From the NCBI RefSeq assembly GCF_034424215.1, contig NZ_CP139960.1, forward strand, positions 4,526,001-4,590,000: a DNA stretch of 64,000 nucleotides, read 5' to 3'. The notes beneath the pieces are model-generated. The model did not search any database, was not told the DNA's origin, and saw only the letters and a program-made list of their open reading frames with translations. This document shows, in pieces, positions 1 through 64,000 of this stretch (position 1 is its first letter; each line of letters opens with the position of its first letter). Source of the stretch: Niabella yanshanensis. GTDB taxonomy: Bacteria; Bacteroidota; Bacteroidia; Chitinophagales; Chitinophagaceae. A program made the position numbers and the translations under genes.

Positions 1-131
1 CTACCTCGGTAATCGATTACCTGGCTTATAGGCCGGCTACTGCCTTTAGCGTTATTACACATAGTGTGGTGGCAGAGCATTATGCTTCTGATCATCTTCC
101 TGTAATAGCTGAATTGAAATTTCACCGATAA
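1..131 (+). CDS. C-terminal end of an endonuclease/exonuclease/phosphatase family protein (5' truncated by window)
   Basis: An open frame enters the window (codons from base 3) and stops at TAA 129-131, giving 42 residues. The end of the peptide contains S-D-H-L-P-V preceded by a hydrophobic strand. SDHxPV is the C-terminal catalytic motif of the EEP fold (DNase I, exonuclease III, sphingomyelinase-type phosphodiesterases), where the Asp and His belong to the metal/phosphate active site. The protein ends about 12 residues after the motif, as is usual for this fold. The substrate cannot be read from the fragment. It lies 12 bp upstream of the next gene in the same direction, so the two may be cotranscribed. 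Confidence 0.7.
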   Translation, partial: TSVIDYLAYRPATAFSVITHSVVAEHYASDHLPVIAELKFHR

Positions 132-143
132 AAAAATATTGAC

Positions 144-1784
144 ATGAACTATTTACACCTGATCAGATATGCTCTTTTCTTTTGCACAATATTGGGCTTT
201 GCAACAGGCTGCGGTAAGAAAGAGTGGGTAGAAAAAACGGGCAATGGTCCCGATATAAAAATTGATGCACAATACGCGAATATAGCCCGTGTCAATGTGG
301 GCGATGTGGTTACGATACCAATTACCGTATCTTCTACAGTGGGCGTTAAACGTTTGTCTTATTACTTTATTAATCAAACCGCTAATGGAACTACTTCTGA
401 GGCACCGGTTCATGCCGATAATACGGATTATCCGTCTACCTTAACAAAAGAGATACAGTTCACCATACGACCAGCAATGGTTGAACTGGTGGTGGTTTCT
501 TTTGATAAAAACAATAATAGCTCAGAAGTGCATATTAGAATGTCTGAAATACGCGCGTTACCGGTAATGACATTCAAGGACGGTATTAAATTCCAGGAGA
601 CGGTTTTTGAGAAAAAGAGGCTGAACGTACAGGGACAAATAACATCCACACATGATCTTTCAAAGATTTCTTACCGGACCATCATTAACGGAGTGCTTTC
701 TGCCGAGACCGCTATACCATTTACGGATAAGAAATCAACGGCATTTGTCGCAGCACTCGTAGTGCCTAAAGGACTTACTGATGTAATTATTACTGCTGCC
801 AATATCTATGACGGAAATGTGGTGGATACTTTTAAAGTAGGCCGTGTTGCCGATGACGCGGTAAGCATTGCTCTGGCGGGTATTTCAGGAACTATTCCTT
901 ATCTCTATGCAGATAGTTTGAATGTATTTAGTGGGCAGGTAAGCTCCGGATCTGATTTAAGCAGTCTTAGTTATGCAATTAAGACCGGTGGGGTATATGG
1001 TGCTGAACAGTCTATCAACTTGGGAACACCTCCGGATGAGTTCAGTTTCACTGTTCCTGTTCAGGGGGCTGTGGGGATGGAAGCCATTCGTATTAGCGGG
1101 CGTAACGCAGGGGGCAAAGAGCAGGTATTGGAATACCCAATAGGGAAGGTCAACCGACGTTTATTGCGGTTTACCAATATCGTGTTGACGACGGAAATAG
1201 GTCCGGGAAAGAATAACTGGTTCTCAGCTTATAAAGCGCCACATGTATTTGATGTGACCAATGCAGCGGCGGCCCAGGAGATGATTGATTTCGGTACCAT
1301 TATATATAACAATGCGTTTAGGTTTGTGCCACCTTTTATATACACTGCCGGTGCAGCTTATCAAACAGCGGCTGCTCCTTATATGGAAGGTTTTACGAAA
1401 GCTACTTATACATTGGTTACTGCCAATCGAAGGAGTGTAACGCCTGCGGCTATGGACAGCCTGCTTTGGGATTCTAACCTGGACAACTTTATTAATGTAA
1501 ATATTAAAGGTCCAGGCCCGGTAGGAGAAAACTATAATGTAAGTACTACCAACAGGCGTGTGAGTGCAGATCCGGTAACCAATACGGGTGTGATCATTGG
1601 TTGGGGCTCCTGGAACCTGGCCACCGGTGCCGTAAATAACCAGGCATTTGGTGTGGTGCTGGTAAAAAGCTATACTACAACCGGGTCGGGCAGGGGTGCG
1701 GTTACTATCGATGTTGTAGTGCCGGCAGAAAACCAGCGGGCAAGGTTTAACCTGGTTTCTATGCTCGGGTATCCAAGTCCGTAA
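144..1784 (+). CDS. Large surface/periplasmic lipoprotein with Ig-like repeats, function unknown
   Basis: The 546-residue product starts with a type II signal peptide: a hydrophobic stretch, then A-T-G-C at about residue 23 followed by G-K-K. The rest is rich in beta-strand residues and has at least three approximately 90-residue segments with similar spacing (for example around residues 40-130, 140-230 and 240-330), resembling stacked Ig-like or cadherin-like domains. The last 200 residues differ and may be a binding or catalytic head, but no catalytic motif is recognisable. The layout resembles SusE/SusF-type or other cell-surface lipoproteins of Bacteroidota, though no SusC/D is adjacent. 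A strong terminator follows at 1810. The protein is very likely real and exported; its role is unknown. Confidence 0.75.
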   Translation: MNYLHLIRYALFFCTILGFATGCGKKEWVEKTGNGPDIKIDAQYANIARVNVGDVVTIPITVSSTVGVKRLSYYFINQTANGTTSEAPVHADNTDYPSTLTKEIQFTIRPAMVELVVVSFDKNNNSSEVHIRMSEIRALPVMTFKDGIKFQETVFEKKRLNVQGQITSTHDLSKISYRTIINGVLSAETAIPFTDKKSTAFVAALVVPKGLTDVIITAANIYDGNVVDTFKVGRVADDAVSIALAGISGTIPYLYADSLNVFSGQVSSGSDLSSLSYAIKTGGVYGAEQSINLGTPPDEFSFTVPVQGAVGMEAIRISGRNAGGKEQVLEYPIGKVNRRLLRFTNIVLTTEIGPGKNNWFSAYKAPHVFDVTNAAAAQEMIDFGTIIYNNAFRFVPPFIYTAGAAYQTAAAPYMEGFTKATYTLVTANRRSVTPAAMDSLLWDSNLDNFINVNIKGPGPVGENYNVSTTNRRVSADPVTNTGVIIGWGSWNLATGAVNNQAFGVVLVKSYTTTGSGRGAVTIDVVVPAENQRARFNLVSMLGYPSP

Positions 1785-1809
1785 GGGCTACTTATATATA
1801 GTATACTCA

Positions 1810-1836
1810 GGGCTGCACTATAGTGCAGCCCTTTTT
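1810..1836 (+). terminator. Rho-independent terminator after the Ig-like lipoprotein gene
   Basis: A perfect 11-bp stem (arms 1810-1820 and 1821-1831, almost no loop as written) is followed by five T residues. It ends the upstream transcription unit and insulates the rRNA operon. Confidence 0.85.
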
Positions 1837-2006
1837 GTATGTAGCTGGTTGGTATTTGACAGCCAGTGTCTAATATCCAGCATCCAATATACAGGCATCC
1901 AGTATCTGGTATTCGAATTTTAATATTCTAATTAGTTGATAATTAGATAGTAACGGTATATTATCGTATTTTTCGAATATTTTTTTAAATAAATTTGGTA
2001 AAAAGT

Positions 2007-2036
2007 TTTGTGTTGTGATAAAGAGTTCTATATTTG
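2007..2036 (+). promoter_or_regulatory. rRNA promoter P1
   Basis: TTTG at 2007-2010, an 18-bp spacer and TATATTTG at 2029-2036 match the Bacteroidota housekeeping promoter pattern. The C-rich discriminator CACCCC follows, then a CGTTA/TAACG mini-hairpin (2042-2056) and the boxA-like element at 2058. Confidence 0.8.
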
Positions 2037-2120
2037 CACCCCGTTAGTGAGTAACGCAGTTCTTAAAGTGTTTGTAGGAGTTTGGTAATGAGTAGGTTGG
2101 GAAGATTTATTAAAAATAAA

Positions 2121-2152
2121 TTTGGTGAATTAAAATAAAGCTTTTACATTTG
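2121..2152 (+). promoter_or_regulatory. rRNA promoter P2
   Basis: TTTG 2121-2124, a 20-bp spacer and TACATTTG 2145-2152, followed by CATCCCG. A CCCGTT/AACGGG stem and a boxA-like AGTTCTTAGA (2184) come directly after the presumed start site. Confidence 0.8.
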
Positions 2153-2309
2153 CATCCCGTTTTTGAGTAGAGTAACGGGAAATAGTTCTTAGAAAAGCCC
2201 TTAGGGTATTGAATAACAAATTAATAATGAATGTCTTAAGTTTTAAGCATTCCGCTTATTTCCCACCTTGCAGTTGAGTCTGCGTCTTGAAAAAAAAGAT
2301 TGAAAAAAG

Positions 2310-2343
2310 TTGGTTAAGTTTCGAAAAGATTTCCTTATCTTTG
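2310..2343 (+). promoter_or_regulatory. rRNA promoter P3
   Basis: TTG at 2310-2312, a 23-bp spacer and TATCTTTG 2336-2343, then CCGTCCG. A short CCGA/TCGG stem and boxA-like AGTTCTTAGA (2368) follow, as for P1 and P2. The spacer is the longest of the four. Confidence 0.7.
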
Positions 2344-2443
2344 CCGTCCGAAAATACTGAATCGGTTAGTTCTTAGAGAGGTTTTGAGTGATGTTTTTTG
2401 AGTGTAGTTCTTCAAAAATAAATTCAAAAAAGTTTCGAAAAAA

Positions 2444-2475
2444 TTTGGCAGATTGAAATAAAGATACTAGCTTTG
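2444..2475 (+). promoter_or_regulatory. rRNA promoter P4
   Basis: TTTG 2444-2447, a 20-bp spacer and TAGCTTTG 2468-2475, then CAATCCC. An AACAAC/GTTGTT stem and the boxA-like AGCTCTTCAGA (2513) follow. It is the promoter nearest to 16S. Confidence 0.8.
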
Positions 2476-2719
2476 CAATCCCAATTAAAAACAACGGTTA
2501 CGGAAGTTGTTTAGCTCTTCAGAAAGTTTATAGTAATTTGAGTGATTGGCCCGCGGATGATGAGAGATCGGGATGGTATTTTACGCTCATTAAGTTTAGA
2601 AATTAGTTCTTTAGATATTTGATAATGACATTAGGTCTGGTGGTTCATAACCATAATTATCGCTTCAATCATTGGCATATTGGCATATTAGCTGGTTAGC
2701 AAATTGATTAAAGTTCTTT

Positions 2720-2741
2720 GAAAGTTTGGAAACAATAGCAC
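2720..2741 (+). other. 16S precursor processing stalk, 5' arm
   Basis: This segment is complementary (about 17 of 22 positions, with G-U pairs) to 4409-4431 downstream of 16S. The outer TTTC/GAAA and the inner GTGCT(A/G)TTGTTTCC block pair well. In established rRNA biogenesis such flanking duplexes are cut by RNase III. Confidence 0.7.
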
Positions 2742-2863
2742 AATCAATTTACTCTATTAAATAGAGTGACACGAAAGGTAAGTCAAAAAGCAAATAACAT
2801 TCGATTTTTGACACGTTAATTTTTCTTCTTGAGAATTTTTAATAGTCAGCAATCAAACTCATT

Positions 2864-4391
<1,528 letters not shown>

Positions 4392-4408
4392 TAGAGCAAG
4401 CACTTACC

Positions 4409-4431
4409 GTGCTGTTGTTTCCTCTTCTTTC
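4409..4431 (+). other. 16S precursor processing stalk, 3' arm
   Basis: Pairs with 2720-2741 to bring the two ends of pre-16S together (see that entry). Confidence 0.7.
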
Positions 4432-4615
4432 AAATATATCCCCCACCCCTAAAGGGGAGTATATTAAAGTAATTAAAAGTCCCTTTAGGGATTTAGGGTA
4501 AGTTCTTTACATAAGACCTGATGGCCAAATTTGAGTACGGCAATCTAAAGCCAGCTGATAATTATCATTTATCATTAGCATATTAGCTAATTATCAAATT
4601 GGCACATTAGTAAAC

Positions 4616-4693
4616 AGATCCGTAGCTCAGCCTGGTTAGAGCACTACACTGATAATGTAGGGGTCACCAGTTCAAATCTGGTCGGGTCTACCA
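4616..4693 (+). tRNA. tRNA-Ile (GAT)
   Basis: A full cloverleaf is visible: acceptor AGATCCG/CGGGTCT, D-arm GCTCAGCCTGGTTAGAGC, anticodon stem CTACA/TGTAG around loop CTGATAA (anticodon GAT), and T-arm CCAGTTCAAATCTGG. The terminal CCA (4691-4693) is encoded. Position between 16S and 23S is the usual place for tRNA-Ile. Confidence 0.97.
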
Positions 4694-4702
4694 AAAAACT
4701 CT

Positions 4703-4776
4703 GGGGGGTTAGCTCAGTTGGCTAGAGCATCTGCCTTGCACGCAGAGGGTCATCGGTTCGACTCCGATATCCTCCA
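4703..4776 (+). tRNA. tRNA-Ala (TGC)
   Basis: Acceptor GGGGGGT/ATCCTCC pairs with two G-U pairs; the anticodon stem TCTGC/GCAGA surrounds CTTGCAC (anticodon TGC); T-arm ATCGGTTCGACTCCGAT. The gene lies 9 bp after tRNA-Ile. CCA is not fully encoded (the discriminator A is followed by CAA), unlike its neighbour, so CCA must be added after transcription. Confidence 0.96.
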
Positions 4777-4917
4777 CAAAGTAGAAGGTAAGGCGTTAAG
4801 CCTCACAGAATAGTTCTTTACATAAGATGATAATGACTTAAAGATATTTTAAGGTCTGATGGTTCGTAACCATATTATCAACTATGCTTTGATACCCCTT
4901 TAGGGGTTAGGGGCAAA

Positions 4918-4930
4918 AGTTCTTTGACAT
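4918..4930 (+). promoter_or_regulatory. boxA-like element before 23S
   Basis: AGTTCTTTGACAT sits immediately before the 23S processing stalk, exactly as the copy at 2712 sits before the 16S stalk. Two additional copies (AGTTCTTTACATA) are at 4501 and 4812, after 16S and after tRNA-Ala. A boxA before each large rRNA is the known arrangement for antitermination. Confidence 0.65.
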
Positions 4931-4963
4931 ATTGGAAAAAATATTGTTAGGAGAGTACCTAAC
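4928..4963 (+). other. 23S precursor processing stalk, 5' arm
   Basis: The reverse complement of this segment nearly equals 7910-7948: TGTTAGGTACTC and CCAATAT blocks are identical, with a few mismatches and bulges between. This long duplex flanks 23S and is the expected RNase III substrate. Confidence 0.85.
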
Positions 4964-5105
4964 ATAGTTTATCGATCATAATTGTAAAAATATCACCAAA
5001 TATTTTGGTTGGTCTGAAGCAATGTGGTCGGGTAACAACTACAACAAACTAAATAAAAAGTCCAGATGAGAATCTGGCCTCATATTAATTAAGTTTTATA
5101 AACTT

Positions 5106-7905
<2,800 letters not shown>

Positions 7906-7909
7906 TATT

Positions 7910-7948
7910 TGTTAGGTACTCTTCTAATTTTTTTGATTTTCCAATATG
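7910..7948 (+). other. 23S precursor processing stalk, 3' arm
   Basis: Complementary to 4928-4963 (see that entry). The 23S-5S spacer that follows (7949-8041) holds no tRNA and is built of GTTGA(C/A) words and their complements. Confidence 0.85.
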
Positions 7949-8041
7949 TTATTTTATTGTTGGTTGACAAGTTTAAATGTTGACATGTTGAAAAGGATCG
8001 TTCCTTGTAAACATATCAACTAGTTCAACTAATTACCTTTT

Positions 8042-8152
8042 TATGGTGGTTATACCAAGGGTGTTCACCTCTTCCCATACCGAACAGAGAAGTTAAGCCC
8101 CTTAAGGCCGATGGTACTGCACCACAATGCGGGAGAGTAGGTAGCTGCCATT
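8042..8152 (+). rRNA. rrf: 5S ribosomal RNA
   Basis: The conserved block CATACCGAACAGAGAAGTTAAGCCCC is at about 8076-8101, and GGGAGAGTAGGTAGCTGCCA lies near the 3' end. The terminal stem pairs ATGGTGGTT (8043) with AGCTGCCAT (8143-8151). Length is about 110 nt. Confidence 0.94.
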
Positions 8153-8163
8153 CTTTTTGAAAG

Positions 8164-8192
8164 AGCCTCACATTTTTTGTGAGGCTTTTTTT
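8164..8192 (+). terminator. rRNA operon terminator
   Basis: Stem AGCCTCACA/TGTGAGGCT with a short T-rich loop, followed by seven T residues, 12 bp after 5S. Confidence 0.92.
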
Positions 8193-8603
8193 ATGCACCT
8201 GCCCTAACGCAACAAGAGTGCCCAGGCAGCGCTCTGCTCACCTGAAGGATCTTTGCCCTGTAAACCGAGCAACCAGGCAACTAATTAGTCAACTGATCCT
8301 TTATCGCTGCCCCGTCTGTGCAGCCGGCAGGCGTTTATACACAACATACGGCATGACACTGCCGATATCCCTACCTGCTGCGACACCACATTCAATATAG
8401 AACGGACAAGAGGTGCTCTGGCCGTTTTGAAACGGGATCACCTGAATTAATGATACCAGCAATTTTGGATTACATCTATCTTTATGATCTATTGTAGAAT
8501 AAGGAATATGCAGTAGCTTATGAGGCCACGGACTTGGGCCCCAAGACAGTAATGATTGAGTAAGCTATTTTCTGTTTGGCCTGTCAAGATCCAATTAACA
8601 ACT
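8193..8603. other. Stretch without a recognisable gene
   Basis: Short open frames exist in several phases, but none has a credible start, codon pattern or recognisable protein family. No RNA gene or repeat stood out. It separates the rRNA terminator from the decayed gene at 8604 and may be decayed sequence itself. Confidence 0.5.
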
Positions 8604-9016
8604 ATGGTAATTTTATATACCATTATGCTTCTACTGGGGCCGCTGCCACTTCGGAGAACGCTCCGCTTAGTGCTCCTCGAAGAAAAAATAAGGAAATCGG
8701 GATTGCCGCTTCCGGTCTTGTGATAAATATTCACCCTGTCGGGCACTATAAAGGTCCCACAACAGACAGGGTGCATGTGAGATACAACAGCATCATACCG
8801 GGCCGGTGTCATGAAACGAACTTTTTAACCACCTACGGCAGGTACCGGATCGGACAAACCGTTCCTGTGAAATATATTCCGGAGCAGCCGGATAAAATTG
8901 TGGTAGCTTTAACAAGAGGTTGCTGGCTGCTGCTCAATTTCACCACCCTGCTGTTTTTATTTGTTTTGTTTGCTATATATAAAATTGATGAAATGGTAAA
9001 GGGTAATAGTTATTAG
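8604..9016 (+). pseudogene. DUF3592-like membrane protein gene with a one-base frameshift
   Basis: The frame from ATG 8604 encodes an N-terminal membrane helix (V-I-L-Y-T-I-M-L-L-L-G-P) and continues to R-K-S-G-L-P-L-P-V-L before TGA at 8721. The frame one base back then continues G-L-V-I-N-I-H-P-V-G-H-Y, V-R-Y-N-S and Y-R-I-G-Q-T-V-P-V-K-Y-I-P-E-Q-P, and ends in a second membrane helix at residues equivalent to 9 kb. G-x-x-V-x-V-x-Y-x-P-x-x-P after a strand-rich core, between two helices, is the DUF3592 layout. Joining the frames near 8700-8722 gives a full-length protein of about 137 residues. Either a single-base deletion has inactivated the gene or there is a sequence error. The family's function is unknown. 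Confidence 0.6.
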
Positions 9017-9103
9017 AGTGGTGTTGTTTACATAAAAGGAACCGGTAGATGGAAGTGAAGCAGAATACCGGATCAAAACTAAACCGTTTTTTCCCAAAAA
9101 ATT

Positions 9104-9970
9104 ATGATTATGCGGTATCTATTTTTTCTTTTCTTTATTTTGACACTAACCGTTATTGGTTGCGGAGAAAACAATTACAGGCAGCGGGTTTTTGATGTAC
9201 ACCTGCATGGCAGCCCGGCGCCCGGAAAACAGCTTGCAGATCTTTTCGGGAGTGGTGTGCGCACAGTTGCTGTCAGTACATCCTGGAGGGAGCAGCAGAC
9301 TTACCAAAGCAGTTCGCAATTAAAAGTATTGCATGGCTTGATGGTACCCTGCCCGAACGGCAAAGTGCCCTACAGCGGACAGAACTGCTTTGAAGATGGA
9401 AAGGAATGGCCGGAGCCCGGCTGGGTGGAGGAGCAGGTAAAAGAAGGAAAGATCGATTTTATAGGAGAAGTGCTGACTCAATACCAGGGGATTTCACTAT
9501 CCGACACATTGATGTATCCTTATTACGCCATAGCGGAAAAATATAGCCTGCCGGTAGGTGTTCATACGGGTAGCGCAGGGCCAGATCATGGCTGCCCGGG
9601 TTTCAAAGAAGAAATGGGGAATCCTGTTTTACTGGTAAAAGTCTTGCAGCGGTTTCCGAAGCTCCATGTATGGCTGATGCATGGAGGCGGCCCATTCGTA
9701 GCAGAATGTATCAACATGATGAAAGCTTACCCCCGGCTTTATGCAGATATTTCTGTATTAAACAATCCGGATATTACCCCGGCTACAGATTTTGGAAATA
9801 TTATGAAATCTTTTATAGCCGCGGGACTGGAAGACCGTTTATTGTTTGGTTCAGATAATGCAGCTATCCCCACGGTGATAGCATCGGTACACAAACTGGC
9901 GTTTCTTTCAGAAAATCAAAAGAGAAAAATTTTTTTTGAAAATGCCTCCGTTCTCTTTAGAAATAAATAA
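9104..9970 (+). CDS. Amidohydrolase-family (PF04909-type) lipoprotein
   Basis: The 288-residue product begins with a lipoprotein signal peptide (lipobox V-I-G-C, Cys20). The mature part is a TIM-barrel amidohydrolase of the amidohydrolase-2/metal-dependent hydrolase type. Candidate metal ligands are the H-L-H pair at 33/35, E121 (G-E-V), H153 (G-V-H-T-G), H193 (L-M-H-G-G) and D251 (F-G-S-D-N), in the right order for the superfamily. At 288 residues it is compact but complete. The lipid anchor places it in the periplasm or at the outer membrane, so a low-molecular-weight imported or surface substrate is plausible; the substrate cannot be named. ATG 9110 is an alternative start with no effect on the lipobox. 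Confidence 0.8.
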   Translation: MIMRYLFFLFFILTLTVIGCGENNYRQRVFDVHLHGSPAPGKQLADLFGSGVRTVAVSTSWREQQTYQSSSQLKVLHGLMVPCPNGKVPYSGQNCFEDGKEWPEPGWVEEQVKEGKIDFIGEVLTQYQGISLSDTLMYPYYAIAEKYSLPVGVHTGSAGPDHGCPGFKEEMGNPVLLVKVLQRFPKLHVWLMHGGGPFVAECINMMKAYPRLYADISVLNNPDITPATDFGNIMKSFIAAGLEDRLLFGSDNAAIPTVIASVHKLAFLSENQKRKIFFENASVLFRNK

Positions 9971-10104
9971 TGCGATCTAATTGGTTGATGGCATTAAAAA
10001 ATATATACCTGTGAAAATAGCAGGTTGCCGATCTATATAATCCATGATTATGACCGGCCGTAATAGAAATACCTTGAGACTATGTAAACAACGGCTAAAG
10101 CCGG

Positions 10105-10112
10105 TATCTTTG
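10105..10112 (+). promoter_or_regulatory. Promoter -7 element of the helicase gene
   Basis: TATCTTTG followed by C matches the Bacteroidota -7 box. No good TTTG lies at the usual distance upstream. Its position argues that translation starts at GTG 10137 and not at the upstream in-frame ATG 10044. Confidence 0.55.
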
Positions 10113-10136
10113 CAGCTCAAGTTTAATCCGCTGCAA

Positions 10137-11354
10137 GTGAAATTTACAGAATTTGGTTTTGACGACCGTTTAATGGAAGGCATTGAGGCCTCCAATTATC
10201 AACAAGCTACTCCCATACAGGAACAGGCCATTCCCCATATACTTAATGGTAAAAACATACTGGCTTTTGCGCAAACCGGCACCGGTAAAACCGCTGCCTT
10301 TTTATTGCCGCTCATCAACAGGTTACTTACAGAAGAAACCAGCAGTAACGGCATCAGTGCAATGATCATTGTACCCACCCGTGAACTGGCCATTCAAATA
10401 TCCCAACACCTGGAGGGATTATCCTATTTTACCAACCTGAGCTCTATTGCAGTATACGGTGGTGGTAATGGCAATGATTTTATACAGGAAAAGAAGGCAA
10501 TGACCATGGGCGCTGATATAGTGGTATGTACGCCCGGAAAAATGATGGCTCATATCAAAATGGGCTATGTTAAGTTACAGTCTTTGCGCTACCTGGTGTT
10601 AGATGAAGCAGACCGTATGCTGGATATGGGTTTTTATGAAGACATCATGTTCATTATCGGCAAACTACCCCAGGAACGGCAAACCATGCTGTTTTCAGCA
10701 ACCATGCCTCCCAAAATAAAAACATTAGCAAGGAATATATTGAAAGATCCTGTAGAGATCAGCATTGCCATGAGCAAGCCGCCCGAAAAAATATTGCAGC
10801 AGGCTTATATGGTATATGATGAGCAAAAAATTCCTTTGATACAGTACCTGCTTAAAGAAAAGCAGTATAAAGGCGTACTTATTTTTTGCGGTAGTAAAGT
10901 AAAAGTAAAAGAGCTGGCAAGAGACCTGCGAAGAGTAGGTATTAAGGCGGGTGAGATACATAGCGACCTGGAACAGGATAGCAGGGAGGATGTGCTGATG
11001 CAATATCGAAGCGGAAGACTACCTGTGCTGGTGGCAACTGATATCCTCGGGCGTGGAATTGACATAGATCATATTGATCTTATCATCAACTTTGATGTTC
11101 CCGGCGATGGCGAAGATTATGTACATCGCATTGGACGTACCGCGAGGGCTGAAGCAACAGGTAGCGCTTTTACCTTCGTGAATCCAAAAGAGCAACGTAA
11201 GTTTCAGGCAATTGAAAAATTGATCGCAAAGGAAGTGGATAAAATGACGATACCTGAGCACCTGGGGCAACAGCCCGCTTATAACCCCACGCCTCAAAAT
11301 CCTCCCAGGAGAAAAAAGGGATATTACCGGCATTCCGGTAACAGGCATAAATAA
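10137..11354 (+). CDS. rhlE: DEAD-box RNA helicase, RhlE type
   Basis: ATP-dependent RNA helicase of the RhlE group, acting on structured RNA in ribosome assembly or RNA turnover. From the GTG start it is 405 residues. In order it shows: K-F-T-E-F-G-F with the Q motif A-T-P-I-Q, Walker A A-Q-T-G-T-G-K-T, P-T-R-E-L, T-P-G-K, D-E-A-D, S-A-T, the linker to domain 2, A-T-D-I-L-G-R-G-I-D-I and H-R-I-G-R-T-A-R. A basic tail (R-R-K-K-G-Y-Y-R-H) follows, typical of RhlE. All catalytic motifs are intact. The longer ATG 10044 reading would add 31 residues unlike the family and would start upstream of the -7 box, so GTG is preferred; the start remains inference. Confidence 0.9.
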   Translation: MKFTEFGFDDRLMEGIEASNYQQATPIQEQAIPHILNGKNILAFAQTGTGKTAAFLLPLINRLLTEETSSNGISAMIIVPTRELAIQISQHLEGLSYFTNLSSIAVYGGGNGNDFIQEKKAMTMGADIVVCTPGKMMAHIKMGYVKLQSLRYLVLDEADRMLDMGFYEDIMFIIGKLPQERQTMLFSATMPPKIKTLARNILKDPVEISIAMSKPPEKILQQAYMVYDEQKIPLIQYLLKEKQYKGVLIFCGSKVKVKELARDLRRVGIKAGEIHSDLEQDSREDVLMQYRSGRLPVLVATDILGRGIDIDHIDLIINFDVPGDGEDYVHRIGRTARAEATGSAFTFVNPKEQRKFQAIEKLIAKEVDKMTIPEHLGQQPAYNPTPQNPPRRKKGYYRHSGNRHK

Positions 11355-11368
11355 AGCAAGACTCCCGA

Positions 11369-11983
11369 TTATATAAAGTTGAGCTGGGATGCTTTTCGCA
11401 CCAGCGAAGCTACATTCCGGCTGTCAAATTTACTGAGCAGATTTTTGCGGTGCGTATCAACGGTAGTTATACTTATATAAAGCTGCTCCGCAATTTCATT
11501 ATTGGTAAGTCCATTGGCAATGAGCTCCAGAACTTCTTTTTCACGGCGGGTGAGAATAATATTGATATCGGGACTTTGCTGCAAAGCAAGCGCTGCTTCA
11601 TTGCTGAAAAATAATTTCCCTTTTATAACGGTGTGAATGGCTTCCACAAGTTCCGGCCGGGTGGCATTCTTTAATATGTAACCCGATGCGCCGTTATCCA
11701 TCATCTTACTGATAAAACTATGCTGGTTAAAAGTGCTGAGCCCAATGATGAAAATGGAGTGATAAAGTGATTTTACTTCTTTACACAGATCGATCCCTGT
11801 TTTATCGGGCAGGTTAATGTCCATTAGAATAACATCGGGTTGGTTATTTTTGAGGAAAGCCAGGCAGGATGCAGCACTGGTGGCATGTCCCATCCAGCTG
11901 ATGTCTTTTTCCTGCACCAGTAAAGATTGGATGCCTTCTATGATCATATAGTGATCATCAACTATAAAGAGATTGATTTGCAT
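11369..11983 (-). CDS. NarL/FixJ-type response regulator
   Basis: A 204-residue DNA-binding response regulator. The receiver domain (1-120) has acidic D9/D10, the phospho-acceptor D55 in I-L-M-D-I-N-L-P and the conserved Lys in G-Y-I-L-K. The output domain (about 140-200) is a LuxR-type helix-turn-helix with L-T-x-R-E-K-E-V-L and I-x-x-T-V-D-T-H-R-K-N-L-L-S-K. It is the second gene of a two-gene unit, 29 bp after the histidine kinase, and surely its partner. The target genes are not evident. It converges with the helicase gene with only 14 bp between stop codons. Confidence 0.93.
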   Translation of the reverse strand: MQINLFIVDDHYMIIEGIQSLLVQEKDISWMGHATSAASCLAFLKNNQPDVILMDINLPDKTGIDLCKEVKSLYHSIFIIGLSTFNQHSFISKMMDNGASGYILKNATRPELVEAIHTVIKGKLFFSNEAALALQQSPDINIILTRREKEVLELIANGLTNNEIAEQLYISITTVDTHRKNLLSKFDSRNVASLVRKASQLNFI

Positions 11984-12012
11984 TTTTTCTATTTGCGGGT
12001 GCTACACTATTG

Positions 12013-13953
12013 TCAGGTTAAAGGTAACTCAATCAAAACAGACGTGCCTTTGTTATTAGCAGACTGAATATCCAGTTTGCCGTTTAAAAAAAGGATCCTG
12101 TTTTCAATATTGCTCCATCCGATGCCTGTACTTTGTTTGAGTGAAGCGGTATCCAATCCTTTCCCATCATCTTCTACTGTTACCGATAAGGTGTTGCCGG
12201 TAACACTTAGTTGTACAATTGCAGTTTTTGCTGCTGCGTGTTTAATGGTATTGTTGATCAGCTCCTGAACAATACGATAGATCGTAACAGCCACTGTTTG
12301 CTCTAATTGAACATCATTAAGCCCTATGGACTGGTAAGACACCTTAAGCGCACCACTCTGTGAAATATGCAGGCAGAAATCCTGTAGTGCGGTATCCAAA
12401 CCAAATTTAACCAATGCCTCGGGCATCATATTATGGGCCACACGGCGCATTTCCTGTATAGAACTGTCCAGCATGTCTACACTGCGCTCAAAAGCCTGTG
12501 CATTTTCAGGTGTCATTATAAGATTTCCCTTCATGGTATTTAAAGAATATTTTATGCCACTTAGCATGCCCCCCAAACCATCATGCAGATCTTTGGCGAG
12601 GCGCGTACGTTCCTGCGATTCCCCTTTTAATATGGCTTCAGTAGCAGTTAATTGTTGTTGGGTTTCGAGCTCTGTAATGCGCTGCTGTTGCAGCTTTTGC
12701 CGGTTTTGATAGTTTCGGTATGATAATATAATAATAGATAATAAGGCAGCAGCACTACCAATTAAAATGTAATTAAGTATACTCTTTTGGCGAATGCTTG
12801 CCTTCTGTAATTCGAGCTGTGCTTCCTTTTTTTCTGTTTCGTATTTTTTTGCAGCTTCTATTTCATAACCGGCGAGATCATCTTTCAATAGTACTCCTTC
12901 AATGGAGTCGGACTTTTCCTCATACCACTCTGCTTTTTTGAAATCATACTTAGTGTAGCTTATTTTAATCAATAGGTTGTATAATTGCAACAATAGTTGA
13001 TCATCATTTTTCGCATTTTTCAAGCCTTCGAGGGCTTCCTGTTCTGCTGCTTCATACCTGTTATAAAATAAGTGATTGTATCCGTTAAAAAGAGGAACGT
13101 ATTTTAAATCAGATGGAGCAATAGGAGCTTTTGGGTTGCTGGCTATAAATTCATTGAGTTCCTTGGTGTATTGGTTTAACTGTTTACTATCGCCTTCATC
13201 TATGGCAACAAATGACAGATTGATGAGTGCTTTAACCACTGATCGGGGGATATTGTTTCGATAAGCCAAAGCCAGCTGTTCTTTATAGAGCTTTTCTCCT
13301 TCTTTAGCTCTTCCTAGTTCTACATTCGAGGCAGCAGTATTATTTAGGCTGACAAGCAACCCTTTTAAGCTGTTATATTTCTTGCCGGCATCAATACCTT
13401 TTAAACCGTACTCAATAGCTTTTTCGTATTGCCCAAGCTCATAGTACAAACGTGAAAGATTACCAAAAGTAATAGGTAAGTTAATTGTGTCTTTTAGCTT
13501 TTCTGTTAGTTTTAAGGCCTGGTGTGCTACTTGTATTGCGAGACTGTCTTTTTTTAAATTAATATACACAGTGAACAGTGCCCTCAAGGCATCGGCCTTA
13601 TTGCTGAGATTTTTGTATTTCTCAGCTGATTCTAGTGCTTTTAAATTGTAGTCCAAAGCCTTTTCGAAATCCTGTGTAGCGTGATATAGTTTAATGCCCG
13701 CATAATAATAATCAAAAAATAATTGATTGGCGTCTAACTTGGTTAGCAGTATTTTACTCTCATCAAGAAAGTAGGCTGCCGAATCCGTATCATTTTGTAC
13801 ATATTCACTAACAAGGGCAAGGAGCAGTTTTATTTTGTTGGTATCTTCCCTGGCAGAGGGTAGTGATTTTAGCAGGCTATCCGTGCTTTTTTGCTGTGCC
13901 AATATTCCTTGTATTGAAAGAAATAACGCAAATATTATTATGCATCTTCTCAT
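12013..13953 (-). CDS. TPR-containing sensor histidine kinase (HisKA_3 type)
   Basis: A 646-residue kinase. Residues 1-19 are a signal peptide (ends I-L-A-Q). About 20-380 is periplasmic and made of tetratricopeptide repeats (patterns such as A-L-D-Y-N-L-K-A-L-E and G-N-L-S-R-L-Y-Y-E-L-G-Q-Y-E-K-A). One membrane helix lies near 393-412, then a coiled coil rich in Q. The dimerisation domain has the phospho-acceptor H457 in L-H-D-G-L-G-G, and the ATPase domain has E-L-I-N-N-T-I-K-H-A (N box), E-D-D-G-K-G (G1) and G-I-G-W-S-N-I (G2). This is the common Bacteroidota arrangement of periplasmic TPR sensor plus NarL regulator, whose stimulus is usually unknown. The diverging exported-protein cluster starts 240 bp upstream and is a possible target by position only. 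Confidence 0.93.
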   Translation of the reverse strand: MRRCIIIFALFLSIQGILAQQKSTDSLLKSLPSAREDTNKIKLLLALVSEYVQNDTDSAAYFLDESKILLTKLDANQLFFDYYYAGIKLYHATQDFEKALDYNLKALESAEKYKNLSNKADALRALFTVYINLKKDSLAIQVAHQALKLTEKLKDTINLPITFGNLSRLYYELGQYEKAIEYGLKGIDAGKKYNSLKGLLVSLNNTAASNVELGRAKEGEKLYKEQLALAYRNNIPRSVVKALINLSFVAIDEGDSKQLNQYTKELNEFIASNPKAPIAPSDLKYVPLFNGYNHLFYNRYEAAEQEALEGLKNAKNDDQLLLQLYNLLIKISYTKYDFKKAEWYEEKSDSIEGVLLKDDLAGYEIEAAKKYETEKKEAQLELQKASIRQKSILNYILIGSAAALLSIIILSYRNYQNRQKLQQQRITELETQQQLTATEAILKGESQERTRLAKDLHDGLGGMLSGIKYSLNTMKGNLIMTPENAQAFERSVDMLDSSIQEMRRVAHNMMPEALVKFGLDTALQDFCLHISQSGALKVSYQSIGLNDVQLEQTVAVTIYRIVQELINNTIKHAAAKTAIVQLSVTGNTLSVTVEDDGKGLDTASLKQSTGIGWSNIENRILFLNGKLDIQSANNKGTSVLIELPLT

Positions 13954-14192
13954 AGTTTGTTATTGGGTTACAAAGTAGTACACAGGCTCATTCGAATTTC
14001 TCCCTGTTTTCCATGATTTTTCTAAAAAGCCAAACTCAATTTTGGGCAGAGGTTTTTCCAGGCTAAAAATAATCAAAAGAATTTGCCTGCTCATCCCCTG
14101 ATCTAGTGATGGTTTTTTTATCAATATCCTGTTTTTCGGGGATAATAAAAAGCTTATGGCGGCCGCATTTTTACCGAACAAAAAGTATAAAG

Positions 14193-15845
14193 ATGAAAAC
14201 ATTTTTAATAGTATTCTTGATGGTATCTGCTTTTATAGCAGATATAAATGCCCAGGCTCCGGCAATTGAATGGCAGAAGGCGTTGGGAGGAACGAGGGAA
14301 GACGGTGCGTACGCCGTTCAGTCAACTATCGACGGAGGATATATTATTGCCGGCAGCACTAATTCAACTAACGGGGATCTTTCCGGTGTGCCTTCGCAGT
14401 TGAACGATGATTGCTGGATCATAAAAGTAAACTCAGCCGGAGCTATAGAATGGCAAAAGAAGTATGGTAGTGGCGGTCTTGATATAGTAAATGATATTAA
14501 GCAAACTTCGGAGGGGGGCTATATATTTATTGGAAGGAATAACGCTGTTACAACACCCGACGGAGATGTTACAAGCGGGCAGGGCAGTTGGTTGGTGAAA
14601 TTGTCAGGAACCGGGAATATTGAGTGGCAGGCCAGCCTGGGTATAACGGGTCAGTCGGTTGAGCAAACTGTTGATGGAGGGTATGTAGTGGGAGGTAGCA
14701 GTTTTGTTGCCAGGTACTCTGCGGCAGGTGCCCGTCAATGGATTACTAATTTTCCATACGCTATAGTAGCAATAGATGCGACAACTGATGGCGGTGTGGT
14801 AGCCACCGGAGAGGCCACTACCAGCAATCGCTCTGATATAAAAGTAGTGAAGTTAAACGGCGCGGGTGTAATTGTTTTGGATAAAGAGTTTGGGACACTG
14901 GGTTATGAAGGAAGCAATGATATTTTGCAAACTACAGATGGAGGATATATCGTTGTGGGTTATGCTTCAGGTGTGGGTGAGGATCATGTGCATCATTATA
15001 AGGGTAGCGCGGATGCCTGGCTGGTGAAGTTGAACAGCAACATGGATACAGTTTGGACTAATGCCATTGGCGGTAGTAATTATGATATTGCCCGTAAGGT
15101 AATACAGGTGAATGGCGGCTATATAATAGCCGGTGAAACCGGATCCACAGATGGGGATGTAAGCGGCTATAAGGGTGGCGCCAAAGATGCCTGGGTGTTT
15201 AGATTGGATGATAACGGGAATTTGATTTGGCAGAAATGTTTTGGCGGTAGTGCTAATGATATTTTCTATGATGTATGCCAGGGATCGAACGGAGGATATC
15301 TGGCTGCCGGTCATACTTATTCCAATGATGGCGACATTTCAGGGGCACATGGCTCGGCAGATCTATGGATTGTAAAGCTGGATGAAGACCAGGTTTTGCC
15401 TGTAAGGTTTGGCGTAGTAAATGCAACCCTTAAAGAAAGCATGTTAAGTGTTAACTGGACGACATTATCAGAAACAAACTGTAGTCATTATATAGTAGAG
15501 GCTTCTGCAAATGGCTCATCCTTCAAAACGATCAGCGATAAAATTTTTACCAGGGCCTCGGAAGGCAACTCATATACCCCCTTACAGTACCGGTTTACGC
15601 GGAGCTATACCATATTCCAGGCCATGACATTATTGTTGCTGGGGCTGTCAGTATTTAGCAAACGTAAATTCTCACCGGCAGCATGCCTCATCATTATAAG
15701 CGGCATCCTGATCATCTCCTCCTGTAAAAAGAGCGGCAGCGATATCGCATATAATAAAGATCATGAATTATACATCAGGGTGGTACAGGTTGATGAGGAC
15801 GGTACGAAAAGCTATTCGGAAATTATAAAGGTGGTGCAGCAATAG
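14193..15845 (+). CDS. Exported beta-propeller-like repeat protein with a split FN3 domain and internal lipoprotein-type signal
   Basis: From ATG 14193 the product is 550 residues with a signal peptide ending D-I-N-A-Q; the in-frame ATG 14106 would bury this signal and is rejected. Residues 22-400 are about seven 50-55-residue repeats of the form W-Q-K-x-x-G-G ... D-G-G-Y-I-x-A-G ... S-x-D-G-D-x-S-G ... D-A-W-x-x-K-L, which predicts a propeller. Residues 401-470 start L-P-V-R-F and contain L-S-V-N-W-T-T-L-S-E-T-N and V-E-A-S-A-N-G, the FN3-like domain that usually precedes type IX sorting tails. The domain is then broken by a hydrophobic helix (about 474-489), K490-R-K492, a second helix (495-510) and I-S-S-C511-K-K-S, before the last strands Y-I-R-V-V-Q-V-D-E-D-G resume (about 525-550). 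No type IX tail follows. Function unknown. Confidence 0.85.
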   Translation: MKTFLIVFLMVSAFIADINAQAPAIEWQKALGGTREDGAYAVQSTIDGGYIIAGSTNSTNGDLSGVPSQLNDDCWIIKVNSAGAIEWQKKYGSGGLDIVNDIKQTSEGGYIFIGRNNAVTTPDGDVTSGQGSWLVKLSGTGNIEWQASLGITGQSVEQTVDGGYVVGGSSFVARYSAAGARQWITNFPYAIVAIDATTDGGVVATGEATTSNRSDIKVVKLNGAGVIVLDKEFGTLGYEGSNDILQTTDGGYIVVGYASGVGEDHVHHYKGSADAWLVKLNSNMDTVWTNAIGGSNYDIARKVIQVNGGYIIAGETGSTDGDVSGYKGGAKDAWVFRLDDNGNLIWQKCFGGSANDIFYDVCQGSNGGYLAAGHTYSNDGDISGAHGSADLWIVKLDEDQVLPVRFGVVNATLKESMLSVNWTTLSETNCSHYIVEASANGSSFKTISDKIFTRASEGNSYTPLQYRFTRSYTIFQAMTLLLLGLSVFSKRKFSPAACLIIISGILIISSCKKSGSDIAYNKDHELYIRVVQVDEDGTKSYSEIIKVVQQ

Positions 15846-15886
15846 AAGCTGGTACAGGTTGTCAATTTTTTATAAAAAGAAAGAGT

Positions 15887-17782
15887 ATGAGATATATAAA
15901 AAGAAGGTATTGCTTGTTGTATCTTTTATTATTTCCTGTGATGCTTCCAGCACAGAGTGGTTCACAAACCTTCGACAGGTCGGGCACATTTACGGTACCC
16001 GCAGGCATCACCAGGTTGTATGTGGAAGCCTGGGGCGGAGGTGGTGGCGGTACCGGCTCAACTATAGGAGCCGCTAACTACCGGTATTCGGGAAGCGGCG
16101 GTGGCGGTGGTGGCTTTTCCAAAGGATATATTACGGTTACTCCGGGAAGCAGTATCAATGTAACCGTGGGTGCTGGCGGAGGACCAACATTGGCGGGCGG
16201 TAATTCTTCGGTGGAAGGAATTGTTGCCGGCGGTGGTCAACCGGCATGGTTTGAGAGAATTGGAAGCGCTGCTGTAAACACTTTTGGAGGAGCCGGTGGT
16301 ACCGGTACATTTCGCGGCGGTAACGGAGGCTCCGGCGTAAGGTCAGATCCTGGACAATCCTTTGGCAATGGAGGAGGTGGCGGCGGCTCAGCAACCAGAA
16401 CAGCGAATGGTATGGCTGGAAATGGACCTAATGGTGGTAGTGGCGAGGGTAACGGGGGAAGCGGCACTGTCGAGTATATTGTTTATACGCAACCCTCAAC
16501 CGATGGTGCAGCGCCGGGCGGAGGTGGCGGTAACTACCGGAGTGGTGCCAACGGCCGGGTCATTATAAACTGGACTGCACCGGTAACCGCTGAAATAAGT
16601 AAAACAGATATCACCTGTTTCCAGGGCTCTGGTGCTGCCCGTGTTACAGCATCGGGAGGCGATGGCACTTATACTTACTTATGGACGCCAGGCAATATCC
16701 GGACGGCCGATATCAATAATCTATCACCCGGAGAATATACCTGCACTATCTCAAGCGGATATGAGCAAACAACGGCATCCATTATTATTCCTGAGGGACC
16801 GCAAATGCCTGGCCTCCTTCCTTCGGGAAGCAGTAGCGCTACTGTTAATCAAACTGCCGATGGTAATTACAACTATTACTTATCCGGATGTAATACCGCT
16901 ATCGCTATGATCTACACCACCAACAGTTCTAACCCTTTAAGCGGCTCTACTACTGCAAGAGTTTGGGTGGACGAAACGCAGAGCCGCAGGTATGTAAGAC
17001 GGCACTATGAGATTCTTCCTCAGCATAATGCGTCAACGGCCACGGCCAGGGTTACCCTGTATTTTAGCCAGGAGGATTTTGATAGCTATAATGCTACAAA
17101 ACCCAAACTTTTATTGCCCCTGGATGCCGGCGACAGCAGGAATTATAAAGGCAATATTTATATCGAAAAAAGAAGTGGCAATGGTGACGGAGTAATCGAT
17201 CATTATACAGGCGAGCCGGTAACCATATATCCACAGGAGGTAGTATGGGACAACGCAGCCAATCGCTGGGAGGTTGTTTTTCAAACAACGGGGTTTAGCG
17301 GATTCTGGTTAAAGGCAGGAGATGAGCCTATAGTGCTGCCGGTAATCTTTGGATCAATAGCTGCATTTATAAAAGACAGGATACTGACCGTAAACTGGGT
17401 ATCGCAAAGTGAAACCAATAATGCGGGGTTCCTGGTAGAAGCTTCCACAGATGGAACTCATTTTACAGCTATTAGCAATATAATACCCAGCCAGGCAAAA
17501 GAAGGTAATTCAGATACGCCCCTCCAATACAGCTTTGCAAGTACCGGAATTGCATGGGGGTCAATGCTGCTTGTGTTATCATTAGTGAGCGGTTGCAACC
17601 GAAGGCAACGGAAACTGCTGCAACTGATGATCCTGTTGACCCTATTTTCGGCTATTGCCTGCAATAAGTCTTCTAATGTTCTTTTGGATCACAACCGCCA
17701 TGACCTTTTTGTAAGGATACTGCAAACCGATAAAGACGGCGTGAAGACCTACTCCAAAACCATCAAAGTAGTAAAACAATAA
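15887..17782 (+). CDS. Exported glycine-rich/SprB-repeat protein with the same split FN3 and internal lipobox
   Basis: The 631-residue product has a signal peptide (K-R-R, hydrophobic core, L-P-A-Q). Residues about 28-225 form a glycine-rich domain (T-F-T-V-P-A-G-I-T-R-L-Y-V-E-A-W-G-G-G-G), seen in secreted Bacteroidota proteins. About 229-305 is one SprB-type repeat (D-I-T-C-F-Q-G-S-G-A-A ... G-D-G-T-Y-T-Y-L-W ... I-N-N-L-S-P-G-E-Y). About 306-485 is a beta-rich domain with R-H-Y-E-I-L-P. From about 487 the L-P-V-I-F FN3-like domain begins. Like the preceding gene, it is interrupted by helix, N571-R-R-Q-R-K576, helix and A-I-A-C592-N-K-S, then F-V-R-I-L-Q-T-D-K-D-G and the end I-K-V-V-K-Q. 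It starts 41 bp after its neighbour and is probably cotranscribed. SprB and glycine-rich domains suggest a surface or matrix protein; the role is not known. Confidence 0.85.
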   Translation: MRYIKRRYCLLYLLLFPVMLPAQSGSQTFDRSGTFTVPAGITRLYVEAWGGGGGGTGSTIGAANYRYSGSGGGGGGFSKGYITVTPGSSINVTVGAGGGPTLAGGNSSVEGIVAGGGQPAWFERIGSAAVNTFGGAGGTGTFRGGNGGSGVRSDPGQSFGNGGGGGGSATRTANGMAGNGPNGGSGEGNGGSGTVEYIVYTQPSTDGAAPGGGGGNYRSGANGRVIINWTAPVTAEISKTDITCFQGSGAARVTASGGDGTYTYLWTPGNIRTADINNLSPGEYTCTISSGYEQTTASIIIPEGPQMPGLLPSGSSSATVNQTADGNYNYYLSGCNTAIAMIYTTNSSNPLSGSTTARVWVDETQSRRYVRRHYEILPQHNASTATARVTLYFSQEDFDSYNATKPKLLLPLDAGDSRNYKGNIYIEKRSGNGDGVIDHYTGEPVTIYPQEVVWDNAANRWEVVFQTTGFSGFWLKAGDEPIVLPVIFGSIAAFIKDRILTVNWVSQSETNNAGFLVEASTDGTHFTAISNIIPSQAKEGNSDTPLQYSFASTGIAWGSMLLVLSLVSGCNRRQRKLLQLMILLTLFSAIACNKSSNVLLDHNRHDLFVRILQTDKDGVKTYSKTIKVVKQ

Positions 17783-17799
17783 CCCTCAAAAGGCAAATT

Positions 17800-18936
17800 A
17801 TGAAAAAAACTATTATTCAGCTAGCCATGGTGGCAGTGCTATTCTCCTGTACAAAAACAGATCAGGTACCTGAAGAAAATGCATTGAAATTGCAACCAAT
17901 AGGAAATGAAAAACTGGTGATCCAAGATGGTAAAACCAGGGAAGTGGATGGCACACTGCTTAAGCAGCTCCCGGTGAACACCCATATCAATGAAGAAATT
18001 GAAAAGCATCTCAGTGAAATACTGGAACCCGTTCGTAACCTGTTACAAAAAGCAATTGAAAGTGACGGAACCGGTAATTTTAAGAGATATGAAGAAGCTG
18101 TAGCATATGCAAAGAGTCTAAAGGATCCCGGCCAGCAGATCCGGGCGGTAGAGCGATTGAAAAAAGAATATTATCCCTTCATAAAAGATCTTTGGGAAAA
18201 AGCTGCTATAGATGAAAGAAATTATCAGCAGGCTATACTAAATGTTTTTCCAGAGAACCTGCGAAAGGGTGTCGTGTTTCAGGAGTTCCTGAATTTTACG
18301 ATTGGACCTTCGGAAAAACCAGAACCACCTATTCCACCGGCCCCACCCGCACCCGAAAATATATGTATTGATGTACATGACTTTATGCAGGGCGCTTTTT
18401 GGCGAGACGGCCTGTTGGTGGGTGGCGTAAGAAATTCAATCAGACCAACGGATGGTAACTGCGCTGCGTTTGCTACAGTAACTACTACCGCTATTAGCGC
18501 AGGTGCTTACACGGGCTGCTCCTGGCTACTTAATCGCATCGCGCTTCCGGGTACATTCCCTATTGATGCAAGACCAATACGGTATAAGAAGGCTATTAAC
18601 TGGACCGCCAATGCAACAGCTGTTGCTGTTTTGGGAGGCGCCTGGTCTACGATTGCTTATACCATCAATGCAAACACTGATAAATTTACAGATCCCGGTG
18701 GAGAGATCTATACCGCTGTAGCCCCGGTAATTTTCGTTTGTGTACTACCCAAGTCTGCTTCTGTTAGCGATGAACAATTGCATAGTAAAGTACAGTTGAA
18801 TACATTGAATTTCGGTGGAGTGGCTTACGCCCAGTCTAAGAGTATATTGATATTGTCTCCTGCTTTCTCTACGGCCACATCCACTATTAGCATAGCGCCG
18901 GGGAAGTGGACCGCCTGTGAAGAGGAAGGCAAATGA
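17800..18936 (+). CDS. Lipoprotein of unknown function with a proline-rich linker
   Basis: A 378-residue product with an N-terminal lipobox L-F-S-C (Cys17) followed by T-K-T-D. About residues 60-165 are helical and charged. A short linker of P-E-P-P-I-P-P-A-P-P-A-P lies near 172-185. The C-terminal half contains A-T-V-T-T-T-A-I-S-A-G-A-Y-T-G-C-S-W and several hydrophobic strands. I do not recognise a family. It lies 17 bp after the glycine-rich protein gene and 23 bp before the next lipoprotein gene, all in one direction, so it is probably part of a five-gene operon. Confidence 0.75.
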   Translation: MKKTIIQLAMVAVLFSCTKTDQVPEENALKLQPIGNEKLVIQDGKTREVDGTLLKQLPVNTHINEEIEKHLSEILEPVRNLLQKAIESDGTGNFKRYEEAVAYAKSLKDPGQQIRAVERLKKEYYPFIKDLWEKAAIDERNYQQAILNVFPENLRKGVVFQEFLNFTIGPSEKPEPPIPPAPPAPENICIDVHDFMQGAFWRDGLLVGGVRNSIRPTDGNCAAFATVTTTAISAGAYTGCSWLLNRIALPGTFPIDARPIRYKKAINWTANATAVAVLGGAWSTIAYTINANTDKFTDPGGEIYTAVAPVIFVCVLPKSASVSDEQLHSKVQLNTLNFGGVAYAQSKSILILSPAFSTATSTISIAPGKWTACEEEGK

Positions 18937-18959
18937 CTCATTACCAATTTTAAATTATA

Positions 18960-19763
18960 ATGAAAACAAGTTTTAAAAGGATCTCTTCCTGTACAATAGT
19001 TTCAATGATGTTCTTGTTGGTATCCTGTACAAAATCGGAGGATACTGCAACGACCAGGAAAGCTGTAAAGGAGTATAAACTTTCTGAGGTGATTCGCATA
19101 TCAGCTTCGGGCACTGATACCACAAAGATTACATATAATGGTAACGAAGTAATACAAACTACCCGTTATTCCAATAATACCTCTGTATATACGACAACAT
19201 ATACCAAAGGCAATGGTTTTTACAATAGTTCAGTTACCGTTAATAATCAACCTTCTTTTTCAAGTTATATGCGGGTACGTGCCAATGGTTTCGTAGACTC
19301 GGTGCATAGTCGGAGAGCAGATAAAACAATCAATAATATCAGCAGCTATTATTATGATAATGCAGGCTATTGTACCCGAATGATCAGTAACTATATTACT
19401 TATGAGAATGACTATAACATGTACTATGAAAACGGGAATTATAAATACTGGATCAATCATTTCAGAAATTTTACTACGCCTTCGCAAAACAGGCAGGATT
19501 CCATCGTATTTGAATTTACTGCTATCCCCGACGAAGTATCTTATAAAACCGGTATGGCTGACCGCTTTGGAAAAGCCCCTAAAAACCTGGTGCAGAAAAG
19601 AGGTTACTATAATCGCTTAACCAGGCTGCTTTATCAAACCTGGGAATACCAATATAAGATAAATAAAGCAGGATTGGTATCTGAAGAAATATGGAACATT
19701 TATGATCAGCCGGCAGCCAGGCTTATTCGTACAGACACGTCAAGAATGAAATACATTGATTGA
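18960..19763 (+). CDS. Lipoprotein with YD-repeat-like strands, function unknown
   Basis: A 267-residue product. The signal peptide ends at L-V-S-C (about Cys24) followed by T-K-S-E-D, a typical Bacteroidota lipoprotein start. The mature part alternates short strands of the form I-T-Y-N-G-N-E-V, Y-Y-Y-D-N-A-G-Y-C, M-Y-Y-E-N-G-N-Y and Y-Q-Y-K-I-N-K-A-G-L-V, resembling the YD-repeat-like beta sheets of many DUF4595-type lipoproteins. No catalytic residues are evident. It is the fourth gene of the exported-protein cluster. Confidence 0.75.
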   Translation: MKTSFKRISSCTIVSMMFLLVSCTKSEDTATTRKAVKEYKLSEVIRISASGTDTTKITYNGNEVIQTTRYSNNTSVYTTTYTKGNGFYNSSVTVNNQPSFSSYMRVRANGFVDSVHSRRADKTINNISSYYYDNAGYCTRMISNYITYENDYNMYYENGNYKYWINHFRNFTTPSQNRQDSIVFEFTAIPDEVSYKTGMADRFGKAPKNLVQKRGYYNRLTRLLYQTWEYQYKINKAGLVSEEIWNIYDQPAARLIRTDTSRMKYID

Positions 19764-19803
19764 ACTGCGATTTGGACATATTGTATCAATTAAAATAAAA
19801 ATT

Positions 19804-20796
19804 ATGAAACCGATTGGCTCTGCATTGTTAGTGATACTTGCACTGAGTACAGTGGCTTTTATTGCTATCAGGGATGTTATTAAAGACCTGGGTATAAAGC
19901 ATAGCAATGCTCAAAGTTATATTTTAAAAAACCTGGTAGGGAATTTTGATGCCACACCTATTGGGAGTGATCCTGTAGAAGACGTGGGGGGAAGTTCTTT
20001 AGATGCGCAATTGAAATCATTTAAAGTGCCGTATATACGCAACCTCAGAAGCATGGTAGCAGGTGACAAGGCTACTGTAGCCAAAGATGTTTGCCAATAT
20101 GTAAAAGAATATATCAATAGTGACGAGTTTGCTGAATCATATGCAGCGCTACGGGCTAAAACGAAGCCGGTTTCAGAACCCCCAAGGCTATCTGCCGTTG
20201 AAGTTCAAAATATTGAAAAGAGTTTGATACAGGGCGAGAAGGCCCTGGCGCAGGCAGCCGGATATATGACCAAACAGCAGCTGGCCGAAGCTAAAAAAGC
20301 TATTGCAGAACAAAAGCTGCAGATACAGCAGCAAAAAGATCCCACGCCTAATAAAACACAATGGGAAAAAATGTACCCGGCTGATCCGTCGATAATGGTG
20401 AAGAAGCGTTTGCAGGAATACCTGGTATTAGCAGCAACCGTTGACTTTAAAGCGGAAACAACTGGCTCCGGCAGCAGCCGCACGTTTACTAACCCGGCTT
20501 ATGAGGCCAAGCCGGTAAAATGGAAAGTGATTTACAGGGCTGGAAAGGAAGTGAACGATGTGGTTACCGGCTTTGTAAAACAATGGCTGGCGGGAGAAAT
20601 AATTGCAAGGGAGAAAACGTCGATGGCCCAATACAAAGACGTTGATGTGTCATCGGCCAAGGGCAATGGTAGTGCTGGTGGCAATAAGCAACAGGAGCGG
20701 GACGACGATTCCGGCGATAACGAAAGTATTGTAGCCGGAAAGGCTAAAGAGGTAAAAACCCTTTTCAAAAAAGTAAAGCAGAAAATTGTAGAGTAG
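19804..20796 (+). CDS. Membrane-anchored protein of unknown function, helical
   Basis: From ATG 19804 the product has 330 residues; the in-frame ATG 19756 would overlap the previous gene and precede the membrane helix, so it is less likely. Residues 5-20 (I-G-S-A-L-L-V-I-L-A-L-S-T-V-A-F) form one uncleaved helix or signal anchor. The middle (about 125-200) is a charged, Q- and K-rich helical region with A-E-A-K-K-A-I-A-E-Q-K-L-Q-I-Q-Q-Q-K. The tail is low-complexity acidic and glycine-rich (G-G-N-K-Q-Q-E-R-D-D-D) before a basic amphipathic end. No family recognised. Last gene of the five-gene run; it converges with the acyltransferase gene 43 bp downstream. Confidence 0.7.
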   Translation: MKPIGSALLVILALSTVAFIAIRDVIKDLGIKHSNAQSYILKNLVGNFDATPIGSDPVEDVGGSSLDAQLKSFKVPYIRNLRSMVAGDKATVAKDVCQYVKEYINSDEFAESYAALRAKTKPVSEPPRLSAVEVQNIEKSLIQGEKALAQAAGYMTKQQLAEAKKAIAEQKLQIQQQKDPTPNKTQWEKMYPADPSIMVKKRLQEYLVLAATVDFKAETTGSGSSRTFTNPAYEAKPVKWKVIYRAGKEVNDVVTGFVKQWLAGEIIAREKTSMAQYKDVDVSSAKGNGSAGGNKQQERDDDSGDNESIVAGKAKEVKTLFKKVKQKIVE

Positions 20797-20839
20797 CCGG
20801 TGGAATCTACCATTTAACCAGCCATAACCCGCAACTATC

Positions 20840-21916
20840 TTAACGCATTTTTCTTCTTAAGTATTTCCGGATCGGCATGTCCAACCCTATCATAACAATG
20901 TAGGAAAATGCGATAAGCAGTAAAGTGCCAACAGGAATCACTACCCACATTTGGTTTGTTGAAAGCGGGTGTTTTTCCAGGTAGCTTAAGAATAACCAAA
21001 GTATGGGGTAGTGTACCATATATAGTGGATAGGAAACAGCACCCGAAAATTCGCAGATCTTTTTTGTTCTTCCCTTCAACGAAATACCGGCGCCCAGGGC
21101 TACTACTAAAGGAAAATAAAGAATAACGGTTAAAGCATCCGCAAAAGGAGCGGTTGTTTTTGTATAAGGCACCAGGAAAGAAGCCAATAGTAAAATGCTC
21201 ATGAAAGCAAATCCCAGGCGGTTAGGTATGATCCATTTAAACCGGTATACACACATTCCTGCAAGAAACGAATAAAGTACCCTTATACCACCACCCCAGA
21301 AATTATCGCCGCTCCAGCCTACACCGATATATCCAGACTGGTAAGACTCGTAGCCAAGAAGAAATGCTGCAGCGATGGTTAATAGTAGCAGGCCGTATCT
21401 CTTCAACCTGTACAACAATAAAGCATAAAAGATATTGGCGATATATTCCCAGAACAATGACCAGGTAGGTGGATTCAAATGGAACAGATTAAAGTAGCGT
21501 TCCTGCACCAGCGGATAAGGGATCAATGTGCTACCGGAAAGAAACATCAGTATAGCATTCTTTAAACCATACTGTTGATAGAGGTTACTATAGGGGTCGA
21601 ATACAAAGGCGATCAGGCCGATAACCGCACCTATAACCACCAAAGGATGGAGGCGAATCAGGCGAAGTTTAAGAAAGCGCCCCAACCCCATTCCCCTGAT
21701 CTTTTGATCGTAGGCGTATGCTATTACGAAGCCCGAAAGACAAAAGAAAAAATCTACCGCCAGGTAGCCATGCCCGATAAAACTATCTTCATATTTAGGC
21801 GCCGCAAACTCCATAAAATGAAATACCACTACAGCGATAGCAGCTATACCCCTGAGTCCGTCAAGGGTTTCAAAATGTTTTTTTGTATTCAAAAGCTCTG
21901 TGCCGGTTAAAGACAT
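20840..21916 (-). CDS. Acyltransferase family 3 integral membrane protein
   Basis: A 358-residue polytopic protein of the acyltransferase-3 (OafA/NodX) family, which transfers acyl groups such as acetate to cell-surface sugars. Diagnostic N-terminal motif: L-D-G-L-R-G-I-A-A-I-A-V-V-V-F-H-F, with the catalytic-candidate His; then G-Y-L-A-V-D-F-F-F-C-L-S-G-F-V-I-A-Y. About ten hydrophobic helices follow. There is no C-terminal SGNH domain, so it is the short form. No glycan biosynthesis genes are nearby, so the acceptor is unknown. Confidence 0.92.
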   Translation of the reverse strand: MSLTGTELLNTKKHFETLDGLRGIAAIAVVVFHFMEFAAPKYEDSFIGHGYLAVDFFFCLSGFVIAYAYDQKIRGMGLGRFLKLRLIRLHPLVVIGAVIGLIAFVFDPYSNLYQQYGLKNAILMFLSGSTLIPYPLVQERYFNLFHLNPPTWSLFWEYIANIFYALLLYRLKRYGLLLLTIAAAFLLGYESYQSGYIGVGWSGDNFWGGGIRVLYSFLAGMCVYRFKWIIPNRLGFAFMSILLLASFLVPYTKTTAPFADALTVILYFPLVVALGAGISLKGRTKKICEFSGAVSYPLYMVHYPILWLFLSYLEKHPLSTNQMWVVIPVGTLLLIAFSYIVMIGLDMPIRKYLRRKMR

Positions 21917-21927
21917 GTTTCATTTTT

Positions 21928-22067
21928 TCTGCCTGCAGGAGGTCTGCCTATGGCGGTTAAAAACAATCAGTTTGCAAAAGAAGTTATTCGAATGCAAACA
22001 CACACTTTTTTTTGTACCAATTTTTCGCTTTTTTGTATTAATCTCTACAGCCTTTCCTGCAGGCAGA
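21928..22067. repeat. 13-bp inverted repeat in a divergent intergenic region
   Basis: TCTGCCTGCAGGA at 21928-21940 and its exact reverse complement at 22055-22067 are separated by 114 bp, between the acyltransferase gene and the divergent Sel1-repeat gene. Each arm contains the palindrome CCTGCAGG. It could be an operator pair or the ends of a small decayed element. Confidence 0.6.
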
Positions 22068-22102
22068 TTGTATATCTTCGCTACTGAATCATATATTCCA
22101 TC

Positions 22103-23341
22103 ATGCGGACATGTAGTTTACTTATTTTATGGACCATTTGTAGTGTGGGGAATCTTTGTGCCCAGTCAGCTGGTCAATTGATACAAAAGGCAAATACTTT
22201 ATATGAGCAGAACAAAAAGAAGGAAGCGAAGGTTTTATATGAGAAAGCGGCACGGTTGAGTAACACAGATGCTCATTTTTATTTGGCTTACCGTTATGCG
22301 TTGCCGGCCGATGATCGTCTTTTTCATTATAAGCAGGCAGCATTGGCCGGGCATGGAGCGGCAATGGGTTATTTTTTAGAGTATGCTTTTTTAAGAGCGG
22401 AAAGTATTTACAAAGCTGATCCTTTTCTGGCCCTGGATGTTTATGAAAAAGGAAAAAAAGCCAACCCGGGAATGCAGCTTTATGATGAGGCCGGAACTGT
22501 TAAAATAATAAAGTATGCTGTAGAAGCCGGGCCTTTTGATGCAAATGCTTTCGTGGAAAAATATAGGATTGATACGGGGAAATTGAATCAGTTTTATGCC
22601 GTTTGGGAAATTGCTGAAGAAGCTTCGAGGAGAAAGGGGCGCTTTGCCGACGTGGACAATAAGCTTCTTTTACAGTTGGTTAGCCGTGGGGGTGCTGTAC
22701 CTGCTGAATTGAAGATTGCTATAGATACAACCTATAAGGCATGGAAGGAAAAACAAAAGTTCGAATTTAATATATGCAATTATGTTACCAGTGGCTATGG
22801 CATGGGCTACTGTGCCAGGAGGAGTGAGGCTGACAGTGAGGAGCAAATCAATAAAAGGATGGCTCAATTAAATGCCGGTCTTAAAAATGGAAGCGGCCAA
22901 TACCTGGAGCCGGCGTACAAAGCTGCAGCTAACTTTTTGGAAACAAAAGTATGGAATGAAGAACTGCATGGAGGCAGCGGCTATGCAGCCTGGGCAACAG
23001 CGTCTTTAGTAAAGCAAAAAAGGGAATATGTACGGTTGATAGAGAATCTGAATAACGGGAAAGTGCCTGAAGTAGCGGAGATCAAGGACAATGATGCCCG
23101 GTTGAATACAATTTATAATGGTGTATTAGTAAAGTTACGAAAAAAGCCGTTAACGGACTTTAATGCAGAAGTAAATGCCGATGGTGTGAGAAAAACCCAG
23201 AGACTCTGGATTCCTTACCGCGATGCAACCGTTGCATTGTTACATGCAATGAGGCCAACAATTAGCCAACAACGATGGACTAATTGGATCACCGAACAGC
23301 GCATCAAAGAACTGACGATTATCCTTAATTATCAGCAATAG
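22103..23341 (+). CDS. Exported Sel1/TPR-like protein with a C-terminal LprI-like domain
   Basis: A 412-residue product. Signal peptide with L-C-A-Q. About residues 25-130 hold helical repeats of Sel1/TPR type (A-N-T-L-Y-E-Q-N-K-K-K-E-A-K-V-L-Y-E-K-A-A; A-A-L-A-G-H-G-A-A-M-G-Y). The C-terminal approximately 90 residues contain L-N-T-I-Y-N-G-V-L and T-Q-R-L-W-I-P-Y-R-D-A, the hallmark of the lysozyme-inhibitor LprI/DUF1311 family. Two cysteines in the middle (C-N-Y and Y-C-A-R-R) may form a disulfide. The combination suggests a periplasmic protein-interaction or inhibitor role; the target is not known. A -7-like TATATCTTCG lies just upstream. Confidence 0.75.
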   Translation: MRTCSLLILWTICSVGNLCAQSAGQLIQKANTLYEQNKKKEAKVLYEKAARLSNTDAHFYLAYRYALPADDRLFHYKQAALAGHGAAMGYFLEYAFLRAESIYKADPFLALDVYEKGKKANPGMQLYDEAGTVKIIKYAVEAGPFDANAFVEKYRIDTGKLNQFYAVWEIAEEASRRKGRFADVDNKLLLQLVSRGGAVPAELKIAIDTTYKAWKEKQKFEFNICNYVTSGYGMGYCARRSEADSEEQINKRMAQLNAGLKNGSGQYLEPAYKAAANFLETKVWNEELHGGSGYAAWATASLVKQKREYVRLIENLNNGKVPEVAEIKDNDARLNTIYNGVLVKLRKKPLTDFNAEVNADGVRKTQRLWIPYRDATVALLHAMRPTISQQRWTNWITEQRIKELTIILNYQQ

Positions 23342-23408
23342 CCTTTCAATAAAAAAGCAGCGTCACTTTCGTTCCGCTGCTATTGAAACCCAACATAAAA
23401 AAATCTGA

Positions 23409-24857
23409 CTACGATCCAACGGCACCGCCACCCAGCGCTTTATATAGTTGTATCAATATATTCACGTGATTACGCTCTGTCTTGATCAAATCCATTTCTG
23501 CATTGATCTTACTTTTTTGTGCTGCAATGATTTCAAGGTAAGTAGCATAGGCGTTCACATACAGATCCTGCGATACATGCAGCCCTTTATCGAGCGCGGA
23601 TACCTCTTTTCTTTTCTCAGTTAATATTTTTTGATTATTGGCGATATAGCTGAGTAAGGTTTTTACTTCCTGGAATGCCCCGTTTACCGTTTTCTGATAG
23701 TTCAGAAACGCAATTTCCTGTTCGGCTGTTGCAACTTTAAAACCTGCTTTCAATTGCCGTTTCTGGAATACCGGAGCCGTAAGGCCGCCTATCAGCTGAT
23801 AAGCGATAGAAGTGGGGTTGAACAGCTTTTCCGCATTGAATGAGTTGAACCCCGCAAAAGCGCCAATGGTGAGGCTGGGGAAGAAGGCCGCCCGTGCTGC
23901 TTTAGCGTCGGCATGTGATGCAGCCAGCTCGTGGTAAGACATCCTGATATCGGGTCGGTATTCCATCAACTGGTTGGGATTGCCATGCCGGGCCAGGTAA
24001 TGGATGGACCTGGTATCGATGGAGGAACCTCTTTTAATGACTCCATTGTAGCTACCGGTAAGTTCCAGCAATTTGTTTTCCGCCGCTACAATCTCCTGTT
24101 TGATGCTGTATAACGAAGCTTTTGTATTGGAAAGCTGGGCATCAAACTGCTGGACGGCCAGTTCAGTAGCCCGCCCTACTTCTTTATGGATCTTTACTAC
24201 TTCCAACGCTTTTTCCTGTAGTTTGATATTCTGATCCAGGATAGCCACCTCTTTGTCCAGCATCACTAATTCATAATATAAGGTTGCCGTATGCGTTACC
24301 AGCGCCGCATTCAGCAAATCCTTTCCCTGCTGTGTGGCCAGGAATCTTTCCATGGCGGCGCCTTTTAAGCTCTTCAGCTTTCCCCACAGGTCAATTTCCC
24401 AGGAGGCGCTCAGCCCCAGCCAATAGTCCGGAGTGATAAAAGTAGGTATCTGCTGGCTGTTATCAATATTAGGAGAGAGGTTGGTATCGAAGTTGCCCAC
24501 CCCCTCCATAGTATGTTTACCATAGTGTGTGCCTGAAGCCCTCAGGCCCGCAGTAACAGAGGGTAGCAGGGCCCCCTGCCTGGCTTCCAGGTAAGCTGTA
24601 GCTATTTTAATCCGCTCCGAAGCGATCTTATTGTCCAGGTTATTAGTGAGCACCTGATTGATCAGGGCGATCAGGTCCTGATCCTGGAAGAAGTCTTCAA
24701 AATGAAGCCTGGCTACATTATTGGAATCGATCGGCATTTTTTCTTCATATGCATCCGGTAAAGGCTTTATTTCTTTTACCGAGCTCAACTTTGGTGCACT
24801 GCAGCCAAGGGCCAGTAAGGAGATGCTAACCGGTATTATTAGTTTATTTCTTTTCAT
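23409..24857 (-). CDS. Outer-membrane efflux lipoprotein (NodT/OprM, TolC superfamily)
   Basis: The 482-residue channel component of a tripartite RND pump. The start at ATG 24857 gives a lipoprotein signal (L-A-L-G-C) as expected for the NodT group; the longer open frame to 24938 would lie within the pump gene and mask the lipobox. Two TolC repeats are visible, each with a long helical pair; conserved features include Y-R-P-D-I-R near residue 300 and A-A-F-F-P-S-L-T-I-G-A. The gene overlaps the pump gene by 14 bp and is surely translated from the same mRNA. Confidence 0.93.
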   Translation of the reverse strand: MKRNKLIIPVSISLLALGCSAPKLSSVKEIKPLPDAYEEKMPIDSNNVARLHFEDFFQDQDLIALINQVLTNNLDNKIASERIKIATAYLEARQGALLPSVTAGLRASGTHYGKHTMEGVGNFDTNLSPNIDNSQQIPTFITPDYWLGLSASWEIDLWGKLKSLKGAAMERFLATQQGKDLLNAALVTHTATLYYELVMLDKEVAILDQNIKLQEKALEVVKIHKEVGRATELAVQQFDAQLSNTKASLYSIKQEIVAAENKLLELTGSYNGVIKRGSSIDTRSIHYLARHGNPNQLMEYRPDIRMSYHELAASHADAKAARAAFFPSLTIGAFAGFNSFNAEKLFNPTSIAYQLIGGLTAPVFQKRQLKAGFKVATAEQEIAFLNYQKTVNGAFQEVKTLLSYIANNQKILTEKRKEVSALDKGLHVSQDLYVNAYATYLEIIAAQKSKINAEMDLIKTERNHVNILIQLYKALGGGAVGS

Positions 24858-27800
24858 TATCTGCATTTTGAGATTGAGGTAATGGAACTGCGACCACATT
24901 TTTCTTTTTCCTTTCTGATAACCGGGCAAAAAGTACATACAGCCCGGGTATAATCAACAAGCCGAATACGGTGCCGATCAGCATACCTCCGGCAGCTGCA
25001 ACGCCTATTGACCGGTTACCATTAGCGCCCGCGCCAGACGCAACACAAAGCGGGATCAAGCCCGCGATGAAGGCGAAAGAAGTCATCAGGATGGGTCTTA
25101 GCCTTTGAGTGGCGCCTTCTATCGCAGCTTCTAAAATAGGCTTACCCTCTTTCCGGCTCTGTATTGCAAACTCAACAATCAGGATGGCATTTTTACCCAG
25201 CAGGCCAATCAGCATGACCAAAGCAACCTGGGCATAAATATTATTATCCAGCCCGGCCAATTTCAGGAAAATAAAAGAACCGAATATGCCGGCGGGTAAA
25301 CTAAGTATTACCGGTAAGGGAAGCAGGAAGCTTTCATATTGCGCTGCCAATAGCAGGTACACAAACAAAAGACACAAGGCAAAAATGTATACCGCCTGGT
25401 TTCCCGAAAGTATTTCTTCCCGCGTCATACCGCTCCAGTCAAAGTCATAGCCGCGCGGCAGTTTTTCAGCAGCTACTTTTTCAACGGCCTTAATAGCATC
25501 GCTGCTGCTGTATCCCGGAGCCGCTTCGCCATTAATCATGGCAGAGGTAAACATGTTATAACGGGTGAGCTGCTCCGGACCATATAGCCGTTCGAGCCTG
25601 ATAAAAGAAGAGAAAGGTACCATCTCTCCATGGCTGTTCTTTACGTATTGATTTAATACGTCCTGAGGCTCGGCCCTGAATTGTGGACCAGCCTGTACCA
25701 TCACTTTATACATCTGGTTGAACCGGATGAAGTTGGTGGCGTAGTAACTACCCAGCAATGTTTGGAGGGTGCTCATGGCGTTATCAACCGTAACATTCTT
25801 TTTGGCTGCCATGTCATAGTCTACATGTATCAGGTATTGCGGGAAAGACGCATCAAAACTGGTAAAAGTATTGGTTACCTCTTCGGTATTATTGATGGCC
25901 TGAACAAATTCTTTGGTAATATCCGAAGTTTCACCAATATCTCCGGCTCCCTTATTGAGCAGGCGCAATTCAAAGCCGCTGGTATTACCAAAGCCAGGTA
26001 CGGTGGGCGGAGCAAATACTTCCACCTTGGCATCGGTTAATTGGGAAACACGTTGTTCAATTTCCTTAATAACTTCTGCCGCGCTTCGCTCCCTGTCATT
26101 CCATGACTTAAGATTGATCATGCCCATACCATAGGACGCCCCGGCGATTTCGTTGGTAAGGCTATAGCCTGCCAGCGTGGTAACGCTTTCTATTTCTTCA
26201 ATGTCTTTGGTAGCGTTGTTCAATTCATCCAGAATTTTTTCGGTACGCTCAACAGTAGCTCCCTGGGGTGTGGTCACGTTTACGTATACCATTCCCTGGT
26301 CTTCCGTTGGAATAAAACCACCCGGCAATACGGCCCCTGCTCCCCATGTGAGAATAAAGAATGCGACAAGCATACCCAGTGTAACGATGTTCTTACCGGC
26401 AATACGCTTTAAAACGGATTGATATTTGGAAGTGGTTTTATCGAAGCCACGGTTGAAGGAATTGAAGAAACGACCCAGCCAGCTTTTCTTGTTAGGCGAA
26501 GTATGCTTTAGCATAATAGCGCAGAGCGCGGGGGTGAGCGTTAATGCATTAATACCGGAAATAACAATGGAAAAAGCTAAGGTTAATGAGAACTGACGGT
26601 AGAATACACCAACGGGCCCGCTCAGAAAGGCTACAGGTACAAATACCGCAGACATTACAAGGGTGATGGCGATGATGGCGCCGGTGATCTCTTTCATTGC
26701 CGCAATGGTAGCTTCCATCGGAGGTAGATGCTCTTCCACCATTTTTACGTGCACAGCCTCTACCACTACGATGGCGTTATCCACGACAATACCGATGGCC
26801 AGAACCAGCGCGAAAAGTGTAAGCAGGTTGATAGAAAAACCCAGCATGGACATACAGGCCAATGTGCCTACAAGCGCCACCGGCACGGCTAATACAGGGA
26901 TAAGCGTAGAACGCCAGTCCTGGAGAAAGATGAATACCACTACTCCCACCAGGAGAAAAGCTTCTATTAACGTTTTTAATACAGCGCTTATCGAAGCGTC
27001 TAAAAAGCGCGACACATCATAAGCATAGCTATACTCCATGCCGGGAGGGAAAGACGAGCCTTTTAATTCTTCCATCTTGGCTTTGATATTATCGATCACT
27101 TCACTGGCATTAGATCCGGGACGTTGCTTGATCATGATAGAGGCCGCGGGTTTTCCGTCGCTTTTGGATACCATGCTATAACTCATGGCGCCAAATTCAA
27201 CATCAGCCACATCCTTCAGTTTTAATATAGAACCATCGCTGTTAGAACGTATCGCAATATTCTCATACTGCTTTGGCTCAGAGAATTTACCCGTATAGCG
27301 AAGCACGTATTGGAGATCACTCCTGGTTTTGCCAGAGCTTTCACCCGTTTTACCCGGCGCTGCCGACACGTTCTGCCGACGTAATGCTGTGATTACCTCA
27401 TCTGTTGAAACGTTGTAGGCGCGCATCTTTTCGGGGTTCAGCCATACCCGCATCGCATAATCCTTGGCGCCCATAATCTCTGCACGTCCCACACCGTCGA
27501 TACGTTTTAATTCTTTAAGTATATTAATATCGGTGAAGTTGAAGATGAAATCTTCATCAGCATTTTGATCAGTGCTGGTGATGTTCAGGTACATCAGCAT
27601 GCTGTTTACTTCTTTTTCTGTAGTAACTCCCGCCTTGATCACCTCTTCGGGAAGCTCGTCCAAGACTGTGGTAACCCGGTTTTGAACGTTCACGGCTGCT
27701 ACATCGGGGTCAGTGCCTACCTGGAAATAAACGGTGATCATGGTCACTCCATCATTACCGGTTACTGTAGACATATAGGTCATGCCCGGAACGCCATTAA

Positions 27801-28005
27801 TAGCACGTTCAAGCGGCAGGGCCACCGCATCTACGGATACCTCGGCATTGGCGCCGGTATAACGGGCCGTTACGGCCACAGACGGAGGTACGATATCAGG
27901 AAACTGGGTAATAGGCAATTGAAAAAGTGCCAGTACACCAATTAATGTAATAATTATTGAGATGACCAGTGACAGTACCGGTCGTCGTATAAAAGTTTCA
28001 ACCAT
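24844..28005 (-). CDS. RND multidrug efflux pump, HAE1 (AcrB/MexB) type inner-membrane component
   Basis: A proton-driven exporter of 1,053 residues, the usual length for HAE1 pumps. N-terminal F-I-R-R-P-V-L-S-L-V-I-S-I and Q-L-P-I-T-Q-F-P-D-I are diagnostic. Helix 4 carries the proton-relay pair in A-L-V-L-A-I-G-I-V-V-D-N-A-I-V-V-V-E, and the second half has L-V-M-L-I-G-L-L-G-K-N-A-I-L-I-V-E-F-A with the relay Lys. A-I-E-G-A-T-Q-R-L-R-P-I-L-M-T-S completes the family pattern. It lies between the adaptor and channel genes, so the operon order is adaptor-pump-channel. No local regulator gene was found. Confidence 0.97.
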   Translation of the reverse strand: MVETFIRRPVLSLVISIIITLIGVLALFQLPITQFPDIVPPSVAVTARYTGANAEVSVDAVALPLERAINGVPGMTYMSTVTGNDGVTMITVYFQVGTDPDVAAVNVQNRVTTVLDELPEEVIKAGVTTEKEVNSMLMYLNITSTDQNADEDFIFNFTDINILKELKRIDGVGRAEIMGAKDYAMRVWLNPEKMRAYNVSTDEVITALRRQNVSAAPGKTGESSGKTRSDLQYVLRYTGKFSEPKQYENIAIRSNSDGSILKLKDVADVEFGAMSYSMVSKSDGKPAASIMIKQRPGSNASEVIDNIKAKMEELKGSSFPPGMEYSYAYDVSRFLDASISAVLKTLIEAFLLVGVVVFIFLQDWRSTLIPVLAVPVALVGTLACMSMLGFSINLLTLFALVLAIGIVVDNAIVVVEAVHVKMVEEHLPPMEATIAAMKEITGAIIAITLVMSAVFVPVAFLSGPVGVFYRQFSLTLAFSIVISGINALTLTPALCAIMLKHTSPNKKSWLGRFFNSFNRGFDKTTSKYQSVLKRIAGKNIVTLGMLVAFFILTWGAGAVLPGGFIPTEDQGMVYVNVTTPQGATVERTEKILDELNNATKDIEEIESVTTLAGYSLTNEIAGASYGMGMINLKSWNDRERSAAEVIKEIEQRVSQLTDAKVEVFAPPTVPGFGNTSGFELRLLNKGAGDIGETSDITKEFVQAINNTEEVTNTFTSFDASFPQYLIHVDYDMAAKKNVTVDNAMSTLQTLLGSYYATNFIRFNQMYKVMVQAGPQFRAEPQDVLNQYVKNSHGEMVPFSSFIRLERLYGPEQLTRYNMFTSAMINGEAAPGYSSSDAIKAVEKVAAEKLPRGYDFDWSGMTREEILSGNQAVYIFALCLLFVYLLLAAQYESFLLPLPVILSLPAGIFGSFIFLKLAGLDNNIYAQVALVMLIGLLGKNAILIVEFAIQSRKEGKPILEAAIEGATQRLRPILMTSFAFIAGLIPLCVASGAGANGNRSIGVAAAGGMLIGTVFGLLIIPGLYVLFARLSERKKKNVVAVPLPQSQNADNEKK

Positions 28006-28092
28006 GTTATAGCTTTCAGGTAAATAAAATGATAATGCCGGGCTCCATTATTGTTAATTGAGCCGGTTGCCTATACTGTGTAAATGGAAGTA

Positions 28093-29190
28093 TTAAGCCG
28101 AGCGGGGCGTGATTTTGTCTCCCTCTTTTACGGTTTGTATACCTTCGTACAGGATCTTGTCCTTCGGTTGTAGTCCGTCCGTAACTACATAGTAATCGGC
28201 CAGTCGTTGGGAGATCTGTATACTTTTCATCCGTACGATGTTATCTTTATCTACCACAAAAACGTAGTTCTTGTCCTGTATTTCAAAAACGGTTTTCTGG
28301 GGCAATAAAATAACGTCCTGTAAGGGACGGGTGATCAGGAGTTTGCCCGATGCACCATGTCTCAACCGGCCTGCGGGGTTGGTAAATTTTGCTTTATAGG
28401 CTATATTACCGGTGTTTTCATCAATCTCGCTTTCGGCCGATTGCAGTTCACCCTCTTGTGGATAATGAGAACCATCGGGTAATACAAGATTAATAGCCAC
28501 GATATCTTTATCATTGTTGACTCCGTTCTGTATCTGGAAAAATTCGTTCTCGGATATATTGAAGTAGGCATAAACTGTACTGATATCGGAAAGCGTAGTT
28601 AAGAATGAGCTGGTAGTAATAAGGCTGCCTTCTTTTAACGGGATACGGTCAACAATCCCATCAAAGGGTGCTGTAACACTGGTGTAGTGTATGCGCTGAT
28701 TGACGGCATTTTTATCGGCCAGCGCCACATCTGCTTTAGCGAGCAGTGCTTTGTATTTTGCCGTCACCAGGTCCAATTCTGTTTTGGCAATAATACCCTT
28801 TTCCACCAATGTTTGCACACGTTCTACCTCTACCTGTGCTACCCGGGCATCGGCCACAGCGCTTTTATAAGCCGCCGTAGCTTTATTAAGCTCTATTCTT
28901 AATTCGCTGTCGTTGATTTTAAATAATAGCTGTCCTTTTTTTACATGCTGTCCTTCTTTGATATAGATCTTATTAAGTATACCGTCAATGCGGGAGTGAA
29001 TTTCAACATTTTTACCCGCCTGTATATCGGCAACATAGGGGATGCTCAGTGTGGTGTCGCGCTTGGCAATGGTGATGACCGGGTAAGCTTTGTCCTGGTC
29101 TTTATTGGCTTTTTCCTGCGACATGCTTTTACACGCGGCCACTAAAAATAATATAACAATATATAAGAAAAACGTTCTTTGCTGATTCAT
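28093..29190 (-). CDS. RND efflux periplasmic adaptor (AcrA/MexA family), lipoprotein
   Basis: A 365-residue membrane-fusion protein linking pump and outer-membrane channel. The lipobox is V-A-A-C (about Cys20). The biotinyl-lipoyl-like halves are G-K-N-V-E-I-H-S-R-I-D-G and V-T-A-P-F-D-G-I-V-D-R-I-P-L-K-E-G-S-L-I, flanking an alpha-hairpin of about 70 residues. The beta-barrel and membrane-proximal domains follow, with G-D-K-I at the end. First gene of the efflux operon, 87 bp before the pump gene. Confidence 0.95.
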   Translation of the reverse strand: MNQQRTFFLYIVILFLVAACKSMSQEKANKDQDKAYPVITIAKRDTTLSIPYVADIQAGKNVEIHSRIDGILNKIYIKEGQHVKKGQLLFKINDSELRIELNKATAAYKSAVADARVAQVEVERVQTLVEKGIIAKTELDLVTAKYKALLAKADVALADKNAVNQRIHYTSVTAPFDGIVDRIPLKEGSLITTSSFLTTLSDISTVYAYFNISENEFFQIQNGVNNDKDIVAINLVLPDGSHYPQEGELQSAESEIDENTGNIAYKAKFTNPAGRLRHGASGKLLITRPLQDVILLPQKTVFEIQDKNYVFVVDKDNIVRMKSIQISQRLADYYVVTDGLQPKDKILYEGIQTVKEGDKITPRSA

Positions 29191-29315
29191 GATTTATTTT
29201 TAAGAATAGAAGATCCTGCCGGAGTGTAAACTCTGGCTAAAAAACAGGTAAAAGGAGCCCTTCCTGTCAAAAGGTTCAATGCTAAAACATTGCGCTACTC
29301 AAAAAGTAAACCCAA

Positions 29316-29657
29316 TCAGTAAATATAATAGAGATGAAGGTGGCCAAAGCCCCGTAGCTGCCTGGATTGGTTCGAAACCACACCATAGATAGATGATTGA
29401 TAGATGGCAGCTGTGGTATCAACGAAGTTATAATAAAAAGCAGCGCTTCTTTTGGCAGCGACTTCTTTTAAATTGAGATTACGATACTTTAAAATGATGA
29501 GATCGTCGATAGCTACATCCTGGTGGTCTCCCTTATTAGATTGATGTTTATTGTCACCACACTTGAGCGGCCCTTTGTACGTAACCATGTCGATGGTTTC
29601 GAAAGAGCTGCCAAAAAGAAGTAAAAGAAATAACAGTATGTGCGTTATACGATTCAT
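29316..29657 (-). CDS. Small exported protein, hypothetical
   Basis: A 113-residue frame with a clear hydrophobic signal (I-L-L-F-L-L-L-L-F-G-S-S-F) right after the start. The rest contains one C, several H and an aromatic tail (H-L-H-L-Y-Y-I-Y) and matches no family I know. It points the same way as the efflux operon 125 bp downstream and could be its first gene. The signal-like start supports it; the short length and odd tail leave doubt. Confidence 0.45.
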   Translation of the reverse strand: MNRITHILLFLLLLFGSSFETIDMVTYKGPLKCGDNKHQSNKGDHQDVAIDDLIILKYRNLNLKEVAAKRSAAFYYNFVDTTAAIYQSSIYGVVSNQSRQLRGFGHLHLYYIY

Positions 29658-29840
29658 GAAGTCTTTTACGACAACGGTTATTGGCTGATGCTTAAATTCT
29701 GAATTTGCGCAAATCTAAAAGATAAGGGGCAGAAATTCAAGTGAAATTTGAATTTTTTAAAGCATAGCATCTATAGCCGCACCGATAACAGACAAACAAT
29801 GCAGATATCAAAAGGTTCGCGAATGGTATTTTTATTTTAT

Positions 29841-29869
29841 AAAAAAAGCCTGAAGGTCGTTCAGGCTTC
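29841..29869 (-). terminator. Terminator after the susCD-like operon
   Basis: Stem AGCCTGAA/TTCAGGCT with a 5-nt loop; on the minus strand it is followed by a run of seven T. It lies 18 bp past the susD stop codon. Confidence 0.88.
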
Positions 29870-29886
29870 TATTGGATCGGGTTAAT

Positions 29887-31338
29887 TTAAAATTTTTGCC
29901 ACCATAGTTTAGTGCCTTTGGTATCGCCGCCAATGGCCTGGGCAGCGGCTTCTTTGTTAGCCGCATTGGTATTGGTTTCCACTACAGGGTAGGTTAGCCT
30001 GGCAGGCACCAATGCTACACTGGGGTCGAGTGAGCCTGCTTGCGGCGCTATAAATAAATCGGCGCCATCGGGCTTTTTAAAGTTGAGCCGCACTCTCTCA
30101 AACCATGCCTGTAATCCTTGCATGTACATAGCAATCCATTTTTGTGACCCCAGGCTGTTTTTCCAGTTCGCACTATTGAAAGGAACCGAATTGATGTAAG
30201 TAGTGGCAGCTGCATCAGCGACATTCCAGAATTTCATATTTTCTTTGATAGCTGCGTTGTAAAAAGAGTCAGCAGTACCTCCCGTGCTCATGCCGCGTTG
30301 GGCTGCTTCTGCTAAGAGAAAGTTTACCTCAGACGCCGTCATTAAAATGCCCGGGAAATCAGGTGCATATACTCTTGTGCCCGGAATAGAGTATTTCTGG
30401 GCATCGCTTGCTGTTTGTGAACCCAAACCATAAGGCTTTCCAATAATGGTCTGCGATTCGGTAGCGCGCCGTGCATAAATTGCTAACCTGGGGTCGTTTA
30501 GAGATTGCATAAAATCTACCATCGTTTTGCTGACTACAAATTCAATAAGCGGACGGGCAAAGTCATTGTATGGATATTGGTTAGGGGCCTGACTTGTATA
30601 AGGAAATAATGCATCATCTGTCGATGCTACAATTACCCCATTTTTAATAGCCGCTTCAATCGCTGTTTTGGCTTCACCAGCTTTTACATCACTCATGCGC
30701 ATAGCAATTCGCAGGATCAGGGAATTGGCCAGTTTTTTCCATTTAGTGATATCCCCCTTATAAATTACATCTCCAGAAGCAAATGATGGCTTTTCAGGAT
30801 CTAATGCAGCCTGGCATTCATTTAGCTTTCTGATGAGGTCACTATATATTGTGGCTGCATCATCGTATACCGGCGTAGCATTTTCTTCTCCAATTGCCTC
30901 GCTGTAAGGTATGTTACCGTAGGTGTCGGCAAGGATATGGTATATCCATACGCGTATAATACCTGCGATAGCATTCTGATTAGCTACCGGTTCGGGAATA
31001 GGTGCATTTTCATTAATAATCGTAATCTCCTTTAAGTCTTTTAAAGAACGGCTGTACAAAGACCAAAGCGTGGAATTACTCCCTTCGTCCAGATTATATC
31101 TACTGTTTTCTTCTTTATCGGTAGCGGCCCAATATTGAGCATAGTGCATGCCGACTCTATTGTTGACAATCGAGTTGTAAAGAATATCTGAAGCACTTTT
31201 TTCAGCAGATAAAATTAATTGTTCCGGTGTTGCAACAGATGGTTTTACTGGATCTGTATTTAATGTATCGAATTTGCTACATGAAAAAATAGCGAATGAG
31301 ATAGCAAGTAAAAATATTTTATTATGAAGTTTGTTCAT
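29887..31338 (-). CDS. SusD/RagB-family nutrient-binding lipoprotein (SusD_2 type)
   Basis: A 483-residue surface lipoprotein that captures a ligand and forms the lid of its SusC-like transporter. The lipobox is A-I-F-S-C followed by S-K-F-D-T-L-N-T-D-P, the classic start of SusD_2 proteins. It also shows G-I-I-R-V-W-I-Y-H-I-L-A-D-T-Y-G-N-I-P-Y-S-E-A, the TPR-core signature, and E-V-N-F-L-L-A-E-A-A-Q-R-G. It is 45 bp after the SusC-like gene in the same direction. The ligand is not deducible because no glycosidase, peptidase or regulator is adjacent. Confidence 0.95.
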   Translation of the reverse strand: MNKLHNKIFLLAISFAIFSCSKFDTLNTDPVKPSVATPEQLILSAEKSASDILYNSIVNNRVGMHYAQYWAATDKEENSRYNLDEGSNSTLWSLYSRSLKDLKEITIINENAPIPEPVANQNAIAGIIRVWIYHILADTYGNIPYSEAIGEENATPVYDDAATIYSDLIRKLNECQAALDPEKPSFASGDVIYKGDITKWKKLANSLILRIAMRMSDVKAGEAKTAIEAAIKNGVIVASTDDALFPYTSQAPNQYPYNDFARPLIEFVVSKTMVDFMQSLNDPRLAIYARRATESQTIIGKPYGLGSQTASDAQKYSIPGTRVYAPDFPGILMTASEVNFLLAEAAQRGMSTGGTADSFYNAAIKENMKFWNVADAAATTYINSVPFNSANWKNSLGSQKWIAMYMQGLQAWFERVRLNFKKPDGADLFIAPQAGSLDPSVALVPARLTYPVVETNTNAANKEAAAQAIGGDTKGTKLWWQKF

Positions 31339-31383
31339 GCGTTTGCTTTTTATTGTAGAGCTATATTGAAATGCTTGCGGACT

Positions 31384-34300
31384 TTAAAAGCCGATATTCA
31401 GGTTGAGTCCCATAGATCTGATAGACGGCAGTGCTCCCCCTTCCAGTCCCTGGATATTACCGGTTCCGTTAGTGATGGCCGAAGGGTCTACATTCGGCGC
31501 ATTGGACTTAATCAACCAAAGGTTTCTCCCGTATAATGATAGTGTGATGTTGTTAGCACTTATTTTCTGGGCCCAGCTATCGGGTAACTGATAACCCAGC
31601 GTTACTTCCCTTAGATAAACATAACTGGCATCATATACATTTGCAGCGTTAATATTCCGGCCAAAATTATTTTTAAAATGGTCATTGGCCGATATGGTCT
31701 TGGAGTAAGGTGTGCCATCTTTTAATACACCGGAAACATTCACCCCGTTTTCCCGGATATTACCAGCTGCTGTTTCTTCCAGTAAACCTGAATACTGGCC
31801 ATACATATTAGTGTAGGAGAAGAACTTGCCACCCTGGCTAAAGTCCACAAGTGCGCTTAGTGTGACATTTTTGTAAGCAAATGTATTAGATACGCCACCA
31901 ACGTAGTCGGGGTATACGCTTCCCAGGGGAACAACAGTTGAGGTTTTCACATAATGACCTAAGGTATCGATTACCTTCTGGCCGTTGAGATAGGTATAGT
32001 CAAAACCTACAAGAGTACCCAGAGGTTGTCCTTTTACAGCAACTATAGAAACCTGGTTTAAACGGCGCTCGGTACCAATAGTTATTTTATCTACAACTTC
32101 TCGGCCATTTTGAGCAAGGTCTACTACCTTGTTCCGGTTCTTGGAAAAATTAACGCCAATGTTCCATTTAAAGTTTTCTGTTTGTATGGGTGTTCCGTCG
32201 ATACGCAGTTCAATTCCCTTGTTACTAACACTACCCGCGTTTATAACAAATTGGTTGTACCCGGAAGTTGGCGACACATTTACCGGTATGATCTGATTTC
32301 TGGTAATGCGGTCATAGTAGGTGAAATCCACACCCAATCGGCTGTTAAACATTTTGAGCTCTATGCCTGCTTCTTTTTCAGTGGTTTTTTCAGGGAGTAG
32401 ATTAATGCTGTTCTTAATATCATCTGCGGTAAGGTAAGGAACCCCATTGAATAGTTGCGGTGAGCTGTAAGTCTGTAAAATTCTGTAGGGTTCCGTATCA
32501 CTTCCTACTTGGGCAATGCCGGCTCTTATTTTACCAAAGCTCAACCATTTGGCGTCTTGTATCCACTCAGAGAATATGACAGAAGTAGAGGCCGAAGGGT
32601 AGAAATAAGAATTATTGGCCGAGTATAAAGCCGAAGACCAATCGTTTCTTCCGGTCAGTTCAAGAAAGATGGTGTTATTATAACCTAAAGAAGTAGTCCC
32701 AAATAAAGAATTGATTTGCTTGCGGGGCATTGACTCGATTATTGTAGGAGGCGCAGATATATTACCCAATGTGTATACTCCCGGGGTGATTAAACCGGCA
32801 CCAGCCGGGGTAGATCCGGTAAACAAACGTACAGTTTGTTTCATAATGTTACCTCCGACTGTCGCGCCTAAATTGAATCGTTCTCCCAGGTCTTTTTTGA
32901 TATTTGTTGTAAACATATAGTTCACTTCACGGAAGTCAATGGTGTTACGGGCATAACTCCCTACAAAGTAATCTTTGGCTGATCTTTCTTCCTGTAGTGT
33001 GTTGTAGCTGTCCATAAATGCCTGTGCATTAAAAGATAGCCAATCCAGTGGTTTATATTCCAGGCCAACGGAGCCGAACAACCTGCTACGGTCATCATTC
33101 TGATACTCCATAAAACGTGTCCAGTAAGGGTTATTGGCGAACAGAGGTTTAGGATTGTCAAAGCGGGTTCGGTTCCAGCTGATCTGGCTGCCATCTGCAT
33201 ATTGATAATCTTTCATACGCTCCATGTCCCATTGGCGCTGTCCGTATTCACTAAAAAGATTCATCACATTTTGCCCTGTAAAACCCGTTCCCGGTCTCCC
33301 TTTCGCCTTGGTGTAGGAGTAGCGTACTCCAGCCGAGGCAATCAGATTGTCTGCAATTTTATAAGTTCCGTTCAAACCTAGGTTGGTTCTTGAAAGTCTG
33401 GAGTTGGGTAACACAAAACGTTGGCGGGTGTCGGCAAACCCGATGCGTATAGCGCCTTTGTCGTTGCTTCCACCAACACTTACACTATTAGTCACCGTAA
33501 GTCCAGTTTCGAAGAAGCTTTTGATGTTGTCGGGATTAGGTGACCATGGGGCTGTTCTACCAAAATCCGGATTACCCTTTTCCCTGTCAAACGACCAGTA
33601 ATGACGAACCAGGCGTCCATCGAGGGCTGGCCCCCAGGATTCGTCAACTCCATATTCAGGTAACAGGTCATATCCTCCGAGAACGGGGTCGTTGTAAGTG
33701 GGAGAATTACCGCTTAAAAACTGTTCAGGATTTTTGTTATAGAATAATGTGTCGAATGTTGTTTTAGATCCGCCGCCATAGCTGTTTTGGTATTTGGGTA
33801 ATACATAAACTTTGTCTGTTTGAACATTAAGACTATAATTAACCCCTATTTTGTTTTTACCTCCATTGGTTTTCTTGGTGGTCACCAATACAACACCATT
33901 TTGTCCACGGCTGCCATATAAAGCGGTTGCAGCTGCGCTTTTTAATACTGATATCTGGTCGATATCATCAGGGTTGATATCCTGTATCGGACTACCATAG
34001 TCAAAACCTCCACCGCCGATTTGCTGGCCATAAGAATTTGTATTTAAGTTGCTGAAGGGGATGCCGTCTACCACGAATAATGCGTTGTTGTCACCCAGTA
34101 TCGATTTAGGTCCTCTGATAGTTACCTTGCTGGAGCCGCCCATAGAACCTGTATTAGTCGCTATCTGCACACCGGCTACACGTCCTGCCAGGTTGTTAAC
34201 AAAGTTGGTTTCCTTTGCCGTTTGAATATCGCTGCCATCTACTTCAGACACTGCATAGCCAACCGCCCGGCTTTTTTTGGAAATACCTAATGCGGTTACT

Positions 34301-35019
34301 GTTACTTCTTCGAGTTGTTCGGGTGCGGTTTGCTGTAACTGTATCGTTAATGCGTCGGCAGTAGTAAGCATCCTTTCCTGTGCGGCAACACCAACAGCAG
34401 AGAAGCGTACTTTGGCATTGGGGATAAAGGGAATTGAGAAACTGCCGTCAGCCCCAGCAGTGTATAATTTACCATCTGGATATTCTATACTGGCAGAGGG
34501 CAGCGGTTCTCCTGCACTATTAGTTACCGTTCCCTTTATAAAAACGGTATCGCCATTATTAGTAACTGCGGGGGTCGTAGCAACGCTGTTCTTTCCTGCC
34601 GCTGTACTGTCAGTTAGTGTAGCTGCCTGTTTTTTAGCAGAATCCACCACTGTTTGCGCCTGGCCGGCAATGGTATCTTTAATACTACTGCTTTTTTTCC
34701 AGGGGCCTACTTCAATCTCACTATTGTCTTTAATGTTGATCAGCACGCTGTCTGTGGCAGGGGCCACAAAAAACAGGTTTAAATTCAGCAGGCTGTTCCT
34801 TATTTGTATGGAATCGCCCTTGTTGGCTTTTAAACTAAAAATGCCATCCATATCCGTTTTTGCGGTATCGGCCGACCCTGTTTTATAAAGGTAAGTGTCG
34901 CTTAAGCCGATGCCTGTTTTGCCGATTACTTTGCCATTGATATTTTGCGCCTTCGACAGGTTAGAACAGGAAATGAAGATTGCAATGAAAAGTAATACAC
35001 GGTTTAGCTTTAATAACAT
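31384..35019 (-). CDS. SusC/RagA-family TonB-dependent outer-membrane transporter
   Basis: A TonB-dependent receptor of 1,211 residues, on the long side for the family. Signal peptide (residues 1-24, ends S-K-A-Q). Two carboxypeptidase-regulatory-like domains are visible: I-N-G-K-V-I-G-K-T-G-I-G-L-S (26-100) and I-K-G-T-V-T-N-S-A-G-E-P-L-P-S-A-S-I-E-Y (about 162-235), joined by a T/A/S/D-rich linker. Then come the SusC signature E-E-V-T-V-T-A-L-G-I-S-K-K, the plug (G-R-V-A-G-V-Q-I; T-I-R-G; F-V-V-D-G-I-P), and a 22-strand barrel ending in the aromatic L-N-I-G-F. Usual SusC proteins carry one such domain, so the duplicate is odd. Pairs with the SusD gene downstream. Confidence 0.95.
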   Translation of the reverse strand: MLLKLNRVLLFIAIFISCSNLSKAQNINGKVIGKTGIGLSDTYLYKTGSADTAKTDMDGIFSLKANKGDSIQIRNSLLNLNLFFVAPATDSVLINIKDNSEIEVGPWKKSSSIKDTIAGQAQTVVDSAKKQAATLTDSTAAGKNSVATTPAVTNNGDTVFIKGTVTNSAGEPLPSASIEYPDGKLYTAGADGSFSIPFIPNAKVRFSAVGVAAQERMLTTADALTIQLQQTAPEQLEEVTVTALGISKKSRAVGYAVSEVDGSDIQTAKETNFVNNLAGRVAGVQIATNTGSMGGSSKVTIRGPKSILGDNNALFVVDGIPFSNLNTNSYGQQIGGGGFDYGSPIQDINPDDIDQISVLKSAAATALYGSRGQNGVVLVTTKKTNGGKNKIGVNYSLNVQTDKVYVLPKYQNSYGGGSKTTFDTLFYNKNPEQFLSGNSPTYNDPVLGGYDLLPEYGVDESWGPALDGRLVRHYWSFDREKGNPDFGRTAPWSPNPDNIKSFFETGLTVTNSVSVGGSNDKGAIRIGFADTRQRFVLPNSRLSRTNLGLNGTYKIADNLIASAGVRYSYTKAKGRPGTGFTGQNVMNLFSEYGQRQWDMERMKDYQYADGSQISWNRTRFDNPKPLFANNPYWTRFMEYQNDDRSRLFGSVGLEYKPLDWLSFNAQAFMDSYNTLQEERSAKDYFVGSYARNTIDFREVNYMFTTNIKKDLGERFNLGATVGGNIMKQTVRLFTGSTPAGAGLITPGVYTLGNISAPPTIIESMPRKQINSLFGTTSLGYNNTIFLELTGRNDWSSALYSANNSYFYPSASTSVIFSEWIQDAKWLSFGKIRAGIAQVGSDTEPYRILQTYSSPQLFNGVPYLTADDIKNSINLLPEKTTEKEAGIELKMFNSRLGVDFTYYDRITRNQIIPVNVSPTSGYNQFVINAGSVSNKGIELRIDGTPIQTENFKWNIGVNFSKNRNKVVDLAQNGREVVDKITIGTERRLNQVSIVAVKGQPLGTLVGFDYTYLNGQKVIDTLGHYVKTSTVVPLGSVYPDYVGGVSNTFAYKNVTLSALVDFSQGGKFFSYTNMYGQYSGLLEETAAGNIRENGVNVSGVLKDGTPYSKTISANDHFKNNFGRNINAANVYDASYVYLREVTLGYQLPDSWAQKISANNITLSLYGRNLWLIKSNAPNVDPSAITNGTGNIQGLEGGALPSIRSMGLNLNIGF

Positions 35020-35128
35020 AGTTTGTTCGATAGGGTTTGGTAAGAGTATCTATTGCCTGCCAACCCTAACAATAATTTAGCCAAAGGTTTGTTTAAGAAA
35101 TTAGAAATTCGTTAAAACTCAAAATAGA

Positions 35129-35160
35129 AAATGCCTGCAAGAGAAATCTTACAGGCATTT
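35129..35160 (-). terminator. Probable terminator after sucC
   Basis: AAATGCCTG/CAGGCATTT stem with a 14-nt loop, 31 bp beyond the sucC stop codon. The T-run on the minus strand is imperfect (TTCTATTTT), so strength is uncertain. Confidence 0.6.
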
Positions 35161-35191
35161 GAATAAAAATTAATTGCTTATGTATACTTGA

Positions 35192-36403
35192 TTAAGCTAC
35201 TGCTTTCTTTACCAGGTCTGCCGCTTCGCTTAATAAGATAGCAGATTGCACTTTTAAGCCACTCTCATCAATTAGCTTCTTGGCTTCTGTTGCGTTGGTG
35301 CCCTGTAATCTAACAATGATAGGAATTTCAATGTTGCCCATGTTTTTATAAGCTTCGATAACACCTGCAGCAACACGATCACAACGAACGATACCGCCAA
35401 AGATATTGATCAGGATCGCTTTTACTGCAGGATCCTTCATAATGATCTTGAAACCAGCTTCAACAGTTTGTGCATTGGCAGTACCACCTACATCCAGGAA
35501 GTTGGCAGGCTCACCACCACTCAATTTAATCATATCCATGGTAGCCATAGCGAGCCCGGCTCCGTTTACCATACAACCTACATTACCATCCAGCTTCACA
35601 AAGTTCAGGTTGTGTTTGCCGGCTTCTACTTCAGTTGGGTCTTCCTCAGTAATATCTCTCAGTGTCGCCAGGTCTGCATGACGAATCATTGCATTATCAT
35701 CCAGGCTCATCTTACAATCTACTGCAATGATCTTATCATCAGCAGCTTTGAACAGCGGGTTGATCTCCAGCATGCCGCAGTCTAATCCTACATAAGCGTT
35801 GTATAAATTAATAACAAACTTTACGCAGTTTTTAAAAGCTTCACCTTTTAAGCCCAGGTTAAAGGCAATTTTTCTTGCCTGGAATCCCTGAAGGCCACCT
35901 GACGGGTGAACCAACTCTTTGAATATTTTCTCAGGAGTATCATGCGCCACATCTTCAATATTCATACCACCTTCGGTACTGTACATGATCACATTTTTAC
36001 CACTGGAACGATCTAATAAAATAGAAAGGTAAAACTCCTGCCTTTCGCTTGGGCCATCATAATACATATCCTGGCCTACAAATATTTTGTTTACTACTTT
36101 ACCCGCCGGGCCGGTTTGAACAGTTACCAGGGTACCCCCTAATATGCCCTGGGCAAACTCCTGGATATCTTCTAAAGATTTTGCAACTTTTACACCATTA
36201 ACGCCTGTTTCTTTTACGGTGCCTTTTCCACGACCACCGGCATGGATCTGCGCTTTCACAACAGCAAACTTACTGCCGCTGTCAGTTTTTATCTTACGGT
36301 AAGCTTCCTCAGCTTCCTGAACAGAACTACATGCGTAGCCTTCCTGCACGGGTACATTGTATTTTTTTAATAACTCTTTCGCCTGATATTCATGAAGGTT
36401 CAT
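35192..36403 (-). CDS. sucC: Succinyl-CoA synthetase beta subunit
   Basis: ADP-forming succinate-CoA ligase subunit beta (TCA cycle; succinyl-CoA to succinate with substrate-level phosphorylation). At 403 residues it is close to the usual 385-400. N-terminal M-N-L-H-E-Y-Q-A-K-E-L-L-K-K-Y-N-V-P-V and the ATP-grasp K-A-Q-I-H-A-G-G-R-G-K-G are diagnostic; L-E-I-N-P-L-F provides Mg ligands and N-I-F-G-G-I-V-R-C-D is the CoA-ligase domain motif. The partner alpha subunit gene is not in the window, so sucC stands alone here. A -7-like TATCTTCG lies just upstream (minus strand, about 36428-36435). Confidence 0.97.
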   Translation of the reverse strand: MNLHEYQAKELLKKYNVPVQEGYACSSVQEAEEAYRKIKTDSGSKFAVVKAQIHAGGRGKGTVKETGVNGVKVAKSLEDIQEFAQGILGGTLVTVQTGPAGKVVNKIFVGQDMYYDGPSERQEFYLSILLDRSSGKNVIMYSTEGGMNIEDVAHDTPEKIFKELVHPSGGLQGFQARKIAFNLGLKGEAFKNCVKFVINLYNAYVGLDCGMLEINPLFKAADDKIIAVDCKMSLDDNAMIRHADLATLRDITEEDPTEVEAGKHNLNFVKLDGNVGCMVNGAGLAMATMDMIKLSGGEPANFLDVGGTANAQTVEAGFKIIMKDPAVKAILINIFGGIVRCDRVAAGVIEAYKNMGNIEIPIIVRLQGTNATEAKKLIDESGLKVQSAILLSEAADLVKKAVA

Positions 36404-36560
36404 AGTAAAAAACTTTTGGCACGAAGATAAGAGGAAAGTTTAAAGTTTGTATTCAAAGTTTAGCTCAAGGCCCTGCTTCACAGATTGAATAGGCTGTTTC
36501 ATCGAATATTGCTTTTTTGTAAACAATGTTTTTGCAATTTTCAGTTTAAATTTTTTCAAT

Positions 36561-37031
36561 ATGAAATGCTTAAACATGAAACTATTATTAGTGAGTTTAA
36601 TCACCATGGGGTTGGGTGTGGTTGCCAACGCTCAGACATCAACGGTTTCCAAAGATTCAATCAGGTTGTTGCAGTACAATAAGGACTTGGCAAAACTAAA
36701 CGTAGATCTATACGAGGAAAAAATAAAGCTCGCGCAGAGTCAAAATGATCTGATCGGTCTCAGAACCGATTTACAGAAGGCTAATGAAAAGGCCGAACAG
36801 TCGGCAGCGGATAGCAAAAATGCTGCTGCGAAGATGTCAGACAATGTAGGTGATAAAGCTGCAGCCAAAAAAGCAAAAAAAGACGCAGATCGCGCAGCCG
36901 GCGATAATAAACAGGCGGTGAGGCTTACATCGAAAGTGGCTGATAAAGAGGAGCGTTTTATCAGGTCCGAAAAGAATATCAGCGAGATCCAAAAAAAGAT
37001 CGACCGGCTGACTGCTCAATATAACAAATAG
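36561..37031 (+). CDS. Small exported coiled-coil protein
   Basis: A 156-residue product with a signal peptide ending V-A-N-A-Q. The mature part is one long charged helix pair (L-N-V-D-L-Y-E-E-K-I-K-L-A-Q-S-Q; E-R-F-I-R-S-E-K-N-I-S-E-I-Q-K-K-I-D-R-L) with an Ala/Lys/Asp-rich middle, so a periplasmic coiled coil. ATG 36576 is an equally good start that gives a more compact signal. A strong terminator follows, so it is a one-gene unit. Function unknown. Confidence 0.75.
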   Translation: MKCLNMKLLLVSLITMGLGVVANAQTSTVSKDSIRLLQYNKDLAKLNVDLYEEKIKLAQSQNDLIGLRTDLQKANEKAEQSAADSKNAAAKMSDNVGDKAAAKKAKKDADRAAGDNKQAVRLTSKVADKEERFIRSEKNISEIQKKIDRLTAQYNK

Positions 37032-37050
37032 TCGCTCCGTATCTCAACAG

Positions 37051-37085
37051 AAAGAGTCTGCTACTATGGGCAGGCTCTTTTTTTT
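37051..37085 (+). terminator. Terminator after the coiled-coil protein gene
   Basis: AAAGAG-CTGC/GCAG-CTCTTT stem with one mismatch and a short loop, then eight T. It also lies just past the restored stop of the converging methyltransferase gene. Confidence 0.85.
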
Positions 37086-37088
37086 CAG

Positions 37089-37527
37089 TCAACGGTAAGC
37101 ATCTATATCCACTTCCTCCAATGGTGATCCTCCATCAATATATAATTTCCCGCCTGGTTGAAGCAATTTCGCGATATTTTTTTAAGGCTGCCGCTTCTTT
37201 GCCGGAATGTCTGCCGTCCAGGGCTCCTACACGAATGGCAAATGCCAGGTTAAACGGCTCAACTGCAGTTTGAAGTGTCAATGTTTCAATGGCCGCCTGG
37301 ATAAAACTGATTTTTCCTGCTGAAATAGCTTCTTCACAATTTTTCTGCGCCTGCGCGATAGCTTTTGCAGACCGGTCGATTCCCATAATATAAATAGGAT
37401 CGAACCGGTAAGCGATCTCTCTGGCCGCTATACCGGTACCGCAACCAATCTCCAAAATACGCATGCCGTCGCGAAGCGGCAGCGCATCAACAATGTCTAA
37501 AAGGCGTTTGGATACCGGTGGTGTCAT
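37089..37527 (-). pseudogene. Class I SAM methyltransferase gene with a frameshift in an A7 run
   Basis: The frame from 37527 encodes a SAM-binding fold: I-L-E-I-G-C-G-T-G-I-A (motif I), I-M-G-I-D-R-S (motif II) and F-N-L-A-F-A-I-R-V-G-A-L-D-G-R-H. It stops early at 37135 after A-L-K-K-Y-R-E. In the neighbouring frame the conserved end continues: N-I-A-K-L-L-Q-P-G-G-K-L-Y-I-D-G-G-S-P-L and onward to TGA at 37089-37091. The switch falls on seven consecutive A (minus strand, near 37175-37181); six A would restore a protein of about 145 residues. Substrate unknown. It may be an inactivated gene, a slippage-tolerant gene or a base-calling error. Confidence 0.75.
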
Positions 37528-37553
37528 AACTAAACTGTTTAAAGCAGGAATCT

Positions 37554-38003
37554 TTAATTTTCAGGTTGTTGTAAGCGCATTTTCAACAAAGGGTAATCTA
37601 ATCCCAGATCATCCTTGTCTGATCTTTCATAAATACTAAAACCACGTTTCAGATAAAACCTGACAGCTTTGGTATTCTGCTCATTTACATCTATCCAACA
37701 CGCCTTATGATCATTTAGCGCGAAGCGAATTAATTTTGTTCCGAGGCCTTTGCCTGCATACCGGGGCTCAATAAAGAGCATTTCTATCTTACGATTTACT
37801 ATTGATATAAATCCAGCCATTTGATGCCCATCCAGCAGGCAATAAACATTCAGAACACTGAAATCCAGTGCTCTTAAAATATTTTTAATCGTATCGAAAT
37901 CTTTTTGAGCCAAAAAATCATGAGTGGCTAATACCGATGTTTCCCAAACCGAGAGGAGGGATGTTCGATAGGAATCGTCGTATTTTACGATCTGAAAGTT
38001 CAT
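37554..38003 (-). CDS. GNAT-family N-acetyltransferase
   Basis: A 149-residue acetyltransferase. The acetyl-CoA-binding motif A is I-E-M-L-F-I-E-P-R-Y-A-G-K-G-L-G-T-K-L-I, with the pyrophosphate loop R-Y-A-G-K-G-L-G. The C-terminal V-N-E-Q-N-T-K-A-V-R-F-Y-L-K-R-G-F is motif B. It resembles the YjaB-like subgroup (V-W-E-x-S-V-x-A-T-H-D-F-L near the N terminus). The substrate is not known. It lies 26 bp upstream of the frameshifted methyltransferase, in one unit. Confidence 0.88.
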   Translation of the reverse strand: MNFQIVKYDDSYRTSLLSVWETSVLATHDFLAQKDFDTIKNILRALDFSVLNVYCLLDGHQMAGFISIVNRKIEMLFIEPRYAGKGLGTKLIRFALNDHKACWIDVNEQNTKAVRFYLKRGFSIYERSDKDDLGLDYPLLKMRLQQPEN

Positions 38004-38116
38004 ACTAAATGAAGCGATTTTTGAATATAGAACCCGTATAATCTTAAAATATTAATAAAACTACGGCCTGCAAAGGTATTAACGTTTTGAACTTCTGCTA
38101 AGCTATTCCCTTTCAC

Positions 38117-38124
38117 TATATTTG
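38117..38124 (+). promoter_or_regulatory. Promoter -7 element of the purine nucleoside phosphorylase gene
   Basis: TATATTTG followed by C, 20 bp before the ATG. A TTTTG further upstream is spaced a little too far (27 bp), so only the -7 part is firm. Confidence 0.6.
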
Positions 38125-38144
38125 CTCACTTAAATAATATCCCA

Positions 38145-38969
38145 ATGAGTGAGATTATTGTGCAAAAAGTAAACGAAACAGCTGCTTTTTTAAAGGCTCA
38201 GTATGAAGGACAGCCACAGGTGGCGATCATATTGGGAAGCGGGCTTGGGAATTTTGTACAAAAAATAAAAGTAGAAAAGGAAGTTCCCTATACTGATATA
38301 CCCAATTTTCCGGTATCTACTGTTAAGGGACATTCGGGTAAATTGATCTTTGGCGAGCTTTCGGGTAAAAAGGTTGTTGCCATGAGTGGTCGTTTTCATT
38401 ATTATGAAGGGTATACTCCGCAGGAAGTTGTATTTCCGATAAGGGTGCTAAAGATGCTTGGCATACAAACGCTTTTGTTAAGCAATGCAGCCGGCGGCGT
38501 TAACGAAGCTTTTAGTGTAGGGGATATTATGATTATTAATGATCATATCAGTTTCAGCACCCCTAATCCGCTTATTGGTAAAAACGTAGAGGAGTGGGGA
38601 ACCCGTTTTCCCGATATGAGCGAGCCTTATAAAAAACATTTGATTACCAAAGCAAAGCAAATAGGTGAGGCAGCTTCCATAAAATTGCATGAGGGAGTTT
38701 ACTTTGTAGTAACAGGACCAACTTTCGAGACCAGGGCGGAGTACCGGCTGATCAAAATCGTTGGAGCTGACGCGGTTGGGATGAGCACGGTGCAGGAATG
38801 TATCGTAGCTAACCATATGGGAATGGAAGTTTTTGCAGTGAGCGTAATTACTGATCTGGGTATCAGGGATGAAGAAAACGTAATTACCCATGAGGAGGTG
38901 TTAGAGGCTGCTAACGCCGCAGAGCCTAAACTGGCGCATTTGTTTACCGAGTTGATAAAAGCTTTATAG
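38145..38969 (+). CDS. Purine-nucleoside phosphorylase (trimeric PNP family)
   Basis: Cleaves inosine/guanosine-type nucleosides with phosphate to base and ribose-1-phosphate in purine salvage. At 274 residues it has the length of trimeric PNPs. Motifs: I-L-G-S-G-L-G phosphate loop, G-H-S-G-K, G-R-F-H-Y-Y-E-G-Y, L-S-N-A-A-G-G-V-N, T-G-P-T-F-E-T-R-A-E-Y-R and A-D-A-V-G-M-S-T-V-Q-E, together the purine/uridine phosphorylase 2 signature. The porin gene follows after 7 bp and must be cotranscribed, hinting at coupled nucleoside uptake and cleavage (inference). Confidence 0.95.
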   Translation: MSEIIVQKVNETAAFLKAQYEGQPQVAIILGSGLGNFVQKIKVEKEVPYTDIPNFPVSTVKGHSGKLIFGELSGKKVVAMSGRFHYYEGYTPQEVVFPIRVLKMLGIQTLLLSNAAGGVNEAFSVGDIMIINDHISFSTPNPLIGKNVEEWGTRFPDMSEPYKKHLITKAKQIGEAASIKLHEGVYFVVTGPTFETRAEYRLIKIVGADAVGMSTVQECIVANHMGMEVFAVSVITDLGIRDEENVITHEEVLEAANAAEPKLAHLFTELIKAL

Positions 38970-38976
38970 AGATTTA

Positions 38977-41034
38977 ATGAGGGGTATCTTTTTACTGGTA
39001 TTTATTTTTGTGGGCGTTTCTGCATATGCTCAAAGTCCTGTCAGGGGTGTTAGCGACAGGTTCAGAGGTATTGCGAATGCCGGATCAGGAGCTGATTCTA
39101 TAGGGCGAAGGAACAAGTTTGAAGATTCGGTAACCATTAGTTATCGCTACCTCGATACGGCGAGAGCCTACCGCGTGGATTCCTCGATCAACGATTTTAC
39201 AGTAAAATATCCCATTCCGGCAGACTATTACCACCTTTCTAATACAGGGGCGGCAGCGCAGTCTTTTTTATTTGCCCCCAATATGAAATCCGGCTGGGAC
39301 GCGGGTTTTCATGCCTATGATATTTATAAATTTACAGTAGATAAAGCCCGATTTTTCACAGTTACCAGACCTTACTCAGAAATCAGTTACATGTTAGGTA
39401 CGCGCAGCGAACAGATGATTGAGCTGATGCATACACAAAATATTAAACCTCAGTGGAACGCCAGTATTCATTACAGGATGGTGGGTGCCCCGGGTATTTA
39501 CCGCAATCAAAAAACCAGTCACAATAATTATGCTATCACCAACTGGTTTCAAACCCAGGACAGGCGATATACGAATTATGTAGCCATTATCGCCAATAAG
39601 CTGAAAGGCAGCGAAAGCGGGGGGATACTTAACGATCAGAATTATATAGATAACCCTGATTTTGCGGACCGCTCTACGGTATATACGAAGTTGGGAGGAG
39701 AGTCTGGGTTTGGATCGGGAATTTTTAATACAGATATTTCTACGGGCAATACCTACGAAGATTTCAATGCAATTATGCGTCATCAGTATGATCTGGGGCG
39801 TAAAGATTCACTGGTGAATGACAGTACCGTCATACCCCTGTTTTTTCCCCGCGTCCGTTTAGAGCATACTATACGGTATAGTGCATATAAATACATGTTC
39901 TCCGATGCGAGCCCCCGGCCAGAATATTATAGTGAATATTATGATATGCCTTCGGTAAACTCCCTTTTTCGCAGGGAAGACTTTTGGAAGGAGCTGATGA
40001 ATGACTTCTCTATTTACACGTTTCCCGATGAAAAGAACACACAACAGTTTCTGAAAGTAGGGGTTGCCTTGCAAAATCTTACCGGTATATTCAGGGATGG
40101 AATTACAGAAACTACGGACGGGATTAACTATGCTGATGATAAACAGAATAAAGGTTACAACCTGATGGGGCATGGTGAGTATCGGAACCGTACCAAAAAC
40201 CAACGTTGGGATCTGTTAGCCAGGGGTAACATGTATTTTGTCGGGATGAATGCCGGGGACTATGATGTGGCGGCAAGTATTCAAAGTTCTTTCGGGGATA
40301 AAATCGGATCGCTTAAATTAGGTTTTGAAAATGCAAACCGAACGCCTTCCTATGTAACGAACGCCAATAGTTCCTTCTACTTTATGAGGGATACTGTAAA
40401 TCTCAGAAAGGAGAACAGTTCACACCTGTATGCTACTTTATACCAACCCCTGCTCAAGTTACGATTAACAGGGAATTACTATCTGGTGAATAATTATACG
40501 TACTATACTGATTTTTATAATATCAACCAGGCCGCTCTTTTTAATTTATTACAGATATCTGCGCATAAAACCTTTGCATTTGGTAAAAAACGTCAATACA
40601 AGTGGATGACGGACAATTATTTTCAACAGGTAATCGGGAACGGACCTGTTAATGTGCCTTCCTGGTTAACCCGTAACCGTATTATGTATGAGGGTAATCT
40701 GGGCTTCAATAATCTCAAAATTGCAATGGGCTTCGATACAAGGTATCGCACTAATTATAAAGCTAACAACTACTCACCTCTGCTGGGACAGTTCTTCTAC
40801 CAGGATAGCACTACAGTGAAATACAAACTTCCTGATATTGCCGCTTTTGTTCATTTCCGGATTAATTCTTTCAGGGCTTTTTTGCGTGCCGAAAACCTGA
40901 ACACATTCCGAAGCCTGGTTGGGGTGGATGGCAAAACTTCTTACGGCTTTACCAACAGCAACTTTGCAGCGCCCGACTATCCTTATGCAGGAATGATTAT
41001 ACGATTCGGTATTTTTTGGGGCTTTGTTAATTAG
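38977..41034 (+). CDS. Putative outer-membrane porin (Porin_10-like beta barrel)
   Basis: A 685-residue exported protein. Signal peptide ends A-Y-A-Q. The N-terminal part has S-I-N-D-F-T-V-K-Y-P-I-P and Y-H-L-S-N-T-G-A-A-A-Q-S, typical of the 'putative porin' family of Bacteroidota. The rest is amphipathic strands with many aromatics and ends in G-M-I-I-R-F-G-I-F-W-G-F-V-N, a barrel end. It is encoded 7 bp after purine nucleoside phosphorylase, so the two are in one operon. Substrate unknown. Confidence 0.85.
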   Translation: MRGIFLLVFIFVGVSAYAQSPVRGVSDRFRGIANAGSGADSIGRRNKFEDSVTISYRYLDTARAYRVDSSINDFTVKYPIPADYYHLSNTGAAAQSFLFAPNMKSGWDAGFHAYDIYKFTVDKARFFTVTRPYSEISYMLGTRSEQMIELMHTQNIKPQWNASIHYRMVGAPGIYRNQKTSHNNYAITNWFQTQDRRYTNYVAIIANKLKGSESGGILNDQNYIDNPDFADRSTVYTKLGGESGFGSGIFNTDISTGNTYEDFNAIMRHQYDLGRKDSLVNDSTVIPLFFPRVRLEHTIRYSAYKYMFSDASPRPEYYSEYYDMPSVNSLFRREDFWKELMNDFSIYTFPDEKNTQQFLKVGVALQNLTGIFRDGITETTDGINYADDKQNKGYNLMGHGEYRNRTKNQRWDLLARGNMYFVGMNAGDYDVAASIQSSFGDKIGSLKLGFENANRTPSYVTNANSSFYFMRDTVNLRKENSSHLYATLYQPLLKLRLTGNYYLVNNYTYYTDFYNINQAALFNLLQISAHKTFAFGKKRQYKWMTDNYFQQVIGNGPVNVPSWLTRNRIMYEGNLGFNNLKIAMGFDTRYRTNYKANNYSPLLGQFFYQDSTTVKYKLPDIAAFVHFRINSFRAFLRAENLNTFRSLVGVDGKTSYGFTNSNFAAPDYPYAGMIIRFGIFWGFVN

Positions 41035-41439
41035 TTTATTTCGCATCAATCATAGGGTTGTAGATGCGAAGATAAATTGATGCAGCCCGCTTCATGCAAA
41101 ATCTGGATCAATCGATTCAATTAACCGCCTCTTACGATTATTAATAAGTTCAGATATCAGCTTTCGGGATTCATTGCTGACCGAAATCCATTACTTCCCC
41201 GAAAATGTTGTTCTCTTAACCGGTTGTTACAATGAAACGATAAAATAAGCTTTCGTATTACAATTTGTTTACTTTGAATTACGTCGTGTGGTTAGTTATC
41301 GTTCGTATGAGACCGTTTGCATTGACTGAGGGCAAAAAAGGGGTGGTTCCAGCGCAAAAAAACATTATTTTCCGGCATCAATATCAGTGATAAGAATTAA
41401 TTTTAATGATTACTTATATATCGCTGTGCTACTACTGTC
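41035..41439. other. Intergenic stretch with no gene seen
   Basis: About 400 bp of AT-rich sequence with stops in all frames. No tRNA, strong terminator or clear promoter pair was found. ATG 41440 of the next gene follows an AT-rich run. Confidence 0.5.
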
Positions 41440-43641
41440 ATGTTGAGGAAAAGCAAAAAGAATGTAAAGTTTTCTGTTGAGGAAGTTATTAACCTGCTGA
41501 ACAAATCCTCCCGGGGAGCTTTGGTAGGCAGCATGGTAGCTGCTTTAATATGTATGATGTATTTTGCCGGCACTGTAAAAACCGGACTTCCGCTGATAGT
41601 TGATGTTTTTATCGTAGTGGGAGTATCGCTGATGCTTCCTTTTTTAATATTTGGATTGGCATACTATATATATACGGTTATTCAAAACGTCAATAAGTAT
41701 ATTGTTATTGCTGTCATTGGAACATTTTTATTTACCAGGTTTTTACCGGATGAAAAGTTTAACCGGCCCTTTATTTTTTTAGAGCTTATTTCGGGTATAC
41801 TCGTCGGTATCGCATTCCATCTTAAAACCCGACTAATTGTCAGGTGGTTGTTCGTTTGCCTTGCAGTAGCAATTAACGTGTCGATGTTCGCCTTGCTCGT
41901 TAGTAAAGGTAGCACGCATGCTTTACCGGTTACTGATCGGTATTGGGAGCAAAAAGCCAGTAAACATCTTACATCTGTCGAAGATCCGATAAAACACCGC
42001 CCCTTCGCCGTTAAAGAGTTTAGCTACGGATCGGGTACAGATAAGCAGCGGGCTGAATATGGGCCCGATGTTCAATTGCGAACAATGCCAGTCAATGCCT
42101 CTCCATTTATGCAGCCTGCTTCAAAAATTAAATCTTTATTGAGAAAAACCTATTGGGGATTTGGCCTTGATCAATTGCCATTGAATGCAAGGGTATGGAT
42201 GCCGCAGCAACCCGGTACCTTCTCCCTGGTCGTTTTTGTACATGGCAATCACTTAATGACCGATTATTCGGAAAAAGGATATGCTTACATGGGAAGCTTA
42301 CTGGCCAGCCAGGGATTTATAGTTGTATCTATTGATGAGAATTTTTTAAATGAAAGTTGGTTTAATGATTTTTGGTTTACCGAAGTAAACGCCAGGGCCT
42401 GGTTGATTTTAAAACACCTGGAATATTTGCGTACCTGGAGTGCAAATCCCGGAAATCCTTTTTACCGACGGGTTGATATGAACAATATCTGCCTTGCTGG
42501 GCACTCGCGCGGCGCGGACGCAGTTGCGGTGGCGCTCACCCTCAACGGGCTTGACCGGTACCCGTATGACGGGCAGATTAATTTCAATTTCAGATTTTCA
42601 ATTAAAAGCATTGTACAGTTGGCTCCCGCCGGCCGGCAATCACCAGGATTTGAAATCCCCCTTGAAAATAGTGGTGCTAATTTCCTGATTTTGCATGGGA
42701 GCCATGATCAGGACGTCTATTATTGTGAAGGTATCAGGTCATTTAACCGGGTTAAGACGGATACCGCTCACAAGAATCTTAAAGCAATGCTTTATATATA
42801 TAAAGCTAACCACGGGCAATTTAACAGTGTTTGGGGTATAAAGGATTTACGTTTCCCCAACCAGTATTTTGTCAATTCTGCCGGCCTGTTAAGTGGTGCA
42901 GATCAGCAACGCATTGCGGGCACCTACGTATCTGCTTTTTTAAAAGCAACTATGCTAGGAGAAAAAAAATATATACCTTTTTTAAAAGATTGCAGAACCG
43001 GTTTCGATTTTTTACCGCGCAATTACTATGTAAGCCAGTTTGAAGACTACTCGTTCCGCTACCTGGCAGATTATGAGGAAGATCAAAACTTACGAACAAC
43101 GGATTTACAAGGCTGTTTCATAGAGGCCGGTAATTTGAAAAAATGGTATGAAAGAGTATTACCCCTCAGAAACGGAGATGCATTGGGCCAGGAAAATAAA
43201 GGAGTGTTCCTGGAATGGGGTAATGCGAATAACCCGGTCCCGCCCTATTATACCATCAATTTGTCCGGCAGCTTACCTGGAGCCAGGATCCCCTGGAATT
43301 CTGAAAATTTATTTTTTTCCATTGCTAACAATAGCGATCAAATTAATCAGGTAAACTTTTCTATTGAATTGAGGACCCCAACCAGGATTTATAGAAAATC
43401 TTTTAGTGATTTTTATACAGCGGCCCCTTTGCTAAAGACGGAACTTGCGAAATGGAACTATCTGTCAGATCTCAAAAAAGATATGCCGGTTGAGCGGGTA
43501 CTCCAGTTTATTCAATTGCCTTTTTCTGCATTTAAAGAAGCTGATGCCGACTTTAATCCCCAGCAGATAGAGCAGATCAGTTTTGTATTTGATAAACAGC
43601 CTGCCGGCTCCGTTATCATCGACAAAATTGGATACAATTAG
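41440..43641 (+). CDS. Membrane-anchored alpha/beta hydrolase
   Basis: A 733-residue protein. About residues 28-160 contain four or five membrane helices. The soluble part from about 200 is an alpha/beta hydrolase of the dienelactone-hydrolase/PET-hydrolase-like type: L-V-V-F-V-H-G-N-H-L oxyanion strand, nucleophile S356 in A-G-H-S-R-G, acid D423 or D425 in L-I-L-H-G-S-H-D-Q-D, and H458 in K-A-N-H-G-Q-F. From about 560 to the end a beta-rich domain follows, looking like a carbohydrate-binding or jelly-roll module (W-G-N; I-N-L-S-G-S-L-P). The fusion of membrane domain, hydrolase and beta domain is unusual; the substrate is unknown but a polyester, lipid or sugar ester at the cell envelope is plausible. 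Confidence 0.8.
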   Translation: MLRKSKKNVKFSVEEVINLLNKSSRGALVGSMVAALICMMYFAGTVKTGLPLIVDVFIVVGVSLMLPFLIFGLAYYIYTVIQNVNKYIVIAVIGTFLFTRFLPDEKFNRPFIFLELISGILVGIAFHLKTRLIVRWLFVCLAVAINVSMFALLVSKGSTHALPVTDRYWEQKASKHLTSVEDPIKHRPFAVKEFSYGSGTDKQRAEYGPDVQLRTMPVNASPFMQPASKIKSLLRKTYWGFGLDQLPLNARVWMPQQPGTFSLVVFVHGNHLMTDYSEKGYAYMGSLLASQGFIVVSIDENFLNESWFNDFWFTEVNARAWLILKHLEYLRTWSANPGNPFYRRVDMNNICLAGHSRGADAVAVALTLNGLDRYPYDGQINFNFRFSIKSIVQLAPAGRQSPGFEIPLENSGANFLILHGSHDQDVYYCEGIRSFNRVKTDTAHKNLKAMLYIYKANHGQFNSVWGIKDLRFPNQYFVNSAGLLSGADQQRIAGTYVSAFLKATMLGEKKYIPFLKDCRTGFDFLPRNYYVSQFEDYSFRYLADYEEDQNLRTTDLQGCFIEAGNLKKWYERVLPLRNGDALGQENKGVFLEWGNANNPVPPYYTINLSGSLPGARIPWNSENLFFSIANNSDQINQVNFSIELRTPTRIYRKSFSDFYTAAPLLKTELAKWNYLSDLKKDMPVERVLQFIQLPFSAFKEADADFNPQQIEQISFVFDKQPAGSVIIDKIGYN

Positions 43642-43849
43642 CCAGGCTGTCTTTCTGAAAGAAGAAGCCCCGGCGCCTGTTATTGAACGTTGCCATCTAA
43701 ATCCTGCTTAAACACACCGGCATCCATTTTATTGAGATGCATACAACTGGTTCGTATTTCCGCTGGCCGGAAGGGATGACAAACCATTGTAATAATTTTT
43801 GATACCGGGTTACTATAATGTAGGATATAGGTTATTAAAGCACTAAATA

Positions 43850-43880
43850 AAATAAAAAGCCGCCCTTTTGAGGCGGCATT
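43850..43880 (-). terminator. Terminator after the coiled-coil membrane protein gene
   Basis: GCCGCC/GGCGGC stem (43859-43864 and 43872-43877); on the minus strand it is followed by TTTTTATTTT. It lies 25 bp beyond the stop codon. Confidence 0.88.
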
Positions 43881-43904
43881 TATATTTGTGGGTTTCTGAT
43901 GTTA

Positions 43905-44900
43905 TTAACCAAAGATTCCTTTTCGCAGGCTCCTGATACCTTCACCGATTTTAAATCCGTTGTGATATACTTCTATTTTATAATCACCGGCTTTAAAACC
44001 TTCTAAATTTTTGATAGGGAAAGAAACACCTTTGCGGGTACCGGTTTCATATTCTACAGGAATTTTTGCTGTGAAGTTCCTGTCACCATCCTGGCGGGTA
44101 GTCATAGCGCCGGAGCCTAATTCAGAATTTTGAACGATAGCGCCCTTAGGATCGGTAACAATCACATAAAGATCAGCCGGACCAGATGTAGTAATCCTGT
44201 TTTCGATATTAAACGCGATCTGCAGTTTATCTACCTTCCTGGCAAAGCTGGTTTCTCTTTCCTTACCATTTTTTCTTTCTTTTAAAGGGGTAACTGACAT
44301 ACCTGAAGCTGCCAGTGTACTGGCTACATCAACCGTATTCGCCAATTCATCATTTTCTGCAGTGCGCATATCAAGATTCTGGCTCAAAACATTTTTTTCA
44401 GACGTCAAATGTGTGTTACGCGCTGTTAACTCCTGGTTCTCACCTTTAAGTTGTGTAACCTGAGCTTCCAGCCTTCCGATCTGCCCATTCAATTCGCCTA
44501 TTAACTGACGCGCTCTTTTTAAATCAGCAGCTGTTGCGTTATTGTCGCTTAATATTTTATTGATTTCAGCCTTTCTTGAATCGATTTCTTTTTGCAGGGC
44601 TGTTTTTTCGCCCTGCAGATTGTTGTTCGCCCCTGTAATTGAATCCAGGCGCATTTCTGCCAGGTTGAACATTTGTCTTAGCGAATCTGATTCAGACATA
44701 ACAGTTTCGGTTTGCGCATCAGTACCAGAAAAGACATTTCCGCCTTCACTGCCTGAATTTTTATTCCAAAGCATAAAACCCCAGGTTCCGAGTAATGCGG
44801 CTACTAAGAGGCCGATAATAAGGTTTCTACCACCGTTGGAACTAGAGGGCGTATTATTGGATGGCTGCTGAGAGGCAGAGGGATAATTTGTGTTTGCCAT
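43905..44900 (-). CDS. Single-pass membrane protein with a long coiled coil, function unknown
   Basis: A 331-residue protein. An S/N/P-rich cytoplasmic start is followed by one membrane helix (L-I-I-G-L-L-V-A-A-L-L-G-T-W-G-F, about 27-44). About 70-190 is a continuous coiled coil (L-N-G-Q-I-G-R-L-E-A-Q-V-T-Q-L-K-G-E-N). The C-terminal 120 residues are a beta domain (I-A-F-N-I-E-N-R-I-T; Y-V-I-V-T-D-P-K-G; Y-K-I-E-V-Y-H-N-G-F). This layout recurs in Bacteroidota as a conserved envelope protein, but its role is not known to me. It is a single-gene unit ended by a terminator. Confidence 0.82.
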   Translation of the reverse strand: MANTNYPSASQQPSNNTPSSSNGGRNLIIGLLVAALLGTWGFMLWNKNSGSEGGNVFSGTDAQTETVMSESDSLRQMFNLAEMRLDSITGANNNLQGEKTALQKEIDSRKAEINKILSDNNATAADLKRARQLIGELNGQIGRLEAQVTQLKGENQELTARNTHLTSEKNVLSQNLDMRTAENDELANTVDVASTLAASGMSVTPLKERKNGKERETSFARKVDKLQIAFNIENRITTSGPADLYVIVTDPKGAIVQNSELGSGAMTTRQDGDRNFTAKIPVEYETGTRKGVSFPIKNLEGFKAGDYKIEVYHNGFKIGEGIRSLRKGIFG

Positions 44901-45076
44901 AAAACAATAATTTTTTAATTTAAAAACTGCACTAAAAAAACTGCAAATTAATGCAGTAGGTTAAAGAATTTCCTAATATTTTTAAAAATGTCTTTTCAGT
45001 GGAAACATAAATTATGCCAAACCAAGAAAGCTTGGCGCTATCATCGTTATTTTGATAATATTTTGGGATTTAAAAT

Positions 45077-45084
45077 TATCTTGC
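45077..45084 (+). promoter_or_regulatory. Promoter -7-like element of holA
   Basis: TATCTTGC with TTTTG 22 bp upstream. The ATG (45089) begins 5 bp later, so the mRNA would be leaderless or nearly so if this is the promoter. Confidence 0.45.
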
Positions 45085-45088
45085 GTGC

Positions 45089-46084
45089 ATGTCTGTGGAT
45101 AAGGTAATATCAGATTGGAAGAAAAGTGCTTATAAACCAGTGTATTGGATAGAAGGCGACGAGGAGTTTTATGTCGATCAGCTGGTAGATTATGCTGAGC
45201 ATCATATATTAAATGAGAGTGAAGCCTCTTTTAACCTCACCATTTTTTACGGGAAGGATGCCGCCTGGCCGGATGTTTTAAATGCCTGCCGTAAATATCC
45301 CATGTTCTCCGACAGGCAGGTAGTAATTGTAAAGGAGGCCCAGCAAATGAAAGATGTGGACAAGCTGGAGCCGTATATTCAAACACCTCTTTCATCCACC
45401 ATATTGGTGGTGGCGTTTAAAGATAAGAAACTCGATTCGCGTACCAGGTTTGCTAAACTGGTAAAAGACAAAACAGAATATATAGTTACCAAGAAATTAT
45501 ATGATAATGCATTGCCCGAATGGGTAAATACAGTTGTAAAGAATATGGGGTATACCATTTCGCCCAAGGCCAACAGCCTGATTGTAGACCATATTGGTAA
45601 CGACCTGAGCCGGATTAAAAATGAGGTTGATAAAATACTCATTAATCTGGGCGCCCGGAAATCCATTACTGAAGAGGATGTGGAGAGCTATGTAGGTATC
45701 AGCAAGGAATTTAATGTATTTGAATTGCAGAACGCTATTGCTACACGTAATCTGGCAAAGGCTGTACGTATCATCCAGTATTTCGCTGCCAACCCCAAAA
45801 TAGCGCCCATACAACTGGTACTGCCATCTTTGTATTCTTTTTTCAATAAAACCTATATGGTTTACGGCGCTTCCGGCGGAGAAGATGCTATTGCCAAGCA
45901 GATTGGCGTCGGGCCTTTTTTTGTAAAGAGTTATTTACAGGCCTCAAAAACGTATAGCTTCAGAGATGTAGAGAAAATATTGCTGCTGTTACATAGCTAT
46001 AACCTCAAAAGCCTCGGCATTAACACCGCCAGGGTAGAGGATGCGGAGCTATTAAAGGAAATGGTGGTAAAGATTATGATGTAG
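45089..46084 (+). CDS. holA: DNA polymerase III delta subunit
   Basis: The clamp-loader subunit that opens the sliding clamp. At 331 residues it matches the family. The N-terminal pattern P-V-Y-W-I-E-G-D-E-E-F-Y-V-D-Q-L, then Y-P-M-F-S-D-R-Q-V-V-I-V-K-E-A-Q-Q and F-N-V-F-E-L-Q-N-A-I-A-T-R-N-L-A-K-A are typical of HolA, as is the C-terminal helical collar domain. It is not an ATP-hydrolysing subunit and has no Walker motif, as expected. Confidence 0.93.
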   Translation: MSVDKVISDWKKSAYKPVYWIEGDEEFYVDQLVDYAEHHILNESEASFNLTIFYGKDAAWPDVLNACRKYPMFSDRQVVIVKEAQQMKDVDKLEPYIQTPLSSTILVVAFKDKKLDSRTRFAKLVKDKTEYIVTKKLYDNALPEWVNTVVKNMGYTISPKANSLIVDHIGNDLSRIKNEVDKILINLGARKSITEEDVESYVGISKEFNVFELQNAIATRNLAKAVRIIQYFAANPKIAPIQLVLPSLYSFFNKTYMVYGASGGEDAIAKQIGVGPFFVKSYLQASKTYSFRDVEKILLLLHSYNLKSLGINTARVEDAELLKEMVVKIMM

Positions 46085-46392
46085 GTTTGATAAGTTGGCT
46101 GGTTGATGGGTTTAAAAGTTGAGAAGGTTGAAGAGGTGATAAGGCCACTGCCATTCAGCAGATCATTCAGAGCATCCATGAACCGTATCCGGTCCCGCAC
46201 ATCCCACATCCATCAAATAACCAATGTTCAACGCAAAGACAATTGTCATCCGGCAAACCAGCATCCAGTAACCAGCATCCCCTTCCCGGCGATAACTTTT
46301 AAGTCCCGGCTATAATCCCTTATCTATGAACGATCACCTATAAAATTTCATCTGCTTTCTGTCTGCTATCAACTGTCCGCTGTCGTCCCTCC
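46085..46392. other. Intergenic stretch with short tandem words
   Basis: No gene. It contains GTTGA-type words (46091-46130) and the phrase CCAGCATCCAGTAACCAGCA at 46258-46277, which resembles the phrase at 1874-1905. Confidence 0.5.
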
Positions 46393-47478
46393 TTATTCCT
46401 CCTGTCCCATCCACATAGCCCCACCCACGCTGTTACGTGCAGCTCCGGTTACCGAGCTTAGTACATTATATTCTTCGCGCCAGCGTAATACGCCAATCAA
46501 AGCCATAATCAACGCCTCTTTGTATTGGACCAGTTGCTCATCCGGGATGACCACCTTTATAGATCCCAGTGCTTCCTGTAAGCGCTCTATCAGATAGCCA
46601 TTCAATGCGCCTCCACCAGTTACCAGTAACTGTTCTTCCCCGTCGGTGGATACCCGGTGGGGCATGATGGCATTTTTGATCTGTCTTACAATATGTGCCA
46701 CATAAGTATGTAGCGCATCTTCAGTCGAGAGCCCGTATTTTTTGATAATGGGATATACGATATCAGTGCCAAAGCTATTAGCTAATGATTTGGGAATCGG
46801 ATGGGTGTAATAAGCCAGCCCGTTGAGCTCATTCAGCAGGGACTGGTTGATCTGGCCACTTCTGGCAAGCGCGCCGTCCCTGTCAAAGTCCTGTCCGGCT
46901 TCCTGAGCCAGCATATTTAAAACACGGTTGGCTGCACAAATATCAAAGGCCTTATACCCCTCATTGCTGATAGAAATATTGGCAATGCCGCCGATATTGA
47001 GAAAGTATTGGTAATTCGAAAAAAACAATTGCTCCCCAATGGGTACAATAGGCGCTCCCTGCCCTCCAAAGGCAATGTCCATCGCCCTGAGATCTGTAAC
47101 AACCGGTAATTGCGTTGTTGCGGCAATAGCAGCTCCGTCTCCCAGTTGTGCTGTCATTTTTTTTGAAGGAATATGAAACGTAGTATGTCCATGTGATGCT
47201 ATAACGGCCACTTTAAACTGCAGCTGGTATTTTTCTATAAACTCATTAACACGCGCTCCAATATAATGGCCATATGCGGTATGCAAAAGCTGGTAATCTA
47301 ATGCGGACAGCGAAGTGGCATTTTTTAATTGATCGACCCATTCACTACTGTAAGGAACACAGTCGGCATGAACCAGCTCATAACTCCATTTGCCTCCATT
47401 CTCTAAAATTTCGGCAAACACAATATCCAATCCGTCGAGAGAGCTACCGCTCATTAAGCCTATAGCACGATAAACCAT
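46393..47478 (-). CDS. anmK: Anhydro-N-acetylmuramic acid kinase
   Basis: Phosphorylates and opens 1,6-anhydro-MurNAc in peptidoglycan recycling, yielding MurNAc-6-phosphate. At 361 residues it has the family length. Motifs: I-G-L-M-S-G-S-S-L-D-G-L-D (phosphate loop), A-S-H-G-H-T-T-F-H, Q-L-G-D-G-A, D-L-R-A-M-D-I-A-F-G-G-Q-G-A-P-I-V-P and N-I-G-G-I-A-N-I-S, with L-V-T-G-G-G-A-L-N near the end. All are intact. No other recycling gene is adjacent. Confidence 0.97.
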   Translation of the reverse strand: MVYRAIGLMSGSSLDGLDIVFAEILENGGKWSYELVHADCVPYSSEWVDQLKNATSLSALDYQLLHTAYGHYIGARVNEFIEKYQLQFKVAVIASHGHTTFHIPSKKMTAQLGDGAAIAATTQLPVVTDLRAMDIAFGGQGAPIVPIGEQLFFSNYQYFLNIGGIANISISNEGYKAFDICAANRVLNMLAQEAGQDFDRDGALARSGQINQSLLNELNGLAYYTHPIPKSLANSFGTDIVYPIIKKYGLSTEDALHTYVAHIVRQIKNAIMPHRVSTDGEEQLLVTGGGALNGYLIERLQEALGSIKVVIPDEQLVQYKEALIMALIGVLRWREEYNVLSSVTGAARNSVGGAMWMGQEE

Positions 47479-47639
47479 GATAGAACTAAAACATTTTAAG
47501 TAATAAAAAGAACAGGAATGTGTTGACCTGTGAATGGAGCTATAGCGGGTATAACGCCTGTCTCACTCAACAACAGCGCCTGCCCCACGGGGCGATCATT
47601 TATATTCTCAGGCCAGGCTCATAAAAAATATAAATCCTG

Positions 47640-47647
47640 TATGTTTG
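47640..47647 (+). promoter_or_regulatory. Promoter -7 element of upp
   Basis: TATGTTTG followed by C. It lies downstream of the earliest in-frame ATG (47530) and overlaps the next one, so the true upp start is the ATG at 47704. Confidence 0.55.
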
Positions 47648-47703
47648 CGAAAGTAATAAAACACACCAGTAATTATATCGCTCAACAAAAAAAGCCAATA
47701 CCA

Positions 47704-48354
47704 ATGATCATAAACTTAAGTGAGAATCATAGCCTGCTGAGTAACTGGGTAAGCGAATTAAGAGATGTGGAAGTGCAAAATGACCGTATGCGGTTCAGGC
47801 GCAATTTAGAACGTATTGGTGAAGTGATCGCTTATGAAATCAGTAAAACACTACCTTTCGAAATAGTGGAGACGCAAACGCCTTTAGGTATTTCTAATAG
47901 TAAAAAATTATCAGAACAGCCGGTATTGGCTACCATTTTGCGTGCAGGCTTAGCCCTGCATCAGGGACTGTTGAGCTATTTCGATAAAGGAGATAATGCA
48001 TTTGTATCAGCTTACCGCAAGCATCATAAGGATGGCAGCTTTGAAATAGAGATTGAATATATAAGTACGCCGGAGCTTGATAACCGTATTGTTATTATTT
48101 CGGATCCGATGCTGGCCACGGGAGCTTCACTGGTGAAAACCGTACAGTTTCTTAAAAATGAAGGCAAACCCAAAGACATTCATATCGCTGCTGCAATTGC
48201 CTGCGTAGATGGTTTGGAATATGTAACACGGGAAGTACCTGAAGCAATCATCTGGTGTGGAGATATCGATGAGGAAATTACAGCAAAGGGCTATATCGTT
48301 CCAGGGCTGGGAGACGCCGGAGATCTCGCTTACGGCAATAAAACACAAAATTGA
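47704..48354 (+). CDS. upp: Uracil phosphoribosyltransferase
   Basis: Converts uracil and PRPP to UMP in pyrimidine salvage. From ATG 47704 it is 216 residues, as in the family; the longer frame from 47530 adds 58 unrelated residues and begins before the -7 box. Motifs: T-I-L-R-A-G-L-A-L-H-Q-G-L, V-I-I-S-D-P-M-L-A-T-G-A-S (PRPP loop) and the C-terminal G-Y-I-V-P-G-L-G-D-A-G-D, the uracil-binding signature. A terminator follows. Confidence 0.96.
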   Translation: MIINLSENHSLLSNWVSELRDVEVQNDRMRFRRNLERIGEVIAYEISKTLPFEIVETQTPLGISNSKKLSEQPVLATILRAGLALHQGLLSYFDKGDNAFVSAYRKHHKDGSFEIEIEYISTPELDNRIVIISDPMLATGASLVKTVQFLKNEGKPKDIHIAAAIACVDGLEYVTREVPEAIIWCGDIDEEITAKGYIVPGLGDAGDLAYGNKTQN

Positions 48355-48380
48355 TCTGTAATCGTATAATAAACTAATGG

Positions 48381-48406
48381 AAGCAGCCTGCAGGACTGCT
48401 TTTTTG
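48381..48406 (+). terminator. Terminator after upp
   Basis: AAGCAG/CTGCTT stem around a CCTGCAGG-type loop, then a run of T. Confidence 0.75.
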
Positions 48407-48552
48407 TCTGTGGCCAAGTTTTTTAAAAGTTTGATGCTGTGGGCATTACTTATTAATATTTAATGGCGTTGCATGAAAAAAATCTAAAAAAAATTAATGA
48501 TCATTAATTACTGTTTATGTACTTTTCCGGTTAACGTAAATTTTGGTGCAAT

Positions 48553-49893
48553 ATGAATCAATCTACCAACCGGTTTCTGGACCTGGTTAGCAAACGAAAT
48601 GCAGGAGAACCGGAGTTTCTGCAGGCCGTTACCGAAGTAGCAGAGTCGCTGATACCTTATATAGCGTCGCAGCCTAGATATAAAAACAGTAAAATATTGG
48701 AGCGTATCGCCGAGCCGGAGCGCGTGGTTATATTCAGGGTTGCGTGGTTAGATGATAAGGGTGAGGTGCAGGTTAACCGGGGCTTTCGCGTTCAGATGAA
48801 CAGTGCGATAGGTCCTTACAAAGGTGGGCTGCGGTTTCATCCTACTGTTACACTCAGCGTATTAAAGTTTCTTGCTTTTGAGCAGGTATTTAAAAACAGC
48901 CTGACCGGTTTGCCTATGGGCGGAGGAAAAGGAGGGTCTGACTTTGATCCCAAGGGGAAGTCTGAAAACGAGATTATGAAATTTTGCCAAAGTTTTATGA
49001 CAGAGTTGTACCGGCATGTAGGAGATGATGTAGATATTCCGGCTGGTGATATCGGTGTGGGTAAAAGGGAGATCGGCTACTTATTTGGACAGTACAAGCG
49101 AATCACAGGTACTTTTAATGGTGTATTAACCGGCAAGGCTTTTGAGTGGGGCGGTAGTTTGATACGGCCCGAAGCAACTGGCTATGGGCTGGTTTATTTT
49201 GTGGAAGAGATGCTGAAGGACAGGGAAGAGACCCTCGTTGGTAAAAAGGTACTCATTTCCGGTTCAGGTAATGTAGCCCAGTTCGCGGCGGAAAAATGCA
49301 TCAATCACGGAGCTAAAGTGCTGACGATGTCCGATTCTGAAGGATTTATATACGACCCGTTGGGGATAGACCTGGAAAAGCTGGAATTTATCAAAGAACT
49401 TAAAAATGAACGCAGGGGCCGTATTAAGGCGTATGCAGATCATTTTGGCTGTGAATATCATGCCGGGGAAAAGCCGTGGAAGATCAAATGTGATATAGCA
49501 TTGCCGAATGCCACACAAAATGAACTGGCATTAGCAGATGCAGAAATGCTGATTAATAATGGTTGCTATTGTGTTGCCGAAGGGGCTAATATGCCCTGCA
49601 CACCTGAAGCGGTAGCCGCTTTTAATAATGCCAGAGTTTTATATGCGCCGGGTAAAGCGGCCAATGCCGGCGGTGTAGCGGTTTCGGGCCTGGAGATGTC
49701 GCAGAATTCATTACGGTATAGCTGGGGAAGGGAGAAAGTAGATCATAAGCTTAAAGCGATCATGACGGATATTCATCATATCTGCGTTAAATACGGTAAA
49801 GATGAGCAGGGCCATATTAATTACGAAAAAGGGGCTAATGTCGGTGGATTTGTAAAAGTTGCCGAAGCCATGTTGTCGCAAGGGGTAGTGTAA
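48553..49893 (+). CDS. gdhA: NADP-type glutamate dehydrogenase
   Basis: Makes glutamate from 2-oxoglutarate and ammonium. At 446 residues it is the hexameric NADP-type length. Motifs: G-P-Y-K-G-G-L-R-F-H-P, the catalytic-lysine block L-P-M-G-G-G-K-G-G-S-D-F-D-P-K-G, D-I-P-A-G-D-I-G-V-G-K-R-E, and the dinucleotide-binding G-S-G-N-V-A. The Ser-Asp-Ser after strand 2 (M-S-D-S-E-G) fits NADP preference. All catalytic residues present. Single-gene unit. Confidence 0.97.
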   Translation: MNQSTNRFLDLVSKRNAGEPEFLQAVTEVAESLIPYIASQPRYKNSKILERIAEPERVVIFRVAWLDDKGEVQVNRGFRVQMNSAIGPYKGGLRFHPTVTLSVLKFLAFEQVFKNSLTGLPMGGGKGGSDFDPKGKSENEIMKFCQSFMTELYRHVGDDVDIPAGDIGVGKREIGYLFGQYKRITGTFNGVLTGKAFEWGGSLIRPEATGYGLVYFVEEMLKDREETLVGKKVLISGSGNVAQFAAEKCINHGAKVLTMSDSEGFIYDPLGIDLEKLEFIKELKNERRGRIKAYADHFGCEYHAGEKPWKIKCDIALPNATQNELALADAEMLINNGCYCVAEGANMPCTPEAVAAFNNARVLYAPGKAANAGGVAVSGLEMSQNSLRYSWGREKVDHKLKAIMTDIHHICVKYGKDEQGHINYEKGANVGGFVKVAEAMLSQGVV

Positions 49894-49946
49894 AACGGAT
49901 AGGCAGGCAACCGGGCAAGCAGGAGACCGTTAATTGTAGTATCATT

Positions 49947-50660
49947 GTGCAAATTATCGCTATGTCTGCACAGGTTTATCTTATTCCCACTTTTTTGCAC
50001 GAGGAGGCATTACATGTACTGCCAGCCTATTTACTGGATGCAATCAAAAAATGTAATGTGCTTTTTGTAGAAAATGAGCGCTCAGCCAGGCGGTATATCA
50101 AGCAGTTAAAAAAAGAAATTGTTATTGACGACTATAAGTGGTTTACGATTGGCAAGGCAGAGCAGGAGGTGGTTCAGGCTTTCCGGACCTGTTTAAAAGA
50201 AGGTCAAACTATTGGCATTATCAGCGAAGCCGGTTGCCCGGGTGTAGCCGATCCGGGACAGCTGCTGGTAGGGGTAGCTCAGGAAACCGGGGCGACGGTT
50301 GCGCCATTAGTAGGCCCCAGTTCTATTTTACTGGCGCTGATGGCCAGCGGCATGAACGGTCAGCAATTTGCTTTTAACGGGTATCTCCCCATAGATAACC
50401 AGCAAAGAATAAAAACCGTAAAAGAGCTTGAGGTTGAATCCAATAAGAAAAATAGCACGCAGATTTTCATTGAAACGCCTTACCGTAATAACCAGATGCT
50501 GGAAACCCTGTTAAAGGCCTGTCAGCCCGCCACCCAAATATGCGTAGCTGTTAATATTACCGGGCCTGATGAAGTAATTAAAACGCTTACGGTGCAGCAA
50601 TGGAAGCAGCAAACCATCGAATTGCATAAAAAACCGGCAATCTTCCTGTTAAAAGCCTGA
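49947..50660 (+). CDS. Tetrapyrrole-methylase-fold SAM methyltransferase, short RsmI-like
   Basis: A 237-residue protein of the SAM-dependent tetrapyrrole methylase superfamily. S-E-A-G-C-P-G-V-A-D-P-G-Q-L and V-G-P-S-S-I-L-L-A-L-M-A-S-G are the RsmI-type motifs; E-N-E-R-S-A-R-R-Y and I-E-T-P-Y-R-N-N support it. RsmI modifies C1402 of 16S rRNA, but this shorter Bacteroidota form may act elsewhere, so no symbol is given. ATG 49962 is an alternative start. Its end overlaps the converging gene by 12 bp. Confidence 0.85.
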   Translation: MQIIAMSAQVYLIPTFLHEEALHVLPAYLLDAIKKCNVLFVENERSARRYIKQLKKEIVIDDYKWFTIGKAEQEVVQAFRTCLKEGQTIGIISEAGCPGVADPGQLLVGVAQETGATVAPLVGPSSILLALMASGMNGQQFAFNGYLPIDNQQRIKTVKELEVESNKKNSTQIFIETPYRNNQMLETLLKACQPATQICVAVNITGPDEVIKTLTVQQWKQQTIELHKKPAIFLLKA

Positions 50661-51095
50661 TACAGGTGCTGCCTCCTTCATAGAGATGATGCTGTCTACA
50701 ATATACCGGGTGTTGCCACGCCAGGGTAAAGCGCCGTTATATTCTTTATAATGCAGGTCAAATCTTTTGCCTGAGTTCATTTTCAGGATATCAAATACTT
50801 TTTTGTCTTTAATGGAAAATTCGAATTCGTTGGACTGAACGCCACCGGCCGCAGAGCCTCTTATGCCTTCCTGTATCAGCTTGCCTTCGTAAGTTTTAAA
50901 AATCTGGCCTTTTTCCACCGCAAAATTTAAATAACCCGACTTTACGCCGTCTGAAGTATAAGGGTAGTAGAACTTCCAGTAGATATATCCGGCTCCCAGC
51001 AGTAAGATCAGCAAAATAGCCATGAAAAAGTACCTGGCGCAGCCACCGCGTTTTTTAGGCGGCACGGTTGATGCTGGAATAGGTTCTATAGGCAT
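50649..51095 (-). CDS. Single-pass membrane protein, conserved hypothetical
   Basis: A 148-residue product. A short P-rich cytoplasmic start with K-K-R-G-G-C-A-R precedes one membrane helix (F-M-A-I-L-L-I-L-L-L-G-A-G-Y-I-Y). The outer part has S-G-Y-L-N-F-A-V-E-K-G-Q-I-F-K-T-Y-E-G-K and L-P-W-R-G-N-T-R-Y-I-V. I recall similar short proteins as widespread in Bacteroidota but know no function. It converges with the methylase gene with a 12-bp overlap of the ends. Confidence 0.78.
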   Translation of the reverse strand: MPIEPIPASTVPPKKRGGCARYFFMAILLILLLGAGYIYWKFYYPYTSDGVKSGYLNFAVEKGQIFKTYEGKLIQEGIRGSAAGGVQSNEFEFSIKDKKVFDILKMNSGKRFDLHYKEYNGALPWRGNTRYIVDSIISMKEAAPVSGF

Positions 51096-51146
51096 AAAAA
51101 GGTTTTATTAATTAAACTTTAATAATACAATATTAATTTATTGCAC

Positions 51147-51408
51147 TAAATTTGCGGCTCTAAAAGTACTATTTGTTTTTATATGAACAATCTTTTAAGT
51201 CATACCAAACATTTCATGTTTCACCCCGACATTACAACCGGTGTGTACGCGGTAGGCTTTGATGTGTTTATATTTTCGCCACGTCCCCAACGCTGTTGTC
51301 CTCTATTCTGACAGGACATACCTATCGCCAAAGGCGCCTGTCAGTGGAAAAATTCGGAACCTAACAAACTTTCGGGCAGGCACCCAACACAATTTAGAAA
51401 TACAAATA
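51147..51408 (+). promoter_or_regulatory. Leader of the arginine gene run: promoter, small ORF and hairpin
   Basis: TAAATTTG (51147-51154) fits a -7 box. A 42-codon frame starts at ATG 51183 and stops at TGA 51309-51311; its last residues include P-R-P-Q-R-C-C. The stop codon lies in the 5' arm of a hairpin: CTGACAGG (51308-51315) pairs exactly with CCTGTCAG (51337-51344), enclosing CGCC-AAA-GGCG (51326-51336). The GNAT start follows at 51409. The layout recalls leader-peptide control, but no experiment or comparison supports this yet. The small ORF could also be chance. Confidence 0.45.
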
Positions 51409-52116
51409 GTGGACAATCAGGAAATTATAGTAAGAGTAGCTGTCTCTGAAGATAAAAAATATTCTACGATCATTACCGATGAGATGGAATCTTCGGCTAA
51501 GGCGAGAGGCACCGGTATCGCCAAGAGAAGCCCGGAGTACATCGAAAAAAAGATTGACGAAGGCAAGGCCGTTATTGCCCTTACCAAAGGTGGTGATTGG
51601 GTAGGGTTTTGTTATATAGAAACCTGGAGCCATAACGAATATGTAGCGAACTCTGGTCTTATCGTTTCGCCTAATTTCCGCAAAAGCGGCGTTGCTAAAA
51701 AAATCAAGCAGACTATTTTTAATTTAAGCAGGAAGCTATATCCCCAGGCGAAGATATTTGGTCTCACAACCGGGTTGGCTGTCATGAAGATCAATAGCGA
51801 ACTGGGATATGAACCGGTTACTTATTCGGAATTAACGCAGGACGAGCAGTTCTGGGCGGGATGTAAGAGTTGTGTCAATTACGAGATCCTGATGAGCAAG
51901 GAAAGAAAAAACTGTATGTGTACGGCTATGTTGTACGATCCCAAAGATCATTACGAGCCAGAAGAAACAAAAGCTTTTTTTGAAGAGAATCAGTCGAGCC
52001 TGGAGCGGTTATTACGTTTCAAGCAGTGGAAATTTTTAAAGCCTTTTCGTCGCAAAGAAAAAAATGGCGGTGGCGGCTCCTCGTTAAAAGTATTTTTTAA
52101 TTCACTTTTTCATTAA
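51409..52116 (+). CDS. GNAT acetyltransferase of the arginine gene run (probable N-acetylglutamate synthase type)
   Basis: From GTG 51409 the product has 235 residues: V-D-N-Q-E-I-I-V-R-V-A. ATG 51259 is also in frame but adds 50 residues that span the hairpin and look non-coding. The acetyl-CoA core is N-S-G-L-I-V-S-P-N-F-R-K-S-G-V-A-K-K-I; Y-E-P-V-T-Y-S-E-L-T and C-K-S-C-V-N-Y-E-I-L-M follow, with cysteine clusters (C-K-S-C; N-C-M-C) that may bind metal. Placement 13 bp before argG suggests a role in arginine synthesis, such as acylation of glutamate; this is inference from context. Start uncertain. Confidence 0.75.
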   Translation: MDNQEIIVRVAVSEDKKYSTIITDEMESSAKARGTGIAKRSPEYIEKKIDEGKAVIALTKGGDWVGFCYIETWSHNEYVANSGLIVSPNFRKSGVAKKIKQTIFNLSRKLYPQAKIFGLTTGLAVMKINSELGYEPVTYSELTQDEQFWAGCKSCVNYEILMSKERKNCMCTAMLYDPKDHYEPEETKAFFEENQSSLERLLRFKQWKFLKPFRRKEKNGGGGSSLKVFFNSLFH

Positions 52117-52129
52117 AATAAATTATTAG

Positions 52130-53347
52130 ATGGCTAAAAAAGTTGTTTTAGGTTTCAGCGGTGGTTTAGACACTACTTTTTGTGCAAAGTATCTAACCGA
52201 AGAAAAAGGCTATGAAGTACATAGCATCATCGTAAACACCGGAGGTTTTAGTGAACAGGAGTTAGAGCAGGTAGAAGCCCATGCTAAAAAGCTGGGGGTG
52301 AAATCGCACAAAACAGTGAACGCTGTTAAAAACTATTACGATTCCATCATCAAATACCTGGTATTTGGTAATATTTTAAAAAACAATACCTACCCCTTGA
52401 GCGTATCTGCCGAGAGGTTGAGCCAGGCGCTTCATATAGCTGATTACGCAAAACGTCTCAATGCAGATGCAGTTGCACATGGCAGTACAGGTGCGGGTAA
52501 CGACCAGGTGCGTTTTGATATGGTGTTAAATATCATAGCACCGGGTACAGAGATCATGACGCCGATCCGCGATCTGAAATTGAGCCGTGAATCGGAAATT
52601 GAATACCTGAAGAGCAAAGGTGTTGAAATGAACTTCGAAAAAGCCGTTTACTCAATTAATAAAGGACTTTGGGGCACCAGTGTGGGTGGAAAAGAGACGT
52701 TGAACTCGAAAGGATTATTGCCTGAAGAAGCATGGCCTACACAGGTTACGAAAACAGGTAGCGAAGAGATTAGCCTGGAATTTGAAAAAGGCGAGTTGGT
52801 GAAGGTAAATGAGAAAGCTTTCGATCACCCTACAGAAGCTATTCAATATTTGCAAACGATTGCCGGTCCTTATGGTATCGGGCGTGATATTCACGTGGGC
52901 GATACGATCATCGGTATTAAAGGCCGCGTAGGATTTGAAGCAGCAGCTCCTATGCTGATCTTAAAAGGACATCATGCGCTGGAGAAACATGTGTTAAGTA
53001 AATGGCAGTTACAGTGGAAAGACCAGGTGTCGCAGTTTTACGGAACCTGGTTGCATGAGGGGCAGATCCTCGATCCCGTAATGCGTGATATGGAAGCTTA
53101 TCTCGAAAGCAGCCAGCGCAATGTGACAGGAAAAGTATTTATACAGTTACATCCGTATCGTTACCAGATAATAGGTATTGAAAGTGAGTTTGACCTGATG
53201 AACAGCGCTTTTGGCAGCTATGGTGAAATGAACGCCGGCTTTACCGGCGACGATGTAAAAGGCTTTACCCGTATATTTGGTAATCAAACAGCCATTTACC
53301 ACCTGGTAAAAGAAAGCGTGAATCAAAGAAACGCAAGCGAATTCTAA
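52130..53347 (+). CDS. argG: Argininosuccinate synthase
   Basis: Joins citrulline and aspartate with ATP to argininosuccinate. At 405 residues it matches the family. The N-terminal ATP-pyrophosphatase motif is F-S-G-G-L-D-T-T-F; A-H-G-S-T-G-A-G-N-D-Q-V-R-F and E-K-A-V-Y-S-I-N-K-G-L-W-G-T-S-V-G-G follow, covering aspartate and citrulline sites. It lies between the GNAT gene and argC in one direction. Confidence 0.96.
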   Translation: MAKKVVLGFSGGLDTTFCAKYLTEEKGYEVHSIIVNTGGFSEQELEQVEAHAKKLGVKSHKTVNAVKNYYDSIIKYLVFGNILKNNTYPLSVSAERLSQALHIADYAKRLNADAVAHGSTGAGNDQVRFDMVLNIIAPGTEIMTPIRDLKLSRESEIEYLKSKGVEMNFEKAVYSINKGLWGTSVGGKETLNSKGLLPEEAWPTQVTKTGSEEISLEFEKGELVKVNEKAFDHPTEAIQYLQTIAGPYGIGRDIHVGDTIIGIKGRVGFEAAAPMLILKGHHALEKHVLSKWQLQWKDQVSQFYGTWLHEGQILDPVMRDMEAYLESSQRNVTGKVFIQLHPYRYQIIGIESEFDLMNSAFGSYGEMNAGFTGDDVKGFTRIFGNQTAIYHLVKESVNQRNASEF

Positions 53348-53431
53348 ATCGAGCTGACAGTTAATAGATGACAGTTGACAGAAAAAGTCATAGCTATCAT
53401 CCGGCCTCTGTCAACTATCAACTTTATAATA

Positions 53432-54415
53432 ATGATAAACGTAGGAATCATTGGCGGAGCAGGATATACAGGAGGAGAGTTGATTAGGCTACTGATCAAC
53501 CATCCTGAAGTACATATCAGCTATATTCATAGTCGCAGCAATGCTGATAAATATGTTTATGAAGTACACAAAGACCTGATTGGCGATACTGATTTAAAGT
53601 TTAACGGTGAGGTTTTACAGGATATTGATTGTTTATTTCTTTGCCTGGGACATGGCGAATCTACAAAGTTCCTGCAGGAGCAGCCTATCAACGAATCTAT
53701 CAAAATTATTGACCTTGCTAACGATTTTCGTTTAAGAAAGGACAATATACAGGAGGCTATTAACCGGACCTTTGTATACGGTTTGCCCGAGCTTAATAAG
53801 GACTCGATTAAAACGGCTCAAAACATTGCAAATCCCGGCTGTTTTGCTACAACCATACAACTGGGCTTATTACCTCTTGCCAAGGCAGGGTTACTAAAAG
53901 ATATCTATACAACAGGTATAACCGGCAGTACAGGGGCCGGACAGTCGTTAAGCGCCACTTCTCATTTCAGTTGGAGGGCCAACAATATACAGGCTTATAA
54001 AACCCTGACGCATCAGCACCTGGGAGAAATAGGCGAATCCTTACACCAGCTTCAGGGTGATGATACCGATTTTGATCTGAGTTTTGTTCCCTGGCGTGGT
54101 GATTTTACCCGCGGTATTTTTGTAAGCTCTACGGTTACTACCGATCTGGCTTTAGAAGAGCTGTATCCCTTATTTGAAGATTTTTATAAAGACCATCCGT
54201 TTACACAGGTAAGCAAAACCCCTGTTTTCTTAAAGCAGGTGGTAAATACCAATAAAGCGGTTATACATTTGGAGAAAGCTGGTAATAAACTGGTAGTGCA
54301 CTCTGCGCTGGATAACCTCTTAAAAGGTGCCAGCGGACAGGCCGTGCACAACATGAACCTGGTATTTGGGCTGGATGAAACGTCCGGATTAAGATTGAAG
54401 CCGGTTGCTTTTTAG
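53432..54415 (+). CDS. argC: N-acetyl-gamma-glutamyl-phosphate reductase
   Basis: NADPH-dependent reduction of the acyl-phosphate to the semialdehyde in arginine synthesis. ATG 53432 gives 327 residues starting M-I-N-V-G-I-I-G-G-A-G-Y-T-G-G-E-L, the Rossmann motif; the earlier ATG 53375 falls in a palindromic region and is rejected. The catalytic Cys is in N-P-G-C-F-A-T, and G-S-T-G-A-G follows. In Bacteroidota the acyl group may be succinyl instead of acetyl; the sequence does not tell me. Last gene of the arginine run seen here. Confidence 0.95.
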   Translation: MINVGIIGGAGYTGGELIRLLINHPEVHISYIHSRSNADKYVYEVHKDLIGDTDLKFNGEVLQDIDCLFLCLGHGESTKFLQEQPINESIKIIDLANDFRLRKDNIQEAINRTFVYGLPELNKDSIKTAQNIANPGCFATTIQLGLLPLAKAGLLKDIYTTGITGSTGAGQSLSATSHFSWRANNIQAYKTLTHQHLGEIGESLHQLQGDDTDFDLSFVPWRGDFTRGIFVSSTVTTDLALEELYPLFEDFYKDHPFTQVSKTPVFLKQVVNTNKAVIHLEKAGNKLVVHSALDNLLKGASGQAVHNMNLVFGLDETSGLRLKPVAF

Positions 54416-54524
54416 CAGATCCGTTTTATCAGGAGCAGTATTAATTAGCAGGCTGGCGATTGTTGAACGTGTTGATGCTTTTAAAGCGAATCAGTAATTT
54501 CACTGTTCAGAGAGTTATTCACTT

Positions 54525-55664
54525 ATGGCTAAATATGAACGACTAAAGATCGGTCGCGGGTATATCAGCGGCTATTGTTCCATTTTTCTTTCAATTCTGG
54601 CGCTGGGAGGTATGCTGTGCTTCCGGTATCCCGAACGGTTAACGACGCCTGAGTTCAGGGAAATATATACCGGTGAAAGCATGGCCACATTGATTACGGC
54701 AGTGGTGATTGGTGCTTTCTTTTTTGCTTTGTTGAGCCTGATCTTAAGCAAAAGAATCAAACTGGCTGCCATTGGAGCCGGTTTGTCTGGTATCGCAGTT
54801 CTATTAGGAGCCTTTGGTGTGGAAGGGCGTAGTGTTGAGAAAACTTCCTGGCATATAGGGTTGGATTGGTTGTTATTAGATCTGCTGTTGATGGCCGTTA
54901 TCTTTGTGCCGCTCGAATTGTTCTTTCCTAAACGCAATCAACAATCGAGGTTTCATGAAGAGTGGAGAACCGACCTGGTTTATTTCGCAATCAGCCATTT
55001 GTTCATCCAGTTTTTCGGGGTGGTCACTCAAAAGCCGGCTATGTTGTTTTTTGGTTGGATCGGGCTGGATAAAATACATGCCTGGGTAGCGGATCTTCCG
55101 TTTATTTTGGGCTTGTTACTGGCATTTTTTGCAACCGACCTGTTTCAATACTGGGCCCATCGTATTTTCCATAACCATGTGTATTTATGGCGATTTCATT
55201 CGGTGCATCATTCTACCCAAAATATGGACTGGCTGGCAGGTAGTCGTACCCATTTTATCGATATATTTTTTACCAGGGCCATGACTTTTGTACCTTTGTA
55301 TATACTGGGTTTCTCGCAGCCCGTGTTTAACGCTTATATCATTTTCATCGCAGTGCATGCAGTACTGATTCACTCTAATGTCCGGATCAACTTTGGCTTC
55401 CTGAAATATATCTTTACAACACCTCAATACCATCATTGGCATCATTGCGAGGATCCTAAATATTACGGTAAAAATTTTGCTTCTATTTTCCCTTTCATTG
55501 ACTGGATCTTCGGCACCTATTATTTACCCGGTAAAGAATGGCCTGCAGGTACCGGTGTGCGCGAAGCTGAATATCCTAAGGGATTTGTAAAGCAAAGTAT
55601 TTATCCTTTTACTAAGAGCCCTTTTGATAGTAATTTGAACATGGATGAGCAGAGTGACAGGTAG
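54525..55664 (+). CDS. Sterol desaturase/fatty-acid hydroxylase family membrane protein
   Basis: A 379-residue integral membrane di-iron oxygenase. N-terminal helices (about 15-120) precede the catalytic domain. The histidine boxes are H-R-I-F-H-N-H, H-S-V-H-H-S and H-H-W-H-H, in the order H-x3-H / H-x2-H-H / H-H-x-H-H expected for the family. It probably hydroxylates or desaturates a lipid tail in the membrane. The N-terminal membrane extension is longer than in minimal members. Substrate unknown. Confidence 0.92.
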   Translation: MAKYERLKIGRGYISGYCSIFLSILALGGMLCFRYPERLTTPEFREIYTGESMATLITAVVIGAFFFALLSLILSKRIKLAAIGAGLSGIAVLLGAFGVEGRSVEKTSWHIGLDWLLLDLLLMAVIFVPLELFFPKRNQQSRFHEEWRTDLVYFAISHLFIQFFGVVTQKPAMLFFGWIGLDKIHAWVADLPFILGLLLAFFATDLFQYWAHRIFHNHVYLWRFHSVHHSTQNMDWLAGSRTHFIDIFFTRAMTFVPLYILGFSQPVFNAYIIFIAVHAVLIHSNVRINFGFLKYIFTTPQYHHWHHCEDPKYYGKNFASIFPFIDWIFGTYYLPGKEWPAGTGVREAEYPKGFVKQSIYPFTKSPFDSNLNMDEQSDR

Positions 55665-55724
55665 TTTGGCGGTGGATGTTTAATGAGAGATAAAGTACGT
55701 GCTATTGGCTGTTTCTCAGTATCC

Positions 55725-56552
55725 TTATTCAAAATAAACCTTTACCGTTTGATATAGCAGCTGGTTCTGCATAATAGCAGAAGAGCGGCTGGCCTTGTCT
55801 GAATACCCTTTTAAGCCAAATAAGCCAGCAGCGTTCCCCTTGTTGATCGCAATTTCAAGATAGTCGGCACTATTGAAAAGCGCCAGCTTTTCTCCTTCAG
55901 GAACATCAGCGTAAGACTCGCTGATTTTATTGATCATTTCATCCCGCAGAAAAACAATTTTAAAACCCCGACCCTGACGCTGGTCTTCAAATTGCATTTT
56001 CGTAATGTTTACCACAACATTTTCAAAATTGTCGATGAAGATGATCTGCCCTTCGATAAAATTAGCGCTCTCCAGTGGCAGCAAAGGGTTTTTCTCCACA
56101 AAACTTACATCCGGAATTCCTATTTTCTGAATCGACTCTCCATTGGCCAAACGGGCGATAGTTTCTGCAATAACCTTCGTACAATATAGTGTATTCTTGT
56201 TAGCGGCTTTATCCAGTTTAATGCCCATCACCATATCCGGCTTTTCCTCCAGTATCATATTCAATAAACCATTGTCGGCGCAAAATATATATTGATTTTT
56301 ATGAAATGCCAATAAAAGGTTTTTGGGCTTTTTATCAAAAAGATTAACCAGGATGATATGGTAGGTGAATTCGGGGAAGTTTTTAAAGGCTCCCCGGCAA
56401 ACATAAGAGGCCTGAGGAAAATTAAAGGGTGCGATATTATGAGAAATATCTATAAGTTGCAGATCATTGCTTGCTTGCAGCAGTTGAGCTTTTATGGCTC
56501 CGATAAGGTAGTCGTTATGCCCGATGTCTGATGTAAGTGTTACAAAGTTCAT
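55725..56552 (-). CDS. SAM hydroxide adenosyltransferase family protein (DUF62)
   Basis: A 275-residue protein of the family that splits S-adenosylmethionine to adenosine and methionine using water. N-terminal F-V-T-L-T-S-D-I-G-H-N-D-Y-L-I-G-A-I-K, then I-D-I-S-H-N-I-A-P-F-N and the core A-D-N-G-L-L, with I-D-N-F-E-N-V-V-V-N-I in the C-terminal domain, are diagnostic. The physiological role is unclear. It forms a minus-strand pair with the SDR gene, 97 bp apart. Confidence 0.88.
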   Translation of the reverse strand: MNFVTLTSDIGHNDYLIGAIKAQLLQASNDLQLIDISHNIAPFNFPQASYVCRGAFKNFPEFTYHIILVNLFDKKPKNLLLAFHKNQYIFCADNGLLNMILEEKPDMVMGIKLDKAANKNTLYCTKVIAETIARLANGESIQKIGIPDVSFVEKNPLLPLESANFIEGQIIFIDNFENVVVNITKMQFEDQRQGRGFKIVFLRDEMINKISESYADVPEGEKLALFNSADYLEIAINKGNAAGLFGLKGYSDKASRSSAIMQNQLLYQTVKVYFE

Positions 56553-56649
56553 TTAGGAGTTACTGCCAATCCGCTTCTTTATTTAGCGTGCAATTTATAT
56601 ATTTTTTTATTATACGATACCTGTTTGTGTGCGTTGTTATAAAGCCTGC

Positions 56650-57459
56650 TTACTTTATCAATTCTTTATTTTTAAAATAGAACTTGTGCACCAGTTTGTC
56701 GGCCAGGCCGGGAAAGAATTTATTCAGGAATACTGTTTCTTTACCTGTAAATGTCAGTACCAGGGTTCTTTTCTTCTTCCTGATCGCATTCAATAGTAAT
56801 ACCGCACATTCTTCCGCTGTCATCATCTTTCCTTCATCCATGGGGTTCTCTTGCTGTTGTTCTCCTTTATCGTTCAATGCATGGTCCCTTATCTTTGATG
56901 CTGTAAAACCAGGGCTTACCCACATTACATGTACGCCGTCGTCTTTTAATTCCGTCTTCAAAGATTCCAGGAAGCCCTGAAGCGCAAATTTGCTGGCTGA
57001 ATACCCCGTTCTACCCGGAAGTCCCCTGTAACCGGCAATAGACGAAATGCCCACTACAGTGCCCTTGCTTTCGATTAAGGCTGGCAGTGCAAATTTCGTG
57101 CAGTAAATGGCGCCAAAAAAGTTAACGTCCATTACTTTTTTAATCACATCCAGTTCGAGTTCTTTAAACAGGCCACGCATGCTGATGCCGGCGTTGTTCA
57201 CCAGTAAATCTATCCTGCCGAATACTTTCAAAGTAGAGTCGATAAATTTTTTACAGTCGGCTTCCTGGCTTACATCTGCTACCAATGTATGTAAAGGGAG
57301 CGAAGGATGTTGCGCCTGTAGTTCATAAAGCTTGTCGTGACTGCGTCCGCAGGTGGCCACTTTGGCGCCATAACTGAGCAAGGTCTCTACAAGAGCCCTT
57401 CCAATGCCATCAGTACCACCGGTTATAACCGCAACTTTGTCTTTGAAATGGACATTCAT
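56650..57459 (-). CDS. Short-chain dehydrogenase/reductase
   Basis: A 269-residue SDR oxidoreductase. Cofactor motif T-G-G-T-D-G-I-G, N-N-A-G-I-S, and catalytic S-S-I-A-G-Y ... Y-S-A-S-K are all present. The R in C-G-R-S-H fits NADP preference. The C-terminal basic tail (K-F-Y-F-K-N-K-E-L-I-K) and K-K-K-R-T-L-V-L resemble members acting on lipids. Substrate not deducible. Confidence 0.92.
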   Translation of the reverse strand: MNVHFKDKVAVITGGTDGIGRALVETLLSYGAKVATCGRSHDKLYELQAQHPSLPLHTLVADVSQEADCKKFIDSTLKVFGRIDLLVNNAGISMRGLFKELELDVIKKVMDVNFFGAIYCTKFALPALIESKGTVVGISSIAGYRGLPGRTGYSASKFALQGFLESLKTELKDDGVHVMWVSPGFTASKIRDHALNDKGEQQQENPMDEGKMMTAEECAVLLLNAIRKKKRTLVLTFTGKETVFLNKFFPGLADKLVHKFYFKNKELIK

Positions 57460-57689
57460 TCAAACAGGATAAGATGATTTTGGCAAACCTACTTATAAAA
57501 CGGCAAAAACCAATATAGACGGCCCTTTTGATTTTTGTAAATTCTCTTGTATGTTTTTTATTGCCCGCCCGGACGACACCAGTTCGGACGTGTCTTTGGT
57601 CTAGAGTAATCTTTGGTGTGATTTTTCTTTCTCCTTTGTGTAATTTAGAAAGAAAAAATTACTTGTCGTTTAGTTTCAAATATCAAATC

Positions 57690-60140
57690 ATGATTAGATC
57701 GGTTTGTATTGTATTGATAAGTCTGCTATCCCGGCACGCCGTAGCCCAACAGGCCTGGATAAGAATTAATCAATTGGGATATGCAGGCAGTGATGTAAAA
57801 GTGGCCGTACTGGTTGCTAAGGAGCAACGTTCTTTAACACACTTTACTCTGGTAGATGCCGGTACAGGCAAATCGGTTTGGTCCGGACCCTTATCGTCAA
57901 GCGGGGCTTATGCAGCGTTTCAGCAAAGCTGGCGACTTGACTTTTCATCATTCAGCAGAGAAGGTGTTTATTACCTGGAAGCCGGAGGGGTGAAGTCTCC
58001 CGGGTTTCGGATACAAAATAGGGTATATAACGGAACCGCCGATTTTATTTTAAAGTACATGAGGCAGCAACGAAGCGGTTATAACCCCTTTTTAAAAGAT
58101 AGCTGTCACCGGCAGGATGGCTTTATTGTGTACCATAAAGACCGCTCCAAAGATTCCACCTATATAGATGTTTCCGGTGGCTGGCACGATGCGTCTGATT
58201 ATTTACAATATCTCCCTACATCAGCCAATGCAACTTATCAAATGCTTTTTGCTTACACACAAAACCCTCAAAGTTTCTCAGACCATTACGATGCCCGGGG
58301 CAATGAAGGTGCTAATCAGATTCCTGATATCATCGATGAGGCCAAATGGGGTTTGGATTGGCTGGTAAAGATGAACCCGGGCAAAGAAGAATATTATAAC
58401 CAGTTGGCTGATGACCGGGATCATTCGGGGCTGAGACTTCCTACGCAGGATAGCGTGAAATATGGTCCAGGCAAGGGATTGTCCAGGCCTGTTTATTTTA
58501 TAACCGGGCAACCACAGGGGGGGAAATATAAAAATAAAACAAAAGGAGTAGCATCTTCTGCGGGCAAATTTGCCTCGGCTTTTGCTTTGGGTGCTATTGT
58601 GATGAAAGAGTTTTATCCTGCATTTGCCCGGACGCTCATTGCAAAAGCCAAAGACGCTTATGCTTTCGGCCGGCTTTATCCGGGTAATACGCAAACCTTA
58701 TCTGTGAAAGCGCCTTATATTTATGCCGAAGACAATGATGCCGATGATATGGAGCTTGCAGCGCTTTCGATATATCAGCTAACGAAGCAAAAAAAATACC
58801 TGGATGAAGCGATACAGTATGCAAGGGTGGAGCCGGTTACCCCATGGATGGGTGCTGATTCGGCAAATCATTATCAATGGTATCCTTTTGTAAACCTGGG
58901 GCATTACTGGGGCGCCCGGCTGGATCCCGATCACAGGGATGAATATATTTCTTTTATGAAACAGGGTATCGATAAAGTGGTGGCGCGCGGTAAAGGAACT
59001 CCTTTCTTAAACGGGGTTCCGTTTATCTGGTGCTCTAACAACTTGGTTGCAGGCATTTTAACTCAAATGCATTTGTACAAAAAGCTAACCGGTGATCAAC
59101 GTTATAGCATGCAGGAGGCGGCATTGAGGGATTGGTTACTGGGTTGCAATCCCTGGGGAACCAGTATGATCTGTGATTTGCCGGAAACGGGAGTAGCTCC
59201 TAAAGATCCGCATTCGGCTTTTACTTATTTATATAAGTATAAAATCTCCGGAGGCCTGGTGGATGGTCCTGTATATGGCAGCATCTGGAATAAGCTGATC
59301 GGTATAAAGCTATATGCAGAAGATGAGTTTAAAGAATTTCAATCCAATCTCGTAGTTTACCATGATGATTTTGGCGATTATTCTACCAATGAGCCAACTA
59401 TGGACGGAACGGCAAGCCTGAGTTATTATTTGTCGTCATTACAGGATAATAGGAATCTAAAAGAAGTACGTGATGCTGAAGGAGCCGTTATCAAACTCAA
59501 TCCGGACAAGAAGAAAATTTATTTCCTTTTTTCTGCACATGAATTTGGAGAAGGCGGTACCAGAATATTAGATGCATTGAAAGCGAACGGGGTAAAAGGC
59601 AGCTTTTTTCTTACGGGCGATTTTATACGTAATAAGGTTTTTAAAAATATCGTTCACCGGATTGTTCGCGAAGGTCATTATCTGGGTTCACATTCTGATC
59701 GTCATTTGCTATATGCTGACTGGAATAAAAGGGATTCTTTATTGGTAACCAGGGATTCATTTCAGTGTGATTTGGACCGGTCTTTGTTGGAATTGAAAAA
59801 GGTTGGTGCAGGTAAGGGGCGTTGGTATTTACCACCTTATGAGTGGTATAATAAAGAAACGGTGCGATGGTGTAAGACGAATGGACTTGAGGTGATCAAT
59901 TTTACACCTGGCACAGGTACTAATGCAGATTATACATGGCCGGATTTGTTCAATTATCGCAGTAGTGATAGCATACAGCGGAAGTTATGGGAACGGGAGC
60001 AGCAGCAGGGCTTGAACGGGAATATGATTTTGGTCCATTTAGGTACAGATCCGCGCCGGAAAGATAAGTTGTACAATCATCTGACGGAGATGATTATTTA
60101 CCTTAAGAAAATGGGTTATTCTATAGCGCGATTACCCTGA
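57690..60140 (+). CDS. Exported GH9 glycoside hydrolase fused to a NodB/CE4-like domain
   Basis: The 816-residue product starts at ATG 57690 with a signal peptide (A-V-A-Q); the longer frame to 57528 is unlike a signal. Residues 21-108 are the N-terminal Ig-like cellulase domain (I-R-I-N-Q-L-G-Y). About 115-585 is GH9: G-G-W-H-D167-A-S-D170-Y are the catalytic-base region and E568 in T-N-E-P-T is the likely acid. About 605-816 is a polysaccharide-deacetylase (NodB) fold: I-Y-F-L-F-S-A-H-E, H668-S-D-R-H672, P-P-Y-E-W-Y and F-T-P-G-T-G-T-N-A-D. The usual metal-binding Asp pair of motif 1 reads S-A-H-E here. The fusion suggests joint cleavage and deacetylation of a beta-glucan-, chitosan- or xylan-like polymer (inference). 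Confidence 0.9.
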   Translation: MIRSVCIVLISLLSRHAVAQQAWIRINQLGYAGSDVKVAVLVAKEQRSLTHFTLVDAGTGKSVWSGPLSSSGAYAAFQQSWRLDFSSFSREGVYYLEAGGVKSPGFRIQNRVYNGTADFILKYMRQQRSGYNPFLKDSCHRQDGFIVYHKDRSKDSTYIDVSGGWHDASDYLQYLPTSANATYQMLFAYTQNPQSFSDHYDARGNEGANQIPDIIDEAKWGLDWLVKMNPGKEEYYNQLADDRDHSGLRLPTQDSVKYGPGKGLSRPVYFITGQPQGGKYKNKTKGVASSAGKFASAFALGAIVMKEFYPAFARTLIAKAKDAYAFGRLYPGNTQTLSVKAPYIYAEDNDADDMELAALSIYQLTKQKKYLDEAIQYARVEPVTPWMGADSANHYQWYPFVNLGHYWGARLDPDHRDEYISFMKQGIDKVVARGKGTPFLNGVPFIWCSNNLVAGILTQMHLYKKLTGDQRYSMQEAALRDWLLGCNPWGTSMICDLPETGVAPKDPHSAFTYLYKYKISGGLVDGPVYGSIWNKLIGIKLYAEDEFKEFQSNLVVYHDDFGDYSTNEPTMDGTASLSYYLSSLQDNRNLKEVRDAEGAVIKLNPDKKKIYFLFSAHEFGEGGTRILDALKANGVKGSFFLTGDFIRNKVFKNIVHRIVREGHYLGSHSDRHLLYADWNKRDSLLVTRDSFQCDLDRSLLELKKVGAGKGRWYLPPYEWYNKETVRWCKTNGLEVINFTPGTGTNADYTWPDLFNYRSSDSIQRKLWEREQQQGLNGNMILVHLGTDPRRKDKLYNHLTEMIIYLKKMGYSIARLP

Positions 60141-60174
60141 ACGAAAAAAAAGTTTGATTTTATTTCAAAAAAGT

Positions 60175-60206
60175 TTGGTGCAATGGTATAGGGTTTCTAT
60201 ATTTGC
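60175..60206 (+). promoter_or_regulatory. Promoter of tRNA-Lys
   Basis: TTTG 60175-60178, a 20-bp spacer and TATATTTG 60199-60206, followed by CACTCCC. The -7 box and discriminator are almost identical to rRNA P1 (TATATTTGCACCCC). Confidence 0.8.
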
Positions 60207-60253
60207 ACTCCCAAACGGGAAAACAAGAGGTTGTCCCACCGGACTCCTTAGGA

Positions 60254-60326
60254 GATTTCGTAGCTCAGTTGGTAGAGCACAACACTTTTAATGTTGGGGC
60301 CCTGGGTTCGAGCCCCAGCGGAATCA
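60254..60326 (+). tRNA. tRNA-Lys (TTT)
   Basis: Acceptor GATTTCG/CGGAATC, D-arm GCTCAGTTGGTAGAGC, anticodon stem CAACA/TGTTG around CTTTTAA (anticodon TTT) and T-arm CTGGGTTCGAGCCCCAG. CCA is not encoded. Transcribed alone between its own promoter and terminator. Confidence 0.97.
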
Positions 60327-60332
60327 CAGAAA

Positions 60333-60358
60333 AGCGCATCGCAGGATGCGCTTTTTTT
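60333..60358 (+). terminator. Terminator after tRNA-Lys
   Basis: Perfect stem AGCGCATC/GATGCGCT with a GCAG loop, followed by seven T. Confidence 0.92.
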
Positions 60359-60559
60359 ATGCTCTTTTTTTACTGCTCCGGTCTGCGGGGGATCAGGGAT
60401 CAAGTTGAATATTGGGGAGGTGTAGGATCAGGCATAAATTTTCGCTAATCGAAAAAGGAAGAAGTTGTTATCTCTGACGCCTCTTGGGGAAGCTCTGAAA
60501 GCTTTAGCCAGCTTAACACCGCTAAATACAAAGGGGCATTAAGATAGTACCCGATAATT

Positions 60560-61159
60560 TTATAGATCGTTACCTGTTGTAAAAGAAGCTTTCAGAAGCG
60601 ATGCTACTTTTTCCTGTAAAACAGGCACCAGATTTTCCTTAAACCAACTATTTTTCTTTTGCCAAATATTGTTTCTGGGTGAGGGGTGCGGCAAAGGAAT
60701 ATAATGGGGCAGGTACGCTTTATAATTTTTTACTGTCTCTGTTAAGGTGATTTTAGTATGGCTTTTTAGGTAGTAGCCCTGGGCATATTGCCCGATCAAT
60801 AAAGATAGTTTCACCTCTGTCATTAATCTTAAAACCTTCTCATGCCATAAGGGTGCACATTCCGGCCTTGGGGGAAGATCTCCTGAATTCCCGGTGCCCG
60901 GAAAACAGAAACCCATGGGGATAAGCGCAAAGATCTTTTCATTATAAAATATTTGTTTATCAACCCCAAGCCATTCTCTTAAATTATTGCCACTGGCATC
61001 ATCCCATGGAATGCCACTACTTTGAACCTTTTGACCTGGAGCCTGACCTATTACTACAATTTTTGAAACTGCGCTCGCCTGGATAATCGGCCTTGGTGTA
61101 TTGGGCAAAAAATCTTTACAAACAGTACAATCTCTAATCTCTGCAAGTATTTTGTCCAT
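60560..61159 (-). CDS. Uracil-DNA glycosylase superfamily protein
   Basis: A protein of about 199 residues with the UDG fold. Motif 1 is V-I-G-Q-A-P-G-Q and motif 2 is H-P-S-P-R-N-N, the usual pair around the uracil pocket. The N terminus has D-C-T-V-C-K-D, a Cys pair as in some family-4/5 enzymes, but the other iron-sulfur cysteines are not obvious. It probably removes uracil or a related base from DNA; the exact family is uncertain. ATG 61159 (M-D-K-I-L-A-E-I) is preferred to 61180. Confidence 0.82.
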   Translation of the reverse strand: MDKILAEIRDCTVCKDFLPNTPRPIIQASAVSKIVVIGQAPGQKVQSSGIPWDDASGNNLREWLGVDKQIFYNEKIFALIPMGFCFPGTGNSGDLPPRPECAPLWHEKVLRLMTEVKLSLLIGQYAQGYYLKSHTKITLTETVKNYKAYLPHYIPLPHPSPRNNIWQKKNSWFKENLVPVLQEKVASLLKASFTTGNDL

Positions 61160-61377
61160 TTTATGATGTATAAAAAACAACCTGAATCAAAACTGCTGGT
61201 ATGAAATTATTGATTTAATTGGTTCGGTTGGCAATTTCTTTATAAATGCCGATATCAATGAAGTGTTGTTCAAACGGGGCATATCTTTTTTGTCATTCTT
61301 CCGGGTTATACCGGCATGAAGAAACAGCCCCCGCTTTATAGAACAAGGGGCCGTTTGCTTCGCGGGTGTTTATTTCA

Positions 61378-62829
61378 TTATTCGCCCTCAGCTATGTCCT
61401 GCTTTTGCGATTTCCGGGTTCTAACGGGTGTGCCATCCATCTTTACGATTTTAGGTGTAAAGCGTCCAACGATATCTACTAATGCCTTTTGCCCTTTCAT
61501 CACTTCTTCAATATCCTTATAGGCAAAAGGCGCTTCGTCCAAACCGCCGCCCAGCAAGGTGACATTGTGTTTTACCAGTTCATCCCTCAGCTGTTTTTCC
61601 GTAATACTTTGCATGGCCTTGGTACGGCTCAGCTTTCTGCCCGCGCCATGCGAGGCAGAGTTGATAGATGCTGCTTCACCTTTACCCTTTACGATAAAAC
61701 CTGGTGCCGTCATGCTGCCCGGTATAATGCCCAGCACGTTTTTACCGGCCGGTGTGGCACCTTTACGATGTACAATCACTTCTTTACCGTCCAGTATTTC
61801 CTTCCAGGCAAAATTGTGATGGTTTTCTACCATCTTTAAAGGTTTGCGACCCAGTTGCTTTGCTATTTTATCATGTATGATATGGTGACAGGCCGATGCA
61901 TAGTCGCCTGCCAGGTTCATGGCCAGCCAGTATTCCTGTCCTTCAGCTTCAGCCATGTCCAGCCACGCCAGGTTTTTCGCTTCCAGCGGTAAACGTCTTT
62001 TGCTGACTGCCACTTTGGTATAGTGATTGGCGATATTAGACCCAAGACCTCTTGATCCTGAGTGGGAAAGCAGTCCGAGGTATTGCCCTGCCGGTAATTG
62101 CAGGATGCCATCCGTTTCGGCAATGCTTACCTCACCAAATTCAACAAAATGATTGCCGCTTCCACTGGTACCCAGTTGTTTCCAGGCCCGTCCATGTAAT
62201 TGCTTTAACAAAGGCAGTAAGCCAAAGGCTTCATGATCCATCACTTCGTGATCAGCGGCCTGTTTAAACTGGGCGCCGCTACCAAATAGTGTCGCTTCAT
62301 TGATCTCCCTCGCGAAATAATGCTCGCGTTGCACCAGCTCCTGGGGGTTGATGTCAAAAATGCTCAGGCACATCCTGCAGCCAATATCCACGCCCACGCC
62401 GTAAGGGATCACAACGTTTTCAGTTGCCAGTACGCCTCCAATAGGCAGCCCGTAGCCGTGATGGGCATCGGGCATCAGTGCACCCGCTACTGCTACCGGC
62501 AATTTAGCCGCCGTATACATTTGGTGCATGGCGCCTTCCTCTATATGTTCCTGTCCGAAAATATTAAATTGGATACCTGTTTGATTCAGCGAAATGCCAT
62601 TGTGCTCTAACTCTTGTTGAGGCAACAGTTGATTAGCAATGACACCTAATATTTCATCAGTACTATAGTCTTGCGGTGAAGCCAGAATGCTGCTTAAAAC
62701 GGCCAGCGCTGTTTCTTTGCTTTCATGTTTGTATGCTTTTTGCATAATATTCATAGCGATCGAAATAACGGGCCCTTCGGGATAACCGATATTTCTTAAT
62801 TCCTTTCCGGTTAAGCTTAATTTGCTCAT
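61378..62829 (-). CDS. RtcB-family RNA ligase
   Basis: A 483-residue RtcB-type ligase, which joins 2',3'-cyclic phosphate and 5'-OH RNA ends using GTP and Mn. Key motifs: D-A-H-H-G-Y-G, G-V-D-I-G-C-R-M with the metal Cys, G-S-G-N-H-F-V-E, S-H-S-G-S-R-G-L-G, H-N-F-A-W and S-H-G-A-G-R-K-L-S-R (guanylated-His region). The motif G-C-R-M differs from the common G-C-G-M, so it belongs to a divergent branch. ATG 62829 (M-S-K-L-S-L-T-G-K-E-L) is preferred to 62898. No archease gene is nearby. Confidence 0.9.
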   Translation of the reverse strand: MSKLSLTGKELRNIGYPEGPVISIAMNIMQKAYKHESKETALAVLSSILASPQDYSTDEILGVIANQLLPQQELEHNGISLNQTGIQFNIFGQEHIEEGAMHQMYTAAKLPVAVAGALMPDAHHGYGLPIGGVLATENVVIPYGVGVDIGCRMCLSIFDINPQELVQREHYFAREINEATLFGSGAQFKQAADHEVMDHEAFGLLPLLKQLHGRAWKQLGTSGSGNHFVEFGEVSIAETDGILQLPAGQYLGLLSHSGSRGLGSNIANHYTKVAVSKRRLPLEAKNLAWLDMAEAEGQEYWLAMNLAGDYASACHHIIHDKIAKQLGRKPLKMVENHHNFAWKEILDGKEVIVHRKGATPAGKNVLGIIPGSMTAPGFIVKGKGEAASINSASHGAGRKLSRTKAMQSITEKQLRDELVKHNVTLLGGGLDEAPFAYKDIEEVMKGQKALVDIVGRFTPKIVKMDGTPVRTRKSQKQDIAEGE

Positions 62830-63095
62830 AAAATGTTTTTTTGAGCGGGATTCTATCCCCTCTGTTTGATAATGTAAAATTGTAGTATAACTGTGCAATG
62901 TTTTTGCACAGTTTGTATTTTTATGGGCAACTGTTAACTTATGTTGCCGGTGTTGTTCGATATGTAGTTATAGTACACGCATAGCGGAGATTGATACAGA
63001 ATTGGCGATTAGGTAACCCTGCGTCTATGTTTATTTCTTAAGAACATTCAATGCCGATAATGTGCCGTCAAAAGATGTTATAAAATAGCGTATAA

Positions 63096-63123
63096 AACAT
63101 CCGACACTATAGCATCGGATGTT
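63096..63123 (-). terminator. Terminator after the slipin gene
   Basis: AACATCCGA/TCGGATGTT stem, followed on the minus strand by TTATACG. It lies directly after the slipin stop codon. The remaining 62830-63095 upstream of rtcB shows no gene. Confidence 0.7.
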
Positions 63124-63126
63124 GTC

Positions 63127-64000
63127 TTATTTTGGGGCCACAAAGATCTGTTTTAACTGTTCCAGCAAAGCGCCATTCCCATTTACGCTGATATTGCTGA
63201 TCTTGTCAGCAATTTTTTCAACGTATTCCAGTTCCTTCAGCTTCCACAGCACTGCATTTTCTTCCATTAGCTTTGCCGTGTTTAACAGGCTTCTCGTACT
63301 GGCCGTTTCTTCCCGCCTGGTAATGGTGTTGGCCTGTGCTTTCTTTTCAGCTACCAATACCTGGTTCATGATCTCTTTCACATCGCCTGGGAGGATGATG
63401 TCCCTGATGCCAAAGTTTAGTACTTCAACACCCAGCGCAAATGCTTGTTGAGTAACAGCGCTCATTACAAAGGCTCCGATAGCTTCTTTCTTTTCCAGGA
63501 GCTCATCAAGGCCATAGCCGGAAATGTATTCACGCAACGCGAGTTGAAGCGCTACATATAATTGCTTATCGTAGTCTTTGTTTTGCAAAATAGCTTTCTC
63601 AATATCAGCAACCCTGAACTGGGCCCAGGCATTGATACGTAAAGCTGCCTTATCTTTGGTTAAAATTTCCTGCCCGTTGATCTCAAGCTGTTGTTGCCGG
63701 CTATCGACCCTCGCAATAAATACGGGAACCGCATTTTTCCACCAATAGTATACACCGCTGTCGAGCCGGCTGTTGTATTGGCCATCTACAAACAGCACCG
63801 CCTTTTCAAAGTTTTCAATGGTTACAGTTCTTACGAAAGGTTGCACCAATGCGTGTTGCAGCAGGCTTCTGTCTATATCGGCTGGAATATCTAAAACGGC
63901 AGTATTTACTTTTAGAAAGCTATAGTTAATAGCAATGGTTTTCCAGAAGGCGTATTCTCCCGCTTTTAAAGCAGCTTTCAATAAGCCGTTTTCAAATTGC
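63127..64000 (-). CDS. Slipin/SPFH (band 7) family protein, 5' end outside the window
   Basis: The frame is open to the window edge (Q-F-E-N-G-L-L-K before the TTG at 63981), so the true start lies beyond 64000. About 290 residues are visible. The SPFH core reads Q-Q-L-E-I-N-G-Q-E-I-L-T-K-D-K-A-A-L-R-I-N-A-W-A-Q-F-R-V, then L-Q-L-A-L-R-E-Y-I-S-G-Y-G-L-D-E-L-L and V-E-V-L-N-F-G-I-R-D-I-I-L-P-G-D-V-K-E-I, the slipin pattern. It ends in a coiled-coil tail. Slipins organise membrane microdomains; no adjacent NfeD gene can be seen here. Confidence 0.88.
   Translation of the reverse strand, partial: QFENGLLKAALKAGEYAFWKTIAINYSFLKVNTAVLDIPADIDRSLLQHALVQPFVRTVTIENFEKAVLFVDGQYNSRLDSGVYYWWKNAVPVFIARVDSRQQQLEINGQEILTKDKAALRINAWAQFRVADIEKAILQNKDYDKQLYVALQLALREYISGYGLDELLEKKEAIGAFVMSAVTQQAFALGVEVLNFGIRDIILPGDVKEIMNQVLVAEKKAQANTITRREETASTRSLLNTAKLMEENAVLWKLKELEYVEKIADKISNISVNGNGALLEQLKQIFVAPK

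Follow-up and report, generated by a model that had tools for sequence, protein, structure and literature searches.

Single C-terminal tags carried by many unrelated cargo proteins, as is the module described here, include MYXO-CTERM with its myxosortase, GlyGly-CTERM and PEP-CTERM, in the account given by PMC11980579. MYXO-CTERM also has a helix and a basic cluster like those of the module and, according to that source, an invariant cysteine. As described there, however, the MYXO-CTERM motif is followed by one helix only and then a basic end, whereas the module cysteine follows the second of two helices and has a folded tail after it; MYXO-CTERM is a functional parallel with its parts in a different order. 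The name of NF033207, midcut-by-XrtH, suggests a cut in mid-protein by a membrane protease, and on this likeness of name alone it too was compared; one of 69 modules matches it (E 0.043), and no exosortase was found in the genome studied here. BcpT was considered as a parallel and rejected, being, as far as PMC9308784 describes it, an ordinary predicted lipoprotein that is activated by other proteases.

The surface lipoproteins of Bacteroidetes, in the description offered by PMC5080379, share with the module a lipobox, a cysteine and a lysine after the cysteine, and the best surface-export signal (LES) of Capnocytophaga canimorsus is given there as C-X-K-(D/E)2-X. They differ in that the signal of the module is internal, lying near the C-terminus and behind a membrane re-entering helix. 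Module proteins also differ from ordinary signal peptidase II substrates, starting with a signal peptidase I signal instead. T9SS type A cargo has the same FN3-like domain in the same place on the same kind of cargo, and both elements are C-terminal and present in multiple copies; the Niabella proteins, in contrast, stop close to the point at which a T9SS tail would start, and have a hairpin instead.

The closest named family is NF058595 of NCBIfam (release 20.0), 'invert_tail', a model of 113 positions named 'lipo-invert putative C-terminal anchoring domain'. At E<=0.1 it is matched by 34 of 69 modules (best E 2.2e-4), the first copy in the window being unmatched, and when 20 modules were scanned singly 10 matched, and none of the scores seen exceeded 19.0 bits, where the cut-off is 37; by that cut-off the module is not a member. 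No match extends beyond profile positions 6-88, and most cover 25-75, chiefly the hairpin and the cysteine. They stop at the cysteine or a little past it, which by our estimate leaves about 40 profile positions, as compared with 39-40 residues from the cysteine to the end of the module. The name implies the same idea as the module, a likeness judged from name and match ranges, and name and layout suggest that the curators have seen this kind of thing. The initial annotation had spoken of a new anchoring mode. Since NF058595 resembles the module below its cut-off the kind is partly named already, and this softens the claim to novelty. A literature search on the NF058595 name and related words gave nothing relevant, and among the matches listed for searches on the lipobox, T9SS loss, Niabella and C-terminal tags we recognized no description of the module.

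Two module genes in the window

The window is a stretch of 64,000 nucleotides of the Niabella yanshanensis genome (contig NZ_CP139960.1), and the features of interest are collected in Table 1. The reading frame of the first gene spans 14106-15845 (+ strand), with the ATG at 14193 as the likely start and a product of 550 aa. Its C-terminal 149 residues (15396-15842) were read residue by residue, and run from LPVRF...LQYRF through a hydrophobic stretch, TIFQAMTLLLLGLSVF, to K490-R-K492, and then through a further hydrophobic stretch to I-S-S-C511-K-K-S and LYIRVVQVDEDG...VVQQ. The FN3-like domain split by a hairpin and an internal lipobox, which had been proposed for this gene from the window alone, is present residue by residue, and the basic cluster, second helix and Cys511 have the positive n-region, the h-region, the small residue at -1 and the cysteine of lipoprotein signals. 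The three lipoprotein starts with which the motif had been compared are likewise in the window: C-T-K-T (in the gene at 17800), C-T-K-S, and C-S-K-F (Cys at 31281, minus strand). The cargo of this gene matches NF047494 with an E-value of 2.5e-10 (39.7 bits, below that model's 400-bit cut-off) and the TIGR02608 delta-60 repeat at E 0.25 only.

The adjoining gene, 15887-17782 (+ strand), has the same C-terminal layout, with A-C-N-K-S at the cysteine, and its cargo consists of a glycine-rich domain and an SprB repeat. The cut given for its signal peptide was placed by eye, and the scripted choice is a Gln four residues downstream. Directly after both module genes, gene 17800-18936 looks like that of an ordinary N-terminal lipoprotein (C-T-K-T); its product matches neither Pfam nor NCBIfam at E<=1.

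Table 1. Features of the two module genes (positions in the window)
Feature	Position	Strand	Evidence
N-terminal signal peptidase I signal of the first protein, MKTFLIVFLMVSAFIADINA, then Q (Q-rule type)	14193..14252	+	
Exported cargo, repeats resembling SBBP beta-propeller	14253..15395	+	NF047494 match
FN3-like domain, first part (LPVRF ... LQYRF)	15396..15605	+	alignment, AF2
Hydrophobic helix 1, predicted to run from periplasm to cytoplasm	15606..15656	+	AF2, alignment
Basic cluster K490-R-K492, cytoplasmic side predicted by the positive-inside rule	15660..15668	+	
Hydrophobic helix 2, ending in lipobox I-S-S	15669..15722	+	AF2, alignment
Invariant Cys511 in C-K-K-S, predicted lipidation site	15723..15725	+	alignment
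Predicted 40-residue C-terminal lipopeptide	15723..15842	+	AF2
Last strands of the FN3-like domain, inside the predicted lipopeptide	about 15768-15842	+	AF2
Signal peptide of the second module protein, by-eye cut after LPA before Q	15887..15952	+	
Second module copy (gene 15887-17782)	17336..17779	+	profile, AF2
Invariant Cys of the second copy (A-C-N-K-S)	17660..17662	+	

Distribution of the module

The N. yanshanensis genome (5.54 Mb, one contig) has 18 module matches, of which 15 are intact (nearly full-length and stop-free) and three are decayed. The cargo upstream of the intact copies is varied and includes propeller-like repeats, a glycine-rich domain with an SprB repeat, and a sugar dehydrogenase, a label taken from the Pfam matches of its relatives. 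A profile built from the 15 intact copies hits 15 of 17 Niabella genomes between 2 and 63 times each (E<=1e-5), counts that may include fragments; at the same threshold the other two Niabella genomes, G007 and G016, have no match. The module is a recurring family across the genus, on a scale that the initial annotation could not have seen from the window. The homologues keep the hairpin rather than having random sequence at the insertion point, which would have spoken against that annotation.

Outside Niabella we found six genomes with one to three module copies each (G059, G060, G061, G283, G324 and G705). Two of at most 288 non-Niabella genomes in the family sample and one of 394 other genomes in the class sample carry it, with 9-13 candidates scored per genome, and the module seems rare outside Niabella.

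Conservation of the lipobox and hairpin

An alignment of 92 copies was assembled from the 15 intact N. yanshanensis copies, 73 from a separate search and four from the genome searches. Outside this count are c16-c18, the decayed N. yanshanensis copies, together with L069, which has a frameshift, the partial L130, and L175 and L156, which the script had missed; when read separately, these last two both have the cysteine, S or A at -1 and lysine at C+2. The lipobox cysteine is present in 92 of 92 copies. It is preceded by S (54), G (21), A (15), R (1) or C (1), making S, G or A in 90 of 92, and position C+2 is K in 87, R in four and D in one. These proportions are retained when the set is thinned at 60 % identity to 75 sequences, with the cysteine in 75, G, A or S at -1 in 73 and lysine in 71. 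The 8-column loop between the helices has 2-5 K or R residues in every copy (mean 3.5) and an acidic residue in two of 92, and the median length from a conserved tyrosine to the cysteine is 48. There is no second conserved cysteine in the alignment, and therefore no disulfide partner.

The copies are 27-46 % identical to the window copy and are best conserved in the strands after the cysteine. Mean pairwise identity is 54.2 % in these strands, 46.6 % in the first FN3 part and 18.5 % in the hairpin, so that it is the character of the hairpin that is kept and not its sequence. The layout is not a product of chance, because the cysteine is invariant and is accompanied by S, G or A at -1, lysine at C+2 and the basic loop.

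For comparison, a strict pattern applied to 0.92 Mb of window and locus DNA yielded 33 N-terminal lipoprotein signals (32 distinct). The residue at -1 in these is S in 17, G in eight and A in eight, although the pattern demands G, A or S there, and the spacing between the last basic residue and the cysteine has a median of 15, against 17.5 in the module, the spacing in the ordinary set being limited by the pattern as well; since the pattern constrains both features, only positions from C+1 onwards can be compared freely. Lysine at C+2 occurs in 87 of 92 modules and in 15 of the 33 ordinary lipoproteins (Fisher p 7e-9), and elsewhere in the linker of the module it occupies 98 of 1196 positions (8 %). 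An acidic residue within C+3 to C+5 accompanies the lysine in 60 of 92 copies, so that the acidic residues of the LES are partly kept. Because the module lysine is at the LES lysine position, in C-X-K-(D/E)2, the destination is probably the cell surface.

N-terminal signals and LspA

A strict script assigned to 12 of the 15 intact N. yanshanensis proteins a signal peptidase I signal with Gln after it, consistent with the Q-rule as PMC5837995 presents it, and the other three look alike by eye. Among the 73 proteins from the separate search, 39 are of the Gln type and six are of another signal peptidase I type; no signal was found in 28, many of which look like incomplete frames. In none of the 88 module proteins, many of them incomplete, was an N-terminal lipobox found.

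The LspA gene is present in N. yanshanensis and in 22 of 23 genomes overall, the two LspA matches in each of G003 and G012 being pieces of one gene. Three related Niabella have a second LspA-like gene: L205 (in G011), L214 (G016) and L215 (G007). The extra copy was considered as a marker of the system and rejected, two of its carriers (G007 and G016) being without a module match.

Predicted structure

The modules of the two window genes were modelled by AlphaFold2 (69 and 57 sequences), with mean pLDDT values of 87.0 and 87.1. In both, the 10-residue means are 91-98 over the two FN3 parts, the strands after the cysteine included, and fall to 65-84 in the hairpin and about 60 in the stretch just after the cysteine. 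The segments that flank the hairpin come together in one FN3-like sandwich, a packing judged from the model confidence and the fold match, and the hydrophobic segments, for which burial in a globular core had been the competing expectation, form separate helices in the two models.

The best Foldseek match, a modest one, is the Ihog FNIII domain (E 6.7e-4, TMq 0.50, rmsd 8.0, 154 gapped columns); the Fn3-like protein 3mpc is matched as well (TMt 0.69, E 5.9e-3). No Pfam model fits the module well, and a sequence search of the PDB gave no convincing relative (best E 0.39). At the E<=0.1 level two of 69 copies match Pfam fn3 (PF00041), both weakly, the better at 0.031. The matches to F5_F8_type_C (29-30 of 69 copies, best about 2e-4) and to LPXTG_anchor (six of 69) were set aside as cross-matches of a beta-sandwich and of a helix respectively, in both cases by judgement. 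On the predicted models the domain is an FN3-like beta-sandwich.

Relationship to T9SS and possible exchange of anchors

The best matches from other genera, within both the family and the order, extend over the first FN3 part alone, and 12 of 12 homologues read from other genera (15 loci) have no hairpin; these run from the E-strand region into 'YYRL.Q.D.DG' and then into a tail resembling by eye a T9SS sorting domain. Our survey of T9SS comprised SprA, the translocon, and the type A tail. None of the 17 Niabella genomes, three of which (G003, G012 and G013) are 72-83 % complete, gave a SprA match, whereas strong matches are present in seven of seven same-family genomes without a module match (G017-G021, G022 and G031). 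The tail model has 0-2 matches per genome in 16 Niabella, whereas each of five sister genomes has 60 or more, and two of the five have at least 150. Neither TIGR04183 nor PF18962 matches the two window proteins at E<=1, and at E<=0.001 there are no matches in the N. yanshanensis genome.

The module is nevertheless not tied to the loss of T9SS. SprA is found in all six of the module-bearing genomes from outside Niabella, and the tag can thus coexist with T9SS, while G007 and G016 match neither the module nor SprA. In a tree of LspA from 14 Niabella these two are nested in the genus beside G011, which has six module matches, and the module was therefore probably lost later there, although the tree comes from a single short protein and its outgroup branches are long. 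In two of the six genomes, G060 and G705, the SprA match falls into two neighbouring pieces of a single open frame, which suggests an insert of about 110 bases.

The sugar dehydrogenase of N. yanshanensis (c07), which ends in the module, provides a view of how anchors may be exchanged. A relative in G017, 66 % identical, has a plain FN3-like domain and a tail scoring 19.7 bits with PF18962 (cut-off 27); one in G019, 50 % identical, has the same arrangement with a tail at 31.4 bits, above the cut-off; and one in G022 (L199), 53 % identical, has an N-terminal lipobox and is without the FN3-like domain. With the module, a T9SS-type tail and an N-terminal lipobox on relatives, one kind of enzyme has three anchors. 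Matches to the c07 enzyme at E<=1e-40 occur in five of the 24 genomes searched. In G012 a module-bearing sugar dehydrogenase is spread over three frames (L201-L203), possibly by sequencing error.

Proposed mode of action and alternatives

We consider it likely that the C-terminal module anchors its cargo to lipid, and probably sorts it to the surface, by being cut by signal peptidase II and holding the cargo through a docked lipopeptide. The predicted parts of this model are the topology, the lipidation and cleavage, the docking, the surface location and the loss of the hairpin from the cargo. The N-terminal signal peptidase I signal would export the cargo. The FN3-like domain, of the sort that precedes T9SS tails in related genera, is broken before its last strands by the hairpin, in which helix 1 would lead to the cytoplasmic basic loop and helix 2 would serve as an internal lipoprotein signal. 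Lgt, LspA and Lnt would then lipidate the cysteine and cleave the chain in front of it, and a 40-residue lipopeptide bearing the last strands would result; these would pack on the remaining domain, so that the cargo would be held non-covalently on a lipid anchor. In Niabella, which gave no SprA match, the module would serve in place of the T9SS sorting tails. The sorting or anchoring role first suggested for the split domain is supported.

As long as the hairpin stays on the cargo, the cargo would be retained in the inner membrane. A fuller version of the model is rather doubtful: signal peptidase II behind the hairpin and a second protease in or before helix 1 would remove the hairpin completely, the two FN3 parts would remain associated as a split domain, and the docked lipopeptide would display the cargo at the cell surface, a mode of display that would have taken over from T9SS in Niabella. 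A signal-peptide-degrading or a rhomboid protease is a possible candidate for removing the leftover hairpin. An exosortase as the missing protease was rejected after the search with PF09721, which has no match in 15 of 16 Niabella genomes, N. yanshanensis included, and one weak partial match in G011. A dedicated linked gene was sought by clustering 751 frames from 75 loci and was rejected, no family but the module itself extending beyond eight loci; two neighbour families reach eight, one of them sigma-factor-like by eye.

It is unlikely, in our view, that the cysteine is lipidated but the chain left uncut or rarely cut, the protein being held by hairpin and lipid together. In the ordinary lipoprotein pathway lipidation does precede cleavage, and the FN3-like fold would stay covalently whole; against this, the residue at -1 is S, G or A in 90 of 92 copies, as in a cleavable lipobox, and the cargo would be left in the inner membrane, unlike that of relatives with T9SS tails or N-terminal lipoprotein signals. 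Less probable again, and very unlikely, is that the hairpin alone anchors the protein and the cysteine has some other role: two hydrophobic helices and a positive loop are indeed found in 92 of 92 copies, but the single invariant cysteine has no partner, and it sits at the lipobox position with a small residue before it and lysine two after.

That three of the 18 N. yanshanensis copies are decayed, and that the T9SS tail is gone, might suggest that the hairpin is a remnant, or arrived by chance, in a useless domain that is decaying in a genus without T9SS. This we find scarcely credible, and it is already contradicted by the pattern of conservation, since the cysteine is invariant, the lysine nearly so and the basic loop maintained across copies with as little as 27 % and at most 46 % identity to the window copy, and the strands after the cysteine are the best-conserved part.

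The module suggests a route by which a lineage without T9SS could keep showing T9SS-type cargo, with a lipoprotein signal placed inside the domain beside the old tail. Should the two parts remain docked once cut, a protein could be held by a lipid anchor to which it has no covalent link. The model also supplies a hypothesis of function for C-termini that lack annotation and are found many times over in a Niabella genome, and it makes anchor exchange testable on a single enzyme.

Some variants of the hairpin deserve mention. Other folds with the same hairpin were looked for and rejected as a general feature, 124 tails being of the module type and five others, in DNA biased to module loci. Four of the five look like truncated or variant copies. 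Helix 1 is otherwise poorly conserved and has a glycine at column 82 in 74 of 92 copies, with threonine in the first copy of the window and glycine in the second (module residue 75); judging from the sequence, this could be the site of a second protease or a point of helix packing. The fifth hairpin tail is L110, a + strand frame of 221 aa in which the first half has diverged and the hairpin, the cysteine and the last strands are intact, and from its sequence the first FN3 part may be replaceable.
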